From Desulfosporosinus acididurans (lineage in GTDB: Bacteria > Bacillota > Desulfitobacteriia > Desulfitobacteriales > Desulfitobacteriaceae), in assembly GCF_001029285.1 (NCBI RefSeq), contig NZ_LDZY01000001.1:186001-250000 (forward strand): 64,000 bases of DNA, in the 5' to 3' direction. The translations under genes were made by a program, and so were the position numbers. Under the pieces are notes generated by a model. The model was not told the origin of the DNA, searched no databases, and was given only the letters and a program-made list of their open reading frames with translations. Shown here piece after piece: positions 1 to 64,000 of the stretch; position 1 is the first letter of the stretch, and each line of letters begins with the position of its first letter.

Positions 1-1350
1 GGTGAGAACAGAGATCGGTCGTTCGGGACATACTTTTGAGAAAATATCTGTGAGAGCTTCAATGCTGAAACCGGCAACCAGTTTATGTCGTTCATTAGGA
101 ATGGAAATCTTATTTGGATCTCGCTGTTTATAAGCTTCAATAGCGATGGTTACAAGTTTCTGAGCATCTTCCATAGCTGTTTCTGGTTTAAAGGCAAGAT
201 GTTGAGCCCCTGGAGTTTTCATAATACCTTCTGTGGTAATAATTTTAGTATGGAAACATTCCGCAGCTGTTTGGACTGACGGATAAATACATTGGATATC
301 AACCACCATGGCGTCTAAAGCACCGGTCATAATAGCCATTTCTTGCGAAGCGGAAGAAGTTGCTAAATAGACTCCTTCTCTCATGAGCAATTCATTTCCT
401 GTACAGCAAATCCCGACAACGTTAATTCCTTCAGCACCAACTTTTTGTGCTTCTGCTTTCATTTTTCGAGCTGCTGCTACAACCATCTCACTGAGGACTG
501 GATTATGGCCGTGAACTGCAATATTCACCATTTTAGGATCGATTACCCCGAGATTCGCTTCAGAAACAATAGGTTCGGGAATTCCAAACAAAACATCGCT
601 GAGAGTAGTTCCCACATATTCTCCGGCTAAATCAGCCAGAGCAGTTTTAATTCCGCCGAAAATAATATTTACCGGGTCGTTATCAACACCCATTGCCGTT
701 TGTGCAATTAATTCAGTAACGGTACCATCAATTGCTTTGGGCATAACATTGGTATGCTGAAATTTATTACGACGTCCCTGGGTCATGAAGGAATCGAGAA
801 AAGCTAAAGGACGATCTTGGTAGCGGCCAAAATCTGCATATCCCAGTTCAACAACATCTTTCAAAATTTCCTTATCTTCACGGTCAAGAGTTGAAATTCC
901 TAACCTTTGAGCTAATTTATGCAGTTTAGCTGTTGATTTTATTTCATAATCCGGGGCGTGACCTTCTACTAAAGCATGGGCGGTATGAAGAACATGACGT
1001 GCGTGCTCCGAGTGAGATGCTGCTCCTCCGGCAATCAGACGTACAAGATTACGAGAAACAATGGTATAGGCAGATGCCCCGCAAATTCCGCGGCTGCCAG
1101 GACCGTCTTCCTTTTTAACCCTACAAGGACCAGCGATACAAATTCGGCAGCATACACCTTTGTAACCAAATGTGCACTGCGGTTGTTGAGCTACTACGCG
1201 GTCAAAAACTGTTTCGATGTTTTTACCTTCCAGCATTTTTAACATTTGCAAGGCACCTGGATCTGACGTACGAACAGGATTTTTCGGATCTACAACTCTT
1301 GGTGCATCCGATGGCCGGGCAGTATGGGTTAAATCCCGATATCTAGGCAT
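1..1350 (-). CDS. cooS: Anaerobic carbon monoxide dehydrogenase catalytic subunit, C-terminus beyond window
   Basis: Ni-Fe-S CO dehydrogenase catalytic subunit, which oxidises CO to CO2 (or the reverse) with ferredoxin. I translated the reverse strand from the ATG at 1350, which follows an AGGAGG site with good spacing; the frame stays open to base 1, so about 450 of the usual 620-670 residues are present. The N-terminal cysteine cluster (CTFGYKGVCCRICIAGPCR, near residues 59-77) that binds the B and D clusters is visible, followed by GICGA and, later, the conserved HGHNPVLSEM stretch. It lies 65 bp downstream of cooC on the same strand, so the two form one operon. The lack of a visible acs gene reflects the window edge; whether this is a stand-alone CooS or part of acetyl-CoA synthase cannot be told here. 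Confidence 0.95.
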   Translation of the reverse strand, partial: MPRYRDLTHTARPSDAPRVVDPKNPVRTSDPGALQMLKMLEGKNIETVFDRVVAQQPQCTFGYKGVCCRICIAGPCRVKKEDGPGSRGICGASAYTIVSRNLVRLIAGGAASHSEHARHVLHTAHALVEGHAPDYEIKSTAKLHKLAQRLGISTLDREDKEILKDVVELGYADFGRYQDRPLAFLDSFMTQGRRNKFQHTNVMPKAIDGTVTELIAQTAMGVDNDPVNIIFGGIKTALADLAGEYVGTTLSDVLFGIPEPIVSEANLGVIDPKMVNIAVHGHNPVLSEMVVAAARKMKAEAQKVGAEGINVVGICCTGNELLMREGVYLATSSASQEMAIMTGALDAMVVDIQCIYPSVQTAAECFHTKIITTEGIMKTPGAQHLAFKPETAMEDAQKLVTIAIEAYKQRDPNKISIPNERHKLVAGFSIEALTDIFSKVCPERPISVLT

Positions 1351-1415
1351 GTTACAACCTCCTCTTTAATAAGATCCTCTTCTCATACTCTTATTGCTGC
1401 TAATGAAAACTCCTG

Positions 1416-2180
1416 TCATCTCCCTTCATCGATAATTTTTTCATAAATTGTATTGAGCTGAACTCCCAGAGACCCTTCAGGCATTGGAATACTGCCTGTA
1501 TTGATGGACATTTCCAACAGTTCGTCGCTGTAAGGGATGATGCCGATAAGTTGCTCTGTAGAAAAGTGGTCTCTAAGAAACTTTTCATCGTTCACATTAC
1601 GAATTTTGTTGCCTATAACAACGATACGAGGAATACCTAGCTCATTGGCAAGTTGTTGAATTACATGAACAGTTTGTACACTCACCTTGGAAGGTTCTGT
1701 AACAATTACCAGAACATCAACACCTAAGGCTGTTCCTCGTGTTAATTGTTCTATTCCTGCACCCATATCAAGAATTACTGTATCTTTTTCTCCAAGAATA
1801 AGAGAATTGACCAAAGCTTGCAGAAAACTGTTTTCCTTACAATAGCAAGAAGTTCCGCCGCCTTTTATATTCCCCATTCGAAAAAAGCGAAGTTGTCCAA
1901 GAGAGACACTGTAATCATCTAGGATATCGTCAACATTAGGATTTAGCGGATAAAAGGCGCCAGTCCCCCCCATGCGCTCTTCTATAAGTTCCTTCATATC
2001 AACAATAGCTTTTAAATTTGCCAGTACCTCATCGGGAAATCCCAATACCGTCCCCAAGCTTGCATCGGGGTCTGCGTCAACTGCTAATACGGTAATACCC
2101 TTTTCCACTAACCAACGGGCAAAATTTGCAGTAAAGGTGGTTTTCCCAACTCCACCTTTACCGGAGATTGCGATTTTCAT
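1416..2180 (-). CDS. cooC: CO dehydrogenase maturation ATPase (nickel insertion)
   Basis: P-loop ATPase of the MinD/CooC family, which helps insert nickel into the C-cluster of CO dehydrogenase in the cytoplasm. The N-terminus carries the deviant Walker A motif GKGGVGKTT (residues 8-16). A CxC pair (SCYCKEN, near residue 110) matches the metal-binding cysteines of CooC dimers, and the Walker B-like run VILDMGAGIE follows. At 254 residues the length is normal. The ATG at 2180 has an AAAGGAG site. It is immediately upstream of cooS, as in Carboxydothermus and other CO-using Firmicutes, which supports the CooC call over a generic ParA/MinD protein. Confidence 0.93.
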   Translation of the reverse strand: MKIAISGKGGVGKTTFTANFARWLVEKGITVLAVDADPDASLGTVLGFPDEVLANLKAIVDMKELIEERMGGTGAFYPLNPNVDDILDDYSVSLGQLRFFRMGNIKGGGTSCYCKENSFLQALVNSLILGEKDTVILDMGAGIEQLTRGTALGVDVLVIVTEPSKVSVQTVHVIQQLANELGIPRIVVIGNKIRNVNDEKFLRDHFSTEQLIGIIPYSDELLEMSINTGSIPMPEGSLGVQLNTIYEKIIDEGR

Positions 2181-2519
2181 CTGTCTACCACTCCTTTAGC
2201 TGCTATATGCAACCATTTCCTGGAACAAGCTTTGGGTATATAGTTATATTCTTTTTTTCTTTGGTTAATCCTGCAAACATTCTGAATTTATTTTAATATT
2301 TTTACTTTTTTTATAGAGAAAATTATCGTTATTTATTATAATATTCTGTATATTGTATAAAATTATGTTAACGCCACCTGTTTATTATTTGTGAAATTAG
2401 TTTTATATTTCAGTTTGCATGTTCTTGAGTAATAGCGATCATTATTTACTGGTTGGAGTTCCTACTGTAATTATGATGACTTATGTTTAAAGCAAACATA
2501 ATTTCCTTGAAATCTATGT
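2181..2519. other. Intergenic region upstream of cooC
   Basis: This AT-rich stretch of about 340 bases between cooC (start at 2180) and the 3' end of degV should carry the cooC-cooS promoter on the minus strand. Several TATAAT-like words occur around 2330-2360, but I cannot assign one promoter with confidence. I saw no open reading frame with a ribosome binding site. Confidence 0.4.
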
Positions 2520-2538
2520 GAGCTGGAATTTCCAGCTC
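2520..2538 (-). terminator. Hairpin at the degV stop codon
   Basis: A perfect 9-bp inverted repeat with a one-base centre (GAGCTGGAA / TTCCAGCTC) overlaps the degV stop codon. No strong T-run follows on the minus strand, so it may be a weak or factor-assisted terminator. Confidence 0.45.
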
Positions 2539-3394
2539 ATTCTATTGGCCAAGGATGAAATACCAAGCCAAAGGCACCTGTTCCGACATGAGTTGCAATG
2601 ACAGCACCTGCTTCAAACAATCTTACTTCATGTTCAGGATAGCGCGATTTAAGTTCCTCCATAAGCTCCTCCCCTTCTTTTGGAATATTGACATGCATAA
2701 CACATATTCGAAAGCGTCTTCCGCTCAACATCGCTCTCGTTAATTCATCGAGAACCCGCTGCCAAGCCCTTGACCGGGAACGAACTTTATCAAAAACATC
2801 GATCTGGCCCTGTTGATTGAAATAGAGAATAGGTTTGATCTGAAGCAAAGTACCGATCAAGGCAGCTGCACCCCCGATTCGTCCGCCTCGCCGCAGATTC
2901 TCCAGTGTATTAACAATAAAATAAAGCTCCGTTTGTTCTTTTAGTGACTTAAGGTTTTGCATAATTTCCGCAGCATCTAATCCATTCTCTGCCCATTCCG
3001 CTGCCGCCCATGCCAAAGCTCCGAGCCCTAAGGCCGAAGACTGGCAATCAAAAAGATATATTTTTTTGTTGGAAGCAAGCTCAATTGCCATTTGAGCAGA
3101 TCTTAAAGTTCCGCTTATGGCACTCGAAAGATGAAGACTAATTATTTTTTCTACGCCTTGTGAATACAAGGATTCATAGGCTTCAAGAAAAGCTCCAACC
3201 GATGGTTGGGAAGTTGTTGATAAACTATTAATATGATTAAGCTTTTCGAAATATTGCTCATTCGATAATTCTGTTTCCGAAAAAGTCTCTGTGCCGATGA
3301 TCACTGAAAGGGGAACGATTGTTATCTGGAATTGCTTCACTATATCATTCGTTAAATATCCTGTTGAATCCATCACAATTCCTGTTTTTCTCAA
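2537..3394 (-). CDS. DegV family fatty-acid-binding protein
   Basis: Protein of the DegV/FakB family, which binds a fatty acid and, in Firmicutes with FakA kinase, presents it for phosphorylation. The N-terminus (VMDSTGYLTNDIV) matches the conserved DSTxDL-like start of the family, SLHLSSAISGTLRSAQMA (near residue 85) contains the ligand-binding serine motif, and the C-terminal part has GTGAFGLVFHP. The length of 285 residues is standard. The family call is firm; which lipid it binds is unknown. The gene's own upstream region is occupied by the adjacent IS110 element, so the insertion may have displaced or altered its promoter. Confidence 0.9.
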   Translation of the reverse strand: MRKTGIVMDSTGYLTNDIVKQFQITIVPLSVIIGTETFSETELSNEQYFEKLNHINSLSTTSQPSVGAFLEAYESLYSQGVEKIISLHLSSAISGTLRSAQMAIELASNKKIYLFDCQSSALGLGALAWAAAEWAENGLDAAEIMQNLKSLKEQTELYFIVNTLENLRRGGRIGGAAALIGTLLQIKPILYFNQQGQIDVFDKVRSRSRAWQRVLDELTRAMLSGRRFRICVMHVNIPKEGEELMEELKSRYPEHEVRLFEAGAVIATHVGTGAFGLVFHPWPIE

Positions 3395-3479
3395 GTTTCT
3401 TCTCTCCCTATAATATCTTGATATTTTCTTTAGATATCTCGTATTTTCATAGAATTCCTAGCTAACCAAATTAGCTCAC

Positions 3480-3822
3480 CACGGATAGAATTCGCATAAA
3501 ATGTCTAATTCGGAGAAATTGGATATGGCAAAGCCAACGTCTACTATTTGTGGATATGTTGGCCGTTGTAAACCCATGATTCTCACGGTGGTAAACCTCC
3601 CATGTCTAACAGGGTCAAGATTATAAATCTGCCCTAAATTCCTTCGTTCCACCTATCCATGATTGGGTGTCAGTTATGCTCCTCTACCGAGTCCTTGCTC
3701 TAATGGAAAAATATGCGACTGACTACCAGCTCTTTTGTTTTGCTAGGTTACCTGGATTGCTCGCTTCTGTGGTGACGCTTTAACCCACAGATCGTTTGTT
3801 TCTTATGGTTTCGCTGCTATTC
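3480..3822 (-). ncRNA. Non-coding end of IS110-type element; candidate bridge RNA region
   Basis: About 340 bases between the transposase stop codon (3826) and degV have no credible ORF and a different look from the AT-rich chromosome around them. Read on the transposase strand, the region has a direct repeat GGTTTACCACCG / GGTTTACAACGG about 25 bases apart (around 3565-3605). IS110-family elements encode a bridge RNA in a non-coding end (downstream of the recombinase in the IS1111 group, upstream in the IS110 group). Placing the RNA on this side is inference; I could not define its ends or fold. Confidence 0.4.
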
Positions 3823-3825
3823 TAA

Positions 3826-5109
3826 TTACGCTGCTAAATGCTCAACTGGACGATGAATGTCCTTAATTAGCTTTTCTGGATCGTATTCTGTACCTTTTGT
3901 TAATATTGCATAGAACACCCGAATTAGTTTACAGCTTAAGGCAATTAGTGATTGTTTCTTCTTCAGGGGATTCTTGATCCTTGTTGTGTAGTAGTTGTGT
4001 ATCTCTGCAAACTCTGCGTTTTTTGCGACTAGCGGCATCACTGCTTGAAATAGGATTGCCCTCAGTCGTGCGCGGCCGCGCTTACTGATCGTGGTCTGTC
4101 CCTTGTGCTTACCTGAGCTGCTTTCTCGTAAGGCTAAGCCCGCAAGCTTTTGGATCTGCTTTGGAGAATTAAAGCGTCTAATATCTCCAACTTCGGAGAG
4201 AAAGCCTGCCACGGTAACAAGGCCAACACCTTTAATTTCAAGTAACTTCGCTACTTCTGGTATCTGACGGCACAACTCATCGATGGTTTCTATGACTGCC
4301 TGATATTGTGCTGTTTTAGTGTGATAGTCTTGGAGTAATAGCTGAATTTCCATTCGGGAACAAGACTCTCCTTCGGTGCAACCAATGCTCTTCTGAGCAG
4401 CTTCATACAGGCTCTTAGCCCTTTTCATTCCGACTGCTCTCAACTTGTTGTCTCTCCAAATTCGGTTTATTCCTTCTACTCCAAGTCTTTTGATATCCCT
4501 AGGTTGCGGGGCAACTTGCAGAACCAGCATGCTACTTGTCGCATCAAACTTTCCAAACACCGTTTCATGCTCGGGAAAGTAGATTTTCAGCCACCTCTGA
4601 ATGCGATTTTTTATACTGCTCATTTCCTTTTGGATGCGCATTCTGCAAGCCATCGCTATTCGCAGTTCTGCATAGATCCCCTCCGGGATATAGGGCTCAT
4701 TGTATCTCCCCTCGATGACCAGCTTAGCAATTGTTTTGGGGTCCTTAGCATCCGTTTTGCTGGGGTGGTTGTCATCAAGCTCCTTACTACGCTTTACATG
4801 GAATGGGTTTACGAGGACTAGCTTAATGCTTTGCTCTTTTAGATATGATGCCAGGCCGAACCAGTAATGGCCGGTTGGCTCTGCGCCTACCACTATGCAG
4901 TCCTTTTGTGCTTGACCTTTTAAACGTTCAATCCATGCATAGAAATCCCTGAATCCTTCAGCACTGTTTTCAAACTTGAATACTTTGCCCAGCTCTACTC
5001 CTCGCCAGTCGAAAGCCCTGGCGTAATGAAGCTCGCTGGCGATGTCCACTCCGATAACAATACTTCTTTCAGAAAGTTGCTTTAGTTTCTCGTTTTGTGT
5101 AAAATTCAT
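3826..5109 (-). CDS. IS110 family transposase (DEDD recombinase)
   Basis: RNA-guided recombinase of an IS110-type insertion sequence. The N-terminal RuvC-like DEDD domain shows VIGVDIASE (D near residue 21), VVGAEPTGHYW (E near residue 104) and KTDAKDPKTIAKL (D/D near residues 147-150). The C-terminal Tnp_20 domain shows IKGVGLVTVAGFLSEVGD, KLAGLALRESSSGKHKG with the candidate catalytic serine, and ISKRGRARLR. It is full length at 427 residues with no frameshift, so it may be active. The ATG follows a GGAGGTC site. Upstream, 5164-5192 holds a consensus-like promoter. Flanks are degV on one side and tRNA-Pro on the other. The exact ends of the element are not determined; IS110 elements usually lack terminal inverted repeats and target duplications. 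Confidence 0.95.
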   Translation of the reverse strand: MNFTQNEKLKQLSERSIVIGVDIASELHYARAFDWRGVELGKVFKFENSAEGFRDFYAWIERLKGQAQKDCIVVGAEPTGHYWFGLASYLKEQSIKLVLVNPFHVKRSKELDDNHPSKTDAKDPKTIAKLVIEGRYNEPYIPEGIYAELRIAMACRMRIQKEMSSIKNRIQRWLKIYFPEHETVFGKFDATSSMLVLQVAPQPRDIKRLGVEGINRIWRDNKLRAVGMKRAKSLYEAAQKSIGCTEGESCSRMEIQLLLQDYHTKTAQYQAVIETIDELCRQIPEVAKLLEIKGVGLVTVAGFLSEVGDIRRFNSPKQIQKLAGLALRESSSGKHKGQTTISKRGRARLRAILFQAVMPLVAKNAEFAEIHNYYTTRIKNPLKKKQSLIALSCKLIRVFYAILTKGTEYDPEKLIKDIHRPVEHLAA

Positions 5110-5163
5110 TTGGGATGACCTCCGTTATTTTGATTGGATTCTGTTGGCCAACAGTCCTTTCAA

Positions 5164-5192
5164 ATTGTAACGTGAGGTCTTCTTTTTGACAA
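5164..5192 (-). promoter_or_regulatory. Sigma-A type promoter of the IS110 transposase
   Basis: On the minus strand TTGTCA (5187-5192) and TACAAT (5164-5169) are separated by exactly 17 bp, directed at the transposase. Between promoter and start codon lies a perfect 14-bp palindrome CTGTTGGCCAACAG (about 5148-5161) in the leader, which could limit expression. Confidence 0.6.
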
Positions 5193-5308
5193 AGCTCATT
5201 TTTTCCTACTACAGGAATGCTCCTCAAGATTTATGACCGGTTTATCCCATCAGAACTGACTTTTTATCTCCTTACGAAATTAATATTTCTAACTCTGTAC
5301 AAATAATG

Positions 5309-5337
5309 TTGACAGGATCAAAAGGGTTTGTTATTAT
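5309..5337 (+). promoter_or_regulatory. Promoter of tRNA-Pro
   Basis: TTGACA (5309-5314) and TATTAT (5332-5337) with a 17-bp spacer, ending about 25 bp before the tRNA 5' end. Confidence 0.8.
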
Positions 5338-5362
5338 AGTATTCGTTCTGATAAACGAATTG

Positions 5363-5439
5363 CGGGGCGTAGCGCAGTTTGGTAGCGCGCTTGGTTCGGG
5401 ACCAAGAGGCCGTGGGTTCGAATCCCGTCGCCCCGACCA
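5363..5439 (+). tRNA. tRNA-Pro (anticodon CGG), CCA encoded
   Basis: A full cloverleaf can be drawn: acceptor stem CGGGGCG / CGCCCCG, D arm GCGC...GCGC, anticodon stem CTTGG / CCAAG around the loop TTCGGGA (anticodon CGG), T arm with GGTTCGAATCC, discriminator A and an encoded CCA. It has its own promoter and a rho-independent terminator, so it is a monocistronic tRNA gene. Confidence 0.96.
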
Positions 5440-5452
5440 TCTAGTATTTGCG

Positions 5453-5480
5453 GATCTCCAGTTTTGGAGATCTTTTTATT
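5453..5480 (+). terminator. Rho-independent terminator of tRNA-Pro
   Basis: GATCTCCA / TGGAGATC stem with a four-base loop followed immediately by TTTTTATTTTTT. Confidence 0.9.
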
Positions 5481-5579
5481 TTTTGGTCATCTGATCCCAT
5501 TTTGAACTCTTATTTTTTGAAGAGAAAAAATCCATATCTTTAGCAATTATTTTAATCCCTAATGGTTAATTATGTAAAC

Positions 5580-5615
5580 ACCAATTTCCTTTATTATGAA
5601 ATAAAGGAAATTGGT
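5580..5615. repeat. 14-bp inverted repeat in an intergenic region
   Basis: ACCAATTTCCTTTA (5580-5593) and TAAAGGAAATTGGT (5602-5615) form a perfect 14-bp stem with an 8-base loop. It stands between tRNA-Pro and the acetyltransferase gene. No T-run follows, so it may be a terminator remnant, a small inverted-repeat element or a binding site. The rest of 5481-5758 holds no gene. Confidence 0.7.
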
Positions 5616-5635
5616 CTATTACTATCTCGTCCAAT

Positions 5636-5663
5636 AGTGAACTCGTTCAGCTAAAGCTGAACA
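5636..5663. repeat. 28-nt dispersed palindromic repeat, copy 1
   Basis: The 18-base palindrome GTTCAGCTAAAGCTGAAC lies at 5645-5662. With ten bases of flank it forms a 28-base unit that recurs at 10183-10210 with two mismatches. Copy 1 is about 95 bp upstream of the acetyltransferase start. Confidence 0.8.
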
Positions 5664-5758
5664 CTTAAATATTTTTTATTGTTTCGATTAGGTGCTACAA
5701 TAGGTTATAAATCAGATGCACTATAATCTAAAGATAAAGCGCTGAGAAGGAGCCTAGC

Positions 5759-6298
5759 ATGTTAGAAGGAAATAAAATAAAGATTCGCCCTATTGAAGAG
5801 GATGACATTGATATTATCTGCCAATGGTTAAACGATGAGGAAATTAATTATTGGTCAAGTGGAGCTTGGCCGCTAAATACTCTTTATTCCAAAGATCAAA
5901 TCATGGAAAAGTATCTCGACGGCCCTTCTGACGTTTACCGGTACGCAATATTGAATGAGAAGAACTTGATAATTGGTACCATTGGTTTTAAAGAAGTCAA
6001 TGTTCCAGGTCGTTCGGCAACCCTGTTTATTGTTATTGGTGATAAATCATATTGGGGTAAAGGCTACGGAACAGATGCTATTATAACCTTTGTTCGTTTT
6101 CTCTTTACTCAATGGAACTTTCATAGGATTTCATTGGATACCTGGGACGAAAACCTTCGGGCAATCAGAGCCTACGAAAAAGTTGGCTTTAAAATCGAAG
6201 GATGCCAGCGAGAGGCACGCTATGTACTGGGAACTTATCATGATGCTGTCCTTATGGGATTATTACGTGATGAATTTTTGATCCTTCACGGAAAATAA
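5759..6298 (+). CDS. GNAT family N-acetyltransferase (RimJ/RimL type)
   Basis: Acetyl-CoA dependent N-acetyltransferase. The fold order is visible: N-terminal IKIRPIEEDDIDIICQWLND, central IVIGDKSYWGKGYGTDAI with the Q/RxxGxG/A-like acetyl-CoA loop (GKGYGT, near residue 101), then the typical ISLDTWDENLRAIRAYEKVGFKIEG segment near residues 123-147. At 179 residues it is typical of RimL-like enzymes acting on proteins or small amines. The ATG has an AAGGAG site 7 bases upstream. It stands alone, with the riboflavin riboswitch starting about 55 bp downstream. The substrate is unknown; some relatives modify ribosomal proteins, others spermidine or antibiotics. Confidence 0.9.
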   Translation: MLEGNKIKIRPIEEDDIDIICQWLNDEEINYWSSGAWPLNTLYSKDQIMEKYLDGPSDVYRYAILNEKNLIIGTIGFKEVNVPGRSATLFIVIGDKSYWGKGYGTDAIITFVRFLFTQWNFHRISLDTWDENLRAIRAYEKVGFKIEGCQREARYVLGTYHDAVLMGLLRDEFLILHGK

Positions 6299-6353
6299 TA
6301 GGTTGCCAAATTGCTGGACCTGGAGTACACTATAATCAAATTTAATAATAAAC

Positions 6354-6468
6354 TATCCTCTGGGGTTGGGTGAAATTCCCTATCGGCGGTACAGCCCGCG
6401 AGCCTTTTTGGCAGATCCGGTTTAATTCCGGAGCCGACAGTAAAGTCTGGATGAGAAGAGGAATAGAT
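6354..6468 (+). promoter_or_regulatory. FMN riboswitch (RFN element)
   Basis: The conserved RFN blocks are all present in order: GGGGTTGGGTGAAATTCCC, ATCGGCGGTA, AGCCCGCGAGC, GGCAGATCCGGT, AATTCCGGAGCCGACAGTAAAGTCTGGATGA and the closing AGAGGA. It precedes ribD by about 160 bases. A TATAAT (6331-6336) upstream is a likely -10 box; its -35 box is weak. Binding of FMN is expected to favour the terminator at 6514-6540 and shut off ribDEBAH. Confidence 0.96.
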
Positions 6469-6513
6469 TAAAATGCGTCTTTTTATACGCTTTTTTACTA
6501 TGACTTTTAGCTC

Positions 6514-6540
6514 AACACTCGAGGATAGCGAGTGTTTTTT
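6514..6540 (+). terminator. Riboswitch-controlled terminator
   Basis: AACACTCG (6514-6521) and CGAGTGTT (6529-6536) pair as an 8-bp stem with a 7-base loop, followed by a T-run that continues to 6541. It is the likely off-state of the FMN riboswitch. Confidence 0.85.
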
Positions 6541-6626
6541 TATTTCCTAATTATTGGCTTTGCTCCTTTATGGTATTTACGATTTTTGGGGGAAACTATC
6601 TTAAAAAAGTTTCAGAAAGGAATTAT

Positions 6627-7754
6627 ATGCAGCGGGAAACTTTTCAAAAATCAACGGACGAAACTTTTATGTCTGAAGCCATTAAACTGGCGGGTCAGGC
6701 CTTGGGGAGAACTAGTCCGAACCCAATGGTCGGGTGTATTCTCGTCAAAAATAATCAAATCATCGGGCGCGGTTACCATCAAAAAGCCGGAACTCCTCAT
6801 GCTGAAGTCCATGCCTTGTCAGAAGCTCAAGATCAAGCCAAGGATGCAACAGCTTATGTTACTTTAGAACCTTGCTCACATTTCGGCCGAACCCCGCCCT
6901 GCTCTGACGCTCTAATTAAGGCAGGCGTCAAACGTGTTGTTGTAGCTATGCAAGACCCCAATCCTCTCGTTGCAGGCCGCGGAATTCAACGATTACGTAA
7001 AGCCGGGATTCAAGTTGACGTGGGAGTATTGCAGCATGAGGCTGCATCCTTAAATGAAGCATTTTGCAAAGCAATAACCACAACTATGCCTTTCATCCTA
7101 TACAAGACAGCCTTAACTCTAGACGGAAAAATTGCCACCGAAACCGGAGATTCTCGCTGGGTGAGCAGCGTGCTCTCTCGCCAATACGTCCATCAATTAC
7201 GTAATCAATACGATGTTATTCTTGTTGGCAGTGAAACAATCCTTCATGACAACCCAGCACTAACCTGCCGCTTACCAGGCGGACGAGATCCTATTCGGCT
7301 TGTTGTTGACGGCCGATGCCGTTTAGCTGAAAACTCTCAGGTTCTCACCTCCTCCGCCGAAAGTCCTTGTATTATTGCTACAACAAAGGCAGCGCCGGTC
7401 GATAAGCTCAGTCGATTGCAAAAGCTTAAGAACGTTGAAATCTGGCAATACGATACGTCACGTTATGTCCCTCTTAAGCAAATGCTTAAAGATCTTGTTT
7501 GCCGAGGATGGATCAGTGTCTTACTTGAAGGCGGCGGTCGTTTAGCAGGTGCTCTTATTGAAAACGAGTGTGTCGACAAATTAGAATGTTTTATCGCTCC
7601 TAAATTAGTAGGAGGAAATGGGCCTTCTCCCCTTTCAGGCTTGAACATTCAATTGATGAAAGATGCCATAGAGCTCTATGACCTCCAGGCAGATATGAAT
7701 TTTAGAGATATTCATGTAACAGGATATTTTAGGCCACATGAAATTATCCAGTAA
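6627..7754 (+). CDS. ribD: Bifunctional riboflavin deaminase/reductase RibD
   Basis: Catalyses the second and third steps of riboflavin synthesis: deamination of the pyrimidine from GTP cyclohydrolase II, then NADPH-dependent reduction of its ribose. The N-terminal deaminase domain has the zinc site HAEVHAL and PCSHFGRTPPCSDAL. The C-terminal reductase domain begins near residue 150 (LYKTALTLDGKIAT) and includes GGGRLAGALIE. I chose the ATG at 6627 because AGAAAGG lies 6 bases before it; the longer reading frame from 6570 has no ribosome binding site. Length is 375 residues, standard. First gene of ribD-ribE-ribBA-ribH, under FMN riboswitch control. Confidence 0.96.
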   Translation: MQRETFQKSTDETFMSEAIKLAGQALGRTSPNPMVGCILVKNNQIIGRGYHQKAGTPHAEVHALSEAQDQAKDATAYVTLEPCSHFGRTPPCSDALIKAGVKRVVVAMQDPNPLVAGRGIQRLRKAGIQVDVGVLQHEAASLNEAFCKAITTTMPFILYKTALTLDGKIATETGDSRWVSSVLSRQYVHQLRNQYDVILVGSETILHDNPALTCRLPGGRDPIRLVVDGRCRLAENSQVLTSSAESPCIIATTKAAPVDKLSRLQKLKNVEIWQYDTSRYVPLKQMLKDLVCRGWISVLLEGGGRLAGALIENECVDKLECFIAPKLVGGNGPSPLSGLNIQLMKDAIELYDLQADMNFRDIHVTGYFRPHEIIQ

Positions 7755-7776
7755 CGGCCTTTAAAGGAGGATACAA

Positions 7777-8427
7777 GTGTTTACCGGAATTGTTGAAGAA
7801 CTTGGTATAGTACGTGATCTTCGCCTCTTACCAGACTCCGGAAAACTAACGCTGCAGGGAAAGAAAGTCCTTGAGAGAACCCAATTGGGAGACAGCATTG
7901 CTGTCAATGGGGTCTGCCTGACAGTGATTCAGCAAAACAGTGACGAATTTACCGTCGATGTAATGGCTGAAACTCTAGCGAAAACGAATCTTGGCGATTT
8001 GAAGAGCGGCAGCCGGGTAAATTTAGAGCGGGCCCTCCAACTCCAAACCCGCTTGGGAGGACATCTGGTGAGCGGGCATGTTGACGGCGTTGGTTCAATT
8101 CGTAAGATAACGCCCTGGGGTATTGCCAAACTTCTCGAAATCACTGCCCCTTCCACTCTTCTTTCCTTCGTTTTGCCCAAAGGATCCATTGCTATTGACG
8201 GAATTTCACTTACCGTTGTCGATGTAGAACATGATTACTTTTCAGTTTCTCTTATTCCTCACACTTTCCAAGAAACCACTTTAGGCTTAAAACAAATCGG
8301 CTCAAGGGTTAATTTAGAAACTGACCTGATAGGAAAATATGTTGCCCGTTTTATGGGGCTCAACCGAACTGCAGATTCCAAGGAAGATATTAGCATGACA
8401 TTTTTGTCAGAAAATGGTTTTGCTTAG
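7777..8427 (+). CDS. ribE: Riboflavin synthase alpha subunit
   Basis: Dismutates two molecules of 6,7-dimethyl-8-ribityllumazine to riboflavin. It has two tandem lumazine-binding domains, each with the repeated pattern seen in GDSIAVNGVCLTV (residues 34-46) and GSIAIDGISLTV (near residues 133-144), and begins with the family signature MFTGIVEELG. The GTG start at 7777 follows AAAGGAGG at ideal spacing. It has 216 residues, as usual. It lies 22 bp after ribD and shares its riboswitch. Bacillus naming calls the same protein RibE (older RibB). Confidence 0.96.
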   Translation: MFTGIVEELGIVRDLRLLPDSGKLTLQGKKVLERTQLGDSIAVNGVCLTVIQQNSDEFTVDVMAETLAKTNLGDLKSGSRVNLERALQLQTRLGGHLVSGHVDGVGSIRKITPWGIAKLLEITAPSTLLSFVLPKGSIAIDGISLTVVDVEHDYFSVSLIPHTFQETTLGLKQIGSRVNLETDLIGKYVARFMGLNRTADSKEDISMTFLSENGFA

Positions 8428-8469
8428 AGCCTGAGAATAATGGATAAAATTAAAAAGGAGTTGACCGTC

Positions 8470-9672
8470 ATGCAATTTAATACCATTGAAGAAGCCATAG
8501 AAGATATCCTTCAAGGAAAAATGATCGTCATGGTCGACGATGAAGATCGGGAAAACGAAGGAGACTTAGTTATGGCCGCTGAGTTAGCAACTCCCGAAGC
8601 CATCAATTTTATGGCAACCTTCGGACGAGGTCTGATTTGTGTTCCTATGACAAAGACGCGTATTCAAGCCTTAAAGCTTGAACCCATGGTTACTCATAAT
8701 ACTGACCCTCATGGAACTGCTTTTACAGTCAGTGTGGACGCCTCGGATAGTTCAACGGGAATTTCCGCCTTTGAACGTGCTCATACGGTAAAAGTTCTTA
8801 TGAATCCCGCCAGTACCCCAGAGGATTTGCATCGTCCCGGCCACATCTTCCCCCTTCAAGCTCAGGAAGGCGGAGTATTGGTACGGGCAGGCCATACCGA
8901 AGGTGCTGTAGATTTAGCTCGTCTTGCCGGATTAAAGCCTGCAGGGGTTATCTGTGAGATCATGAACGAAAATGGAACGATGGCTCGAATCCCTGATTTA
9001 CAACTTTTTGTAGAGAAACACAACCTAAAAATTGTTACTCTTAAAGACCTTATCGCATATCGACGTCAATCCGAGAAACTTATTGAAAGAGGAGAAACTA
9101 TCCACCTCCCCACAGACTTTGGTGACTTTCGTGCCGTCGGTTACTTGAGTGTCATCGATAAAAAAGAACATATAGCTCTCGTTAAAGGGAACGTTGATGA
9201 CGGAAATCCTGTTCTTGTCAGGGTACATTCGGAATGTCTTACGGGTGATGTATTCCATTCCCGCCGTTGCGACTGCGGCGATCAACTTGCAGCGGCATTA
9301 GAAGAAATTGAACGCGAAGGCCGCGGCGTTTTGCTTTATATGAGGCAGGAAGGCCGTGGGATTGGTCTTCTTAACAAGCTCAAGGCCTATAAGCTTCAAG
9401 AGGAAGGCAAAGACACCGTTGAAGCAAATCTAGCTTTAGGATTCCCTGAAGACTTGCGCGATTATGGAGTAGGCGCCCAAATATTAGCAGATCTCGGTAT
9501 TTCCAAGGTCCGTTTAATGACGAACAATCCAAGAAAAATAGTTGGCCTTGAAGGTTACGGTTTAAAGGTCGCCGAACGGGTTCCCGTTGAAATACCTTCC
9601 AAACCTGAAAATCTAAAGTATCTCTGTACTAAGAAAACAAAATTAGGTCATTATTTATCAGCCATTCACTAA
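8470..9672 (+). CDS. ribBA: Bifunctional 3,4-DHBP synthase / GTP cyclohydrolase II
   Basis: The N-terminal RibB domain makes 3,4-dihydroxy-2-butanone 4-phosphate from ribulose 5-phosphate: [10 protein letters not shown] and the later [10 protein letters not shown] contain active-site acids and histidine. The C-terminal RibA domain opens the GTP ring: zinc cysteines in [20 protein letters not shown], then [11 protein letters not shown]. The ATG at 8470 is preceded by AAAAAGGAG with a 9-base spacer; the in-frame ATG at 8440 has no such site. With 400 residues it is a complete fused enzyme, so one gene supplies both branches of the pathway. Confidence 0.96.
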
Positions 9673-9722
9673 CATCTATGGTTCTAAAAACTGCTCAAAA
9701 AGAAAGGGTGTTTAATAACATT

Positions 9723-10187
9723 ATGAAAACCTTCGAAGGAAAACTGCTAGCTCAAGAATTGAAAGTCGGAATTGTGGCAGCTCGATTTAATGAATTTATT
9801 ACGAGCAAGCTGGTCAGCGGTGCCTTAGATGCTTTAAAACGTCACGGTGCTCTTGAAGAGAATATAGAATTAGCCTGGGTTCCGGGAGCCTTTGAAATTC
9901 CACTTGTCGCCCAAACAATGGCCAATTCTAAACAATACGATGCTGTTATCTGCCTTGGTGCAGTTATTCGCGGGGCTACTCCCCATTTTGATCTAGTCAG
10001 TAACGAAGTTAGCAAAGGAATTGCACAAGTCGGATTACAAAGCGGAATTCCGGTTATTTTTGGAGTTTTGTCAACAGACAGCATAGAACAAGCTATTGAA
10101 CGTGCAGGAACAAAAGCCGGCAACAAAGGTTTTGATGCTGCGATGACAGCCATAGAAACTGCCAATCTTCTGAAGTCTTTTAAGTGA
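9723..10187 (+). CDS. ribH: 6,7-dimethyl-8-ribityllumazine synthase
   Basis: Condenses the RibD product (after dephosphorylation) with 3,4-DHBP to form lumazine; the protein normally assembles into a 60-mer shell. The family motifs [30 protein letters not shown] and [21 protein letters not shown] are intact. I placed the start at 9723 (MKTFEGKL) because it matches the usual N-terminus and gives the standard 154 residues; a longer frame from 9678 has no support. The AAAGGG site lies somewhat far, 14 bases upstream. Last gene of the operon. A palindromic repeat overlaps the stop codon. Confidence 0.95.
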
Positions 10188-10210
10188 ACCAGTTCAGCTA
10201 AAGCTGAACA
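10183..10210. repeat. 28-nt dispersed palindromic repeat, copy 2
   Basis: Same unit as 5636-5663 (26 of 28 bases identical), containing GTTCAGCTAAAGCTGAAC at 10192-10209. It begins within the ribH stop codon region and could act as part of the operon's 3' end. Confidence 0.8.
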
Positions 10211-10345
10211 TCGGGGCTTCGTTGACGAAAGTGTCCTGTAGACACTTTCGCCGAAAGCGCCAAGTCCATAACAAATACTATCGCGCTGAAGGATGGAGAA
10301 GTAAGAGCCATCCGCATGGGAAAACGCCGGCAAGTTATCCTTAGT
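10211..10345. other. Structured intergenic region after ribH (candidate ncRNA or dispersed element)
   Basis: GC-richer than typical intergenic DNA here. It contains a perfect 9-bp hairpin GAAAGTGTC / GACACTTTC (around 10228-10250), the words ACTTGGCGC and CAACGAAG on the minus strand, and a GGATGG / CCATCC pair at about 10290-10315. The minus-strand words recur in the intergenic region at 11725-11815. There is no credible coding frame with a ribosome binding site; a long antisense frame that crosses it also crosses ribH and is rejected. Strand and function are unknown. Confidence 0.4.
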
Positions 10346-10449
10346 AAGATATGGATGATTGTCCACTAAAAATTCCTTGTCAAATATGTCATTCTTAATT
10401 AAACTCAAAAAGAAGCATCATGACTAGTTTTGACAAGGAGTTGAGTGCC

Positions 10450-11070
10450 ATGTCTTTAAAAGACAACGCTATTATAGATGAAACGTCAATGCTTGAGGCA
10501 GCGCGCTCAGGAAATAAAGAAGCATTAAATCAAATCATTGAGTACTACGAACCGGAAGTTCGAATTATTGCCTGTAAATATTTTCTGCCCAGGGCAGATT
10601 ATGATGATCTTATCCAAGAGGGACGGATAGCGATATACAGAGCGGTTTTATCATATGACGACCATTTAAATATTCCTTTCCTTCATTTCTTAAGGATGGT
10701 CATAAAGCGCAAATTAATTGATAGTATTCGAAAATATACTCGTAATAAACATGTCAATCTGAACAATGCTTATTCCCTCAACAACGCTATTTCTGAATCT
10801 GAGGAAACGAGTTTTATCTCCCTTCTGCCTAATGCCGAAGACCCAGCCACAACCGTTATTGCTAACGAAGAAGCTCGTTCAATTATTAACGATATAAATC
10901 GTGATCTCTCCAATCTTGAGCGAATTGTCTTTGAACATTACTTTCTTCAAGGATTTAAGCAGCGAGAATTGTCCGAACAGCTGGGGCTTCATCCCAAATC
11001 TTTGGACAATGCTATCCAACGTATTAGACGAAAAACAGTCCTCTATCGTTCTCGGCAAATAGCTGGTTAA
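10450..11070 (+). CDS. SigH-like sigma-70 family RNA polymerase sigma factor
   Basis: Sigma factor resembling sporulation sigma-H. Region 2 is visible as ADYDDLIQEGRIAIYRAVLSYDD then FLHFLRMVIKRKLIDSIRKYTRNKH, and region 4 as LSNLERIVFEHYFLQGFKQRELSEQLGLHPKSLDNAIQRIRRK, close to the SigH pattern of KSLDNALQRVKRK. The ATG at 10450 has a GACAAGGAG site; an in-frame ATG at 10420 lacks one. Length is 206 residues. It is probably a paralogue, since canonical sigH normally sits elsewhere near the rplK/secE cluster. It is closely followed by a membrane protein gene (27 bp gap), so a paired function is possible. Confidence 0.85.
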   Translation: MSLKDNAIIDETSMLEAARSGNKEALNQIIEYYEPEVRIIACKYFLPRADYDDLIQEGRIAIYRAVLSYDDHLNIPFLHFLRMVIKRKLIDSIRKYTRNKHVNLNNAYSLNNAISESEETSFISLLPNAEDPATTVIANEEARSIINDINRDLSNLERIVFEHYFLQGFKQRELSEQLGLHPKSLDNAIQRIRRKTVLYRSRQIAG

Positions 11071-11097
11071 ATTTCAACCATGCGGAGGAGTTTCTTG

Positions 11098-11628
11098 ATG
11101 CTTTCCTTTTCCAGTTTCGTTTTCTCCTGTCGAATGCGCCTTTCAAAATTTAAAGATCATAAATTAGCTGTTAGTTTAAGTATTTTAATCTTAATTTCAG
11201 CAGTTATCTTAGGGCCGCCTCTTTATGAGGAGAGTTGGCTCGACCCTTTTTCCACACTCGGTCTGTCTAATCGCGAGCTTCACCCACATGCAATCACAAT
11301 GCTTGGCATGCTTTATGCAAACGATCCATATCATCCCTATTATTACACGAACCAAAAGGAGATAAGTGTTTTTATACACGAACTGCAACAAGCCACTCCC
11401 ATTACCGTATCTCAGATTCCTAAGGATTTGAAGAAACAGCCGGTAGAGTTTTTCGCCTTACATCGTTCTTCTTCTAAATTTCATTCAGAAGAGGATTATG
11501 CACTGCAATACTACCCTCAAAAAGGAATTGTTCGTTTTGAGAATCAATTATTTAAAATTAATGATGCCGCAATCAATTTGCTAACGCAATTTGTCAAGGA
11601 CAAGACTCCCGGCTGGTGGAAATCCTAA
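11098..11628 (+). CDS. Membrane-anchored protein of unknown function downstream of a sigma factor
   Basis: I do not recognise a domain. The start at 11098 (MLSFSSF) is chosen because GGAGGAG lies 7 bases upstream. After a short basic N-terminus there is one hydrophobic segment (about residues 22-41, LAVSLSILILISAVILGPPL), then a soluble part of about 135 residues with several aromatic residues (NDPYHPYYYTN, WLDP, GWWKS at the end), probably outside the membrane. It lies 27 bp after the SigH-like gene on the same strand and ends at a strong terminator, so the two are one operon. A role as a regulator of the sigma factor is conceivable but not shown. Confidence 0.75.
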   Translation: MLSFSSFVFSCRMRLSKFKDHKLAVSLSILILISAVILGPPLYEESWLDPFSTLGLSNRELHPHAITMLGMLYANDPYHPYYYTNQKEISVFIHELQQATPITVSQIPKDLKKQPVEFFALHRSSSKFHSEEDYALQYYPQKGIVRFENQLFKINDAAINLLTQFVKDKTPGWWKS

Positions 11629-11679
11629 AGTGACATGACAAACAAACTCTTGAAATACTCTCTAATTCATAATAAAATT

Positions 11680-11719
11680 GGGCTGTAACAAACTGGTAAG
11701 TTTTGTTACAGCCCTTCTT
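11680..11719. terminator. Strong, possibly bidirectional terminator
   Basis: GGGCTGTAACAAA (11680-11692) pairs perfectly with TTTGTTACAGCCC (11702-11714), followed by TTCTT on the plus strand and AATTTTATT on the minus strand. It separates the sigma factor operon from the convergent coat-protein genes. Confidence 0.85.
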
Positions 11720-11724
11720 ATACT

Positions 11725-11815
11725 GTCAGAAAGTATAACTTCGTTGCATACTTTCCTCCTGCAAAAGTGCAACTAACCTGCTGCCTGCGCCAGAGGCTTG
11801 GCGCCAGCCAAGTTT
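11725..11815. other. Second structured intergenic region sharing words with 10211-10345
   Basis: The minus strand reads ACTTGGC, then GGCGC words, then GAAAGTATGCAACGAAGTTATACTTTC. This includes a GAAAGTAT / ATACTTTC hairpin enclosing CAACGAAG and a CTTGGCGCCAGCCAAG self-complementary stretch near 11792-11807. The order ACTTGGC-GGCGC-GAAAGT-CAACGAAG resembles the region after ribH. It has no coding frame and may be a member of a dispersed structured-repeat family. Confidence 0.35.
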
Positions 11816-11832
11816 TCTTTACATACGCTCGT

Positions 11833-12030
11833 TTAGGCAATGCCACCATTTTGATTAATTAATTTGCTCGCCTTACTATGTGCATTGGTGGCTTCGTTCG
11901 CTAAACGTAAGTAGATATTTCTTAGATCGCCGTGATGAGCCCGAGTTGCTAAGGTCATATAACCCATGGCAGCACTTGCGGCATCTTTTTCATAATCATA
12001 AAGCATATCTAAATCAGTAAAGTCGCTCAT
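11833..12030 (-). CDS. CotF-like spore coat family small protein
   Basis: A 65-residue helical protein (LDMLYDYEKDAASAAMGYMTLATRAHHGDLRNIYLRLANEATNAHSKASKLI) resembling the second half of the Coat_F/ferritin-like four-helix domain, with the typical spacing of YxxEK and the N/R-LYL-like helix. The ATG follows AAAGGGGGAATTAG. It is encoded 15 bp after the 69-residue protein at 12046-12255, and the two together look like a split Coat_F domain made as two chains. Localisation to the spore coat is inferred from family only. Confidence 0.65.
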   Translation of the reverse strand: MSDFTDLDMLYDYEKDAASAAMGYMTLATRAHHGDLRNIYLRLANEATNAHSKASKLINQNGGIA

Positions 12031-12045
12031 TCTAATTCCCCCTTT

Positions 12046-12255
12046 CTATTGAATTTCGTTAAGTCCCTTCTTAAAGTATCCTATAACGTCTTCCAAACCT
12101 TTGGCCTGCTCTTTAAAAAATCCTTTTACAGCAGGATCTTTGGCCATTTCATGGTACATTAGGCACTTTTTCATGGCTGTTTCGTTTTCGATGATACTTC
12201 GAGTCAGCATTCCTTGATCTAGAAGTTTTTTTGTTTCCATCTCATTGAGTTGCAT
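12046..12255 (-). CDS. Small CotF-like helical protein, partner of the downstream gene
   Basis: 69 residues from the ATG at 12255, which follows GGAGGGACC; a longer frame to 12300 lacks a site. The sequence ETKKLLDQGMLTRSIIENETAMKKCLMYHEMAKDPAVKGFFKEQAKGLEDVIGYFKKGL is amphipathic helix throughout, like the N-terminal half of Coat_F/rubrerythrin-like proteins, but without a clear metal-binding ExxH pair. It is in an operon with the 65-residue protein. Function in the coat or in stress is not proven. Confidence 0.6.
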   Translation of the reverse strand: MQLNEMETKKLLDQGMLTRSIIENETAMKKCLMYHEMAKDPAVKGFFKEQAKGLEDVIGYFKKGLNEIQ

Positions 12256-12437
12256 TTTTGGTCCCTCCTTTTTGGAACTTAATCCATATAACAGTTTCAT
12301 GATTTGTAAAATCGCTAAAAATTATTCACAAAATCAAAACTTCTTCTTTAAATAACTGGGTGAACACCCATGACGCTGTACTTTTTCTTGAAGAGATGTT
12401 TTAGTTCACTATCTAAATAGAAGGGTGGCTTCAAAAT

Positions 12438-12980
12438 TTGGAAATGCCGGACTTTAAACGTGTAATCCGCGGCTATGAACCGGAAGCTGTCGATCAAGCC
12501 TGGGCCGAAACAGATCGTCAATTATCCGAAGCAAATGCCGCTAATAAAGAACTTCGTTTGCAAATTAATAACCTGCGGGAGCAAAATACAGAATGGGGAA
12601 ATCGCCTTAAAAGCTACGAAACGATGGAAAGCGACTTAAGAGACGCTTTACTGAGTGCCCAAAGAGCAGCTAATCAGATTCGCGAAGAAGCCAATCAAAA
12701 GGCTGAAACTTTGAGTAAATCGGCACGAGATGAAAGTGACGCCATCATCGCCGAAGCGAACCGTCTTGCAGAAGAAAGGAAAACAGAAATAGAGGCAGAC
12801 CTCATCGAAAAAAAACAAGAGATTTTTAAACTGCAAGAAGAAATTCAAGTATTAATCATTAAAAGAGATAAACTCCGAAATCTTGTTGAAAAAAGCCTTC
12901 AACATTTCGAAATTATTCAAAACTTATTAGGTGATCCTTCCAAAATTCAAACTTTATTGCAGCAGGAGAAAGGCTCTTGA
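12438..12980 (+). CDS. DivIVA-like coiled-coil protein
   Basis: The N-terminus PDFKRVIRGYEPEAVDQAW carries the DivIVA/GpsB-type lipid-binding segment (F then RGY-EVD-like pattern). It is followed by about 110 residues of coiled coil (ANAANKELRLQINNLREQN through EERKTEIEADLIEKKQEIFKLQEEIQVL). The length of 180 residues fits DivIVA-like division or polar targeting proteins. The likely start is TTG at 12438 with AAGGGTGG upstream, or ATG at 12444. It stands alone, and its stop codon is inside the stem of its own terminator. It could be DivIVA itself or a paralogue; the main divIVA usually sits after ylmH near ileS. Confidence 0.75.
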   Translation: MEMPDFKRVIRGYEPEAVDQAWAETDRQLSEANAANKELRLQINNLREQNTEWGNRLKSYETMESDLRDALLSAQRAANQIREEANQKAETLSKSARDESDAIIAEANRLAEERKTEIEADLIEKKQEIFKLQEEIQVLIIKRDKLRNLVEKSLQHFEIIQNLLGDPSKIQTLLQQEKGS

Positions 12981-12999
12981 ACCAGTTCAAGAGCCTTTT
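12972..12999. terminator. Terminator of the DivIVA-like gene
   Basis: GGCTCTTGAA (12972-12981) and TTCAAGAGCC (12986-12995) form a perfect 10-bp stem with loop CCAG, followed by TTTTCT. The TGA stop codon lies in the stem. Confidence 0.9.
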
Positions 13000-13061
13000 C
13001 TCGTACTATCAGTATAATCCTATCCTTCGGTTAAATGCTTTCGATAGAATAAGTATAGTTG

Positions 13062-14828
13062 TTACAACCGTAATCCATACTTATTCCAACGCTCATCAAC
13101 TAATTTGATTGTAGCCTCATTGGGAAGGACTTCACCAGGATAATCCGGCTTCATTCGAGCATCTACTAAAATGGGACCATGATAAATAAGACGATGTTGC
13201 CTTATTTCTGTTGCAGCATAAATATCGTGAGCCGGATCAAAACGAGTAAAAACTTGCCATAAAAATCCTGTAACGTCGAGAGCTAAATCAAGGTCATCAA
13301 CTAAGACTATGAAGGGCCAGTTCTTAAAAGGTTCATCTTCGAGATGAGCCAAAACATCCTTAGCCAATTCTGGTGTATCTTTAAACGACAGCGACTCTAA
13401 AATTAAGCAACCGGCACAAAATGGTCTTATGCGGGACACTCCAGGCAGCTTTCCGGCGTCAAATTGTCGAGGCAAATCTCGTTTTGCATTCCCTACACCA
13501 AGCATAATTGCTTTACTGCCATGGTTTAGTCTACGCCCAGTATAATCTAGAGTATCCATGGAAGTTTCACTTAAAATCATAAGATCAGATTCCGGTTCAA
13601 AGCGAGCAAGGACGGTTTCAAATAAAAATTTAAAATTCTGCAGATCCAGTTGAACATCTGTTAAGATCAGGAATTTCGTTAAGGTTAACTGCCCTTCTCC
13701 AAGAATTCTAAAGGCGTGAGCCAACGCTTCACGGCGATAACTTTCTCGAACAATAGCAGCAGCCAAAGCATGGAAACCTGTCTCTGCATAAGTCCAAAGT
13801 GCCTTTACTCCAGTCATTACCATCGGAAACATTGGGGATAAGAGAGACTGTAGATATTCTCCAATGAAATAATCTTCTTGACGGGGTTTACCAACTACAG
13901 TTGCGGGATAAATGGCATCTCGTCTATGATAGATTGTCTGAACACTGAAAACGGGAAAATCGTGTGTTAACGAATAATATCCATAATGATCTCCGAAAGG
14001 TCCCTCAGGCCTGCGTACAAAGGGAGAAACCTTACCGCAAATGGCAAACTCTGCTTCTGCGATAAGCGGGTGAGGATGAGAAGGAATATTAACTCGAGAG
14101 AGTTTTTCTCCCATTAAAAAAGAGGCAAAAATTAACTCAGGCAGCATTTCAGGAAGCGGCGCTATAGCAGCAAGGATCAAAGCCGGCGGGCCTCCTAAAA
14201 AAAGAGTTGTAGGAAGGTCTTGTTCAAGCCGTTCTGCTTCATAGTAATGAAACCCTCCTCCTTTATGTATTTGCCAGTGGATCCCTGTCTCTTGATGATT
14301 GTATATCTGGATTCGATACATACCAAGATTATGTTCTTTCGTCACAGGATGCTCAGTATAAACCAAAGGCAAGGTCACAAAAGGACCGCCATCTTCGGGC
14401 CAGCTCGTCAATACAGGAAGACGAGTTAAATCAACGGACTTCTCCTGAATTTCAAGAACAGGTGCTTTCCCTGGGGTTATAGAACGCAGACCACTTTTGA
14501 CCAGGGACATAATCCACTCTTTTTCCTGCCAAAGCAGCGACGGTTTTGGCGGAAGCAGGCGATCTAGAGCAGCCACCGCTCTCTGAACAGTTTCTTCCGG
14601 CTTTGGGCCAACAGCTAAATCAACTCTCTGACGTGTACCAAATAAATTAGTCACAACAGGAAATTGGCTGCCTTTAACTCGCTTGAATAATAAGGCTGGC
14701 CCTTCCGCTTGAATAACTCGGCGGTGAATTTCAGCGAGCTCGAGGTATGGGTCAACTTCAGCTTCAATTTCTATGATTTGCTTTTCCTGTTTAAGAGTCG
14801 TGATAAACTCACGCAAATTGGTATGCAT
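13062..14828 (-). CDS. UbiD family prenylated-FMN decarboxylase
   Basis: Enzyme of the UbiD superfamily, which uses prenylated FMN made by a UbiX-type transferase for reversible decarboxylation of aromatic or unsaturated acids. Family motifs seen are NLGMYRIQIYNHQETGIHWQIHKGGG (near residue 166) and RRPEGPFGDHYGYYSL (near residue 271), which carry the metal- and cofactor-binding E/R residues. At 588 residues it is longer than E. coli UbiD (about 497) and within the range of menaquinone-pathway and phenolic acid decarboxylases. The ATG follows AGAAGGTG. The upstream gene looks like LpdD, which favours a hydroxybenzoate/gallate-type decarboxylase over a menaquinone enzyme. No ubiX is seen nearby. 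Confidence 0.88.
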   Translation of the reverse strand: MHTNLREFITTLKQEKQIIEIEAEVDPYLELAEIHRRVIQAEGPALLFKRVKGSQFPVVTNLFGTRQRVDLAVGPKPEETVQRAVAALDRLLPPKPSLLWQEKEWIMSLVKSGLRSITPGKAPVLEIQEKSVDLTRLPVLTSWPEDGGPFVTLPLVYTEHPVTKEHNLGMYRIQIYNHQETGIHWQIHKGGGFHYYEAERLEQDLPTTLFLGGPPALILAAIAPLPEMLPELIFASFLMGEKLSRVNIPSHPHPLIAEAEFAICGKVSPFVRRPEGPFGDHYGYYSLTHDFPVFSVQTIYHRRDAIYPATVVGKPRQEDYFIGEYLQSLLSPMFPMVMTGVKALWTYAETGFHALAAAIVRESYRREALAHAFRILGEGQLTLTKFLILTDVQLDLQNFKFLFETVLARFEPESDLMILSETSMDTLDYTGRRLNHGSKAIMLGVGNAKRDLPRQFDAGKLPGVSRIRPFCAGCLILESLSFKDTPELAKDVLAHLEDEPFKNWPFIVLVDDLDLALDVTGFLWQVFTRFDPAHDIYAATEIRQHRLIYHGPILVDARMKPDYPGEVLPNEATIKLVDERWNKYGLRL

Positions 14829-14865
14829 AAAACACCTTCTTCAATAGTATCATTGGAGCTATGGT

Positions 14866-15291
14866 TTAGTTACAACGAGAAATCTCGGAAATTCTATTTA
14901 TTTTCAGGAAATTTAAAACAGTTTGAGTGAGGTTGTTACAATTTTGTAAAATTTGGCCTAATTCTTGAGAATTTAAGTGATCCGAATGAATACCTGAAGT
15001 GATGGTCACAGGAAACAAAATTTCCTGTGCAAGTGCTTCTGCCATAGTTCGGGCAACTTCTACATCTTTATGCCCAGGTACCGGTATAATATAGACATCC
15101 GAACTCCACCCCTCTCCTTGCAAACTTGGACGAGGCAGAGCCAGTACAACCCCACCAACATGAGGTTTTTCTCCTCCTGTTAAAAGGCCTTGCAGACCGT
15201 TGCCTGTATCAATAAGAGTTAGCCGTACTTGACAGCGTCCCACTCCTTCTTGCCACTGATATGACATTAACTCTGAATGTTGATCGAGCAT
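14866..15291 (-). CDS. LpdD-like partner of UbiD decarboxylase
   Basis: 141-residue protein encoded 37 bp upstream of the UbiD gene on the same strand. Motifs GGEKPHVGGVVLALPRPSL, VYIIPVPGHKDVEVARTMAEALAQE and VTITSGIHSDHL resemble what I recall of LpdD/VdcD-type proteins that accompany gallate and hydroxybenzoate decarboxylases and are described as prenylated-flavin chaperones. The call is from pattern memory and gene neighbourhood, so it is moderately sure. The start at 15291 has AGGTGGGG upstream; a start at 15267 is possible. Confidence 0.65.
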   Translation of the reverse strand: MLDQHSELMSYQWQEGVGRCQVRLTLIDTGNGLQGLLTGGEKPHVGGVVLALPRPSLQGEGWSSDVYIIPVPGHKDVEVARTMAEALAQEILFPVTITSGIHSDHLNSQELGQILQNCNNLTQTVLNFLKINRISEISRCN

Positions 15292-15435
15292 TATCGAACA
15301 TCCCCACCTTTCTGTTTAACACCTATTCCGCTTTATTATACATTTTGGACTTAATTATAGACAAGTTTTTAAAAGTAAGTCCGAAGGCCATAAACATCAG
15401 TCGATTCTTTTTAGCCTCGCCTGAAAGGTATAAAG

Positions 15436-15481
15436 AAACCTTCAGCTTCCGCTTTTTTGACGAAGCGGAAACCAAAGGTTT
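15436..15481 (-). terminator. Terminator of dnaJ-clpB
   Basis: Compound hairpin: outer AAACCTT (15436-15442) / AAGGTTT (15475-15481), inner TTCCGCTT (15447-15454) / AAGCGGAA (15463-15470). On the minus strand it is followed by CTTTAT, about 35 bp after the clpB stop codon. Confidence 0.7.
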
Positions 15482-15515
15482 ATCGATATCTAAATAGAGT
15501 GGTTAAGGTTTAAGT

Positions 15516-18107
15516 TTATAAAACTCGAAAGATATAATCCCCTGAGCCATCAATATCAACTACTATTTTTTGTCCATCTTTAATCTCGGCTTGTAATAAT
15601 TTAAGGGCCAGGGGATTCTGGAGACGTTGCTGAATCACTCGTTTTAGCGGCCTTGCTCCATATATAGGATCATAACCTTCGTTGGCTAGTTGCTGCAATG
15701 CCTGATCTGTTAATTCTAAGGATATATTACGTTCATACAAACGTTTGCGTAAAAGGCCCAGTTGAATCTCAATAATTTTCCCGATGTGTGATCGATCAAG
15801 AGGATGAAAAACGATGACTTCGTCAAGACGGTTGAGGAATTCAGGGCGAAAATGCTGCCGTAATTCTTCGTTGATGGCCGAACGGACTTCTTCCTGAGGA
15901 GCATTTCTGCGGGATAGTTCTTGAATTATAGGGCTGGCAATATTACTCGTTAAAATAACTACGGTATTTTTAAAATTGACACTTCTCCCTTGACCATCGG
16001 TAAGCCGTCCGTCATCCAAGAGTTGTAACAAAACATTGGTTACATCACTATGGGCCTTCTCCATTTCATCAAATAAAATGACACTATAAGGTTTACGACG
16101 TACGGCTTCCGTCAATTGACCGCCTTCCTCATAACCAACATAGCCGGGGGGAGCTCCGATCAGACGAGCTACCGTGTGCTTCTCCATATACTCCGACATG
16201 TCGATCCGCACTAAAGCTTGATCGTCATCAAAAAGGAACTCCGCGAGGGCTCGTGCCAGTTCTGTTTTACCCACGCCGGTAGGTCCTAAGAAAAGGAAAG
16301 AGCCTAAGGGGCGATTAGGATCCTGCAGACCGGCGCGGGCTCGCCGAACGGCATCTGAAACAGCGCGTACAGCCTCATCCTGTCCAATCACTCGTTGATG
16401 GATTCGTTCTTCCATCTGGACAAGTTTCTCCATCTCGCTTTCCATCAATTTGGAAACGGGAACATGGGTCCAAGTAGCTACAATTTCGGCAATATCCTGT
16501 TCCACTACTTCTTGCTTTAAGAGAGAATCTTGTTTACTCTGGAGCTTTTCTTCTTCATTCTTTAAGTTTTTCTCCAGGTTAGGAATTATCCCGTATTGTA
16601 ATTCTGCGGCTTTATTATAGTCTAATTGTTGTTGAGCTTGTTCCATGAGATTTCGAGAACGATCCACTTCTTCTTTGAGCTGTTGAATCTTCGTCAAGAT
16701 TTCCCGTTCACCCTGCAGTTGTGCTTCAAGAGCTGACCGTTCTTCTTTAAGATTTGCAAGTTCTTTTTCAATTTTGCCTAAACGCTCTTTGCTGGCTTCA
16801 TCTTTCTCCTTCTTGAGGGCTTCACGTTCAATTTCCAGCTGCATAATTCGGCGTTTAATTTGGTCTAACTCGTAAGGATCACTCGTGATTTCCATCCGCA
16901 TCCGCGCGGCAGCCTCATCAATTAAATCAATGGCCTTGTCAGGCAGAAAACGATCACTGATATAACGATCCGACAGTACTGCAGCAGCAATAATCGCCCC
17001 ATCGGTTATGCGAACCCCGTGATGCGTTTCATAACGTTCTTTTAAACCTCTTAAAATAGAAATAGTATCTTCCACACTGGGAGCATCAACGATAATCGGC
17101 TGAAAACGACGCTCCAGAGCAGCATCTTTCTCGATATGCTTACGATATTCTGCGAGAGTAGTAGCGCCAAGCATGCTTAGTTCTCCGCGAGCTAACATAG
17201 GCTTCAGCATATTGCTGGCATCCATGGCTCCTTCAGCTGCCCCCGCTCCCACGACTGTGTGCAATTCATCAATAAATAAAATTACATCGTCACGATTCTG
17301 AATTTCTTTCAGGACCGCTTTTAGACGTTCTTCAAATTCCCCGCGATATTTAGCCCCAGCAATCATCGTTCCAAGATCAAGAGCGATGACTTGTTTATCC
17401 TTAATTGCCTTGGGGACGTCACCGCGAACAATTCTTTGAGCCAGCCCCTCAACAATCGCCGTCTTTCCGACTCCTGGCTCTCCAATCAACACCGGATTGT
17501 TTTTAGTTCGTCGAGATAGAGTCTGGATCACCCGACGAATTACCTCATCTCGTCCGATGACAGGATCTAAACGGCCGCGTTTAGCTTGCTCGACTAAATT
17601 CAAGCCGTATTGTTCCAAAGCCGCATAGGTCCCTTCTGGGTTTGGGCTTGTTACCCGCTGCGTTCCTCTCACTTCCCGCAACGCTTGAAGGAGATTTTCC
17701 CGGGTTAACCCAGCCTCTTTAAGAACCTTCTCAGCGGCTCCTCCGGCCTTTTCCAAAATGGATAAAAGGATATGCTCAGTGCTTACGTATTCATCGCCGA
17801 AGGTTGACATTTCGTCGTGAGCCGCAACCAATACTGTCCGTAAGCGCGGAGATATTGTAATTTGAAGGTTCCCGCCGCTTATGCGCGAAAATCGGTTTAT
17901 TTCTTGACGCAGGGATTGAACAAGAACCCCAACTGCCAGATTCAGTTTTGCTAAGACTTGCGGAACAACACCGTCTCCCTGTTCCAGAAGTGAAAGCAGT
18001 AAATGTTCCGGTTCAATCTGACTGTTTCCGTTCCGCTCTGTCAATGCTTGCGCCTGAGCAATTGCTTCTTGGGATTTCTGAGTAAATCGATTTGTATCAA
18101 ATGCCAT
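15516..18107 (-). CDS. clpB: ATP-dependent disaggregase ClpB
   Basis: Hexameric AAA+ chaperone that pulls proteins out of aggregates together with DnaK/DnaJ. At 863 residues it has the full ClpB layout: Clp N-terminal repeats (1-145), first AAA domain with GEPGVGKTA and [20 protein letters not shown], a long middle coiled-coil domain (about 400-530, which distinguishes ClpB from ClpC/ClpA), and second AAA domain with [11 protein letters not shown] and the C-terminal D2-small domain ([11 protein letters not shown]). The ATG at 18107 follows a GGAGAG site. It is co-transcribed with the DnaJ-class protein upstream (48 bp gap) and probably controlled by a CtsR-type heat-shock repressor. Confidence 0.97.
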
Positions 18108-18155
18108 AGTTACACTCTCCTCTCCAAATTAAAATTAAATAAGGATGTTTATCCA

Positions 18156-19133
18156 CTAGGTTATACCCCGTTTTTGAGCTAATTCACGGAGGGCAGCAAG
18201 TTCTTGGGGATTCAAATTATCTGGAAGTACGATTGATAATTCCGCTAATAAGGCTCCGTATTGGCGGGGTTGTTCTAGTTTTGGCATTCCTTTTCCCTTC
18301 AAGCGAAACTTTTTCCCACTTTGAGATAAGGGTGGGATTTTAAGAAGGACTTCCCCGCCAAAGGTCGGAACGCGAACTTCTCCTCCAAGGATCGCCTTAT
18401 AAAAATCGACGGACAACATAATTTTTAAGTCGTCTCCATCTCTGCTGAAACGCGAATCGTCGCTGACCTTAATATTCAGATAAAGGTTTCCTGCAGGACC
18501 CCCAGCAATCCCCGGACTGCCTTGGCCGGCCAAGCGAACCTTTGAACCCGTTCTTACACCTTTGGGAATCTTGGCTTCGATTTGCTTTTCACCAGTTCGT
18601 ATTACTCTTTTAGTGCCATGATAAGCTTCTTCCAGGGTTACTTGGACATCAACGTCAAGATCTTGTCCGCCGCGAGATCTAACTCCAGTCGAACTGCCTC
18701 CAAAGCCAAAGGATTGTCCCCCTCCGAAAAGAGTCGAGAAGAAATCCGAAAAGCCATCGCTTCCATAAAAGCCCCCAGATCGGGCTGACCCACCGAACAT
18801 TTCGGCAAACTCCTCAGGGGACATGGTATGAGTCTGATAACCGCCATCGCCGGGATGGGCCTGCCATCGGCCCCAATCGAAATCACCGCGCCCGCCGCGC
18901 TTCTGCCATTGTTGATAATCCTGCTTCAATTCGTCATACTTTCGCCGTTTCTCGGGATCACTAATTGCTTGATAAGCCTCACTGACCTCTTTAAATTTAC
19001 CTTCTGCCGATTTATCTCCCGGATTTACGTCAGGATGATACTTCTTAGCGAGCTTTTGGTAGGCCTTTTTAATCGTTTTATCATCTGCATCAGGAGAAAC
19101 CCCCAGAATCTCGTAATAATTTTTAAAATCCAT
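18156..19133 (-). CDS. DnaJ-class co-chaperone without zinc finger (CbpA type)
   Basis: J-domain protein that stimulates DnaK ATPase. The J domain spans residues 4-70 with the essential HPD in KKYHPDVNPGDKS. A Gly/Phe-rich linker follows (GGSARSGGFYGSDGF, FGGGQSFGFGG), and then the C-terminal substrate-binding domains (LEEAYHGTKRVIRTGEK, IPKGVRTGSKVRLAGQG). The four CxxCxGxG zinc repeats of classical DnaJ are absent, so it is CbpA-like. It has 325 residues and an AGGTGG site before the ATG. It is the first gene of the dnaJ-clpB operon, which implies joint work in disaggregation under stress. Confidence 0.94.
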   Translation of the reverse strand: MDFKNYYEILGVSPDADDKTIKKAYQKLAKKYHPDVNPGDKSAEGKFKEVSEAYQAISDPEKRRKYDELKQDYQQWQKRGGRGDFDWGRWQAHPGDGGYQTHTMSPEEFAEMFGGSARSGGFYGSDGFSDFFSTLFGGGQSFGFGGSSTGVRSRGGQDLDVDVQVTLEEAYHGTKRVIRTGEKQIEAKIPKGVRTGSKVRLAGQGSPGIAGGPAGNLYLNIKVSDDSRFSRDGDDLKIMLSVDFYKAILGGEVRVPTFGGEVLLKIPPLSQSGKKFRLKGKGMPKLEQPRQYGALLAELSIVLPDNLNPQELAALRELAQKRGIT

Positions 19134-19253
19134 AGTACCACCTCAAATAATTAAACTCTACATATTGTTGATTTATGAGAACTTCCCGTATACTGTCTAA
19201 ACTTAAGCTGCAGGTCATGGGATATATTGGTTTTATTTTTCCTTGACACTTAG

Positions 19254-19293
19254 ATTATATTCTCTTTTTTGGCGAAGGTCAATAATGGTCAGA
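19254..19293 (-). promoter_or_regulatory. Heat-shock promoter with CtsR-like operator upstream of dnaJ-clpB
   Basis: On the minus strand TTGACC (19277-19282) and TATAAT (19254-19259) are spaced by exactly 17 bp. The -35 region overlaps a tandem heptad: GGTCAAT (19277-19283), AAT, GGTCAGA (19287-19293) on the plus strand. This matches the CtsR box GGTCAAA-N3-GGTCAAA with two mismatches, so CtsR control is predicted. Confidence 0.65.
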
Positions 19294-19335
19294 TATTATT
19301 ATAATAATTATTCTTTAATAGCCAACATTATTAAT

Positions 19336-19376
19336 AGAAAAAGGTATGCCTTGAGTAATTACTCAAATACATACCT
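19336..19376 (-). terminator. Terminator of the phosphohexomutase gene
   Basis: AGGTATG (19342-19348) / CATACCT (19370-19376) enclose the palindrome TTGAGTAATTACTCAA (19351-19366). The minus strand continues with TTTTTCTATT. Confidence 0.85.
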
Positions 19377-19477
19377 ATAATCGCTAAACTTCCTATCTTT
19401 AACTAACAATTCTTTGCTATTTAATTTAATCATCCCCAAAAGATCATAATTCAGATAAATTGAGAAATGATCCCAAA

Positions 19478-21220
19478 CTATTTTGAGCGTATTAGAGCGA
19501 TGCGGTTCATCACATCATCTTTGACCATACGCAGTGACTCCTCTGCAACCGATTGCGAATCTGCTTTTACAGAGAAATAGAACTTGATCTTAGGTTCTGT
19601 TCCGGATGGCCGAACCATAACAAACCCACCTCCTGAAAAGGAAAATCTTAAAACATTGGAACGCGGAAGTGTTAGGGAATAGGATTGCCCTGTTACAAGA
19701 TTTTTACCAATTTGTTGCTCATAATCATCAATTTTTACGATCTGAATACCGCATAATTCACGAATTTCCTCCTGACGAAGTGAGTCCATAATACGAACCA
19801 TCTCTTCTTGGCCCTGATGGCCTTCTAAGGTCAAAGATTCTTGAGAGTCAAGGTAATACCCAAACATTTGATAAATACTTTCTAAAACTTCAAAAAGACT
19901 GCGATGTTCCGTATTTCTATAATAGAGGGCAGCTTCTGCTAAAAGGATTGAAGCAATAATTCCATCCTTGTCTCGAACGAAGTCTCCCGCGAGATAACCA
20001 TAGCTTTCTTCGAAACCGAATTGAAATTTACCCCAACCACCATCTTCCATCTCCTTTTCCTTCTCGGCAATGAATTTAAAGCCGGTGAGCACATTTTCCA
20101 CTGCGACTTTAAAATATCGAGCAACCTCATCAGCCAAATCTGTCGAAGCAATTGTTTTGATAATGGCCGCCTTTTCAGGAAGAATGCCTAAATTCTTTTT
20201 CTGTGAAAGCACATAATAGGTTAATAAGACCCCGATCTGATTGCCAGAAAGCTGACGATAATCGCCATTTGGAGCCCTTAATACCACACCTAAACGATCA
20301 GAATCAGGATCAGTAGCTAACAACAATTCTGCCTCGACGTTCTTCCCGTACTCTCGAGCTAAATCAAAGGTCGAGGGAATTTCCGGATTAGGATAAGGAA
20401 TCGTCGTAAAATTGGGATCGGGTTGTTCTTGCTCTTTAACAACAGTCACAGAGCTAAACCCCAGCTCGGCCAAAGCACTCCGCACAAGTTTATTTCCTGC
20501 TCCATGAAACGGTGTGTAGACAATTGAAAGCTCCTTCCCTTGCTGGGCATCCAGCTCAGGGTGAAGAGCGAGTTCCTTCACTCGAGAGAGGTAGACATGA
20601 TCAATTTCTGAGCCGATCATCTGAAGAAGCCCCTCTCTTTTTGCTGCTTCTTTGGACATAGGCTCGATTCCCAGCCAGCTTTCACGGGCCTCGATGCGAG
20701 CAAGAATTTCATCCGCTTGTGCAGGCGGTACTTGCCCGCCATCTTCCCAATAGACTTTGTACCCATTATAGGCCTTGGGATTGTGGCTCGCCGTAACAAC
20801 GATTCCGGCAATCGTTTTAAGTTCTCGAACGGCAAAGGATAATTCAGGCGTAGGACGCAACTCATCAAATAGATAAGCTTTAACACCGTTTTGAGCGAGA
20901 ATCAAAGCAGCTTCAAGGGCAAAGTCCGCCGAAAACCATCGTGAATCATAAGCTATGACTACACCCCGTTTCATTCCCTCAGGTCCGTGATCACAGATGT
21001 ATTCTGCCAAACCTTGGGTAACCTTCCTGATAACATACTTGTTCATTCGATTCGTTCCTGCGGCCATAATCCCTCTTAAACCACCCGTACCGAATTCTAA
21101 GTCCTTATAAAAACGATCCTCAATTTCTTGCTGATCGTTAAGCTGCTTTAATTCTTCTCGTATTTCTTCATCAAAATAGGAATTTTTCAACCACATTTGA
21201 TATCGCTCTTGGAAGCTCAT
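19478..21220 (-). CDS. Phosphoglucomutase/phosphomannomutase family protein
   Basis: Alpha-D-phosphohexomutase interconverting hexose 1- and 6-phosphates for wall and storage glycan synthesis. The active-site phosphoserine loop TASHNPKAYNGYKVYW is present (near residue 145), the metal-binding loop reads ATDPDSDRLGVV (near residue 305), the sugar-binding GFEESYGY follows (near residue 400), and the phosphate-binding loop VRPSGTEPKIKFY is near the C-terminus. Its 580 residues and GFEESYGYL place it with the PgcA group of Firmicutes. The ATG follows AAGGAGG. It is monocistronic. Confidence 0.93.
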   Translation of the reverse strand: MSFQERYQMWLKNSYFDEEIREELKQLNDQQEIEDRFYKDLEFGTGGLRGIMAAGTNRMNKYVIRKVTQGLAEYICDHGPEGMKRGVVIAYDSRWFSADFALEAALILAQNGVKAYLFDELRPTPELSFAVRELKTIAGIVVTASHNPKAYNGYKVYWEDGGQVPPAQADEILARIEARESWLGIEPMSKEAAKREGLLQMIGSEIDHVYLSRVKELALHPELDAQQGKELSIVYTPFHGAGNKLVRSALAELGFSSVTVVKEQEQPDPNFTTIPYPNPEIPSTFDLAREYGKNVEAELLLATDPDSDRLGVVLRAPNGDYRQLSGNQIGVLLTYYVLSQKKNLGILPEKAAIIKTIASTDLADEVARYFKVAVENVLTGFKFIAEKEKEMEDGGWGKFQFGFEESYGYLAGDFVRDKDGIIASILLAEAALYYRNTEHRSLFEVLESIYQMFGYYLDSQESLTLEGHQGQEEMVRIMDSLRQEEIRELCGIQIVKIDDYEQQIGKNLVTGQSYSLTLPRSNVLRFSFSGGGFVMVRPSGTEPKIKFYFSVKADSQSVAEESLRMVKDDVMNRIALIRSK

Positions 21221-21330
21221 CTCGATAATTCCTCCTTACAATTGGCTTCTGACTTGGAATATGTTCCCTTTTAAGTGAGTATAGCATACTCTAATCCGTA
21301 AGAACAGCTTGAACGAAACAACCCAAGTTT

Positions 21331-21378
21331 AAAAGCGAGCTCCTTATATCAATTTGATAATATAAGAAACTCGCTTTT
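21331..21378. terminator. Terminator of the 34-codon gene (symmetrical)
   Basis: AAAAGCGAG (21331-21339) and CTCGCTTTT (21370-21378) with an inner CTTATAT / ATATAAG pair. T-runs flank it on both strands; the minus-strand use would end transcription from the gene at 21467-21571. Confidence 0.85.
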
Positions 21379-21466
21379 AGATTCGGATTTGAAATGATTC
21401 AAGGCTTTTTACGTTACAATTTAGGATTAGAATCCGGGTCAAAATACCGCTCCCTTTCGTAACTGC

Positions 21467-21571
21467 TTATCCCTCTTTGTAAACTGGCCTTCGAGTCTGA
21501 CCGGACTTAAGGGATTCTAGTCCTACTGACTCTAAGATAGCATTGATCATTAACTGCTCTTTTTGCGTCAT
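21467..21571 (-). CDS. 34-residue small protein of unknown function
   Basis: Small gene read directly on the minus strand: start ATG at 21571, 34 codons, stop TAA at 21467. AGGAAGGAG lies 7 bases before the start, and a good terminator follows about 90 bp downstream. The peptide starts MTQKEQLMINAILESVGLES and ends RRPVYKEG; an amphipathic helix (residues 4-20) is followed by a basic tail, with no transmembrane segment. I do not recognise a family. Conservation in related genomes would decide it. Confidence 0.6.
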   Translation of the reverse strand: MTQKEQLMINAILESVGLESLKSGQTRRPVYKEG

Positions 21572-21725
21572 AAAAATCTCCTTCCTGATAGAATATTAAA
21601 TATTTTCTAATTATATACCTATCTTTGTAATATTTCAAGAGACCATAGGTATAGCTTGACGGTAATTTTTGGCAATGACCCTAATTCGCAAAAGACCTTA
21701 TTAATATATGCTTCAAGAGCCCATA

Positions 21726-22544
21726 TTATTCCAGTTCCAAACACATTTCATATTGCCTGGCATGAGCATATACTCCATTGATTTGAAGAAAGGCAACTAT
21801 CCAATCTTCCGGTTGATTTAATAAAATAAATCCCTGCTTACGTAAATTTACGATCATTGAGGTAATTCCCTCTGCTCCTGCTGTATTTGAACTCCAAACA
21901 TCGAGAATAGGGCCACTATTCTGCCTAAGGGTTAAGATTCCTGCACTGCCATCAGCATTCATTAAAGCCTGAATATTCCGATAGCGTTCTAAATATCCTT
22001 GCCGGCGCTGCCAGGCAGGAATAAAATTGGCCTGTAGTCGTTTTGCAAAATATTGTGTCAAGGGAATTTCTTTAAAAGGCTTTGTAGTTAAGGCGGATAA
22101 AGGTACATTCTCCTGGGAAACGGTTCGATAAACATAAAGTTGACGAAGCACCGAAAAGCCGATAGAACGATAGACCTTTTGGGCATGATTTTGAACAAGA
22201 ACTTCTAAATAGACTCTTTCTAGGCCAAGACGTTGGGCCAACTCTATCTGTGCTTTCATTAACGGTTTAAAAAGGCCCTTTCCTCGATATTTTGGATCAA
22301 TGCTTGTTCCAGCAATCCAGCCATCCAAATCATTTACGGCTAACAAGGAAAACCCCACAATCTGATTATGTGCCCAAATGGCGATAGAGTTAGCTAACTC
22401 AACTTGCCCAAGTTCCAGCCAAAATTTCATATGTTCCGGAGTATAGGCCATATTATAATAATAACCCTGCCAGCAGCGATTCCATACTTCCACCATTTCA
22501 GGCAGTTGAATCCGTTCTAGTGTGGACATTCGCAAAGATTCCAT
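21726..22544 (-). CDS. GNAT family N-acetyltransferase
   Basis: Acetyltransferase with an N-terminal GNAT domain: IVGFSLLAVNDLDGWIAGTSIDPKYRGKGLFKPLMKAQIELAQRLG contains the acetyl-CoA loop (YRGKGL, near residue 95), and VYLEVLVQNHAQKVYRSIGFSVLRQ the closing strand and helix. The C-terminal half (residues 150-272) lacks an obvious second acetyl-CoA loop and may be a degenerate second GNAT domain. Length 272 is consistent with a two-domain GNAT. The start at 22544 has only a weak site; M6 (22529) is possible. Substrate unknown. Confidence 0.85.
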   Translation of the reverse strand: MESLRMSTLERIQLPEMVEVWNRCWQGYYYNMAYTPEHMKFWLELGQVELANSIAIWAHNQIVGFSLLAVNDLDGWIAGTSIDPKYRGKGLFKPLMKAQIELAQRLGLERVYLEVLVQNHAQKVYRSIGFSVLRQLYVYRTVSQENVPLSALTTKPFKEIPLTQYFAKRLQANFIPAWQRRQGYLERYRNIQALMNADGSAGILTLRQNSGPILDVWSSNTAGAEGITSMIVNLRKQGFILLNQPEDWIVAFLQINGVYAHARQYEMCLELE

Positions 22545-22782
22545 AATTTTTAACTCACTTTGTTTTGTTAGTATAACAACTTTTATTCAGTTATCGCTAA
22601 ATAGGTTCGATAAAAATTACAGGGCGGCGATTCATCTCACCGCCTATAGAGGATGGGAGTCTTCTCGCCGCATGGGATAAATAGTAAAATAAGAATGTAT
22701 TATAATTGATAGTAATCGTTTTAGAGAAAAATATCAACGACAAATATTCACTCTTTGTGAAGTAAGAAAGGCGGTCCCAGAA

Positions 22783-24102
22783 ATGCAAGTGTCAACGATT
22801 AGTGACGAAGAACTTAAATTCGCCAATGGTCTTCTTCAATTTATTGAGGAAAGTCCCTCTCCCTTTCATGCAGTGGAAAGTGTTAAACAGATGTTAATGC
22901 CTCATGGCTTTAGCAGTTTAAATCTCTCCGACAAATGGTCACTCGTACCTGGCGGTAAATATTTTGTCACACGTAACAATTCAGCAATTATTGCTTTTAT
23001 AATTGGTGAAGGAGATCTGGAATCGACAGGTTTTCATTTAATCGGAACTCATACAGACAGCCCCAGTTTTCGTATTAAACCTATGCCTGAAATCCCCACT
23101 GAAGGATACCTTAAACTTAATGTTGAAACTTACGGCGGACCGATTCTAAATACGTGGTTAGACCGCCCTCTTTCTATAGCAGGACGAGTAATCCTGCGCG
23201 GAACCTCTAATTTCCACCCTCAAAGTAACCTGTTTCGCAGCACACAACCCTTTCTTGTTATTCCTAATGTTGCTATTCATTTAAATCGAAAAGTGAACGA
23301 AGGCTTTGAATTAAATAAGCAAAAAGATTTACTCCCACTGTTGGCTCAAATTAAAGAAAAGTTGCAGCAAGAAGGAATACTTGTTGAACATCTGGCAAAT
23401 ACTTTCCACTGCTCAAAAAACGATATCTTAGATTTTGATCTGTTCCTACATGATCATCAAAAGGGATGTTTTGTCGGTTTACAACAGGAGTTTATTTCCA
23501 GTGGACGACTGGACGATTTAGCAATGGTACATGCAGGCGTTTCGGCCCTAATCAAGGCTAAAACAGGTTTACCAACTCAGGTTTTAGCCTGTTTTGATCA
23601 TGAGGAATGTGGAAGCACGTCAAAACAAGGCGCGGCTTCACCTTTTTTAGCACATGTTCTTGAGCGAATTCTCTTAGCACAGAAAAAAGACCGGGAGGCT
23701 TTTTTCCGAGCCTTGGAACATTCCTTTTATCTTTCAGCGGACATGACTCACGCACTTCACCCTAACGCTGGAGAACGACATGACCCTATACACCATCCCC
23801 TTCTCAATAACGGACCTGTGATAAAATATAGCGCTAACCAAAGCTACGCTACGGATGCTGAGTCGGCAGCGATCTTTTCTTCACTTTGCCATAGTATTAA
23901 TGTCCCCGTCCAAAAATTCGTTAATAGGTCTGATGAACGAGGCGGATCAACGATTGGGCCTATTACCAGCACTCACCTTGACATTCGATCTGTAGATATT
24001 GGTAACCCAATCCTAGCCATGCATTCAGTGCGAGAGCTTGCAGGAACAAAGGACCACCTAGCAATCAGAAACGTCTTTATTCAATTTTATGAGACTTGTT
24101 AA
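22783..24102 (+). CDS. M18 family aspartyl/lysyl aminopeptidase
   Basis: Zinc-dependent cytoplasmic aminopeptidase of family M18. Metal and catalytic residues are visible in order: GTHTDSPSFRIKP (His and Asp), GRLDDLAMVHA (Asp), FDHEECGSTSKQGA (catalytic Glu pair), ADMTHALHPN (Asp/His) and the C-terminal GGSTIGPITSTHLDIRSVDIGNPILAMHSVRE. Length 439 is typical. The ATG at 22783 has AAAGGCGG upstream. Its last 26 bases overlap the convergent gene at 24077-24343. It is a housekeeping peptide-recycling enzyme, similar to apeB. Confidence 0.94.
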   Translation: MQVSTISDEELKFANGLLQFIEESPSPFHAVESVKQMLMPHGFSSLNLSDKWSLVPGGKYFVTRNNSAIIAFIIGEGDLESTGFHLIGTHTDSPSFRIKPMPEIPTEGYLKLNVETYGGPILNTWLDRPLSIAGRVILRGTSNFHPQSNLFRSTQPFLVIPNVAIHLNRKVNEGFELNKQKDLLPLLAQIKEKLQQEGILVEHLANTFHCSKNDILDFDLFLHDHQKGCFVGLQQEFISSGRLDDLAMVHAGVSALIKAKTGLPTQVLACFDHEECGSTSKQGAASPFLAHVLERILLAQKKDREAFFRALEHSFYLSADMTHALHPNAGERHDPIHHPLLNNGPVIKYSANQSYATDAESAAIFSSLCHSINVPVQKFVNRSDERGGSTIGPITSTHLDIRSVDIGNPILAMHSVRELAGTKDHLAIRNVFIQFYETC

Positions 24103-24343
24103 TTTCTTTCAACGCGAATGAAAGGTGACTCTGCAAAAACTCAACCGCATAGTCCTGATGAACAACCATCACTTGATCCTTCGTGGCACTCAGAGGAATA
24201 AAAACAGCAGCGACCTGCTCAAAATCGTATATTATAGTTCCAGTTGCTTGACAAATCAAATACCCTTTGTGATTAAATAAATCTTCCAATCGTTGAATCC
24301 CCAGAATGCGCTCCGGAACTATCTCGAGATCATGGTCTTCCAC
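24077..24343 (-). CDS. Conserved-looking small protein of unknown function
   Basis: 88 residues from a GTG at 24343 preceded by GAGGAGGGA with a 7-base spacer, a strong signal. The sequence (LEIVPERILGIQRLEDLFNHKGYLICQATGTIIYDFEQVAAVFIPLSATKDQVMVV) suggests a small alpha/beta domain with no membrane segment or metal motif. It overlaps the 3' end of the aminopeptidase gene in convergent orientation. I do not recognise a family. Confidence 0.6.
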   Translation of the reverse strand: MEDHDLEIVPERILGIQRLEDLFNHKGYLICQATGTIIYDFEQVAAVFIPLSATKDQVMVVHQDYAVEFLQSHLSFALKEINKSHKIE

Positions 24344-24562
24344 ATAAATCCCTCCTCAGCACCTAATATCCGATAGACTAAATTTTATGCAGTGTCGTTA
24401 AATTTTAAGACATCTATACGAACTAAGATGGCCTTAAATTTTGGATTATGTTCTATATATATCCATTTTTTCCTAACTTGAATAATTTGCGGCTAATATT
24501 GGTTGATTATTGTAAGTCTTTTAGATATAATAGAAGTGCTCGAAGTACTTGTGGATTTACAC

Positions 24563-24645
24563 AGACCTTCTCGATTGCCTCAGGCTATGGGAAGACCTTT
24601 CTGAACTTCCCATGTCGCGGGTAATAAAATTAATGGAGGTCTATT
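24563..24645 (+). promoter_or_regulatory. Structured leader with two candidate anti-Shine-Dalgarno strands
   Basis: The leader of the zinc-ribbon gene contains AGACCTTC (24563-24570) and AGACCTTT (24593-24600). Each can pair over 8 positions (with G-U pairs) with the ribosome binding site GGAGGTCT (24635-24642). The second copy also sits in a hairpin TGGGAAG (24588-24594) / CTTCCCA (24606-24612). This looks like an on/off translation switch; the signal is unknown. The rest of 24344-24562 is AT-rich with no ORF. Confidence 0.4.
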
Positions 24646-24948
24646 ATGTTTAACGACAAAATCCTAACTTGTAAAGAATGTGGTCGTGATTTCGAATTTA
24701 CTGCATCTGAACAAGAGTTCTATGCTGAGAAAGGATTTACGAATGAGCCTGGCCGTTGTCCGGAATGCCGTGCTGCTCGTAAAGCCCAAAATAGGAACAA
24801 TGGAGGATTCTCTCGACAACCTCGCGAAATGTTTCCAGCTATCTGTTCTTCATGTGGTAAAGAAACTACGGTTCCTTTTCAGCCGTCAGGTGATAAACCA
24901 GTTTATTGCCGAGATTGCTACCAATCACGTTCACGTAACAATTGGTAA
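24646..24948 (+). CDS. Zinc-ribbon domain protein (CxxC-type)
   Basis: 100-residue protein with two zinc-ribbon modules: CKECGRDF...CPEC (residues 9-38) and CSSCGK...CRDC (residues 66-91), joined by a basic, asparagine-rich linker (ARKAQNRNNGGFSRQPRE). This is the 'probable zinc-ribbon' type that often occurs as a highly expressed small protein in Firmicutes; a nucleic-acid-binding role is plausible and unproven. The ATG follows GGAGGTCT. It has a long structured leader and a very strong terminator, which suggests a high-copy transcript. Confidence 0.85.
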   Translation: MFNDKILTCKECGRDFEFTASEQEFYAEKGFTNEPGRCPECRAARKAQNRNNGGFSRQPREMFPAICSSCGKETTVPFQPSGDKPVYCRDCYQSRSRNNW

Positions 24949-24960
24949 TTATTAATCCTC

Positions 24961-24999
24961 AAAAAACCTTTCTAAGCAATGCTTAGAAAGGTTTTTTGA
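24961..24999. terminator. Strong bidirectional terminator
   Basis: AAAAAACCTTTCTAAGC (24961-24977) / GCTTAGAAAGGTTTTTT (24981-24997): a perfect 17-bp stem with a 3-base loop, with a T-run on either strand. Confidence 0.95.
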
Positions 25000-25084
25000 T
25001 TTATTCATAAATATATATTTTAAAACTACAAATATTAACATCAAATCCTAACGGTTTCTCCGTCGATTTTGGAATCCAATTAGG

Positions 25085-25984
25085 TTACCGTTGAACGTCC
25101 AGTTCAAGAAGTTCATGATAAAGTTCTTTACGTCTGTCCGCAAGGAAAAAGCTATCCTTCATTGAAACTCGGTCAAAACGTCGAATTCTATTAATTCGTT
25201 CTGCAGAAAGTGTCGAGATAAATATACGTTCTTCTAATACTTCTGTGTGAAGAATTACTTCACCTTTAGGACCGATAGTTAAAGTACCACCGCTGAACTC
25301 TTTGCCTTTACCGTTACTCCCGATCAAATTACAGGCACCCAGATAAACTGAATTATCGTAGGCTCTCGTGCCTAGATAACGCAGCCAGATCTCTTTTCGA
25401 TCCCCCGCTATGACAGGAGAAGCATGCGGAGCAAAAATGATCTCTGCGCCTTTCAAAGAATAGATAGCAGCCACCTCCGGAAAATGCCAATCCCAGCAGA
25501 TCCCAACTGCAAAAGTTGTTCCATGTGAGGAGAATACCGGAAATTGATTACCAGGGGTAAAGTAGTCCTGCTCACTTCTCCCTAAATGAACTTTGCGATA
25601 AACCATACCCTCTTTTCCCGGAGACAAAATAACATGTGAAATATAGGGCTTTTCAGCCCTATTATCATGCTCAACTAGACCAACCAGCAAGGTAATTCCC
25701 AAATCTTCTGCGCATTCTTTCAAACGGCTTGTTGCTGAACTACGAATTGTATCACCAAGCTCTGAGGCATGCTGCGGTGAATATCCGTCCAAAGCACATT
25801 CAGGAAAACACAAGAAGGAAATTTTCTTCTTACTTGCTACTTCAGCAAGATGTGTGATTCTCCTAAAATTAGCTTCTCTTTCGCCAATATGAGATTCCAT
25901 TTGAACTAAGCCTATTTGACAGTCATGTTGCATAGTTTCCCAGCACTTCCCACTCGTGACATTAGAATATAAAAAAACACTCAA
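25085..25984 (-). CDS. Nitrilase-superfamily carbon-nitrogen hydrolase
   Basis: Amidase of the nitrilase superfamily with the full catalytic triad: Glu in LCFPECALDGYS, Lys in VYRKVHLG, Cys in GICWDWHFPE. QIGLVQMESHIGEREANFRRI is the usual N-terminal strand and helix. Size is 299 residues from a TTG at 25984, or 282 from the ATG at 25933; neither has a strong binding site and the shorter form fits the family better. It lies 13 bp after the broken LysR gene on the same strand. Natural substrates of such enzymes include omega-amides and carbamoyl compounds; the sequence alone does not decide. Confidence 0.9.
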   Translation of the reverse strand: MSVFLYSNVTSGKCWETMQHDCQIGLVQMESHIGEREANFRRITHLAEVASKKKISFLCFPECALDGYSPQHASELGDTIRSSATSRLKECAEDLGITLLVGLVEHDNRAEKPYISHVILSPGKEGMVYRKVHLGRSEQDYFTPGNQFPVFSSHGTTFAVGICWDWHFPEVAAIYSLKGAEIIFAPHASPVIAGDRKEIWLRYLGTRAYDNSVYLGACNLIGSNGKGKEFSGGTLTIGPKGEVILHTEVLEERIFISTLSAERINRIRRFDRVSMKDSFFLADRRKELYHELLELDVQR

Positions 25985-25997
25985 ACTTGTTCTCTTA

Positions 25998-26952
25998 TTA
26001 TTCTATGCTGTCCAATTCATTATAATCTTTACTAAGGATTTCCGATAACAATCTGTGATCGTGAAGCAAATCAATTAATAGACGCTCATCTTTTGACTGT
26101 GTCGCCTGGGAATTTTGATGTGCATTTGTAAGAATACTTAAAGGCCGATAGACCGGAGCATCCTGAATTTTTAAGGACTTAAAAATCTTTTGATCACATT
26201 CCCGGCGTACAGTAAGGGACGAAATAATTGTTATTCCCAAACCTGCTGCAACGACTTCTTTGATTGCCTGAGTGCTTCCTAACTCCATACTAATATTTAA
26301 CTGTTCTGGTTCGAGGCCTCGCTCTTTAAGAGCCATTTCCATAACCTTACGTGTTCCTGAACCATCTTCACGCGTTACTAAGCGCTCATGCGGTAATTCC
26401 GCAAGAGTTATACTCTCTCTAGCCGCCCAGGGATGAAAATAAGGAAGTACGACAACTAATTCGTCTTCCCAAAACTTTTCGACGTTTAGATCCTTATGGC
26501 GAGGTACAGGCCCTTCGATTAAACCAATATGAATCTTTTTCTCCAGAACATCCTGCGATATAGAATCAGTATTCGCGATTTTCGCCTTAAAATCAACGTC
26601 AGGATGATTTCTATAATAAATAGGCCAAAATATTAGGTAGAATATACTCTCCTATTGTCAGCGTTGCCCCTAAATAAATAAGACCTCTCCGTCCTTTTGA
26701 CAAGGCACTAATCTGTTCTTTGGCATTCATAAGAATATCGAGAACACTTCGAACATGAGTATAAAATATTTCCCCCTCTTTTGTCAGCGTTACTCCTTTA
26801 TTCGTTCTATCGAAAAAACGAGCACCGTATTGATTCTCTAAGTTCTGAATCTGCAAACTAATACTAGGTTGGCTCATATGGAGTTTTTTCGCAGAGAGCG
26901 TAATGTTTTTAGTTTCTGCCACTTCTTTAAAAACAAGAAAGTGTTGTTCCAT
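25998..26952 (-). pseudogene. LysR family transcriptional regulator, frameshifted
   Basis: Two adjacent frames form one LysR-type regulator. The N-terminal piece starts at ATG 26952 after AGGAGGGAG and holds the winged HTH (FKEVAETKNITLSAKKLHMSQPSISLQIQNLENQYGARFFDR) up to NILAY. It then shifts frame near 26612-26620 and stops. In the next frame the reading continues as YRNHPDVDFKAKI, then the substrate-binding domain (KIHIGLIEGP, HERLVTREDGSGTRK, AAGLGITIISSLTVRREC). The whole span is 955 bases, one more than a multiple of three, so a single inserted base explains it. Removing one base gives about 317 residues, a normal LysR of the CysB/CbbR look. It could be a real loss, a sequencing error or, less likely, programmed frameshifting. 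Confidence 0.85.
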
Positions 26953-27274
26953 GATGGTAAATCTCCCTCCTAGATTTATATCCATAAAATATTTTGCCAA
27001 TTGCTTTGGTTAGCGTCAGTCATAAAAAAATTAGGTTTGGTATCGTATATATTTATAATACCATTAGCAGAAAGATTATTCCAGATGAGCAAACGTTCTT
27101 TTTCTTAAATAATAGAAATTTAAGAACTCCGCATTAAATTATGGTCTTGCGGAGTTCTTTTTCATCATACCCGAGATTAAATCAATCAGGTGATAATGAT
27201 TAATATTGCCTGCCAAAATGATTTATCCAGGTTCGAACATATATAATATAATATCATAATCTTAGAAATTATAT
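26953..27274. other. Intergenic region between dsrN and the LysR gene
   Basis: AT-rich stretch of about 320 bases. It holds the hairpin at 27122-27162 and presumably the LysR promoter near 27000-27080 on the minus strand. I saw no gene in it. Confidence 0.5.
27122..27162. terminator. Terminator at the end of the dsr operon
   Basis: AAGAACTCCGCA (27122-27133) / TGCGGAGTTCTT (27148-27159), a perfect 12-bp stem with T-rich DNA on both sides. It lies downstream of dsrN on the minus strand. Confidence 0.8.
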
Positions 27275-28771
27275 TTAATTTTGGCCGGCAGCTTTCTCAA
27301 GCAACAGCCATTTTCTTCGTTTATTATGCTTATATTGTATAGCGAGATCGACCATACGTTCAGCCCAAACTGGGCATCCCACAGCATGAAGATGATTATA
27401 AGAAGCAAATACGTTCTTATAATAAATCCCATCATGCTGTCCGTCAATTCCATGTCCACGTTTAACTTCAAAACCGAATTTTACTTCAGAAGATAAATTA
27501 ATGATACGAGAATTATGAAATTCGTGTCCTTTAACTTCTATATCATCATCAAACCAAGGTTGCCCCTGGTTAACTTTCATCAGTGTATACCCATGCCCTT
27601 GGGGTTTTCGTTCCATTTGAGTATCAAAGGGGAGCAATCCCACCATATTATAACTATTATTCGAAATAGATATGGATCGACCTAAAAACATTAATCCCCC
27701 ACATTCAGCGTAGATTGGGAGACCTTTTTCGGCATAGAATTTAATATCTTCCCGGATTGATTTGTTCTTTTCAAGTTCGGCAGCGAAAATCTCCGGAAAG
27801 CCTCCCCCAATATATAAACCATCGAGGTCATCAGGAAGTTTACTATCACTTAGCGCTTTAATTGGAATAAGATTAGCACCAAGTCGTTGTAAGGCCTCGA
27901 TATTTTCAGGATAATAAAAACTAAAAGCTGCATCCTTAATTATTCCAATATTAGGCGAACTATTCTTTGTTTTCAGATTATCATCTGAATTAATTAGAGT
28001 TTTCCCCTGGATATTGGGAACTTCCGGGGCAGTTCGGGCTAACTCTAACACAAGTTCCAAATTAACATGCTTAGAAATAATCTCTGCAAAATAATCCAAT
28101 AATTGATTTGTTTCATTGAATTCATCACTCGTGACTAAGCCAAGGTGGCGATCAGGAATGGTTAAATTAAGATCTTTAGGAATTGCCCCAACGACAGGAA
28201 TCTTGCAAAATTCCTCGATAGACTCACGTGCAACTTTCTCATGCCGATTACGAGCTACTTTGTTAAGAACAACACCAAGTATTTGTACTTCCGGGTCAAA
28301 ATGCTGATACCCCATGACCATTGCTGCAATGCTTCGAGTCATACGGGTCGCATCAACAACCAAAAGTACTGGTGTTCGTGTTATCTTAGCTATTTCAGCT
28401 GTTGAACTGCTTCCTCGCAGGTCAGATCCATCATATAATCCCATAGCTCCTTCAATAATTGTAACATCTTTGTCGCTTGAATGATTATAAACGGACTCAC
28501 AAAGTTCTTGATGTGTCATAAAATAAGCATCTAAATTGCGGCTTGTTGTACGAGCAGCTACAGTATGCCAACTGGTATCAATATAATCAGGGCCCTTTTT
28601 AAAAGGTTGAACCCTAACACCCTGCCGCACAAAAGCCCTTAATAATCCTAAGGTAAAGGTGGTTTTGCCACTTCTACCTTGAGGTGCTCCAATGACGATG
28701 CGTGGGACGCTTAGGTTACTTTGATCAAGATTCACAGTCATATTTTCTGATATAGGCAACACATCATCCAC
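27275..28771 (-). CDS. dsrN: Cobyrinate a,c-diamide synthase-like glutamine amidotransferase (DsrN)
   Basis: CbiA/CobB-family enzyme. The N-terminal P-loop synthetase domain (GAPQGRSGKTTFTLGLLRAF, TIIEGAMGLYDGSD) activates a carboxylate, and the C-terminal class I glutamine amidotransferase domain (GLYIGGGFPEIFAAEL, YAECGGLMFLG with the nucleophile Cys, and GHEFHNS) supplies ammonia. Located directly after dsrABD, this is DsrN, thought to amidate sirohaem to the sirohaem amide of DsrAB rather than to make cobalamin. It has about 498 residues. The start is uncertain: GTG at 28771 is only just after AAAGG; GTG at 28762 has better spacing. Confidence 0.88.
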   Translation of the reverse strand: MDDVLPISENMTVNLDQSNLSVPRIVIGAPQGRSGKTTFTLGLLRAFVRQGVRVQPFKKGPDYIDTSWHTVAARTTSRNLDAYFMTHQELCESVYNHSSDKDVTIIEGAMGLYDGSDLRGSSSTAEIAKITRTPVLLVVDATRMTRSIAAMVMGYQHFDPEVQILGVVLNKVARNRHEKVARESIEEFCKIPVVGAIPKDLNLTIPDRHLGLVTSDEFNETNQLLDYFAEIISKHVNLELVLELARTAPEVPNIQGKTLINSDDNLKTKNSSPNIGIIKDAAFSFYYPENIEALQRLGANLIPIKALSDSKLPDDLDGLYIGGGFPEIFAAELEKNKSIREDIKFYAEKGLPIYAECGGLMFLGRSISISNNSYNMVGLLPFDTQMERKPQGHGYTLMKVNQGQPWFDDDIEVKGHEFHNSRIINLSSEVKFGFEVKRGHGIDGQHDGIYYKNVFASYNHLHAVGCPVWAERMVDLAIQYKHNKRRKWLLLEKAAGQN

Positions 28772-28942
28772 ACCTTTCTTGGAGCTTTTGCTTTTGACTT
28801 ACGCACCTCATAACAAAATTGACCACCCAACTTCCGATCCCGGGTAATGCTTGATCGAATAATCAGCAGAAACAGGATCAGAGAAGTCGGGATGGTCAAC
28901 GATTTAAAACTGATGATTAAGAGTGATCGCGTCGATCAATAA

Positions 28943-29167
28943 TTATGAATTTGGTGTTTTTACTTTACCTTTTAGGCAAATATAAGTTGTCGTAATATAG
29001 AGGTATTCAACAAGGTCCTCAGCAGTAAGTTCTTTTACGGCATCATCAACATCGCTTTTCTTCTCGCCGATGGCAACCGCAACGTCTCTACTTTTAGCTT
29101 TTTCAACCTTAGCCAAGTACTCAAGAACTTTCTTCTTGACTTCTGGGTTCGCTGGTCCTCTACCCAT
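28943..29167 (-). CDS. dsrD: DsrD, small winged-helix protein of the sulfite reductase operon
   Basis: 74-residue winged-helix protein (VKKKVLEYLAKVEKAKSRDVAVAIGEKKSDVDDAVKELTAEDLVEYLY) that always follows dsrAB in sulfate reducers. It was long taken for a DNA-binding protein and has since been reported as an activator of DsrAB that raises its turnover. The ATG is preceded by AGGGGGTATAGACAA, spaced 26 bp from dsrB. The length and position are standard. It supports the reading that DsrAB works in the reductive direction, since oxidative sulfur oxidisers generally lack dsrD. Confidence 0.95.
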   Translation of the reverse strand: MGRGPANPEVKKKVLEYLAKVEKAKSRDVAVAIGEKKSDVDDAVKELTAEDLVEYLYITTTYICLKGKVKTPNS

Positions 29168-29192
29168 TTGTCTATACCCCCTAAATTTTTAA

Positions 29193-30251
29193 TTAGTATT
29201 TAAATCCAGCAGCCGTACGGAAAGTCTCCCGTGCAAAGATATAATCGTCAATAAGCATTTCAGAGAACGGCAATCCACTTAGGCTAAAGAATTTTTCCCA
29301 GCCAATACGCTCAATCCATTCACCAAGACGCTCACCTTTGTGTGCATTGGCAATCCAGAGTTCAATAATACTGCGGATAGCTTCTGTAACTTCAGGCCAA
29401 CGCGGCGGATTGTTCGGCAGGAACGGAATTACCATGCGAGAAAAGCTCGGTGCAGTACGGGCATTGGAAACTTTACCACCGATGAGAATAGCAATACCGT
29501 CATTTCTCGGATCATAAATTTCCATAGCCGGAGACATGGTGTAGCAGTTTCCGCAGTACATGCATTTATCTTCATTTACGACAACGCTCTTGTTCTTCGG
29601 ATCTGGACGAATAGCACCAGTCGGGCAGCTTGCTACCAGCGTCGGGATTTCAGTTGTTTTACGGAGTTTTTCATGATCAATACGAGGAGGAGTACGGTGA
29701 ACACCAACAATTCCGATGTCACTGCAGTGTGTTGATCCACACATATTTAAGCAGCAGGCTAAGCCCATTTTTAATTTAGCCGGGAGCTTCATGGATTCAA
29801 AATACTCATATAAGTCATCCATAACAGCCTTAACGACGCCTGAAGCATCTGTTGCAGGTGTATGGCAGTGAACCCAGCCTTGAGTGTGGATGATGTTACT
29901 AATGGATGCACCTGTTCCGCCAACAGCATAACCTTGAGCTGATAATGTCTCAAGAAGTTCTTTAAGTTTAGCTTCATCAGACACTAAGAATTCTACGTTG
30001 TTACGTGTTGTGAAACGCAGATGTCCATCGCAATATTGGTCAGCAAGGTTGCAAATATCACGAATGAAATCAATACTTACTAAACGAGGAGAACCTACAC
30101 GCACACTATAAAGAGCTGCACCGCTCTCAGCAACGTGTTTGAGTACACCCGGTTGTGGGATCTCATGATATTGCCATTTGCCATAGTTTTCCTTAATTAT
30201 TGGAGGAAGCATCTCCTTATAATTAGGAGGTCCTTGGTCTAATTTTGCCAT
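29193..30251 (-). CDS. dsrB: Dissimilatory sulfite reductase beta subunit
   Basis: Beta subunit of the DsrAB sulfite reductase, which with DsrC takes sulfite towards sulfide in the cytoplasm. The sirohaem/4Fe-4S cysteines are in [18 protein letters not shown], and a ferredoxin insert follows with [33 protein letters not shown]. In DsrB the haem is catalytic. At 352 residues it is of normal length. The ATG follows an AGAGGTGG site. It is 33 bp after dsrA and 26 bp before dsrD. The clear DsrB signature and its place in the operon make the call firm. Confidence 0.98.
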
Positions 30252-30284
30252 GATTATCCACCTCTCGTTAAACTATCTATTTTA

Positions 30285-31508
30285 TTAGAGTTTCGAACCA
30301 TCAAGAGCAGTACCTGACTTGTCAAGGTCATCTTGCTGCCAGAATACATATGGGTTAGCACGCGGACGGAAGACTTGCTGTGGTACAGCAGGAATTTCAC
30401 ATTCACGGAGGAATTTACCCATTCCTACGCGATAAATTAATTCTCCAAGACGCTCACGAGACTTACCGTTCTCATCCCACCAATCCCAAATGCGTCTTAC
30501 GAGATCTTTAAATTCTTCAAAGTCGCTTTCCACTTCCATCTTCATGAAAGGTACAACCACTGAAGACATAAACGCTGATTGAACGATTGTTGATTTACCA
30601 CCGATCAAAATGGAAGCGCCTTTTTCTTTACCAGCTTTAATTGCTTTAGGCATCATGTTGATGCAGTGCATACAACGCGTGCAATCTTCAGCAACTACGG
30701 AAAGCTCTTGAGCTTGGCTATTATAAGTCAGGCACTTAGTCGGACATTTGTCACAAACCAGACCTTGAATATCAAAGTTCTTCGCTGCATATTCTTTAAC
30801 AGCTGCTTGATCAAATTGGATGGAATCACGCCAAGTACCAATGACTGAGATATCTGAACGGGCAATTGCACCAGTGCAGTCGTTAGCACAGCCTGAGAAC
30901 TTAATTTTGCTCTTATAAGGCCACATTGGACGATGAAGCTCATCCATAAATTCATTGGTAATGTTATAGCATGCTTCAAGAGTATCGTAGCAGGCAAACT
31001 CACAACGGCCAGGTCCTACGCAGCAGTTGGTTGTTCTAAGGCAGGATCCAGATCCGCCCAAGTCAAAACCAGCTTCGCTATACTCATCAAAGATAGGTTG
31101 GATATCCTCTGTTTTACAGCCTAGCAAAATGACGTCCCCAGTAGAGCCATGCATGTTTGTTAAGCGGCTGCCGTATTTCTCCCAAATATCACAAATTGTG
31201 CGAAGTGTTTTCGTGTTGTAGAAGAATCCTGATGGTTGATTGATACGGACTGTATGGAATTCAGCAACATTTGGATAGGTTTCAGGCTCATCAACATAAC
31301 GACCGATAACTCCACCGCCGTAACCTCTAACCCCAACAATTCCACCATGTTTCCAGTGTCCTCTGTGCTCAACATAAGATCTCTCCAAAACTTGGAGCAA
31401 CTCGCCGGCAGATTCACTCTTAACTGCAGCGCGTTTCATTTCCGTCACAAAACTGGGCCATTTTCCTTTTTCCAGTTCGTCCAGTAGCGGCGTTTTCTTT
31501 TCCGTCAT
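30285..31508 (-). CDS. dsrA: Dissimilatory sulfite reductase alpha subunit
   Basis: Alpha subunit of DsrAB. It has the sirohaem and cluster cysteines in LGGSGSCLRTTNCCVGPGRCEFACYDTL and KFSGCANDCTGAIARSD, and the inserted ferredoxin domain in CDKCPTKCLTYN and CTRCMHCINMMPKAI. The length of 407 residues is normal for DsrA. The ATG follows GATGGAGGGTGTGC. It is translated right after a small ferredoxin gene (33 bp gap), an arrangement I consider typical of Gram-positive sulfate reducers. The closest relatives would be expected in Desulfosporosinus/Desulfitobacterium. Confidence 0.98.
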   Translation of the reverse strand: MTEKKTPLLDELEKGKWPSFVTEMKRAAVKSESAGELLQVLERSYVEHRGHWKHGGIVGVRGYGGGVIGRYVDEPETYPNVAEFHTVRINQPSGFFYNTKTLRTICDIWEKYGSRLTNMHGSTGDVILLGCKTEDIQPIFDEYSEAGFDLGGSGSCLRTTNCCVGPGRCEFACYDTLEACYNITNEFMDELHRPMWPYKSKIKFSGCANDCTGAIARSDISVIGTWRDSIQFDQAAVKEYAAKNFDIQGLVCDKCPTKCLTYNSQAQELSVVAEDCTRCMHCINMMPKAIKAGKEKGASILIGGKSTIVQSAFMSSVVVPFMKMEVESDFEEFKDLVRRIWDWWDENGKSRERLGELIYRVGMGKFLRECEIPAVPQQVFRPRANPYVFWQQDDLDKSGTALDGSKL

Positions 31509-31541
31509 TGCACACCCTCCATCTATTATTTTATGGGGTTT

Positions 31542-31730
31542 CTACATTTCAGTAATAGTGACTGCACCAGTCGGGCAAACAGAAATACAGCTTTCACAAC
31601 CCATACATTCTGATTCGTCGCCGATTACATGTGCTTTGTCATCACTAAAGCCAAGCAGGTGAGCTGGGCATCCTTCAGTACATGAGTTGCAGCCAGAGCA
31701 CTGATCCTCGTCAATTGATACGATAAACAC
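31542..31730 (-). CDS. 2[4Fe-4S] ferredoxin upstream of dsrA
   Basis: 62-residue ferredoxin with two CxxCxxCxxxC(P) motifs: CSGCNSCTEGCP and CMGCESCISVCP, as in clostridial ferredoxins. The start is a GTG at 31730 with an excellent AAGGAGGTG site. It is the first gene of the ferredoxin-dsrA-dsrB-dsrD-dsrN transcript, so it is a candidate electron carrier to or from DsrAB or DsrMK. Some acidic residues around the second cluster suggest a low-potential ferredoxin. Its partner has not been shown. Confidence 0.93.
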   Translation of the reverse strand: MFIVSIDEDQCSGCNSCTEGCPAHLLGFSDDKAHVIGDESECMGCESCISVCPTGAVTITEM

Positions 31731-31857
31731 TAATTACACCTCCTTAACCTTAAAAGAGAAGTATTAAAAAATGAACATTGTGAGAAATTAGGAGAAAATC
31801 TTCTTGTGTAAATTAACACTAGTTCATATTCTTAATTTAACACCTTGTATTCTCTAC

Positions 31858-31888
31858 GTACAATATATAATTACGATTGTACAATATA
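31858..31888. repeat. Twin 10-base direct repeat upstream of dsr operon
   Basis: GTACAATATA occurs at 31858-31867 and again at 31879-31888, exactly 21 bp (two helical turns) apart. The second copy lies in the palindrome TTGTACAA. The spacing suits a dimeric or tandem regulator on one DNA face. Located 130-160 bp before the ferredoxin start. Confidence 0.5.
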
Positions 31889-32118
31889 CAAAACTAATTA
31901 TTATATTTATCGTTCAAATTTAACCCTTAATTACATTTTGGTTTAGTCTTAAACTTCTATAGTTCTTGATTTTAGAGTCTACCTTGAAGATGCTGCTCAC
32001 CAAAAATAATTGCTAATATTGTTTATATCGTGAGTACAAAGGGCATTAGATAATGCTTTTGAGGGAAATTTATCCAGTTTAAGATCCTCACTTCTATAAG
32101 TGGGGGTGGTTCTCGAAT

Positions 32119-32146
32119 AATTACAAGAACACATGTTCTTGTAATT
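32119..32146. repeat. 28-base palindrome between dsrK and the dsr operon
   Basis: AATTACAAGAAC (32119-32130) / GTTCTTGTAATT (32135-32146) with a 4-base centre: a perfect 12-bp inverted repeat. It could be an operator for the dsr operon or a second hairpin of the dsrMK 3' end. No T-run follows. Confidence 0.7.
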
Positions 32147-32204
32147 TGCACAAATACGTACTAGTCGATATCAAAGTAAACTTTTCTTTGTATCTGCATT
32201 GATA

Positions 32205-32233
32205 TGGACCATTTCAGATACTGAAATGGTCCA
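32205..32233 (-). terminator. Hairpin downstream of dsrK
   Basis: TGGACCATTTCAG (32205-32217) / CTGAAATGGTCCA (32221-32233): a perfect 13-bp stem with a 3-base loop, 24 bases after the dsrK stop codon. No T-run is present, so the stem may act as a 3' stabiliser or weak terminator. Confidence 0.7.
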
Positions 32234-32256
32234 TTAACAAATTCTATCACTCTAAA

Positions 32257-33870
32257 CTATTCCAAGAATTCAAAGAAAGGCTTTTTCATGCTTACGAGGG
32301 CGTTAACCATAAGTTCAACGAGTCCGCCATATTGAAGGTTAAACTTCTCTGTAGCTTCATAATGCTCCAGAATTGCCCGCATAGCTCCCTTACAGTTCGA
32401 ACAAGGGGCACAGATATATTTAACCTGAGAGGCATCTTCCATTTTACCTTGAAAGGCGCCCAGAATTTGGTTGAACTTCATCCGGGAAGCAACGTTATCT
32501 CTAAATGACGGGAAGTTTTGGGAATTCATAATAGCAAAGCCACTGCCACCACCACAGCAATAGTTATCAACACCATGGGGTGTCATTTCTCTAAACTGAG
32601 GGCATATTTCCCTTAAGACATTTCTCTGTGGCTCAACAATTCCCATCTGACGAACAACATTACACGGATCATGGAGAGTCACCGGGAAATTATTACGGCT
32701 GGGATCCATTTTTAAACGCTTACTCTGTACTAAATCCCAGAGAAGAGGCAAGCAGCTTTCGACATTAACTTTGGTATCGCCATAAGCCATACGATCACCT
32801 GCAACAATAGATGCCTTATGTGCATGGCCGCATTCACCGACAATAATACGATTAACGCCGAGTTCCTTGGCAGCTTTCATCTGTGCTAAAGCAATCTTCT
32901 TAGCTTGAACGTCATCATACCACAATCCGTAGTTAACACTATCATAACCCATCATTTCACTGCTTAGTGTCCAATTAAGTCCTGCTTCGTTCATTAAAAT
33001 TGCAAAGGCAACTGGATTTTCCGGCCAGGCAATGAATTCACCTGCATTATGCAAAACGAGTATATCTGCACCTTTTTTGTCAATAGGGAACTTCAATTTG
33101 ATGCCAAACTTCTCTTCTGTATCCTCTTCCAGAAATTCCAGGGTATCCAAGAAAGCGGGTTTAGTTAAACCGGTTGAGGAACCCGTTTTGAGTTGCAGCA
33201 TAGTTCCTTTATTATGCAGAGGTGTCGGAGCAATTCCGATTTCCTGACTAAAGATTTTACGAATTTCTTTTGAGAGAATTGAATTATCTAAGCCCAACGG
33301 GCAAGTTTGTGCACATCGCCGGCAGAGATTACAACGGTAAGCCAACTCGCCTAAACGAGCAATTGTTTCCCAATTGACATCAATGTCTGCTCCGACAAAG
33401 CCGCCTAATAGTTTACCACTCTTCGTAAAATACTTTTTCACAATTTTGCGCAGGACTTCCGAGCGAAAAATTGGACGATACAGTTCATTGTCTCCAGCTG
33501 CTTTATAGATATGGCAAGCTTCAGAACAGGTGTTGCACTTGGCACAATATTCAAAAGACAATAATAAAGGTTCCAATATTCCATTATTGGCATCCGAGAA
33601 AATTTTCTCTAAGCCACTGAGAAACTTACGGACAAATTCGTCTTCTTCTTCTTTAGTTTGAGGACGAGTCAAAGTATCAAGCGCAATAAAACCATCTAAA
33701 GAAGCACAGTATTTTTCTCTCCACGCAGGCTTGGGCTCGGTAATGGGGGGCTGCATACCAGGTTTATCATAGGGAGGCAATAATGGCATTAGATTATAGG
33801 TTTCGAGTTTAATCAACTGTTCATCCTGACGCCCCAAATCCTTCGGGCGCAAATCTTTTTGATCTAACAT
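32257..33870 (-). CDS. dsrK: DsrK, heterodisulfide reductase-like subunit of DsrMK
   Basis: Catalytic cytoplasmic subunit of the DsrMK membrane complex, homologous to HdrD, which is thought to reduce the DsrC trisulfide. It has two 4Fe-4S binding motifs (CAKCNTCSEACHIY and CNLCRRCAQTCP) and two CCG-type domains (HDPCNVVRQMGI, NYCCGGGSGFAIMN, then CAPCSNCKGA) that hold the special noncubane cluster. It has 537 residues. It is 42 bp downstream of dsrM on the same strand. dsrJ, dsrO and dsrP are not adjacent, as expected for Gram-positive sulfate reducers that use only DsrMK. Confidence 0.95.
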   Translation of the reverse strand: MLDQKDLRPKDLGRQDEQLIKLETYNLMPLLPPYDKPGMQPPITEPKPAWREKYCASLDGFIALDTLTRPQTKEEEDEFVRKFLSGLEKIFSDANNGILEPLLLSFEYCAKCNTCSEACHIYKAAGDNELYRPIFRSEVLRKIVKKYFTKSGKLLGGFVGADIDVNWETIARLGELAYRCNLCRRCAQTCPLGLDNSILSKEIRKIFSQEIGIAPTPLHNKGTMLQLKTGSSTGLTKPAFLDTLEFLEEDTEEKFGIKLKFPIDKKGADILVLHNAGEFIAWPENPVAFAILMNEAGLNWTLSSEMMGYDSVNYGLWYDDVQAKKIALAQMKAAKELGVNRIIVGECGHAHKASIVAGDRMAYGDTKVNVESCLPLLWDLVQSKRLKMDPSRNNFPVTLHDPCNVVRQMGIVEPQRNVLREICPQFREMTPHGVDNYCCGGGSGFAIMNSQNFPSFRDNVASRMKFNQILGAFQGKMEDASQVKYICAPCSNCKGAMRAILEHYEATEKFNLQYGGLVELMVNALVSMKKPFFEFLE

Positions 33871-33912
33871 TTAGTTCTCCTCTTTCCAAAAAGTTCACTT
33901 AGGAATTTCATG

Positions 33913-34803
33913 CTATTTCTTCGTGGAGCTAGGCGCCTGAATATGAGGAGCTGACCAAGTGGTAGTTGGACGATAAGAAGTAGCCGCCTTCACTTTTTGC
34001 TCAACAGCACTCCCTCTAAGATTAGGGCTATTGTCCCACAGAACCGTATGGAAGGTAAAGTACTTTCCTACATAGTGGCTCATTTTGCTCAGAGGGATAT
34101 AGATTAACATAATTCCGACCAGAATAACATGTAAAACCAGGAGTCCATTAGCAGCAAAAGGTGTAAAGGTAATAATGCCCGCAGTAACTTCGCGAGCTGT
34201 ACCAAATGTAAAGTCGCTGCTCCAGGTTATGATTCCAGTAACAACTGCTGCAAAGAGCAGCAAAAGGTTAAAGTATTCTTGAGGTGTCGTATATTTTTTA
34301 AGAGTAGAGTCAAACATACGACGAAGAACTAACAGCCCAGAACCTAACGCTACTAAAACAAGTCCAATAATCCCAGTGATATAAGTTAGATAAAATAATA
34401 AAAGTCCCCAAATGCTCGTTGTATTCGCTGCCACCACAATTCCATTAAGCATTGAAACGGCTCCGGCAACTAACAAGAATGTCCAAACAAAAATAAAATA
34501 AATTCCTAGATGAAGGGCATAAGAAAGCCACCAAAATGGGCGCTGATTTTCGAATAATGTTTTTATGAAGACTATTTCCTTAAACATTTCGACAATTTCC
34601 CGAACATGTGAAACTTCTCGAGGTTTTTTCCACCAAGAAATCTCCTCGTAGAATGAGCCTCCGTGCTCAAATCCTTTTTCTTTCGGTACGGGATATAGTT
34701 CCATTCGCCCGTGTAATGGTAATTTTGAAAACTGATAGGCCTTATAAGCGGACAAACCAAGAAAAAGGAGTATGGCCGCATAAGCAATTAAACTTAGAAA
34801 CAA
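33913..34803 (-). CDS. dsrM: DsrM, membrane cytochrome b subunit of DsrMK
   Basis: NarI/HdrE-like haem b subunit that takes electrons from menaquinol to DsrK. I count about five or six membrane segments: one at the N-terminus (SLIAYAAILLFLGLSAY), then LGIYFIFVWTFLLVAGAV, WGLLLFYLTYITGIIGLVLVAL, YFNLLLLFAAVVTGIITW and GLLVLHVILVGIMLIYIPL, with candidate haem-ligand histidines in the H-containing helices (SYALHLGIY, LLVLHVILV). The start is TTG at 34803 after AAAGGAGG. It has 296 residues. It is the first gene of dsrMK, transcribed away from the gene at 35108. Confidence 0.93.
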   Translation of the reverse strand: MFLSLIAYAAILLFLGLSAYKAYQFSKLPLHGRMELYPVPKEKGFEHGGSFYEEISWWKKPREVSHVREIVEMFKEIVFIKTLFENQRPFWWLSYALHLGIYFIFVWTFLLVAGAVSMLNGIVVAANTTSIWGLLLFYLTYITGIIGLVLVALGSGLLVLRRMFDSTLKKYTTPQEYFNLLLLFAAVVTGIITWSSDFTFGTAREVTAGIITFTPFAANGLLVLHVILVGIMLIYIPLSKMSHYVGKYFTFHTVLWDNSPNLRGSAVEQKVKAATSYRPTTTWSAPHIQAPSSTKK

Positions 34804-35107
34804 AACCCTCTACCTCCTTTGTTATTATTATCACGTTTAGTGTATTTGAGTTATTTAAGCTTGTAAAATTATCATTTTTTATCCTACCATATCATTATCT
34901 AATTGTATCTTTATGGTGTACATATCTATTTTTTTATTCAAAAAAGGCTTAATGGTCTGATATTTCTTAATTATAATTACTGTCCGAAAAAATATTGTCG
35001 TTTTTTTATAGACTCCAAATTAAAACACAATATTTTAGCTTTTATAAATTATTGTTTTCGTATAACATAATTACATCATTAATAAAAAACTGCAAGGAGG
35101 TTCTTGA
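34804..35107. other. Divergent intergenic region dsrM / 35108 gene
   Basis: About 300 bases of very AT-rich DNA between two divergent genes. It should contain two promoters. I saw poly-T stretches but no confident operator or ORF. Confidence 0.4.
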
Positions 35108-35860
35108 ATGAAAGCTTTAATAACGTTAACTGCCAGTGAATCTAAACGTCTAATTGCCAGAGGAGTTAGGGGATTGTCCTGTGTTCAGAATGCTTTAAAC
35201 AAACATGCTGTAATTATTGCCGGAGGTACAACAAATGCTTTTGTGGCTGAAGAATTGCTGGGGGTAACCATTGAAGATAAGACAGGCTACACCATGGGCA
35301 TTGTTTCTAAAGGAGAGTTAGGAATCAGCCGCTCTACGAAGAGAACTGCTCCTTATGTCATTGTTGAGGGAAAGGTTATTGAGACCCCATGGAAAGAATA
35401 TCTTCCTAAGTTAAAATCCGGCGATATCTTTATCAAAGGAGGAAATGCCATCGATTACACCGGCTTAACCGCTGTGATGGTTTCAGATGCTTCAGGCGGA
35501 ACTATTGGAGCTGCACAGGGAATACTCTATGCCCGCGGAGTAAAGCTAATCGTTCCTATCGGTCTTGAAAAAATGGTGCCTGATGTCCGTCAGGCCGTGG
35601 AATTTATGACCAAATCTACTGTAGATGATTCGATTGGGCAGAAAGTTGGTCTTATCCCAATGTTGGGGGCAATTCCTGTCACAGAGTTAACTGCACTGGA
35701 AACGTTATATGACGTGGAAGCTCGGTGCATTGCCGCCGGAGGTGTCGATGGTTCGGAAGGAGCCGTCATCATAGCCATTGAAGGCCTCGATGAGGAGGTT
35801 CAACGAGCTTTGCGAGATCTTCAAACCGTAAAAGGAGAGCCTCCAGTTTCTGCGAGTTAG
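35108..35860 (+). CDS. Conserved-looking 250-residue protein of unknown function next to dsrMK
   Basis: I do not recognise this family. It is a soluble, glycine- and threonine-rich alpha/beta protein: AVIIAGGTTNAFVAEELLG near the N-terminus, GISRSTKRTAPYVIVEGKV in the middle, then GDIFIKGGNAIDYTGLTAVMVSDASGGTIGAAQGILYARGVKLIVPIGLEK and a late GGVDGSEGAVIIAIEG. Gly-rich loops suggest nucleotide or phosphate binding, but no classic motif is clear. No signal peptide or membrane segment is visible. The ATG follows AAGGAGG. It is transcribed away from dsrMK and has its own terminator. A sulfur or C1 metabolism link is only suggested by position. Confidence 0.75.
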   Translation: MKALITLTASESKRLIARGVRGLSCVQNALNKHAVIIAGGTTNAFVAEELLGVTIEDKTGYTMGIVSKGELGISRSTKRTAPYVIVEGKVIETPWKEYLPKLKSGDIFIKGGNAIDYTGLTAVMVSDASGGTIGAAQGILYARGVKLIVPIGLEKMVPDVRQAVEFMTKSTVDDSIGQKVGLIPMLGAIPVTELTALETLYDVEARCIAAGGVDGSEGAVIIAIEGLDEEVQRALRDLQTVKGEPPVSAS

Positions 35861-35905
35861 ATATCCGAAAAACCGTACATGATAAACTTAGGATATAATA
35901 TTGAA

Positions 35906-35945
35906 AGAGGATTATTCGCCCGGCGACGGGGAATAATCCTCTTTT
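35906..35945. terminator. Terminator of the 35108 gene
   Basis: AGAGGATTATTC (35906-35917) pairs with GAATAATCCTCT (ending 35942) around a GC-rich loop, followed by TTTTG on the plus strand. It also fits the convergent methyltransferase gene. Confidence 0.9.
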
Positions 35946-35956
35946 GCATTTCTTGT

Positions 35957-37105
35957 TTACGTTCGACTAGTTTCTCTCGGCGGACGTGGTCCAAAAAATT
36001 GATAATAATGACACTCTAGTCGTCCATTATAAAGTTTTCTGCTTTTGTCCCAGCGCCTCCCCATCAAGCGTTCGGGATATTGTTGATTCGTAATAACATG
36101 GAGAGACCAGTTTTCTAAACGGTTAAAGGTCTCACCAAGTTCAAGATAAAGCTGTTCAATTTCTTCCTTTTGACCTAGTCGCTCACCATAGGGTGGATTC
36201 GTAATAATATGACCATAATTAAATCTTGATCTAACCTCTGCCACCGGCAAACGCTGAAAATGAATTAGATCACTGACACCGGCCTCCTGAGCATGTGTCC
36301 TTGCTAAAGACAGAGCCTTAGGGTCAATATCTGAGCCATATATATGAAGGTCTTTACTATGTCCTTGAAGATCAAGGGCCTCTTGAAAAGCTTCCTGCCA
36401 AAACTCTTTAGGAATACATGGCCACTTTTCGGCATCAAAGCTTCGCCTGAGACCAGGCGCCCGATTAAGGGCAATCAAGGCTGCTTCAATTAGAATCGTT
36501 CCCGTCCCGCAGAAAGGGTCTAATAAAGCTCGTTCTTTATGCCAATGACTTAATTGAACCATTGCTGCAGCTAGAGTCTCTTTCAGAGGTGCTTGACCCG
36601 CAAGTTTACGGTAACCGCGTTTATGCAGACCAAGTCCGGAAGTATCGATTGTCAAAGTAGCCTCGTTATTCAGAAGGGCAACCTCAATTTGATAGCGGGG
36701 CCCTGTTTCTTCGAACCAACTACGGCCATATTTCTCCTTTAACCGTTCTACAATTGCCTTTTTAACAATAGCTTGACAATCGGAAACACTGAATAGCTTT
36801 GATTTAATTGATTTTCCTTGGACGGGAAAGTTCGCATCCTCAGGAAGCCATTCTTCCCAAGGTAATTTTTTCGTCTCTTGAAAAAGCTCTTCAAAGGTCA
36901 TAGCCTTAAAAGAACCAATTTTTAAGAGGACGCGATCCGAACTGCGCAGCCAAATGTTTGAGCGGCAAATTCCCAGCTCATCAGCGACAAAAGTGACCTT
37001 TCCATTTTCAACAACTTGATCGAAATACCCCAGTTCCTTCAACTCTCGGGCGACAATAGATTCTAAACCAAAGGCAGCCGTTGCTATTAACTGTAATTTA
37101 GCCAT
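35957..37105 (-). CDS. THUMP-domain class I RNA methyltransferase (RlmL/YpsC type)
   Basis: SAM-dependent 23S rRNA guanine-N2 methyltransferase-like protein. The N-terminal part (residues 1-165) has THUMP-like sequence (AFGLESIVARELKELGY and the KLFSVSDCQAIVKKAIVERLK helix), and the C-terminal catalytic domain has DPFCGTGTILIEAALIALNRAPG (SAM loop) and the ITNPPYGERLG motif characteristic of N2-guanine/N6-adenine enzymes. It has 382 residues, as in Bacillus YpsC. The exact target nucleotide is not shown by the sequence. Confidence 0.93.
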   Translation of the reverse strand: MAKLQLIATAAFGLESIVARELKELGYFDQVVENGKVTFVADELGICRSNIWLRSSDRVLLKIGSFKAMTFEELFQETKKLPWEEWLPEDANFPVQGKSIKSKLFSVSDCQAIVKKAIVERLKEKYGRSWFEETGPRYQIEVALLNNEATLTIDTSGLGLHKRGYRKLAGQAPLKETLAAAMVQLSHWHKERALLDPFCGTGTILIEAALIALNRAPGLRRSFDAEKWPCIPKEFWQEAFQEALDLQGHSKDLHIYGSDIDPKALSLARTHAQEAGVSDLIHFQRLPVAEVRSRFNYGHIITNPPYGERLGQKEEIEQLYLELGETFNRLENWSLHVITNQQYPERLMGRRWDKSRKLYNGRLECHYYQFFGPRPPRETSRT

Positions 37106-37341
37106 TTTGGATTCAACCCCTTAAATATTTACGACTAACCTCTTCAACTCTGGAAAAGGTCCTTGTCAACTATACGTTTTAGAGATAATAATAGCAAGTA
37201 GAAATTCGTCGCAATTTTCTGCATCAAGCAGAATACGTCAGGAACATGCGTTCTTAATTTAGAAATATTAACCAATTAACCAAACTTTGCATTATTGAAT
37301 CAATAGGTTCTAGGATAAGCTTTTCCAATTTTTAAGTGCTA

Positions 37342-38565
37342 TCATTTTGCAGTATAAATCTCAACAATTTTTAAAATAACGTCTACTGCTTTTTCCATAG
37401 CAAAGATGGGAATAAATTCAAATTTTCCATGAAAGTTGTGTCCACCGGTAAAAATATTTGGCGTAGGCAGCCCCATAAATGATAGTCTAGCCCCATCAGT
37501 TCCGCCTCTGATCGGACGGATATCCGGGACCACGCCAACTGCCTCCATGGCCTTTTCCGCATTTTCAAGGATATGCTTTACAGGTTCAATCTTTTCTTTC
37601 ATATTGAAATATTGATCCTTAATCTCTATGGAAAACCTTTCGGGTCCATATTTTTCATTAAGATCAATTATAATCTGCTGCAACTTTTCTTTTCGTTGTT
37701 GAAAAGAATTTATCTCAAAATCACGGACGATATAATTAAGAATTGTCTCTTCTACGTTTCCATGAATATCAGTCAAGTGATAAAATCCTTCATACCCTTC
37801 AGTATTGACAGGGGTTTCATCCTTTGGCAGCTTCATAATAAATTCTTGAGCCAGCAAAATGGCATTAATCATTTTACCCTTAGCCGATCCTGGATGAACG
37901 TTTCTTCCTTGAACTTTAACTTTTACCCCGGCCGCATTAAAATTTTCATATTCTAATTCACCAATTGCACCACCATCAACGGTATAAGCAAACTCCGCAC
38001 CAAATCTCTGAACGTCGAAATGGTCCGCTCCCCTGCCCACTTCCTCGTTAGGGGTAAAAGCAATGCATATCTTCCCATGTGAAATATCCTTATGACACTG
38101 CAGGTAATCAATGGCCGTCATCACCTCAGCAATTCCTGCCTTGTCATCTGCGCCAAGTAAGGTTGTTCCATCGGTGGTAATTAGAGTTTTCCCACGGTAA
38201 TTTAATAATTCCGGAAAGTCCTTAGGTGATAAAACAATATTTTTATCTCCATTGAGGACAATATCACTGCCATCATAATTTTCGATAAGCTGAGGTTTTA
38301 CATCCTTGCCAAGCATATCGGGACTTGTATCCAGATGGGCGATAAAGCCAATTGGCGGAATGTGTTTGCTGGTATTTGCCGGTAAATGAGCAAGGACATA
38401 TCCCTTTTCATCGACGGAAGCATCGTCTAAACCTAAAGCTTTAAGTTCTTCAACAAGAGCATTAGCCAATTCAAATTGCCCGGGAGTTGTAAGAACTACG
38501 GTTTCTTCACTCGATTGTGTATCAAATTTTACATAATGTAAGAATCGTTCAATTACAGTTGTCAT
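37342..38565 (-). CDS. pepT: Peptidase T (tripeptide aminopeptidase)
   Basis: M20B zinc tripeptidase that releases the N-terminal residue of tripeptides in the cytoplasm. The metal ligands appear in order: FIAHLDTSPD (His/Asp), LLGADDKAGIAEV (bridging Asp), AFTPNEEVGRG (catalytic and metal Glu), and TVDGG; NVHPGSAKG and RPIRGGTDGARLS complete the dimer interface and substrate sites. The ATG at 38565 is chosen because GGAGG lies upstream; a longer frame reaching 38607 is not supported. It has 407 residues. It is monocistronic. Confidence 0.95.
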   Translation of the reverse strand: MTTVIERFLHYVKFDTQSSEETVVLTTPGQFELANALVEELKALGLDDASVDEKGYVLAHLPANTSKHIPPIGFIAHLDTSPDMLGKDVKPQLIENYDGSDIVLNGDKNIVLSPKDFPELLNYRGKTLITTDGTTLLGADDKAGIAEVMTAIDYLQCHKDISHGKICIAFTPNEEVGRGADHFDVQRFGAEFAYTVDGGAIGELEYENFNAAGVKVKVQGRNVHPGSAKGKMINAILLAQEFIMKLPKDETPVNTEGYEGFYHLTDIHGNVEETILNYIVRDFEINSFQQRKEKLQQIIIDLNEKYGPERFSIEIKDQYFNMKEKIEPVKHILENAEKAMEAVGVVPDIRPIRGGTDGARLSFMGLPTPNIFTGGHNFHGKFEFIPIFAMEKAVDVILKIVEIYTAK

Positions 38566-38671
38566 CTTAAAACCTCCATCTTTAGCAAAACTATTTTTAC
38601 AACACATAGGTTTTTAAGCTCGGTTAACGACTAATTATACCATCAACATACTATAAACCGCATTTACTGAA

Positions 38672-38702
38672 TTCAAGCCTCAGCCTGGGGCTGAGGCTTG
38701 AA
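38672..38702. terminator. Hairpin after the 44-codon gene
   Basis: TTCAAGCCTCAG (38672-38683) / CTGAGGCTTGAA (38691-38702): a perfect 12-bp stem with a 7-base loop directly after the stop codon of the small gene. The minus-strand T-run is short. Confidence 0.75.
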
Positions 38703-38704
38703 AA

Positions 38705-38839
38705 CTAGAGCTCACTGTTAGGGTTCTCTTTAAGATCTTTACCTTTCTTTTGATGCTGTTTGAATTCTGCTCGCCGCGAATCATATTTGGCGCTGGCAAG
38801 ACCTTTGGGGTGTTTTTGGATTTCACCTGACTTTTTCAT
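38705..38839 (-). CDS. 44-residue basic small protein
   Basis: Gene read directly on the minus strand: ATG at 38839, stop TAG at 38705, 44 residues, with GGAGG 6-7 bases upstream and a perfect hairpin immediately downstream. The peptide is very charged (MKKSGEIQKHPKGLASAKYD, then SRRAEFKQHQKKGKDLKENP), with 12 lysines among 44 residues and no cysteine or membrane segment. Such a composition suggests a small, perhaps intrinsically disordered, nucleic-acid- or spore-associated protein, but I recognise no family. Confidence 0.65.
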   Translation of the reverse strand: MKKSGEIQKHPKGLASAKYDSRRAEFKQHQKKGKDLKENPNSEL

Positions 38840-38986
38840 AGTTACCTCCATACTTTCGCAAGTGAATTTCAACGTTAGTATGTTACACAGGAGAATATAT
38901 CATGTAGTCAAATTCTTTAGTCACCTTTTGCTTAAACAATAATATGATGCTGAAGAAACATATTTTTAACTGAAAGAGATGATTAC

Positions 38987-40303
38987 ATGAACTATAAACT
39001 TTCAGAATCAATTTATAGGCATCTTGTTATGGGGACAGACATGAAAATTCCCTTATACAACGGCGAATGGGTAACGGGCATTAATTTTGATAATGCCGCG
39101 TCAACCCCCCCTTTAGTTTCTGTTATGGAGGAAATAAATCGTTTCGCACCAATGTATTCTTCAGTACATCGCGGAACTGGGTACAAATCTCAATATTCTT
39201 CCCAGATCTACGAAGAAGCGAGATCAATCGTTCTGAATTTCGTTAATGCTGACCCCAATAACGATACGGTGATTTTTGTTAAAAACACGACTGAAGCCAT
39301 TAATAAATTGTCTTATCGCCTTTGCGAAGACAATAAGAAAGGTATCATTATATCTACATGGATGGAGCATCATTCCAACGATTTGCCATGGAGAAACAAA
39401 TTTCAGGTGGATTATGTAGATATAAACTCCCAGGGAAAACTAAACCTCACGGATCTGGAAAACAAACTAATACGCCATAAGGGGAAAGTAAAATTAGTTA
39501 CAGTTACCGGAGCATCAAACGTAACCGGCTACATTAATCCCATACATAAAATAGCCGAATTGGCACATCGTTATCGAGCTCAAATCCTTGTCGATGGTGC
39601 TCAAATGGTACCCCATACCATTGTCAACATGAGGCCGGAAAACCCACTTCAGCGTATCGATTATCTAGCATTTTCGGCTCACAAAATGTACGCACCCTTT
39701 GGCAGCGGAGTCCTGATTGGTCCTCAGGAAACCTTCCAAAAAGGTGTCTCAGAAATGGTGGGAGGAGGAACCGCCGAGATCGTAACCCATGATTGGGTTA
39801 TTTGGAATGACCCTCCAATGAAAGATGAGGCCGGCTCTCCAAATGTCATAGGAGTTGTCGCTCTTGTCGCTGCGATAAAAACGTTGTCTGCTCTAAACAT
39901 GAAGAAAATTGACCATTATGAATATCAGCTTGCCGAATATGCTTATACAGGACTAAGATCAATTCCGGGCATTACACTATATACTCAGTTAAGCCCGGGA
40001 GAACCCCATATAGGCGTCATCCCTTTCAATATTAAAGGTATGCACCACGAACGGGTTGGTTCAATTCTCTCTCAGGAAGCCGGGATCGCCGTTCGGACAG
40101 GATGCTTCTGTACTCAACCCTATATCCAGAAATTATTATCAATTTCTCCGAAACAAATGGAGTATTACAAAAAGAGCCGGAATTCTTCTCGCCCAGGTGT
40201 CGTCCGTATAAGTTTTGGCCTCTATAATAATTTTAACGAAATAAATATTCTCCTGCAAACCCTGGAGCAAATTGTCAGACACCCCACCATGAGCATCTCC
40301 TAA
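38987..40303 (+). CDS. Class V aminotransferase / cysteine desulfurase-like protein
   Basis: PLP enzyme of the SufS/CsdA branch. The PLP lysine is in FSAHKMYAPFGSGVLIG (near residue 231), phosphate/aspartate residues in LVDGAQM, and the substrate-side loop near the C-terminus has AVRTGCFCTQPYI with two cysteines, as expected of cysteine desulfurases. The N-terminal FDNAASTPPL is also typical. It is about 438 residues from ATG 38987. The start has a modest AAAGAGATG site; M15 at 39029 is another option. It is followed by a DsrE-like sulfur-carrier-like gene, which supports a role in sulfur transfer. An isopenicillin-epimerase-like function is possible. Confidence 0.88.
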   Translation: MNYKLSESIYRHLVMGTDMKIPLYNGEWVTGINFDNAASTPPLVSVMEEINRFAPMYSSVHRGTGYKSQYSSQIYEEARSIVLNFVNADPNNDTVIFVKNTTEAINKLSYRLCEDNKKGIIISTWMEHHSNDLPWRNKFQVDYVDINSQGKLNLTDLENKLIRHKGKVKLVTVTGASNVTGYINPIHKIAELAHRYRAQILVDGAQMVPHTIVNMRPENPLQRIDYLAFSAHKMYAPFGSGVLIGPQETFQKGVSEMVGGGTAEIVTHDWVIWNDPPMKDEAGSPNVIGVVALVAAIKTLSALNMKKIDHYEYQLAEYAYTGLRSIPGITLYTQLSPGEPHIGVIPFNIKGMHHERVGSILSQEAGIAVRTGCFCTQPYIQKLLSISPKQMEYYKKSRNSSRPGVVRISFGLYNNFNEINILLQTLEQIVRHPTMSIS

Positions 40304-40369
40304 GTTATACTATTCTAATTTTTACTTATACTAGCTTTAGAAAACAAATTCTAAGGGGTGTAATAACTA

Positions 40370-40846
40370 TTGGAGAAAAAGATGAATATTCTCATGTTCA
40401 GCGGTGACTATGATAAAGCCTTAGCAGCCCTCATACTCGCCAATACTGCAAAAGAATTAGGGGTTAATGTGAGCATGTTTTTTGCTTTTTGGGGATTATT
40501 TTTGGTAAGAGATCCAGCCAAGTTATCAGCAGACGACAAAACTGCTTTTGAAAAAATCTTCGGTTTAATGACACCCAAAGGGCCGGAAGAATTACCCCTT
40601 TCTCGCATGAATATGGCAGGTTTAGGAAAACAAATGCTCCTTGAGATGATGAATGATGACGAGACCCCCACACTCACCGATTTCCTTAATGGGGCCCGAA
40701 AAAAAGGAGTAACCTTTTTTGGCTGTAAGCTCTCTGTTGAGGTCATGGGCTTTAAGGAGGATGAATTACTGCCGGAAGTCCAAATTATTACGGCTAAAGA
40801 ATACTTAAAAGATGCCTTAGAGTCCGATATGCAGCTCTTTATTTAA
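40370..40846 (+). CDS. DsrE/DsrF/DrsH-like family protein
   Basis: 158-residue sulfur-relay-type protein. The pattern MNILMFSGDYDKALAALILANTAKELGVNVSMFFAFWGLFLVRD is the characteristic DsrE-like Rossmann start with SG/D and FFAFWG, and the conserved cysteine is in GVTFFGCKLSVEVMG (near residue 125). The long insert with MTPKGPEELPLSRMNMAG identifies the YrkE-like DrsH subfamily. The likely start is TTG at 40370 (AAGGGGTG at 9 bases); ATG at 40382 is the alternative. It ends exactly where the convergent RNase gene ends. It lies 66 bp after the cysteine desulfurase-like gene, so the two may be a persulfide donor and acceptor. Confidence 0.9.
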   Translation: MEKKMNILMFSGDYDKALAALILANTAKELGVNVSMFFAFWGLFLVRDPAKLSADDKTAFEKIFGLMTPKGPEELPLSRMNMAGLGKQMLLEMMNDDETPTLTDFLNGARKKGVTFFGCKLSVEVMGFKEDELLPEVQIITAKEYLKDALESDMQLFI

Positions 40847-41479
40847 TCACTTACTATTAATTCCCAACGCCTCCTTGGCAAGCCGGTCCACGTAATCGTT
40901 AAACCGATTACCACTGTGACCGGCTACTTTTTCAAAAGTGTAGAGGCCTTGGTACTCTTTCATAAATGTTACATAGGCTTGTGTAAATTTATTCTTTGCT
41001 TTCCAGGCACCAGTAACCCAGTGGGCAATTCCTGAATAGTCATGATAAATTCTTATCTTGGCATTCAGACTCTTAGCCTTTTTCACAGCATGTATTACCG
41101 CTGCGATTTCTCCGGCAACATTCCTCATTACGGCAGCTTCATGATTTTCTCCCGCTCCATTCGCTTCAAAAACAACTTGTCCCTCTTTGACAAAGACATA
41201 ACCAAAAGAATACTTCCCATTTCGATAACTGCCATCTGTATAAACATCATAGTCATACTCCCAGTTTGCTTCACATACTTTATCTTCAGAGGAGTTTGTC
41301 TTGACCCCACCCTTTTGATCTTCTCCATCATCTTTCCAGGCAAGGGCTTCGGCTTTCGTTTCGAATCCTTTAAAAACTGCCCCCTTATACCCTTTAACTG
41401 CTGCCTGACAATCAGGCCAATTATCAAAAAGCCCCTTCTTGTAGCCCTCTTTCACAACATAAAAATTCTTTTTTCCCAA
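40847..41479 (-). CDS. rnhA: Ribonuclease HI with N-terminal hybrid-binding (viroplasmin) domain
   Basis: Removes RNA from RNA/DNA hybrids. The N-terminal hybrid-binding domain reads NFYVVKEGYKKGLFDNWPDCQAAVKGYKGAVFKGF and the catalytic domain has YDVYTDGSYRNGKYSFG (first Asp), MRNVAGEIAAVIHA (Glu), YHDYSGIAHWV (Asp) and VAGHSGNRFNDYVDRLAKEAL (His, Asp). I moved the start to the TTG at 41479 (AAAGGGG at 10 bases), which gives 210 residues like Bacillus halodurans RNase H1. The longer frame to 41560 overlaps a TATAAT promoter at 41529-41534. Stop codons of this and the plus-strand gene abut with no space. Confidence 0.88.
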   Translation of the reverse strand: MGKKNFYVVKEGYKKGLFDNWPDCQAAVKGYKGAVFKGFETKAEALAWKDDGEDQKGGVKTNSSEDKVCEANWEYDYDVYTDGSYRNGKYSFGYVFVKEGQVVFEANGAGENHEAAVMRNVAGEIAAVIHAVKKAKSLNAKIRIYHDYSGIAHWVTGAWKAKNKFTQAYVTFMKEYQGLYTFEKVAGHSGNRFNDYVDRLAKEALGINSK

Positions 41480-41721
41480 AGCTGCAAAACCCCTTTGACT
41501 AAAATTTGGAGCTTTTTTCCCACGTACTATTATAGTATAAGTCTTGTTATCTCGAAACAAAACCGAATAAGATATTATTATGTGCAGAATAGTCTAAATA
41601 TTATTTATAGGTCGGGAGGATTTACCCAATTATTGGTCGAACTCATAAAGATACCTATGGTGTCTAACAGTATAACCTAAGTTCAAACCCAAAAAGACAT
41701 GAACTACGAGGGGGAAAAACA

Positions 41722-42384
41722 ATGGAAACTTACCGGGTAAAGATCGGAGCAGAAGGAGAAATCTCATTACCCTTAGAATTGAGAAATCTCTTTGGATTAG
41801 CTCCAGGAGACACTTTAGATTTATGTGTTGATTCTGAGGGCAAAGTTTTCGTAAGAACTGCCGAGCGTTCAGTCGAACCTCTTTCCGATTTTTTTGAAGA
41901 CCTGATTATCGGCGATTTACATAGCGCCGGATTTACAGGCGACGAGCTTAAGAATAGATTGCTGGAACAAAAATTAAAGTTAAGCACAGTCCTTGACCGA
42001 ATGGCTGAAGAAGGTTACCGGGCTCATAAAAATTTCCAATCCGTGAAATGGCGCGCCATCCAAAGCATAAAATCATTGGAGAGCATGAAATCATCTCCAA
42101 CGCCTTATCAAGTTGTCGTAACCACCCGGGGAATTCATGATTTGGCTGTCCTCCAAGCGGCAGAGCTTAAGGAAATACCAGCAGTGTTAAGCCAACTCGA
42201 AGAAGATCCCTTAGGATTTAAAAGACTGAAAGGACCTTATTATGAAACATACCGGGTTTCTTTCCGCTGCGGCCACAAGGAATACCGAGTCGTTTACACC
42301 ATATTTGCCCCTGAAAATTTAGTCGTCGTGTTAACCATCGGGAAAAGAAAAGCAATCTTTGAAAAGCTGAACGGCATTGCCTAA
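41722..42384 (+). CDS. AbrB-like antitoxin and RelE-like toxin domains in one polypeptide
   Basis: 220-residue fusion. Residues 1-50 (YRVKIGAEGEISLPLELRNLFGLAPGDTLDLCVDSEGKVFVRTAE) match a SpoVT/AbrB swapped-hairpin DNA-binding domain. Residues 55-125 form a helical linker. Residues 128-220 match RelE/ParE toxins: VVVTTRGIHDLAVLQAAELKEIPAVLSQLEEDPLGFKRLKG, then YRVVYTIFAPENLVVVLTIGKRKAIFEKLN. The order and motifs of a whole type II module are present in one chain, so it may be self-inhibited, or the toxin part may be inactive. ATG with a GGGGG-AAAAACA site. Only 13 bp separate it from the downstream MFS gene, suggesting an operon. Confidence 0.8.
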   Translation: METYRVKIGAEGEISLPLELRNLFGLAPGDTLDLCVDSEGKVFVRTAERSVEPLSDFFEDLIIGDLHSAGFTGDELKNRLLEQKLKLSTVLDRMAEEGYRAHKNFQSVKWRAIQSIKSLESMKSSPTPYQVVVTTRGIHDLAVLQAAELKEIPAVLSQLEEDPLGFKRLKGPYYETYRVSFRCGHKEYRVVYTIFAPENLVVVLTIGKRKAIFEKLNGIA

Positions 42385-42397
42385 AGGAGCAAGTTAG

Positions 42398-43840
42398 GTG
42401 ATCGAAGGTTACAACTCCAGCTATTTTAAAGACTCTCCCAAATACCGATGGTTTATTTTAGCAACGGTTTCCATTGGAACCTTTATGTCAACGTTGGACA
42501 GCAGTATTATCAGTGTAGCTTTACCGACAATCTCAGGACAATTACAGGCAAATCTATCGACACTGCAATGGGTAGTTACCGCCTATTTATTAACCATCTC
42601 CAGTTTACTCCCTGTTTTTGGCCGCTTAGCAGATCTTATTGGGAGAAAAAGAGTCTACTCTTCTGGATTTATTGTTTTTACTCTTGGTTCTGCACTTTGC
42701 GGCCTCGCGACAAATATCTGGTTTCTTATTGGAATGCGTGTCCTTCAGGCAATTGGGGCATCGATCCTCATGGCAAATAGCCCGGCCATTATTACTGCGA
42801 ATTTTCCTCCAAAAGAACGCGGAAAGGCTTTAGGGCTAACCGGAACTGTTGTTGCTTTGGGAAGCCTTACCGGTCCCGCGCTCGGCGGCATATTAGTTGG
42901 GCTGTTAAACTGGCGTACCATATTTTACATCAATTTACCTATTGGAATTTTAGGATACATCGCCGCCCTCGTAATTCTTCCCTTAGACACACCCCTGCCA
43001 AACAGCGAAACTTTCGACTTTCTGGGCGCCTTTCTTTTTACCGGCGGCATGCTGTGCCTTTTATTTTCCCTCAGTAATGGCCAAGATTGGGGATGGAAAT
43101 CCTATCTGATTATAGGCGGCTTAATCCTCGGCCTCATCTTATTAATAACATTTTTCTTAGCCGAAATTCGTGTTTCAAGCCCTATGATTGATCTGTCCCT
43201 GTTCCAAATCCGACCCTTTTTAGTGGGAAATATGACTGGGTTTCTTTCCTTTGTAGCGATGTTTGCCAATACCATGCTGATGCCTTTTTACTTACAGCAT
43301 GTTTTAAATTATGATCCCACCCAAGTTGGGTTAATAATGACCTCTTTTCCCCTGACGTTGGCAATTTCTGCGCCAATCAGCGGACACATCTCTGATATAA
43401 TCGGCCCACGCGTCCTGACCACAAGCGGATTGATCGTCTTCGCCTCAGGCTTTTTATATTTGTCCAGTCTAACGGCCTGCTCACTATCTTGGCAAATCGT
43501 ACCTGGTCTTTTGCTGATAGGTTTAGGTTGTGGTCTTTTCCAATCTCCCAATAACAGCAGCGTCATGAGTTCAGTTCCAGCAATAAAATTAGGTATTGCC
43601 GGTGGAATTAACGCCCTGCTTCGAAATGTTGGCATGGTTATTGGAATCTCTTATTCCATATCCTTATTTGAAAACCGACAGGCAGTCCTGCTGGAAGGTG
43701 TCATCTCTCCAACAGCAGCACAAAAAGCAAATGCTTTTGCAGGGGCTTATCAGATTGTCATGTTAACCTCAATGGGAATTGCAATTGTCGCTGGTTTACT
43801 CTCTCTTTACCGCAAAGGCTATTATCAACCTGAAGCTTAA
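42398..43840 (+). CDS. MFS drug exporter, DHA2 (EmrB/QacA) family
   Basis: Proton-driven membrane exporter. The DHA2 signature is present: N-terminal TLDSSIISVALPTIS in helix 1, GRLADLIGRKRVY in loop 2-3, and the motif C region GLTGTVVALGSLTGPALGGILVGLLNWR typical of antiporters. About 14 membrane segments are predicted over 480 residues. The start is GTG at 42398 with AAAGGAGC upstream. It is 13 bp after the AbrB-RelE gene and ends before a strong terminator. The transported compound is unknown; EmrB-like members export lipophilic drugs. No EmrA-type partner is seen. Confidence 0.92.
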   Translation: MIEGYNSSYFKDSPKYRWFILATVSIGTFMSTLDSSIISVALPTISGQLQANLSTLQWVVTAYLLTISSLLPVFGRLADLIGRKRVYSSGFIVFTLGSALCGLATNIWFLIGMRVLQAIGASILMANSPAIITANFPPKERGKALGLTGTVVALGSLTGPALGGILVGLLNWRTIFYINLPIGILGYIAALVILPLDTPLPNSETFDFLGAFLFTGGMLCLLFSLSNGQDWGWKSYLIIGGLILGLILLITFFLAEIRVSSPMIDLSLFQIRPFLVGNMTGFLSFVAMFANTMLMPFYLQHVLNYDPTQVGLIMTSFPLTLAISAPISGHISDIIGPRVLTTSGLIVFASGFLYLSSLTACSLSWQIVPGLLLIGLGCGLFQSPNNSSVMSSVPAIKLGIAGGINALLRNVGMVIGISYSISLFENRQAVLLEGVISPTAAQKANAFAGAYQIVMLTSMGIAIVAGLLSLYRKGYYQPEA

Positions 43841-43902
43841 ACTCTTAATACAAAATCCTAAAGATTAATTTCTTAACACTACCGTACCTGACCTTCAAGG
43901 AG

Positions 43903-43951
43903 AAAAAAAGCCTTCTGTCGTAGAATCATAACTACGAAAGAAGGCTTTTTG
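43903..43951. terminator. Bidirectional terminator
   Basis: AAAAAGCCTTCT (ending 43916) pairs with AGAAGGCTTTTT (43939-43950), with an inner CGTAG / CTACG. It separates the convergent MFS and glucan-synthase genes. Confidence 0.9.
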
Positions 43952-44025
43952 TGTCTGGAAGCTGCCCAAAATTATGTGGTATGGAGTCTCTCAAACCATT
44001 ATTACTAAGATGAACTGTAAGGTTA

Positions 44026-47000
44026 TTACATAGTTAAATGTACGGTGTGAACCTGACTGTCATCCTTGAGTAAAATGATCGGTTCCTCTAAAAGTACATC
44101 GTCACAGGTAATCTGTTCAGCTCCGGTCATCTTCCCTTGAGGGTTCTCAACGACGATTTCATACCGTGATGAACAGTACGTATAGGTTAAACGGAAGCCC
44201 TTCCAATGGCTGGGTATACACGGTTTCAGAATTAACCTGTCCCCTTGTCGTTTAAAACCTAATATCCCTTCCAACCCGGCCTGATATAACCACCCCGCCG
44301 CTCCAGTATACCAGCTCCAGCCGCCGCGGCCTACATGAGGGTGAATGGCATATACATCCGCAGCAACGACATACGGCTCGACTTTATAGCGATTGGCCTC
44401 ATTCTCCGTTCGAGCATGATTGACAGGATTTAACATATGAAACAATTCCAGGGCTTTATCTCCTTCACCCAGGGTTGTGTAGGCCAATACGGCCCAAATT
44501 GCCCCGTGAGTATATTGTCCTCCATTTTCCCGAACCCCCGGAACATAGCCTTTAATATAACCCGGATCAGGCAGAGACTTGTCAAAAGGCGGTGTCAGCA
44601 GCAAAAGAATTCCTTCATCTTTGCGCCACAAATAGTGTTCCAAGGCCAACATCGCATCTAAAGCGCGACTAGGTTTAGCTGCACCGGAAATTACCGACCA
44701 AGACTGAGCAATAGCATCAATCTGACATTCTGTATTTCGGGTTGACCCTAAGGGAGTGCCGTCATCAAAATAAGCACGACGATACCAGCCGCCATCCCAA
44801 CCATGCTTTTCTAAAGATTGTTGAAGCTCTTCGGCAATTCTGCGATAGTCCTCTCCCCGTTCCTTGTCTTGACGACCCAAGCAAATAGTGGAGAAACGCT
44901 GCAAGGTTAAATACAAAAACCATCCTAACCAAACACTTTCTCCGCGACCCTTGGGACCGATTTGACTAAATCCATCATTCCAGTCTCCGGAACCAATCAG
45001 CGGCAAGCCATGTTCACCAAAACGCATACCCCGTTCAAGAGCTCGCAGACAATGTTCGTAAACAGTCCCAGTCTCTGCGGAAATGTTAGGAACCGAATAA
45101 CGTTCATCTTCCCCCTCTTTCAACGGTTCATCATCAAGGAAAGACGTGACTTCTTCCAGTACCCCTATATCCCCGGTACGTTCAATATAATGAGCAGTCA
45201 CAAAAGGAAGCCACAGCAAATCATCCGCAAACCTTGTTCGTATACCTTTACTTTTTCCTTCATGCCACCAATGCTGCACATCGCCTTCTCTAAATTGGTG
45301 GGCACAATGAAGAATAATTTGCCTCCGAGTAATCTCAGGGGACGTGTAGACCAGCGCCATAACATCCTGAAGTTGATCTCTAAAGCCATAAGCTCCCCCG
45401 GACTGGTAAAATGCCGATCTTGCCCATACCCGACAAACTATAGTTTGATAGAGCAGCCAGCGATTTAAGAGCAAATTCATCGATGAATCAGGTGTTTCAA
45501 CTTGAATTTTACCCAGCAAGCCATCCCAAAAGCTTTTGACATGTTCCAGTTCTTCGTTTACCTTCTTGGGGTCTCGATACTTCTCACGAATTCCTTCAGC
45601 CTCTTCTCGATTCAGAGTATCCCCTAATAAAAAGGTCACTGTCTTTTCTTCTCCCGGCGCAAGCGATACGTTTATTTGCATAGCCGTACAAGGGTCAAAA
45701 CCTGCACCTACGGAATCCGAGAATTTTCCCGTCTTTAAGCCGGTGGGATCAGCCAGGCTTCCGTTTCGCCCGATAAATTCTGCTCGATCTCCGGTATAAC
45801 TATCAATGTCCCCGCCGATTACTGTCAGAAACCCTTGCCTACCGGCAAATTCTTCTTGATAGGTGTTCCGCACTAAGAAAAGTTGATTCTCCTTATCAAA
45901 TTCAGTCACCAAATAAGGAGCCGTCTGTTCCCGGGCCACTCCCAAGACCCACTCAGCGTAATAGACCAGACTTAAATGTATCGTCTGTTCCGACATGTTG
46001 CTAAGTATTAATTCGGTGACTTTGACAGGTTCCTCAACAGGCACGAAGAGTCTTAATGTTTGTTTTATGCCATGACTGCAGTGTTCAAAGACAGAATATC
46101 CCTGACCATGGCGTACTGTATAAGTTCCTTTCTCACGCCTAGGTCTGGCAGTCACAGACCAAAATTCGCCTGTATCTACATTTTTTAAGTAGAGCACTTC
46201 CCCAGGAGGATCAAGAACCGGGTCATTGGACCAAGGAGTCAGTTTATACTCTCGGCTGTTCATTGACCAAGAATAACCCGCACCTGCCTCGGAGACCTGA
46301 AAACCAAACCTTGGGTTGGCAATAACGTTAATCCAGGGAAGCGGGGTATTCCTGCCTTCCTGAAGTTGAATGATATATTCGTTGCCATCGTCACTAAAGC
46401 CTCCATAGCCATTTGGGAATGTTAATGAATTTAAGATCTCATCGATGGATTCAGGAGGTTTATATTCTGAGGAAGCTTCCAGGGAGACCTCATCTGCTTC
46501 GCGAGGACTATGAGTACCGGCATCGATCTCTTCCTCAGTAATTAATTTGCTCTTCTTACGAACTTGAAGTGTACAAGACCCACCTTCTCCAGTAAACATT
46601 ATTCTTGCTACAGTATAAAGCAACCTTAAATCATCAGGATGAACATGGCCTTTTTGCAGGATAAAAACGCCACCCGGCTGATTTAAGCGATCCCGTGCGT
46701 GTCCCATCGAAACTAAATCCCGCAAATTATCCTGAAAAGCCTGGACATAACCGCTCTCGTCCTCGTTGAGAATTACTAAATCAGCATATAACCCTTTTAG
46801 ACTCCAGTATTCATGGATCGTGAGCAAGCGGCGGACTAAATCCAGATGTTCTTCGCGATCAACGCGAACGAGTACAATTGGCAAATCACCTGAAATGGCA
46901 TAGGGCCATAAAGCGGACTGCCCTTTACAATTCTTTGCGATGCATTCCGCCACATCTCTGCGGCACGGGCTGAGATAGAACAGGTGGCCTCCAAGACTGA

Positions 47001-50000
47001 GTGCTTCATTAGCCTGCCCGGCCGTCAAATTCAGATGACGAAGTTCCATATTGCAATGCGTCCAAGCCAATTCAAAAGCTCGATTGACCGAGAGCGGATC
47101 GCGGTATTTTTCAGAAATGCGAAGTATTTCCTCTTGATTATCTGCATAACCCACTGAAAAAGAAACCCTGGCTGTCTGCCCCGGACCTATTCTGACTCGC
47201 TGTCGCAGGCTCATAATCGGATCAAGAACTGCGCCTACCGTATTCGACAAGGGACGATTGGCATCAACGGCTTGCGGCTTGGCAAGGCTTCTCCCCCTTC
47301 CGACAAATCGTGCTCGGTCTGTCTCATATTGCAGGGTTCCCACCTTATCTCCTTCTGTCGCCACAGTATGCATCAGCCACAAACGCCGCTGATTTTCTTT
47401 ACGAGGCCGCCGTGACGCAAAAAGCACTTCATTCCGATATTCCGTTTGGATAAATAGATTACCAAAGGCAGGATGGGCCAAATCATCATTTGCCCGTGCT
47501 AAAACGACCTCGAAATAACTGGTGATCTCTACAACACGCTCAAATTTGCTGTGATTCGTCAGGGAAATACGTCTTATTTCCGTTTGGTCCTCGGGCGAAA
47601 CAACGATTTCTGTTTTAGTCGTAAGGTTACCGTCCTGGCGACGATATTCCACGCGATCCGGAGCGAAGGTTACTTTGTAGTCCTCCCCGCCGAAACCACA
47701 AGGCTGAAAAGCGGCTGACCAAACATCGCCGGAATTTAAATTTTGAATGTAAAAATACATGCCCCAAGCATCACGGGTTACATCTTCTCGCCAGCGTGAA
47801 ATACTGATTTCGCGAAAGCGGCTGAATCCGGCCCCTGAATTTGTTAACATCACTGAATACTGTCCATTGGAAATACAGTGAGTAACCGGAATGGGGCTCA
47901 TGGCAGTATTGATGAAAATAGAATGGTTTTTTTCCGGAAGAGTGTTTTTACTGTACCGTTCCGCAACAACCTGTTCGCTCTCCGGCTGAGATACAAGAGA
48001 TACTGCTGAGGGCAGCCTTTCTTGAAGAAGAAGCTCCGAAGCTTGAATAAAAGGCTCCTTATGCAGTCGACTTTGCATCCTGTTATCAAACAAAACATTA
48101 TCCAGTGCCAGAAAGCTCATTCCCTGATGATGAGCCATGAAACTCTTAATTAACTTATGAGATCGTCCTACAGGAATGCGATCCGCCGTATAATCGGCGG
48201 CTTCATAAAGGCCGTATCGGCCGCTGAAACCCTGTTGATCCATATGGGAGATATTGGCTAACCCTTCCTGCGGAGCAACCATAAGCGCCAAAAAACTGGC
48301 ATAGGGTGCAATTACTAAATCTTGAATCAACCCTCGTTTCAGGCCCAATCCCGGAACCCCGAAGGCTTTATATTGATAGTTCAGCTGGGGATCGAAGGCG
48401 TAGAAGCCCGATTCGGATATTCCCCAAGGCAAATTATGTTCAGCAGCATACTTGCGTTGAACTTCAACGACTGAATTATAGGTTTCATCCAATAACGTCC
48501 CTTCATAATTCCTCATGACCAATAGAGGCATTAAAAACTCAAACATCGTTCCGCTCCAAGAAACGAGGCTGCGTTTTCTCATAGCCAAAGTTAAGGTCCG
48601 TCCAAGTCTAAACCAATGACTATGGGACACATCCCCTTTGGCGATGGCAATAAAACTTGCCTGACGGGCCTCAGAGGCCAATAAATCATAATAGGACTTA
48701 TCAAGCATACTGTCCCCAACGCGATAACCGATGGAGAAAAGTTGACGTTTCTCATCAAATAAGGGCCGAAAATCCGTAACCAAAACCATCGCTTCGAGCT
48801 CATGCTGTAATTCTCTGGACTTAAGTAATACGTGCTGAGCTTTTTCTAAGGCAGGTTTGATCTTTTCTCCAACCTCTGCAGAAAACTTCCCATGTTCTAA
48901 GCCCTGAGAATAGTCCAATGCCAGGCGCTCTAGAGGTGCAAACTGAAGGTCATCGGCAACCTGTTGGTCAATTTGGTTTTTGAGTGCCGGATCATTAACC
49001 CAGGGGAAAAAGTCTTGAATCTCCTGCTCAAAGGAAGCAATCATTTTCTGTATTTGTCCAGCCCAATATCTTCCTTCTTCAGACCATTCTTGATTCGAGG
49101 AAACATCGGGCCAAAACGATAATAACTGTCGCCAGGTTTCAAGACTCCAGCTCTTGTCAGAGGTCTCTAGAAGTTTCTTAAGACTCCTTTCGAATTCGGA
49201 AAAATCGTTTGCTGCCTCTTCGCCGACAGCCTGTTTGAAGAGGATTAACGTATCTTGCAAGGCAGAGAGATAACCCAAATTGAGAAGTGGACTTTCCAGC
49301 AATTCGCTAAGTCCGGATTTCAACGTCACCAAATACATCACGAAATTACCGCTATCCACAGTGGATATATATCGTGGCTCTAAAGGTTCCAAACTAAGCG
49401 TATCATACCAATTGTAAAGATGCCCTTGCCAATGTTCTAGCTCCTTAATCGTCTGCAGTGTTCTTTCAATTCTGTTAACGGCCGTCCCTAAGGAAATATA
49501 ACCAAAGTCTCTTGCTGCTAAATTTGCCAGTAAGGCTAAACCAATGTTTGTTGGCGACGTTCTATGGGCAACTCCATTGGGCGGATCAATTTGGACATTG
49601 TCAGGAGGCAGCCAATGCTCAGCATCACTCACAAACTCTTCAAAAAAGGCCCAAATTTTTCTGGCCCAGAGACGTAGAGACTGCTGTTCGGAAACAGAAA
49701 GCAATTCCTTCTTATGTTGTTTTGGCAGACTTACTCGATAGGAATACCAAATGGAAAAAAGCCATAGAACCGCTATAAGAGTAAACCCTATCAGCTTAGC
49801 CGGAAACAGAAGCCCGATCAGAAAAAATACAAGGATACAATAGACGATGACAGGCCGCATTGCTCCTAAAGTTGCTTTAAAACTCAGGTCGATTCGTTTT
49901 TCCGTATCCGCAGCCGTCTCCCATTCCAACATATTTCGGTGAGAAATAAACTGCCGATATAAGCTTCTGAAAATGGCGTCAAGCATAATGTACGATTGAT

Positions 50001-52611
50001 AGGGAAGCAACGAGAATTGCAGAGCAAATTGTTCGGCAAGAGTTAAAAAATCCTGAACAGCGTTAGTTTCTTCTCGTCCTTGGCATAAAAGCATATTAAA
50101 GATGCTCAAGATCATGGGCCAGAGAATACCTAAAGCAGCCAGTCCGGTCCATACCCAAGGACTCCCAGGAAGAATCATGAATCCTAAAGTCAATAGCAAT
50201 AATTGGGCTGGATTTTCCAAACTTCGTCTTAAGTTATCAAAGATCTTCCATTTGGATATAAATGGAATAGTCTTAAACAACCAGGGAATGAGCTGCCAGT
50301 CTCCTCTCACCCAGCGATGTTGGCGCCGCAGAAAAGCGCGGTAGGTCGAAGGATAACCATCGATCAATTCAATATCTGTGACAAGGCCCGCTCGGGCATA
50401 AATACCTTCGATGAGATCGTGACTGAGAATGGTGTTTTCCGGAAAGGTCTTGTGGGTTACTTGTTGAAATACTTCAACATCGTAAATCCCCTTTCCTGTA
50501 AATATCCCTTCGTCAAATAGATCCTGATAAAGATCCGAGATGGCGTTTGTATACGGATCTACTCCAACTCTGCCCGAATAGATCCAGGAAAATTCGGTGG
50601 CACCGGCGCTTAAAATAGAAACTCCTACCCGAGGCTGTAGTATCCCGTAACCTTGGACGACTCTGGTTTTATCCTCATTTAACTGCGGAGAGTGCAGCGG
50701 ATGGGCAAGAGTTCCAATTAACTTTTTGGCTGTTCCCTGAGGTAATTGAGTATCGGCATCAAGAGTTATTACATAGCGGATACTCGGAAGGATAGCTAAG
50801 TTTCCAATTTGGATATCATAACTAGTCTCTCCGGCTTGACGCAACAGTGAATTAAACTCCAAAAGCTTTCCTCGTTTACGCTCCCAACCCATCCAGACTC
50901 CTTCAACAGAATTAAATATGCGGTGGCGATGAAAAAAGAAAAATAGGCCTTGCTGGTACTTTTGATTAAGATTTTCTATTCCTTCTTTCGCAGCGATGAT
51001 AATTTCCTTATCACCCGGAACCGTCTGGGAGGGGGCATCTGCAAAATCCCCCAGCAAGGCAAAATATAGGTTATCATCTCTGTTTGCCAGAAAATATACT
51101 TCCATTTCAGCGATGAGCTCTTTGACTCGATCCACACTCGTTAGCAGAGTGGGAACAACAACCATTGTCTTATATGCTTCAGGAATCCCCTCTCTAAGCT
51201 CCAATTTCGGTAAAAAGGCAGGCGTAAACAGTTTGCAGACTAACCAGTTAAGGGTAGGTATTATTAAACCGCTGGCCCAGACAAGGAGTGTTAAAATTAA
51301 GATGACATAGCCAAGAGAGGGCGGCATGCTGCGGGCGTATGATAAAATCCAAAGCGTCAGCAAACATATCCCAAGCATTAGACTACCAAAGTAATATGTT
51401 AAAGGGTTTTTCCTTACGACTTGACGAAGTTTATAGAGAACACTGAAATTTGAACCAAAGTCCTGTTCCAGCTCCTGTTCCAAACTGCTTCGGCCCGGGC
51501 CCAATAAATCAAACCCTATATGGGAGACCAGTGTATTCCCTTCTTCTTCTGCCTTTTCTGCCCTAGCGAGTACCCTTCGTGCTACAACAAGTTCCGAGGT
51601 TTTAAAATTTTTAGCAATTATTTCTACCTCATGGCGATAGGCATCCCGTGAGTCGAAATCCATTTGTCCATAAATATGGCTGGGATCCTTAGCAAAAACA
51701 CTCTCGACTAAACTTACTTCTTCGAAAAACCTGGGCCAATTTTCTGCGGCAATAAAATGCATGCTCGTAATGGCATGCCCCATTGATACTTGATACATTG
51801 TCTGTCGTTGACGTTCGAGTTTTGCTAATTCCTCAATGGTCGTATCCTGTTTGGCAACAGCGCGATCAATCCAGTGCAGTAAAGGGGCCCCTTCCACGCC
51901 ATGTTCGCGCATCCGTCTTAAAATTTGTTCGGCGTAAGCTGACGAATATTCTTCCTCCATACTTAAGGTTTTTAACACGTTATCCCAGTTCGTTTTATCG
52001 TGTTCGCTTTCTAAAAGAGGCAGAAGCCATTGGTCTGCCCGTTCCCTTTCGGTTTGGGTGAAGATAATAAGCTCCGCTAATCTCCTAATATTCTCGAGGA
52101 TTACAATTCTTAGCATTGTGGGGATTGCCCATAATTCACCGCTCGTTAAAGGAACTTGAACCTGATACGCATTGATAAACGCTTTTAAAGTATCGCGTTG
52201 TAATTGACTATCTGTATGCTCGATTAGTTCGACGAGCAAAGCGTATACTCTGGGATATCCCATAAAGTCCCCGCTGGAAATGCGGGGCAGCTGCCGTTCA
52301 AATTTCAAAGAAATGCTTTTGGGGATCTCCTCTTTCAATCCTCTGAGACTATAATAATTGTCTAATAACCATTCCGTTGCTGGGATGGAATCTTTTGTTC
52401 GAGCAGCATAATCCGTAATTTCATGATAAGCCCGTTCTAAGAACTTAATATTTTGTCTGACCCTTGGCAAGAGAGTTCGCTTCGGATGATGAGCGCTCTG
52501 ATTCGCAGTGAAACGGGCAATTTCTTCCGCATGCTTCAGCAAATCTTCCCCATGAAGGGCAATGTCCTTATATGGCTCTTCTTTAATCATTGACCGTGCG
52601 AAAAACTTCAT
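44026..52611 (-). CDS. Cyclic beta-1,2-glucan synthase-like protein (NdvB/ChvB type), 2861 residues
   Basis: A giant membrane enzyme that polymerises and cyclises beta-glucan. Domain order follows NdvB: N-terminal region (1-400); two membrane segments (about 400-455); GT84 glycosyltransferase with the DxD in ITLDADTQLP (about 615) and QHRWVRGDWQ (about 765); further membrane segments (about 800-960); glycoamylase-type domain (GISESGFYAFDP, about 1400); two GT36-associated domains (about 1610 and 2120); C-terminal GH94 phosphorylase domain with the catalytic Asp in IGSGDWNDG (about 2550). The ATG follows a GGAG site. It is intact with no internal stop, and monocistronic. In Gram-negatives this makes periplasmic osmoregulated glucan; here the product would be external, and its role is unknown. 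Confidence 0.9.
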   Translation of the reverse strand: MKFFARSMIKEEPYKDIALHGEDLLKHAEEIARFTANQSAHHPKRTLLPRVRQNIKFLERAYHEITDYAARTKDSIPATEWLLDNYYSLRGLKEEIPKSISLKFERQLPRISSGDFMGYPRVYALLVELIEHTDSQLQRDTLKAFINAYQVQVPLTSGELWAIPTMLRIVILENIRRLAELIIFTQTERERADQWLLPLLESEHDKTNWDNVLKTLSMEEEYSSAYAEQILRRMREHGVEGAPLLHWIDRAVAKQDTTIEELAKLERQRQTMYQVSMGHAITSMHFIAAENWPRFFEEVSLVESVFAKDPSHIYGQMDFDSRDAYRHEVEIIAKNFKTSELVVARRVLARAEKAEEEGNTLVSHIGFDLLGPGRSSLEQELEQDFGSNFSVLYKLRQVVRKNPLTYYFGSLMLGICLLTLWILSYARSMPPSLGYVILILTLLVWASGLIIPTLNWLVCKLFTPAFLPKLELREGIPEAYKTMVVVPTLLTSVDRVKELIAEMEVYFLANRDDNLYFALLGDFADAPSQTVPGDKEIIIAAKEGIENLNQKYQQGLFFFFHRHRIFNSVEGVWMGWERKRGKLLEFNSLLRQAGETSYDIQIGNLAILPSIRYVITLDADTQLPQGTAKKLIGTLAHPLHSPQLNEDKTRVVQGYGILQPRVGVSILSAGATEFSWIYSGRVGVDPYTNAISDLYQDLFDEGIFTGKGIYDVEVFQQVTHKTFPENTILSHDLIEGIYARAGLVTDIELIDGYPSTYRAFLRRQHRWVRGDWQLIPWLFKTIPFISKWKIFDNLRRSLENPAQLLLLTLGFMILPGSPWVWTGLAALGILWPMILSIFNMLLCQGREETNAVQDFLTLAEQFALQFSLLPYQSYIMLDAIFRSLYRQFISHRNMLEWETAADTEKRIDLSFKATLGAMRPVIVYCILVFFLIGLLFPAKLIGFTLIAVLWLFSIWYSYRVSLPKQHKKELLSVSEQQSLRLWARKIWAFFEEFVSDAEHWLPPDNVQIDPPNGVAHRTSPTNIGLALLANLAARDFGYISLGTAVNRIERTLQTIKELEHWQGHLYNWYDTLSLEPLEPRYISTVDSGNFVMYLVTLKSGLSELLESPLLNLGYLSALQDTLILFKQAVGEEAANDFSEFERSLKKLLETSDKSWSLETWRQLLSFWPDVSSNQEWSEEGRYWAGQIQKMIASFEQEIQDFFPWVNDPALKNQIDQQVADDLQFAPLERLALDYSQGLEHGKFSAEVGEKIKPALEKAQHVLLKSRELQHELEAMVLVTDFRPLFDEKRQLFSIGYRVGDSMLDKSYYDLLASEARQASFIAIAKGDVSHSHWFRLGRTLTLAMRKRSLVSWSGTMFEFLMPLLVMRNYEGTLLDETYNSVVEVQRKYAAEHNLPWGISESGFYAFDPQLNYQYKAFGVPGLGLKRGLIQDLVIAPYASFLALMVAPQEGLANISHMDQQGFSGRYGLYEAADYTADRIPVGRSHKLIKSFMAHHQGMSFLALDNVLFDNRMQSRLHKEPFIQASELLLQERLPSAVSLVSQPESEQVVAERYSKNTLPEKNHSIFINTAMSPIPVTHCISNGQYSVMLTNSGAGFSRFREISISRWREDVTRDAWGMYFYIQNLNSGDVWSAAFQPCGFGGEDYKVTFAPDRVEYRRQDGNLTTKTEIVVSPEDQTEIRRISLTNHSKFERVVEITSYFEVVLARANDDLAHPAFGNLFIQTEYRNEVLFASRRPRKENQRRLWLMHTVATEGDKVGTLQYETDRARFVGRGRSLAKPQAVDANRPLSNTVGAVLDPIMSLRQRVRIGPGQTARVSFSVGYADNQEEILRISEKYRDPLSVNRAFELAWTHCNMELRHLNLTAGQANEALSLGGHLFYLSPCRRDVAECIAKNCKGQSALWPYAISGDLPIVLVRVDREEHLDLVRRLLTIHEYWSLKGLYADLVILNEDESGYVQAFQDNLRDLVSMGHARDRLNQPGGVFILQKGHVHPDDLRLLYTVARIMFTGEGGSCTLQVRKKSKLITEEEIDAGTHSPREADEVSLEASSEYKPPESIDEILNSLTFPNGYGGFSDDGNEYIIQLQEGRNTPLPWINVIANPRFGFQVSEAGAGYSWSMNSREYKLTPWSNDPVLDPPGEVLYLKNVDTGEFWSVTARPRREKGTYTVRHGQGYSVFEHCSHGIKQTLRLFVPVEEPVKVTELILSNMSEQTIHLSLVYYAEWVLGVAREQTAPYLVTEFDKENQLFLVRNTYQEEFAGRQGFLTVIGGDIDSYTGDRAEFIGRNGSLADPTGLKTGKFSDSVGAGFDPCTAMQINVSLAPGEEKTVTFLLGDTLNREEAEGIREKYRDPKKVNEELEHVKSFWDGLLGKIQVETPDSSMNLLLNRWLLYQTIVCRVWARSAFYQSGGAYGFRDQLQDVMALVYTSPEITRRQIILHCAHQFREGDVQHWWHEGKSKGIRTRFADDLLWLPFVTAHYIERTGDIGVLEEVTSFLDDEPLKEGEDERYSVPNISAETGTVYEHCLRALERGMRFGEHGLPLIGSGDWNDGFSQIGPKGRGESVWLGWFLYLTLQRFSTICLGRQDKERGEDYRRIAEELQQSLEKHGWDGGWYRRAYFDDGTPLGSTRNTECQIDAIAQSWSVISGAAKPSRALDAMLALEHYLWRKDEGILLLLTPPFDKSLPDPGYIKGYVPGVRENGGQYTHGAIWAVLAYTTLGEGDKALELFHMLNPVNHARTENEANRYKVEPYVVAADVYAIHPHVGRGGWSWYTGAAGWLYQAGLEGILGFKRQGDRLILKPCIPSHWKGFRLTYTYCSSRYEIVVENPQGKMTGAEQITCDDVLLEEPIILLKDDSQVHTVHLTM

Positions 52612-52682
52612 TGTTCGTCTCCGTTTGTCATTTTTTGAGCATCATTATTGCATTATTCCCAATCTCTCCCACTTCATTCATA

Positions 52683-52719
52683 AAAACAAACACCCTAGCC
52701 ATTTTTCACAGCTAGGGTG
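52683..52719 (-). terminator. Terminator of the FtsK/SpoIIIE gene
   Basis: CACCCTAGC (52691-52699) / GCTAGGGTG (52711-52719), with TTTGTTTTTA following on the minus strand. Confidence 0.9.
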
Positions 52720-52751
52720 CCGAAATTATTTATTAATTTAATTGTTAAGTA

Positions 52752-55418
52752 TTAACCGAACCGCTCTTGAAATTCATCCATAGTAATAAGTACCTGTCTG
52801 GGTTTACTTCCTTCATAAGGTCCCACAACTCCTTGATCTTCAAGCATATCCATCAAGCGCGCAGCCCGGGTATATCCGAGTTTTAATCGTCGTTGTAAGA
52901 AAGAGGTCGATGCGATACCGCTTTTAAGACAAAGTTTTCCCGCTTCAAAAAACAGCGCATCATCCGGCCCGTTACCTTCATCGTTCTTTTCCGGAGTTTC
53001 TGCAAACAACCGTTCCGGATCAAGATATTCGGGTTTGCCAAGGCTCTTCCAATGGGCAATGATCTTTTGAACTTCTTCATCGGTCACTAAACAGCCTTGT
53101 ACGCGTAACGCCTTATTAACTCCCAGGGGAGAATAAAGCATGTCGCCTTTGCCCAAAAGTTTTTCGGCTCCAGTAGCATCAAGTATCGTGCGTGAATCGA
53201 TTTGAGACGATACCGCGAAGGAAATTCGGCTGGGAATATTGGCCTTAATGACCCCTGTTATCACGTCAACAGATGGACGCTGGGTTGCAATTACAAGATG
53301 AATGCCTGCTGCCCTCGCCATTTGCGCCAAACGGCAGATGGCCTCCTCAACTTCCCCGGGAGCTACAAGCATGAGATCTGCCAATTCATCGATGATAACT
53401 ACGATGTAAGGCAGCTTCACGGACGAATCAGCTTCAGACTTAAGTTTATTATAGCGGACAACGTCTCGAACTCCAGCAGCGGCAAAAAGTTCATATCTAT
53501 TTTCCATTTCTTTAACAATCCATTTAAGAGCACTGGCAGCCTTCTTAGGATCAACAACTACGGGAGCAAGAAGATGAGGAATTCCGTTATATTGACTCAG
53601 TTCAACCATTTTGGGATCCACGAGTAAGAATTTCACTTCTGCCGGCGTTGCATTAAATAAGATTGAATTTATGATTGAGGTAATACAAACACTCTTTCCG
53701 GAACCTGTAGCTCCGGCTACCAAAAGATGGGGCATTTTAATCAAATCTGCGACGATGGGCTGATCTGCTATATCTTTTCCTAATGCTACTTTAAGTTTCG
53801 AAGGATAGTCATGAAAACTGGGGGTCTCCAGTACTTCTCGAAAAGGTACCGAACGCGCCTGTTTATTGGGAACTTCGATGCCAATAGCCGCTTTTCCTGG
53901 AATAGGAGCCTCAATACGTACATCACGAGCCGCCAGACCTAAAGCAATATCATCCGCCAGATTGACAATCTTACTGATTTTCACTCCCGGTGCCGGTGCC
54001 AATTCGTAACGAGTGATCACAGGTCCACTGGTAACCCGAATTACCTTTGCTTTAACTCCGAAATCTAAGAGAACTTTTTCTAATAACCTGGAAGTCTCGG
54101 GATCTTGGACAGGGGAATGTTTTAAAATGGGGTCAAGTAAAGAAAAGTCAGGAGATTCCCAAAGAGTATAATCTTGAGCTTTATCTTCAGGAATATCTTC
54201 ATGAATATTTTTTGAAACTTCTTCAGGAATATCTTCGAAAGTAATAGGAACATGAGTTTCGGGTGAAGGCTCCAAGGTAGATTCTAAGATCGGTTCTGTC
54301 TTTATTTCTGAATCTGATATTTGAGCCGATATGGGTTCTTGGATTGATTCGGCCTCTAATTCCATTTTAGATTCAGTGTTAAATTCCGGCTTCTTCTCCA
54401 CTTCCGCAGAATCAACAATTGTGTGCGGTCCATTATGGGAAATCCCCGAATTAACGCCTGAAGGATCACTGGGCCTTTCGTCTTTTAAGATGCATTCCTT
54501 TACAGCCGTAACAGTATTAATCTCATGGTTGATCCGCAGATCAGGCTTATCCTCAGGTTTAAGGCCTTCATCCTGAGGATCTGTACAACATTGTTTATCT
54601 GATGATACCTTAAAGTTCTCTTCCAAATCCCTGTGAGTTGGATTGTTATCGAGTTTAAACTGTGCCAAAAACTCTGCTTGATCTGCTTGTGATTTAAAGA
54701 TAGGTTTAACCAGAATAGGTTTCTCTTTCAAATCATCCTGTACCAATGGCTGGTTATTTTCCGACTTAGGAATTTCGTTCTCCATTGTCTCTTCTTGATC
54801 TACGTCCTCAAAATACGTTTCGATTCCCCTTAACAGAGTCAATTTCGGAGTCTTTTTCGGCAAAAACGACTCACCGGCTGCAAAATATGAAGGAAAATCT
54901 TCGCCCAGTTCGTTCATTTCCATCGCTTGTTCCTGATCAATATCTTTAATTTCTACCCAATCCGGCGAGGAAAAGTAATGATTAAAGCCTTGCAAATTAA
55001 CAAGTTTTCCACCGGGCAAGGGTATTCCCTCTTCATTTAGTTTAGGACTTGTTAACCACGTTTTCGTGGGCTTCGCTTCAGTTTGTCTTCTGCTTTGAGC
55101 TTTAGCGATTGCTTTAGAATGAACACTCCTTGTGGTCGTTTGAACTTGAGTTTGAGACCGAGACCGAGATTGGAAAGACTGGACTTTATCCGAATAAATC
55201 CATAAAACGATAGCAATAATCATACATAAAAAAAACGCAATCCAAGCAAAAGAAGCCCCAAAAATCGCTGAAATCCCCGAAAAAATCTGTCTTCCCATAA
55301 AAAATCCCCGACCACCCATAAGGCTTATTAGAGAAAACAGGAACAATAAAATACTTATTATTTTTAATGGTATTATTTTTAAATCAAACATCTCTAAATT
55401 CTTTCTATTGCCTCGCAC
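52752..55418 (-). CDS. FtsK/SpoIIIE family DNA translocase
   Basis: Membrane-anchored motor that pumps chromosome DNA across the division or sporulation septum. The N-terminus has two to three membrane segments (residues 18-80). A long acidic, low-complexity linker (about 100-420, many E/P/S) is longer than in Bacillus SpoIIIE. The motor domain follows, with [11 protein letters not shown] (Walker A), [14 protein letters not shown] (Walker B) and [17 protein letters not shown]. The C-terminal gamma domain ([18 protein letters not shown]) reads KOPS-like sequences. It has 888 residues from GTG 55418 after GGGGGTG; M10 at 55391 is possible. It could be SpoIIIE or a vegetative FtsK (SftA-like). 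Confidence 0.94.
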
Positions 55419-55496
55419 CTTTTCACCCCCATGCTATATTACTCATTATGGTTGATACGCTATGAGAATGTCAAAAGGTTTTTTAGTCTAATCTCC

Positions 55497-56456
55497 TTAG
55501 TAACTTAAAAGCACACCCTCTTGATTAGGGAAATGATTAAAAATTTCATAGGATATTTCACCGTTTTCGTTCAAGTAAACATTGCCGGTATAGAGAAAAT
55601 CACCTTTCGTCCAATAACGCAGATCGACGAATTCCACCAAACATTCTCCTGAATCAGAGTTATGAGCCACCACATGATAATACGGGGTAAATTGACAAAA
55701 CATTTCCGCCAGATTTCCCTCAAGAGCATTAGAAACTGAAGGATTGTCTTTATCGAATTTCGGCAAAACTCTGCAAATTGAAGGCATCTGATTACGGACA
55801 ATACCAAACCGCACCGAATCTCCCTGGAAGAGAATAAAATTCCAGGCAAAAGGATGATACATGGCTGGAAGGACTTTAACCTCATCACGTGATTTAATTG
55901 AATACACTTTCATAAGTTTACTACGTGTTTTCAAACGGCCGATTTGACGGTACCCTAAATATAATAAACTAAAAAATATGGCAAACGAAGCAGAAGGCCT
56001 GGAAAAATCAGCAGAACGCAATGAGGCCATGAAAGATCCCAGAAACAAGCATGATATGATGGGATCAGTAAGCATTATCATATCAACTGTAATTTTTTTA
56101 CGCGAAAACGGCCATAACAATTCCGCTCCAAAAGAATTTAATAAGTCCATAATACTATGGGATAATGTTCCAATAAGTGTCCATAATACCACAGTCCACC
56201 AAGATGTCGTGGGATAAATCAAATATAAGGCTGTTCCGAGTCCCAGAGACATTCCAGTTAGGGCAATCAAAGAATGGCTTGCTCCCCGGTGGTTCAACAA
56301 ATAATTTAGCCGACCTTTGAGATGAGCTAAAATATCGAGATCAGGAAGCATAGCGCCCAGAGTACAACCCAAAAAAACGGGATCATTTAATTGCATCGTA
56401 TGACCTGAGAAAGCACTTAAGGCAATTCCGACGAGTCCATGAGTTATGGGATCCAT
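55497..56456 (-). CDS. YdjM-like membrane-bound metal-dependent hydrolase
   Basis: 319-residue membrane protein of the YdjM/YfhO-like family. It starts MDPITHGLVGIALSAF, with histidines and aspartates in the early loops (HGLVG, LPDLDILAHL, NHRGASHS) forming the presumed metal site, and then has about four membrane helices (LIALTGMSLGLGTALYLIY, WWTVVLWTLIGTLSH, IISCLFLGSFMA, ASFAIFFSLLYLG). The C-terminal 130 residues are soluble. The ATG at 56456 follows GGAGGGC. The family is linked in places to the SOS response or lipid/phosphate metabolism, but its reaction is not known. Monocistronic in appearance. Confidence 0.85.
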   Translation of the reverse strand: MDPITHGLVGIALSAFSGHTMQLNDPVFLGCTLGAMLPDLDILAHLKGRLNYLLNHRGASHSLIALTGMSLGLGTALYLIYPTTSWWTVVLWTLIGTLSHSIMDLLNSFGAELLWPFSRKKITVDMIMLTDPIISCLFLGSFMASLRSADFSRPSASFAIFFSLLYLGYRQIGRLKTRSKLMKVYSIKSRDEVKVLPAMYHPFAWNFILFQGDSVRFGIVRNQMPSICRVLPKFDKDNPSVSNALEGNLAEMFCQFTPYYHVVAHNSDSGECLVEFVDLRYWTKGDFLYTGNVYLNENGEISYEIFNHFPNQEGVLLSY

Positions 56457-56583
56457 TATTGCCCTCCTTCACATAATTGTCACGACCCTAACAGTTTTTA
56501 TTATAGCATAAAGTTGTTGAAGCAACCCGAATTTCATACTCAGAAATGCATTTCCTGATTTTTCATCTGCTAACATATAATTA

Positions 56584-56609
56584 GAAAACTCCGCATTACC
56601 ATGCGGAGT
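56584..56609 (-). terminator. Terminator of the BON-domain gene
   Basis: ACTCCGCAT (56588-56596) / ATGCGGAGT (56601-56609) with loop TACC; the minus strand continues with TTTTCT. It comes about 45 bp after the BON gene stop codon. Confidence 0.85.
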
Positions 56610-56652
56610 AAAATTCAAGACACAGATAGCAAAGTATCTAAACCTAAGTCAA

Positions 56653-57543
56653 TTACCCTTTGCTGGAATGTGCGGCAACTTTAATTGAATTATTAACAGT
56701 ATGAATCTCAGGGATGCCTTTAATCATTTCTTCAGGCAGATCCCGTTCCTCTTCGGTGTAAACTTCTCCAGTCAGAAAAGCAATACCATTCTGTACAAAA
56801 GCGCGAATTTGGCCTGAATTTAAACCATGCTGTCCTAACTTTGACACAAGCTGCTCCGTCAGCCACAAGTCGTCACCTTGCGACCGATGGCGAGTCATGA
56901 TCTCACTGACAACAGCCTTCACACCGGGAACTTGATATGCGGTTTCAACGGCCCATTCCATCTCTTCCTGAGTGTCGACAAGACCACTTAACGTTATCAA
57001 GCCATTACGCGCACCCGTCTGAATTTCATGTGCATTAACCCAAGGCGATGCAACCAAGGCATTTTCCACACGATTTACTATGGTCGCGTCATCAACAGCC
57101 TTTTCTAAAAATTGGATTTCGCTGCGGATTTCTTTTACACCGCGTACCTGAGAAGCAAGGCGCTTAGCTAACCGTTCAGTGCTTTGGGTTTCGACATGTC
57201 CAAGCAAGGTGGCAATTCCGCGGCTAACCCGACACCCCAAATGAGTAATATCCTCAAAATTAGACCTCTTAAACCGTTCAATAATCCCCTCTTCTATATC
57301 CTTATCCAGGATATTTCCGTCGTTAGCAACCGTCAGAGAGTTATCTAATTCACGAACACCATCGATGCGACCCACACGACTCCCGAAAAAATCCTTTTCC
57401 ACCAAACTATCAACCGTTCCCCAGATTATTGCCCTGTCTCCTTTGACCTCCACGTGAATTCCCTGTCCGCTTTCTCCGAAATGTGTATGAATAAGTTTTT
57501 TGATATCACTAAGAATGTCTTTTTCGGATCGTGAATTATGCAT
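56653..57543 (-). CDS. Protein with four BON domains
   Basis: About 296 residues from the ATG at 57543, which follows GGAGGGAG; a TTG at 57558 gives five more residues without gain. Four BON modules repeat at about residues 10-75, 80-147, 150-220 and 225-296, each with a LxxxGHV/TGLVD-like strand followed by a V-(K/R)EIR-type helix and strand (for example LGHVETQSTERLAKRLASQVRGVKEI). No signal peptide or membrane anchor is apparent, so it seems cytoplasmic. E. coli Kbp, a BON protein, binds potassium. The gene follows a potassium channel gene, so a potassium-sensing role is a reasonable guess. Confidence 0.85.
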   Translation of the reverse strand: MHNSRSEKDILSDIKKLIHTHFGESGQGIHVEVKGDRAIIWGTVDSLVEKDFFGSRVGRIDGVRELDNSLTVANDGNILDKDIEEGIIERFKRSNFEDITHLGCRVSRGIATLLGHVETQSTERLAKRLASQVRGVKEIRSEIQFLEKAVDDATIVNRVENALVASPWVNAHEIQTGARNGLITLSGLVDTQEEMEWAVETAYQVPGVKAVVSEIMTRHRSQGDDLWLTEQLVSKLGQHGLNSGQIRAFVQNGIAFLTGEVYTEEERDLPEEMIKGIPEIHTVNNSIKVAAHSSKG

Positions 57544-57616
57544 AAAATCTCCCTCCAAAATGAAACTGTGTTTTCATACTCAGAGGGTATTTTATCCCAA
57601 GACTTCCTCTTTTAAT

Positions 57617-58636
57617 CTATCCTATTTCAGCAGGCTTTAATTTTGTCAGATTCGCTGCCACTTCTTCCAAAAGATGCAATTGTTCTCTTAACCCCAACAC
57701 TATGAGAAGATCACCTTCTATGATTTCCTCTTGAGCGCTAGGATTACTGATAACACGATCATTACGCAAAATTGCTAAAATCATAGCACCAGTTTGCTGC
57801 TTAATACCACTTGTGGACAAGGTTCTTCCGATCAGGCAAGACCCTTGATCAACTTTAAGTTCCATAATTTCCATTCCAATATTTTGATCGTGAATAACAG
57901 TTTCGAGATACTCAATACTAATAGGTTTTAAAATTGACATAGCCATTCTCCAGCCGCCTAATATGGCTGGAGAAATCACCTTGTCAGCCCCGGCACGCAA
58001 CAGTTTATTCTCGGATTCCAACCGATCCATGCGGGCAACCACCTGAATATTCGGGTTTAGCCCTTTTGCTGTCAGGGTTACAAACACGTTTAGGGAATCT
58101 TCAGGAAGTGCCGTAATTAATCCCTTTGCTCGCTCAATTCCTGCCTTTTTTAATACCTCATCTTCAGTAGCATCATTATTAATGACCAGATATCCTTCCT
58201 CAACAAACTCATGGGCCAAGTCCTCTTCTTGTTCAATAACGACACAAGGATGGCCTTCTTTCCTCAGACGATAAATCACTTGTTTTCCAACGCGCCCTGC
58301 TCCGCAGACAATAATATGGTCTTGAAGTTCTTCGATCTTTTTATTCATCTTTCTTCTCCCATACGCCCCGGCCAGTTGGCCCTCAATTAAAAACGCCATC
58401 ATTAATCCAACGAAATAGAGCATTACTCCAGCTCCGCCAATCATGAGAATGATGATAAAAACATGGCCGGAATCTGATTTAACTTCATAATCTCCGTAAC
58501 CCACCGTCGTAATGGTCTCAACAGTAAAATAAAAGGCTTGGGCCAAAGTGAGGTGTTCCGTAGTCATTAACCCAACTGTTCCAAAAAACAGCGTAAACAA
58601 AAGGGCTGAAAAGGCTAGTCCAATGCGTCTGCCCAA
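57617..58636 (-). CDS. Potassium channel with RCK (TrkA) domains
   Basis: Two-helix channel of the MthK/Kch type. Membrane helix 1 is LAFSALLFTLFFGTVGLM; the pore loop follows with selectivity filter TTVGYGD; helix 2 is VFIIILMIGGAGVMLYFVGLMMAFLIEG. The cytoplasmic TrkA_N/RCK domain starts at HIIVCGAGRVGKQVI (Rossmann nucleotide site) and TrkA_C ends with EGDLLIVLG. Length 339. The start is TTG at 58636 with AAAGAAG upstream. It sits between a PHP phosphatase gene (35 bp upstream) and a BON-domain gene (about 74 bp downstream), forming an apparent three-gene operon. Confidence 0.94.
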   Translation of the reverse strand: MGRRIGLAFSALLFTLFFGTVGLMTTEHLTLAQAFYFTVETITTVGYGDYEVKSDSGHVFIIILMIGGAGVMLYFVGLMMAFLIEGQLAGAYGRRKMNKKIEELQDHIIVCGAGRVGKQVIYRLRKEGHPCVVIEQEEDLAHEFVEEGYLVINNDATEDEVLKKAGIERAKGLITALPEDSLNVFVTLTAKGLNPNIQVVARMDRLESENKLLRAGADKVISPAILGGWRMAMSILKPISIEYLETVIHDQNIGMEIMELKVDQGSCLIGRTLSTSGIKQQTGAMILAILRNDRVISNPSAQEEIIEGDLLIVLGLREQLHLLEEVAANLTKLKPAEIG

Positions 58637-58670
58637 AAAATCACTTCTTTCGTTAGAACAACCTTTGGCT

Positions 58671-59504
58671 TTAGGTCAGTAGGTTTCGCAGCTTATAAAC
58701 TCCTTCAAGGGGAACATCCAACTGACCCATTTGGATCCGGCCAAATGGCCCATGATAATCACTTCCACCTGTAGCCAAAAGAGCAAATTGAGCAGCAACT
58801 TCAGCGTAATAAGAGATTAAACTCTGCTGTTGTTCCCAATATCCATAATACACTTCAAGCCCAATTGGCCGATAGGCTAGGAGATCAAAGACCATATCCG
58901 GTTCAGACAATAAACCGGGATGAGCCACAACAGGGAAACCTCCGGAATTAAAAATCAAATCAACAGCATCTTCAAATCTATGTTTTAGATAGGGAAGATA
59001 GGCGATTCCACCGGGGCGAAAATATGTGGCGATATCTTGCCAGCTTTTTGGATTTAAGCTGCTATATCGATGATGTATAGCCCTCATAATATGGCCCTTA
59101 CTAACAGCTCCAATCGAACCGACCTCACGCTCAACATCCTTCCACTCAATGGAAAGTCCACCTTTCTGAAGACATTTAACCATATCGTAGGCCAGAGATG
59201 TACGCTGCTTTCGAATCTCACTTAAACGAGTTTGCAAAACTGAATTGTGAATATCTTTAAAGTAGCCTAGTAGATGAACTTCCTCTCCCTGAAAATTTGT
59301 TAATAATTCAACACCGGGGATAATTTCAATATTTAGATATTTGGCCAATTCTTCCGCCCTTGTGATACCCTCAGTACTTTCATGATCTGTGATAGCAAGT
59401 ATTTTAACGTCATTTGAATGGGCGAGATTTAAGACCTCTTCGACAGTCTGCGAACCGTCAGATTCTTGAGTATGAACGTGTAAATCAATCCTCAAGGTAC
59501 CCAC
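58671..59504 (-). CDS. PHP-domain phosphoesterase
   Basis: Polymerase-and-histidinol-phosphatase domain protein, metal dependent. Metal ligands can be read as IDLHVHTQESDGS (motif 1), ILAITDHESTEGI (motif 2), IPGVELLTNFQGEEVHLLGY (motif 3), VVAHPGLL and the final GGSDYHGPFG. It resembles the YciV/RNase AM group that degrades 5' ends of RNA or 3',5'-bisphosphonucleotides. About 277 residues from GTG 59504; the TTG at 59495 has better spacing to GGAGG and gives MRIDLHVH, which I favour. It heads the PHP-channel-BON operon. Confidence 0.92.
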   Translation of the reverse strand: MGTLRIDLHVHTQESDGSQTVEEVLNLAHSNDVKILAITDHESTEGITRAEELAKYLNIEIIPGVELLTNFQGEEVHLLGYFKDIHNSVLQTRLSEIRKQRTSLAYDMVKCLQKGGLSIEWKDVEREVGSIGAVSKGHIMRAIHHRYSSLNPKSWQDIATYFRPGGIAYLPYLKHRFEDAVDLIFNSGGFPVVAHPGLLSEPDMVFDLLAYRPIGLEVYYGYWEQQQSLISYYAEVAAQFALLATGGSDYHGPFGRIQMGQLDVPLEGVYKLRNLLT

Positions 59505-59603
59505 TCCCTCCCACTGACTTATTTTATAATGCCTATTCTGGTTTTTCTTGAAAAATCCTGCCGCCTTTATTATATTTCATTTAAATTAGTTCCATAATCA
59601 TAG

Positions 59604-59632
59604 TTGACACATATCTTATTTTAAGCTATAAT
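59604..59632 (+). promoter_or_regulatory. Promoter of tRNA-Trp
   Basis: TTGACA (59604-59609) and TATAAT (59627-59632) with a 17-bp spacer, 21 bp before the tRNA. Confidence 0.9.
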
Positions 59633-59653
59633 TCAATTCGTCGCTAAAACTAA

Positions 59654-59727
59654 AGGGGATTAGTTTAATGGTAGAACAGCGGTCTCCAAAACCGTCAGTG
59701 CGAGTTCGACTCTTGCATCCCCTGCCA
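59654..59727 (+). tRNA. tRNA-Trp (anticodon CCA)
   Basis: Acceptor stem AGGGGAT / ATCCCCT, anticodon loop CTCCAAA (anticodon CCA), T arm with GAGTTCGACTC, discriminator G as in bacterial tRNA-Trp, and an encoded CCA. The T-loop end is followed by a change in DNA character; this tRNA is the likely attachment site of the element to its right. Confidence 0.96.
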
Positions 59728-59760
59728 AGATCATAAACGCTGAAACGCGCATGAATAAAG

Positions 59761-59790
59761 GAAATGGAGGGTTTAATACCCTCCATTTTC
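59761..59790 (+). terminator. Terminator after tRNA-Trp
   Basis: GAAATGGAGGG (59761-59771) / CCCTCCATTTTC (59779-59790), a near-perfect stem with a T-rich end. Confidence 0.85.
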
Positions 59791-59856
59791 AATTACTCCC
59801 TCTTTTCCTTGTACGGTTATCTATTGGCTAATTTTATCCGTATGCGGTTATTTTAC

Positions 59857-59898
59857 AGGCACGTACTGGGCACACTAGGCACGTTTTAGGCACGTTCT
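59857..59898. repeat. Tandem AGGCACGT repeats next to tRNA-Trp (integrase arm-site-like)
   Basis: Four adjoining units of 9-11 bases: AGGCACGTACT, GGGCACACT, AGGCACGTTTT, AGGCACGTTCT. Such short direct repeats near an attachment site are typical arm-type binding sites of tyrosine integrases. They overlap the last codons of the neighbouring regulator gene. No integrase gene is present between here and the tRNA. Confidence 0.55.
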
Positions 59899-60120
59899 TG
59901 GAGGGAAATTCTTATCATAATCGGACTCAAGACCTATGAAAACTTGCTCAAGCTTAATATGAAATAATCGTTTCATTTTTTTTGCTACAGTAAAAGGGAT
60001 ACATCTTGTATCCGATTCATATTTTTTAACATCTTCCTCTGTAATGGCACAATATACAGCAACCTCTTTTATTGAAAATCCTCTTAATTCCCTTGCTGAT
60101 CTTAAAGTTATCGTAAACAT
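59875..60120 (-). CDS. XRE-family helix-turn-helix regulator (element gene)
   Basis: 81 residues from the ATG at 60120 (AAGGAG upstream); a longer frame lacks a site. The HTH is TLRSARELRGFSIKEVAVYCAITEEDVKKYESDTRCIPFTVAKKMKRLFHI, a lambda-repressor-like fold with the typical R-xxRGFSxxEVA pattern. It is likely a mobile-element regulator. Its last residues (TCLKRA) are encoded by the arm-site-like repeats, so the present 3' end may have been set by the element boundary. Confidence 0.75.
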   Translation of the reverse strand: MFTITLRSARELRGFSIKEVAVYCAITEEDVKKYESDTRCIPFTVAKKMKRLFHIKLEQVFIGLESDYDKNFPPRTCLKRA

Positions 60121-60211
60121 TTTTATCTCCTTCGTTTTACCTCTTGCCGAAGAAGGGGGATTGAAAGTATAATTGAATAACAAATATTCCCTTCTTCGGA
60201 AGTGAGTATTT

Positions 60212-60252
60212 TATAAGGAAGTCCGGACTCTGTCAGGGGTGCACGGGCTTCC
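60212..60252 (-). terminator. Hairpin after the 93-residue gene
   Basis: GGAAGTCCG (60217-60225) and CGGGCTTCC (60244-60252) pair with one mismatch; the minus strand then reads TTATAAAAT. It lies between two minus-strand element genes. Confidence 0.5.
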
Positions 60253-60260
60253 TACTTTTA

Positions 60261-60542
60261 TTATTGTTTAGAAGTTTTCTTCCTATCTAACGGCTCAATA
60301 GTTAATCCAAAGTCTCCGGATATAACCTTGTATTTCTCTCCATTAAGTTGAAAAATCTCTCCTTCGCTTAACCCGGATTCGTCAATTTCGCCGCCAAGAT
60401 CAATATCTCTTCTAGTCCATGTTTCTCCATCATCACTGCTGACTTTTACCTCCACAATTGATATTGGTTCCTCGGTACGCTCATAAACCTCTTTTCCGAT
60501 GTAGTCTACGTATTGATCCGCAATTGATTCGTTTTCGCTCAA
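60261..60542 (-). CDS. 93-residue protein of unknown function (element gene)
   Basis: No recognised family. The protein is acidic with beta-rich pattern (ISIVEVKVSSDDGETWTRRDIDLGGEI, GEIFQLNGEKYKVISGDFGLTIEPL), soluble, without signal or membrane segment. A TTG start at 60542 follows GGGGGCTAAGGAT. It may be a phage or element accessory protein. It lies between two XRE regulators. Confidence 0.55.
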   Translation of the reverse strand: MSENESIADQYVDYIGKEVYERTEEPISIVEVKVSSDDGETWTRRDIDLGGEIDESGLSEGEIFQLNGEKYKVISGDFGLTIEPLDRKKTSKQ

Positions 60543-60637
60543 ATCCTTAGCCCCCTTCTTACAGAATGTGTATTCTTTTATATTAGAACACCTGTTCTTT
60601 GTTTCTTCAAGGGGTAAATTGTCGAATGCTCAATATT

Positions 60638-60832
60638 TCACATTTCCTTAATTAATAATTCTAACTCAACGCCTAGACATTTTGCGATAAGTGCCAATGT
60701 TTTTATCTTAGGCCGAATTCTCCCCTCCTCTATTGCTGCAATGTATCCCCGGCTCAATCTGACCGCTTTGGCCAGATCATCTTGAGTCCATCTTTTTTCA
60801 TGGCGAAGATACGCAATTTTTTCCCCTATCAT
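60638..60832 (-). CDS. Compact XRE-family repressor
   Basis: 64-residue HTH protein: KIAYLRHEKRWTQDDLAKAVRLSRGYIAAIEEGRIRPKIKTLALIAKCLGVELELLI, a textbook Cro/C1-type domain with no extra part. The ATG lies next to the divergent intergenic operator region (60855-60967). It probably represses both itself and the plus-strand regulator at 61036. Confidence 0.85.
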   Translation of the reverse strand: MIGEKIAYLRHEKRWTQDDLAKAVRLSRGYIAAIEEGRIRPKIKTLALIAKCLGVELELLIKEM

Positions 60833-60854
60833 GTCGTTCCTTGTTGCTATTAAA

Positions 60855-60967
60855 AGTTTATACCTTAAGTAGTGTCGAATTTAGTCGCAATAACTTGCTT
60901 ATTAACTACATAGTTTACGATAAATTTTCTATAAATTCGACACAATTTTTTTACTTAAGTATAAACT
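60855..60967. promoter_or_regulatory. Divergent operator with nested inverted repeats
   Basis: Left side: AGTTTATACCTTAAGTA (60855-60871) then GTGTCGAATTTA (60872-60883). Right side, inverted: TAAATTCGACAC (60932-60943) then TACTTAAGTATAAACT (60952-60967). TACTTAAGTA (60952-60961) is itself a palindrome. Two classes of site, each in inverted pair, lie between two divergent XRE genes. This resembles a phage-type genetic switch. Confidence 0.75.
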
Positions 60968-61035
60968 TATCCATAAGCTTCCTTTTTCAAAGGAAGCTGG
61001 CTGTTTATGTTGAACATAAGCTCTCGGTGATAATT

Positions 61036-61266
61036 ATGAAGCAACACAAGCATTGTAGGGCTTATGACGTTATGATTAAAAAAGGTATGAGATTAAAAGA
61101 CTTAGAGGGAATAACAGGCTATTCCAAATCTCATTTATCTCAGATACTTAATGGAAAAGATTGTTATTTATCAACCGCCCAGGATATAGCTCTTGCCCTG
61201 GGTGAAAAAGTAGATTATCTTTGGCCTGATTACTTTCATAATGATAGACCTTGGCGACCAAGCTAG
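61036..61266 (+). CDS. XRE-family DNA-binding protein, Cro-like (element gene)
   Basis: 76 residues from the ATG at 61036. The HTH is MRLKDLEGITGYSKSHLSQILNGKDCYLSTAQDIALALGEKVDYLWP, typical of Cro/C1 family. The start was chosen because the longer upstream frame from 60841 runs through the operator. Its ribosome binding site is weak (CGGTGA). It lies opposite the repressor at 60638-60832, in the manner of a repressor/Cro pair. Confidence 0.75.
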   Translation: MKQHKHCRAYDVMIKKGMRLKDLEGITGYSKSHLSQILNGKDCYLSTAQDIALALGEKVDYLWPDYFHNDRPWRPS

Positions 61267-61325
61267 TGTCTATCATTATGATGGGTTGGACATTTTTCAC
61301 ACTCCTCCTTTTTGAAAAAACTAAA

Positions 61326-61370
61326 AAGCCAGCAAGAGCTCTCAATCATATAAGAGCTTTTTGCTGGCTT
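61326..61370 (+). terminator. Inverted repeat after the Cro-like gene
   Basis: AAGCCAGCAAGAGCTCT and AAGAGCTTTTTGCTGGCTT pair with a small bulge over about 45 bases. The run TTTTT lies inside the stem, so it is only a candidate terminator. Confidence 0.5.
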
Positions 61371-61518
61371 CCGTCTTCTGCGGTATTGCCTATTGTTATT
61401 TTAATTATGCTTAGTTTAATCTCTGATTGGTCCTTCGTCAAGTACAAGTGATTGAATTTTTGCTGAAAAGCAGGAAGATCATAAAAAGGACGGAAAATTA
61501 GATCAAAGGGAGTTGAGA

Positions 61519-62265
61519 ATGATGTTTGATAAATTGGCCAAGCTTTTTATTGGCGACCGGCCTGCCGGAACTAGCGCGAAAAAGAAAGAAGAAATATTTC
61601 TAATAGACTTCATAAGTAAAAGGTCCTCTGGTGAAACTATCGAAAAAGCAATAGTAAATTTTCCTCTAGATAGCCTAGCCATAATAATAAATGGTGAAGA
61701 AAAGCCTTTTGATGCTTATTACGTCAGAAATGAAGGCTTAAGCAGCGACGAGCTTTATTTTCGTATAGCAACTCCCAAATATAAATTCTGGATTTTGCCA
61801 AAAGATCTGTCTAGATTTATGAAAATCGCCGAGAAGAAAAGAGCAATGCAAATCGAGAACAGAAAGAAACAGAACAAAGAATTTAATGCCAATCTTAATA
61901 CTCCAGTTAATTATGATTCTATAACAGACGAAATATACAAATGCTTTATTACCGGCAAATCAGGAACAAATGAAATCTGCACTCCTGAAAAATTCGAGGA
62001 AATTGAAAGCCAAATATCAGCCATATGCAAATCAAAAAACGGAAGATATTATAAATCAAAATCCAAGTCTGCTAAATATGCAATAATTTTTAGCCCATAT
62101 AGCAGACTAAACTCAAATATAGGGCGATTAAGGGAAGAAGGATATAAGGTGACAACACTTGAAAGAGCCCTTCAACATTTTGGCCTTTATCATTTGTTGG
62201 ATTATGAGTTAATGGTTCAAAAAGAAAAGGAAGCTATAGATTATTTAAAATCAAGATACTGTTAA
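61519..62265 (+). CDS. Element-borne protein of unknown function, 248 residues
   Basis: I do not recognise a family. From ATG 61519 (AAAGGGAG upstream) the soluble, lysine-rich protein has an early beta-rich part (FLIDFISKRSSGETIEKAIVNF, DSLAIIINGEEKPFDAYYV), a basic linker (EKKRAMQIENRKKQNKEF), and a C-terminal alpha/beta part (SAKYAIIFSPYSRLNSNIGRLREEGYKVTTLERALQHFGLYHLL). No cysteine or metal motif, no membrane segment. It stands alone between terminators. The codon use looks A-rich compared with the core genes, consistent with a foreign origin. Confidence 0.65.
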   Translation: MMFDKLAKLFIGDRPAGTSAKKKEEIFLIDFISKRSSGETIEKAIVNFPLDSLAIIINGEEKPFDAYYVRNEGLSSDELYFRIATPKYKFWILPKDLSRFMKIAEKKRAMQIENRKKQNKEFNANLNTPVNYDSITDEIYKCFITGKSGTNEICTPEKFEEIESQISAICKSKNGRYYKSKSKSAKYAIIFSPYSRLNSNIGRLREEGYKVTTLERALQHFGLYHLLDYELMVQKEKEAIDYLKSRYC

Positions 62266-62311
62266 ACGAAATATCTTTGCATGAAATGTCAATCATGGTG
62301 GATCGGGTAAC

Positions 62312-62338
62312 AAAAAAGAGAGCTTAAGCTCTCTTTTT
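62312..62338. terminator. Strong bidirectional terminator
   Basis: AAAAAAGAGAGC / GCTCTCTTTTT with loop TTAA, a T-run on either side. It ends the plus-strand gene at 61519-62265 and the minus-strand methyltransferase unit. Confidence 0.9.
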
Positions 62339-62395
62339 CATGTGGGGATATTACGGGAAGTAACCGCGGTATTCTATACAGTATTAGAAAATACG

Positions 62396-62644
62396 TTACA
62401 TCTTCCACAACAACCACTTGCAAGTATTCAATTCGTATTTTAGCTCAAAGCGTTTCAGCTCTCTGTTAATCTCACTTTGGCACTTAAACAGCAACATCCA
62501 GTTCCCTGCGATCTTCTCTTCTTCCATGGAGATGACCTGCTCGATCTTGACCTCTTTGTCATCGAGTTTCATGCGGATTGGTTGAGGACGGCCGTTAAGT
62601 TCGAACCAAGCTAGGACAGAGATAGGCGTAGCATAAATTTTCAT
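62396..62644 (-). CDS. Small protein translationally coupled to the DNA methyltransferase
   Basis: 82 residues (KIYATPISVLAWFELNGRPQPIRMKLDDKEVKIEQVISMEEEKIAGNWMLLFKCQSEINRELKRFELKYELNTCKWLLWKM), beta-rich and basic. Its ATG overlaps the stop of the upstream methyltransferase gene (ATGA), which means coupled translation. I recall similar small proteins in Firmicutes integrative elements, but know of no assigned function. Confidence 0.75.
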   Translation of the reverse strand: MKIYATPISVLAWFELNGRPQPIRMKLDDKEVKIEQVISMEEEKIAGNWMLLFKCQSEINRELKRFELKYELNTCKWLLWKM

Positions 62645-63441
62645 TTGTCTATCTCTATCTCATAATTACTTATGAATAATTCCTTGGCAAAGCTGCTTTT
62701 ATCGGTTTTGCAAACTGAATATCTTACTTCTATCTCCTTAATGTTAAAGTCGGAATACAGCGCTCGAATCTCCGGATGGTCATTAATACTTAGCAAAAAC
62801 TTTCCCTTTATTTTAGCCAGACATTCCTTCAATCTAATATGATCATCTTTAGAAAATGGTTTGCTCCCCTGACTTGTATAATCAGCCAATCCATAATATG
62901 GCGGATCACAATAGAAAAACGTTGAAGAACGATCGTAACTTAATATAATCTTCTCGACATCCCTGTTCTCTATAATGGTATTTATCAGCCTGTCCCTCAC
63001 AGAGGTTATGCTTTCCCTTACTCGTTCAAGAGTCATCGGTGGCTTCCTTAAAGGACTAATCATAAAATCCTTCATTAAAGATCCAAAGCTAAAATGTAAT
63101 AGGTAATAAAACCTGACTGCCCTTTTTACATCTGAGGTTCCGCTGAGACTTAGAGCCTTGTATTTCTGGAATATTTCTCTTGAAATAAGTAGATAATCCA
63201 ACGCCTGTATGAATTCTTCGGGCTTTTCCTTTACTACTCGAAAAAAGTTAATTAGTTCAGAGTTTATATCGTTGTAGACTTCTACTTTAGAAGGAACCTT
63301 TTCAAAGAGGACCCAGCCAGCGCCTCCGAAGGGCTCACAGTAGCATACATGCTCTGGTATCATCTTTACGATGGTTTTCCTTAGTCTATATTTGCCACCC
63401 ATCCATTTGATTGGACTATTCAAGTCTTCACCACCAAACAT
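62641..63441 (-). CDS. DNA adenine-N6 methyltransferase, D12 (Dam) class
   Basis: Transfers a methyl group to adenine in DNA. Motif X (IKWMGGKYRLRKTI), motif I (CEPFGGAGWVLFE) and catalytic motif IV (FYCDPPYYG) are all present in the Dam order. It has 266 residues. No restriction endonuclease gene is adjacent, so it is probably an orphan (phage- or element-borne) methyltransferase. Its stop codon overlaps the start of the following 82-residue protein by the ATGA arrangement. The recognition sequence (GATC is typical of this class) is not determined here. Confidence 0.93.
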   Translation of the reverse strand: MFGGEDLNSPIKWMGGKYRLRKTIVKMIPEHVCYCEPFGGAGWVLFEKVPSKVEVYNDINSELINFFRVVKEKPEEFIQALDYLLISREIFQKYKALSLSGTSDVKRAVRFYYLLHFSFGSLMKDFMISPLRKPPMTLERVRESITSVRDRLINTIIENRDVEKIILSYDRSSTFFYCDPPYYGLADYTSQGSKPFSKDDHIRLKECLAKIKGKFLLSINDHPEIRALYSDFNIKEIEVRYSVCKTDKSSFAKELFISNYEIEIDK

Positions 63442-63512
63442 TTGTATTATTTTGTTAGATCATTTGTTCTAATTATATAACTATAGTTCATGGATGACTA
63501 GCCCCAAAAAGC

Positions 63513-63537
63513 AAAAAATCCCCTCATTAAGAGGGGA
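63513..63537 (-). terminator. Terminator downstream of the partial UPF0489-like gene
   Basis: On the minus strand TCCCCTC / GAGGGGA with loop TTAAT followed by six T residues. It ends transcription of the gene that enters from the right edge. Confidence 0.85.
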
Positions 63538-63632
63538 CATCAAGAAAAGTAGTACATCCGTTGATTTCGAATCAGACAAGAACGGAGATGGGGGTGGCGA
63601 TGATTTTTATATTACATTCCTTCCTAATGTAA

Positions 63633-64000
63633 TTATCTCAAACTGCATTCAATCTGAAGCTCATTAAGTAAGGTTGGATAAAATAAGTTATTGTCCAGAA
63701 TATTAAACAAATGATTAGAATTTCGCAAACCTCCACAAAAATCCGGTTCTAAGGCTATAGTCATACCCTTAAGTTTCGGTAAAATCAATTGCATTAGGGG
63801 CGAGTGAGGCGAAATCGTTTTTACCACCTCTTCATCATTGACTAACTTCACATCTACACCCCCACCACAAGCATCCTTACTTTCGGTAAAATAATCCAAA
63901 TCGATATCAAAGTATATCGAGTTAATGTCATCTTTTTTTAGACAATCTATCAATTCATCAATTGTATAAAACACCTTTCCGTTATGTTTTTTGCCAAGAT
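63633..64000 (-). CDS. Partial UPF0489/arginase-like protein, N-terminus beyond window
   Basis: The frame stays open to the right edge; a GTG at 63974 could start it, but the preceding codons (LGKKHNGK) also read like protein, so the true N-terminus is probably outside. Within it, YFDIDLDYFTES has the metal-binding D-D pattern of the ureohydrolase/UPF0489 fold, and MTIALEPDFCGGLRNS has the EP-x-GG pattern I associate with UPF0489. UPF0489 includes peptide arginases (OspR type) that convert arginine to ornithine in RiPP peptides. The assignment is from motifs only and tentative. Confidence 0.5.
   Translation of the reverse strand, partial: LGKKHNGKVFYTIDELIDCLKKDDINSIYFDIDLDYFTESKDACGGGVDVKLVNDEEVVKTISPHSPLMQLILPKLKGMTIALEPDFCGGLRNSNHLFNILDNNLFYPTLLNELQIECSLR

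Follow-up and report, generated by a model that had tools for sequence, protein, structure and literature searches.

Candidate Spo0A boxes in the divergent promoters of a prophage-linked XRE gene pair of Desulfosporosinus acididurans

The Divergent XRE Gene Pair

The window, a stretch of 64,000 nucleotides from Desulfosporosinus acididurans (contig NZ_LDZY01000001.1, positions 186,001 to 250,000), contains two small, divergently oriented genes for XRE-type helix-turn-helix (HTH) proteins, separated by an intergenic region of 203 bp (Table 1). Both proteins gave HTH matches only in Pfam, without a peptidase domain. In the loci which retain the left inner site described below, the recognition-helix region of the leftward protein mostly reads LS[RK]xxIAAIE. 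The rightward gene was matched in 11 of the 29 genomes of the genus, its own included. Relatives recovered by alignment search belong to D. nitroreducens, D. hippei and two further Desulfosporosinus, and two of these records contain sequence that is identical to loci of same-genus genomes.

Table 1. Features of the divergent XRE locus and its flank, in window coordinates.
Feature	Position	Strand	Remarks
Small gene, 93 aa	60261..60542	-	behind the LexA-like promoter; Pfam match only below threshold
LexA-like box GAACACCTGTTC	60586..60597		between TTGAAG (-35) and TCTAAT (-10), hexamers read by eye
Third TGTCGAA	60620..60626	+	downstream of the leftward gene, upstream of the 60261-60542 gene
Leftward XRE-type HTH gene, 64 aa	60638..60832	-	Pfam HTH_3, E=9.6e-14; relatives in the same genus
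TTTAAT, likely leftward -10	60849..60854	-	window only, 18 bp from the left box
Left outer site AAGTTTATAC-CTTAAGTA	60854..60871	+	between leftward -10 and -35; real, match to right arm not conserved
Left inner site TGTCGAA, perfect core Spo0A (0A) box	60873..60879	+	over the leftward -35; invariant in 8/8 aligned loci
Conserved core element, AACTACATAGTT palindrome then TACGATA	60904..60922	+	from the alignment; 20 bp from the right box
Right inner site TTCGACA, perfect box	60936..60942	-	over the rightward -35 (TCGACA); perfect 7-base box in 2/8 loci
Right outer site TACTTAAG + GTATAAACTT	60952..60968	-	spacer end and rightward -10
TATAAA, rightward -10	60960..60965	+	17 bp from TCGACA; within the right outer site
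Rightward XRE-type HTH gene, 76 aa	61036..61266	+	Pfam HTH_26, E=6.1e-07

Prophage Setting

The same genome carries a second copy of the region (C5:114055-114641), which is 83% identical and sits at one end of a tailed prophage encoding baseplate proteins, approximately 2 kb from its endolysin gene. The viral contig L082 starts with the same 400 bases as the region of this second copy. Among the other viral contigs, L084 and L085 have endolysin genes within approximately 1.5 kb of the rightward gene, the latter contig matching D. hippei, and L083 encodes an integrase close to the leftward side. In the element of the window, endolysin and holin genes are located at C1:259523-260811, approximately 12 kb downstream. 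As far as C1:285000, inspection by eye showed no tail genes in this element and a return to ordinary chromosomal genes. The copy in the window is best called a prophage remnant or a small prophage-derived island. Lysis or integrase genes were found near the module in all five contexts examined; in four of these, the lysis genes share a side.

Several neighbouring genes were recorded in passing. The second-copy prophage is adjoined by an ORF for a GspE/PilB-like ATPase (named by eye) of only 152 aa (L018:8113-8571), and may have inserted within a pilus ATPase gene. In the element of the window, the segment L025:3417-8297, which separates the XRE pair from the lysis genes, contains genes for a Y-family DNA polymerase and an HD-domain protein and a pair of genes with an apparent resemblance to sce7725/sce7726; the genes of this segment could be defence cargo. 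Downstream of the switch in the window (62641-63441) lies the gene of a phage-type adenine-specific DNA methyltransferase (phrog_56, E=6.2e-83).

Inverted Sites of the Intergenic Region

Inverted pairs of sites had been described between the divergent XRE genes in an earlier, sequence-only reading of the window, and they are present at that place. The outer pair, AAGTTTATAC (60854-60863) with GTATAAACTT (60959-60968), is complementary at 10/10 positions, and a second outer stretch, CTTAAGTA (60864-60871) with TACTTAAG (60952-60959), is complementary at 8/8. The inner pair, GTGTCGAATTTA (60872-60883) with TAAATTCGACAC (60932-60943), is complementary at 12/12 positions and encloses a core of 48 bp. 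Mirror symmetry between the arms is incomplete: the two site types are separated by 0 bases on the left and by 8 on the right. The left outer site contains one extra C relative to the right.

Within the core, the palindrome AACTACATAGTT (60904-60915) is common to the window, L057 and L083. The core element to which it belongs is a candidate operator for a local regulator combined with a degenerate box; two relatives, L053 and L051, have CGACA at this position.

Two further elements lie towards the rightward gene. The sequence ACTTAAGTATA (60953-60963) recurs at the -10 of several rightward genes, including those of L083, L057 and L027; the recurrence appears to exceed the needs of a -10 sequence and would be compatible with a possible local operator. 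The leader of the rightward gene also contains a perfect 10-bp hairpin, AGCTTCCTTT/AAAGGAAGCT (60976-60998). A terminator reading of this hairpin was dropped, as the tail has no clean T run and the hairpin is not conserved in the paralogue.

Probable Divergent Promoters

Eight of the 12 divergent loci were aligned, namely the window, its own-genome paralogue, the viral contig L083, L048, L052 (D. hippei), L058, L053 and L051; L049, L050, L059 and L054 were left out, as they looked too different. The left TGTCGAA is the longest invariant run of the alignment, with 7 bases versus 3 for the next. Read on the leftward strand, this site is TTCGACA, followed by TTATAG after exactly 17 bp in seven of the eight loci. 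The rightward -35 hexamer is TCGACA in four loci, ACGACA in one (L058) and TTGACA in one (L083), and is lost in two. A rightward -10 sequence of the form TATAAA, TATATA or CATATA lies at 17 bp in 6/8 loci, while L053 and L051 do not fit. The perfect 7-base box of the right arm is shared by the window and L052 only.

The best explanation of this geometry is that the region probably comprises a pair of divergent promoters of the housekeeping type, one for each XRE gene. A strict sigma-70 scan of 60500-61400 returned 0 promoters, against a shuffle mean of 2.7. The presence on each arm of both site types in one and the same order, which had been taken as the mark of sites for two regulators, follows from two promoters that face apart, as the right outer site holds a -10 sequence and the inner sites lie at the -35 positions.

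The Core Spo0A Box and Its Enrichment

The heptamer TGTCGAA is the core Spo0A box, in which mutations of the G and C lowered binding by Spo0A of C. difficile according to PMC3485338. A weaker Spo0A site reported for the same species in PMC7643835, TACGACA, is present in L058, L053, L051, L050 and L049. Copies of CGACA lie 10 bp apart in L049 and L050, and in the window a degenerate copy is spaced 20 bp from the box of the right arm. Tandem 0A boxes are spaced by approximately 10 bp, an arrangement that is not required of every target.

When 7-mers were ranked without a prior motif across the 12 divergent loci, TGTCGAA came first, occurring in 9/12 with 0.23 expected. It was almost tied with CATTCCC, which is located near the leftward start codon (8/12, 0.12 expected; score 12.08 versus 12.11 for TGTCGAA). 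The same heptamer was again ranked top in nine loci with the rightward gene only (6/9, 0.23 expected), with GAAGGAA close behind. Across 21 regions, CGACA/TGTCG totalled 33, versus a mean of 3.84 and a maximum of 10 in 500 shuffles. In the control, TGTCGAA was found within 200 bp upstream of one of 119 genes of at least 150 aa (1/82 in the own genome and 0/37 in a second set, which mixes relatives with contig C18 of the own genome), the control genes being longer than the XRE genes. As the loci are related by descent, the locus counts are not independent events.

The divergent set consists of 11 of the 14 leftward-gene rows together with L083, with L055, L056 and L060, which belong to other XRE classes, left out. 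The rightward set consists of 8 of the 21 rightward-gene rows together with L084. L039, L044 and L046 were left out of it, as were L026, L037, L028, L029, L031, L036, L038, L040, L041 and L043, which repeat or adjoin loci of the divergent set. Of the five viral loci, two (L082 and L085) duplicate others in the sets, and L086 was not included. Neither TGTCGAA nor GTCGAA occurs in L054 and L030, and L049, L059, L033 and L042 are without a perfect box. The distant XRE loci L055, L056 and L060 contain no TGTCGAA, and L039 has no box in 450 bp. The core 0A motif is located in the promoter region, enriched over other promoters and conserved in relatives, the perfect right-arm box being limited to 2/8 loci.

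Host Spo0A

Two Spo0A paralogues are encoded in the own genome (G000:C5:75122-75433 and G000:C1:325575-325886; L089 and L090), the second approximately 79 kb from the divergent XRE locus. An alignment of the first with the solved Spo0A DNA-binding domain 1lq1 spans almost the entire domain, in which SRVERAIRHAIE is identical, and a Spo0A with a conserved DNA-binding domain is thus present in the same cell. Both spo0A paralogues have a perfect box upstream, one as TTGTCGAA (TGTCGAA core at -49) and one as TTCGACA at -92. No perfect box was found here upstream of spoIIGA, which is among the classical targets of Spo0A. Throughout the genome (4.64 Mb), TTGTCGAA occurs 202 times versus 338 for its reversed control, and is therefore neither common by composition nor enriched genome-wide.

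The Third Box and the LexA-Like Promoter

A third TGTCGAA, absent from the earlier account of the locus, precedes the promoter of the small gene at 60261-60542. This gene was matched in 11 of the 73 genomes of the order, its own included. Its predicted promoter contains a conserved LexA-like box between the -35 and -10, as expected of a LexA-type promoter; the form of the box used for GAACACCTGTTC is that of Bacillus. LexA-like sites, GAACCTTAGTTC and GAACATTTGTTT, are also found upstream of the host lexA. The arrangement CGACA..ACCCCTTG..GAAC recurs in the genus, with 12 pattern matches in 11/29 genomes, whereas the reversed control gave none. Two of these matches, L096 and L100, look unrelated, and both failed a narrower scan.

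In two relatives, a Spo0E-like gene (L069:219-380 and L071:1267-1431; Pfam PF09388, E=3.5e-09 and 2.8e-13) is the first behind the CGACA..ACCCCTTG/LexA-like region, ahead of the relative of the small gene. The LexA-like box of L071 is placed further downstream. Spo0E proteins dephosphorylate Spo0A~P.

In L064 and L066, TTCGACA lies between the apparent end of a Y-family polymerase gene (by eye) and a relative of the 60261-60542 gene, and in L066 it is accompanied by a LexA-like box. No leftward-type XRE gene was present in the flanking DNA examined for these two loci.

Alternative Explanations for the Sites

The sequence-only reading had assigned TGTCGAA and the outer site to the two local XRE regulators, as operators through which they would repress each other in a bistable switch. 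This assignment is unlikely to be correct. It has in its favour the inverted sites between divergent XRE genes, the largely constant recognition helix of the loci with a left box, for which a constant operator would be expected, and the core palindrome AACTACATAGTT, which could be a true XRE operator. The outer pair, however, is without within-locus matching. By locus, the left and right outer 10-mers are complementary at 10, 8, 9, 6, 6, 5, 3 and 5 of 10 positions, with a mean of 6.50/10 within loci versus 6.30/10 between loci (n=8). The inner 12-mers give a mean of 7.25 within versus 7.75 between loci (n=8). As the operators of one protein should match better within loci, the outer pair is unlikely to serve in this way, and the outer sites were rejected as a second operator class.

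Also against local operators, TGTCGAA is the top 7-mer at the nine rightward loci, near which no leftward-type gene was found by tblastn (E 0.01, flanks often approximately 1.5 kb a side); such a gene may be present at another place in these genomes, as it is in G021 (L049). In L062 (the same place as L027, where the box belongs to the promoter of the small gene), L064, L066 and L073, TTCGACA is found upstream of the small gene although no leftward-type gene is nearby. L059 retains the third box despite a different HTH. Retention of the box where the HTH sequence differs or no leftward gene is nearby weakens the assignment to local regulators, and a host factor explains the inner site better, this being a core Spo0A box present upstream of rightward genes that have no leftward-type partner nearby. 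What stands of the operator claim is a conserved divergent control region. The proposal to look for the same sites in homologous elements led to a left inner site kept in all eight aligned loci, while the perfect right box was mostly missing and the match of the outer pair was lost.

Less probable again is a pair of divergent sigma-A promoters acting alone, in which TCGACA would be a mere -35, matching TTGACA at 5/6 positions, and no extra factor would be involved. The 17-bp spacing to -10 sequences on both sides agrees with such promoters, as do the TTGACA of the right element in L083 and the rarity of the perfect box on the right arm, but the left element is TTCGACA in all eight loci and never TTGACA. 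The six rightward-only loci with a perfect box have it at varied distances and in the wrong orientation for a rightward -35, although an opposite promoter is conceivable. The third copy, at 60620, precedes a -35 distinct from these two.

A perfect 12-bp pair nested in a perfect 10-bp pair occurred in 0/5000 dinucleotide shuffles of the 203-bp region (inner pair alone 18) and in 0/1263 tiles from elsewhere in the window (42 for the inner pair by itself and 101 for the outer), numbers which are descriptive because the pattern was picked after being seen. The nested repeats are confirmed as real and beyond chance. Chance similarity in A+T-rich intergenic DNA can produce the outer 10-bp pair alone, seen in 249 of the 5000 shuffles, but it is highly improbable as an account of the nested pair, the conserved left box and the enrichment of the box.

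Proposed Mechanism

The reading preferred here, and considered probable, is that host Spo0A~P acts on an accessory, prophage-linked divergent XRE promoter switch. The binding of Spo0A at the XRE promoters, the direction of its effect and its physiological role are predicted from sequence features. In the window, a perfect core 0A box would overlie the -35 of each divergent promoter, the leftward box being the conserved one. Spo0A~P would bind at the leftward -35, and in the window at both -35s, where it would cover the -35 and turn the XRE regulators down as the host heads for sporulation. Repression is modestly favoured over activation, as the spacing of 17-18 bp is near-ideal and the -35 matches at 5/6 positions. 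The 0A boxes at spo0A of B. subtilis have been modelled as mainly repressive (PMC12090719), and repression of the C. difficile sin locus by Spo0A through such boxes is described in PMC7643835. The local XRE proteins may bind elsewhere, for example at the conserved core around AACTACATAGTT.

The third box lies just upstream of the LexA-type SOS promoter, which suggests that the module would read signals of both sporulation and DNA damage. The Spo0E-like gene, likely to encode a Spo0A~P phosphatase, follows the promoter region in two relatives and would allow the module to write back to the sporulation decision. The complete scheme, in which a prophage accessory module of these sulfate-reducing spore formers reads Spo0A~P through its 0A boxes and DNA damage through a LexA promoter with an 0A box of its own, and writes back via the Spo0E-like gene, is put forward tentatively as a possibility with slightly less than an even chance.

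Comparison with Known Systems

In a CI/Cro-type immunity switch, two small HTH genes are divergently oriented around a set of intervening sites. The present locus likewise has divergent genes for two DNA-binding regulators with sites between, but there is no conserved matched operator set, as neither the outer nor the inner pair matches within loci, and the inner class is an 0A box that also occurs without one of the partners. An SOS-sensitive repressor with a peptidase domain, which is not a feature of all CI-type repressors, is absent here, both proteins being HTH-only. A further difference is the position of the lysis genes, which lie on the same side in 4/5 contexts.

The regulators SinR and SinR' are of the XRE type. 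The C. difficile sin locus likewise has Spo0A boxes upstream of small XRE regulators, and repression was shown there (PMC7643835). That locus is chromosomal and has TTCTACA with a degenerate box, whereas here the genes are divergent, perfect boxes lie at both -35s and the locus is prophage-linked.

In phages of the phi29 family, Spo0A sites within the promoters halt lytic growth for a time when the host sporulates (Meijer 2005 and Castilla-Llorente 2009, via PMC9437464), and thus a phage likewise uses host Spo0A sites in its own promoters. Phi29 is virulent and its sites suspend lytic development, whereas here the sites are on a prophage-linked XRE pair next to a LexA-type promoter. It has also been reported that LexA regulates antirepressor, co-repressor or lytic genes of prophages (PMC9437464). 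The present locus similarly has a LexA-like box at a small prophage-linked gene beside a repressor-like gene, with the difference that this box is joined with a Spo0A-type box. Truncated spo0A genes are also carried by phage genomes (PMC10294663).

The use of host Spo0A sites by phage, as in phi29, and the presence of LexA sites in prophage promoters are already known. The combination of Spo0A and LexA sites in a conserved prophage-linked XRE module in Desulfosporosinus seems to be new; among the matches listed from open-licence PubMed Central literature, none described 0A boxes in a prophage-linked switch of this genus.

Significance

A caution that arises from this locus is that sites found in inverted orientation between divergent HTH genes need not be local operators, but can be mirrored promoters that carry the boxes of a host factor. 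For a prophage, staying in or leaving a host that is bound for sporulation is a fate decision. If the proposed reading is true, a conserved, prophage-linked 0A-box module with an SOS promoter, and sometimes with a Spo0E-like gene, would offer a direct way to test whether prophages read starvation and DNA damage jointly.
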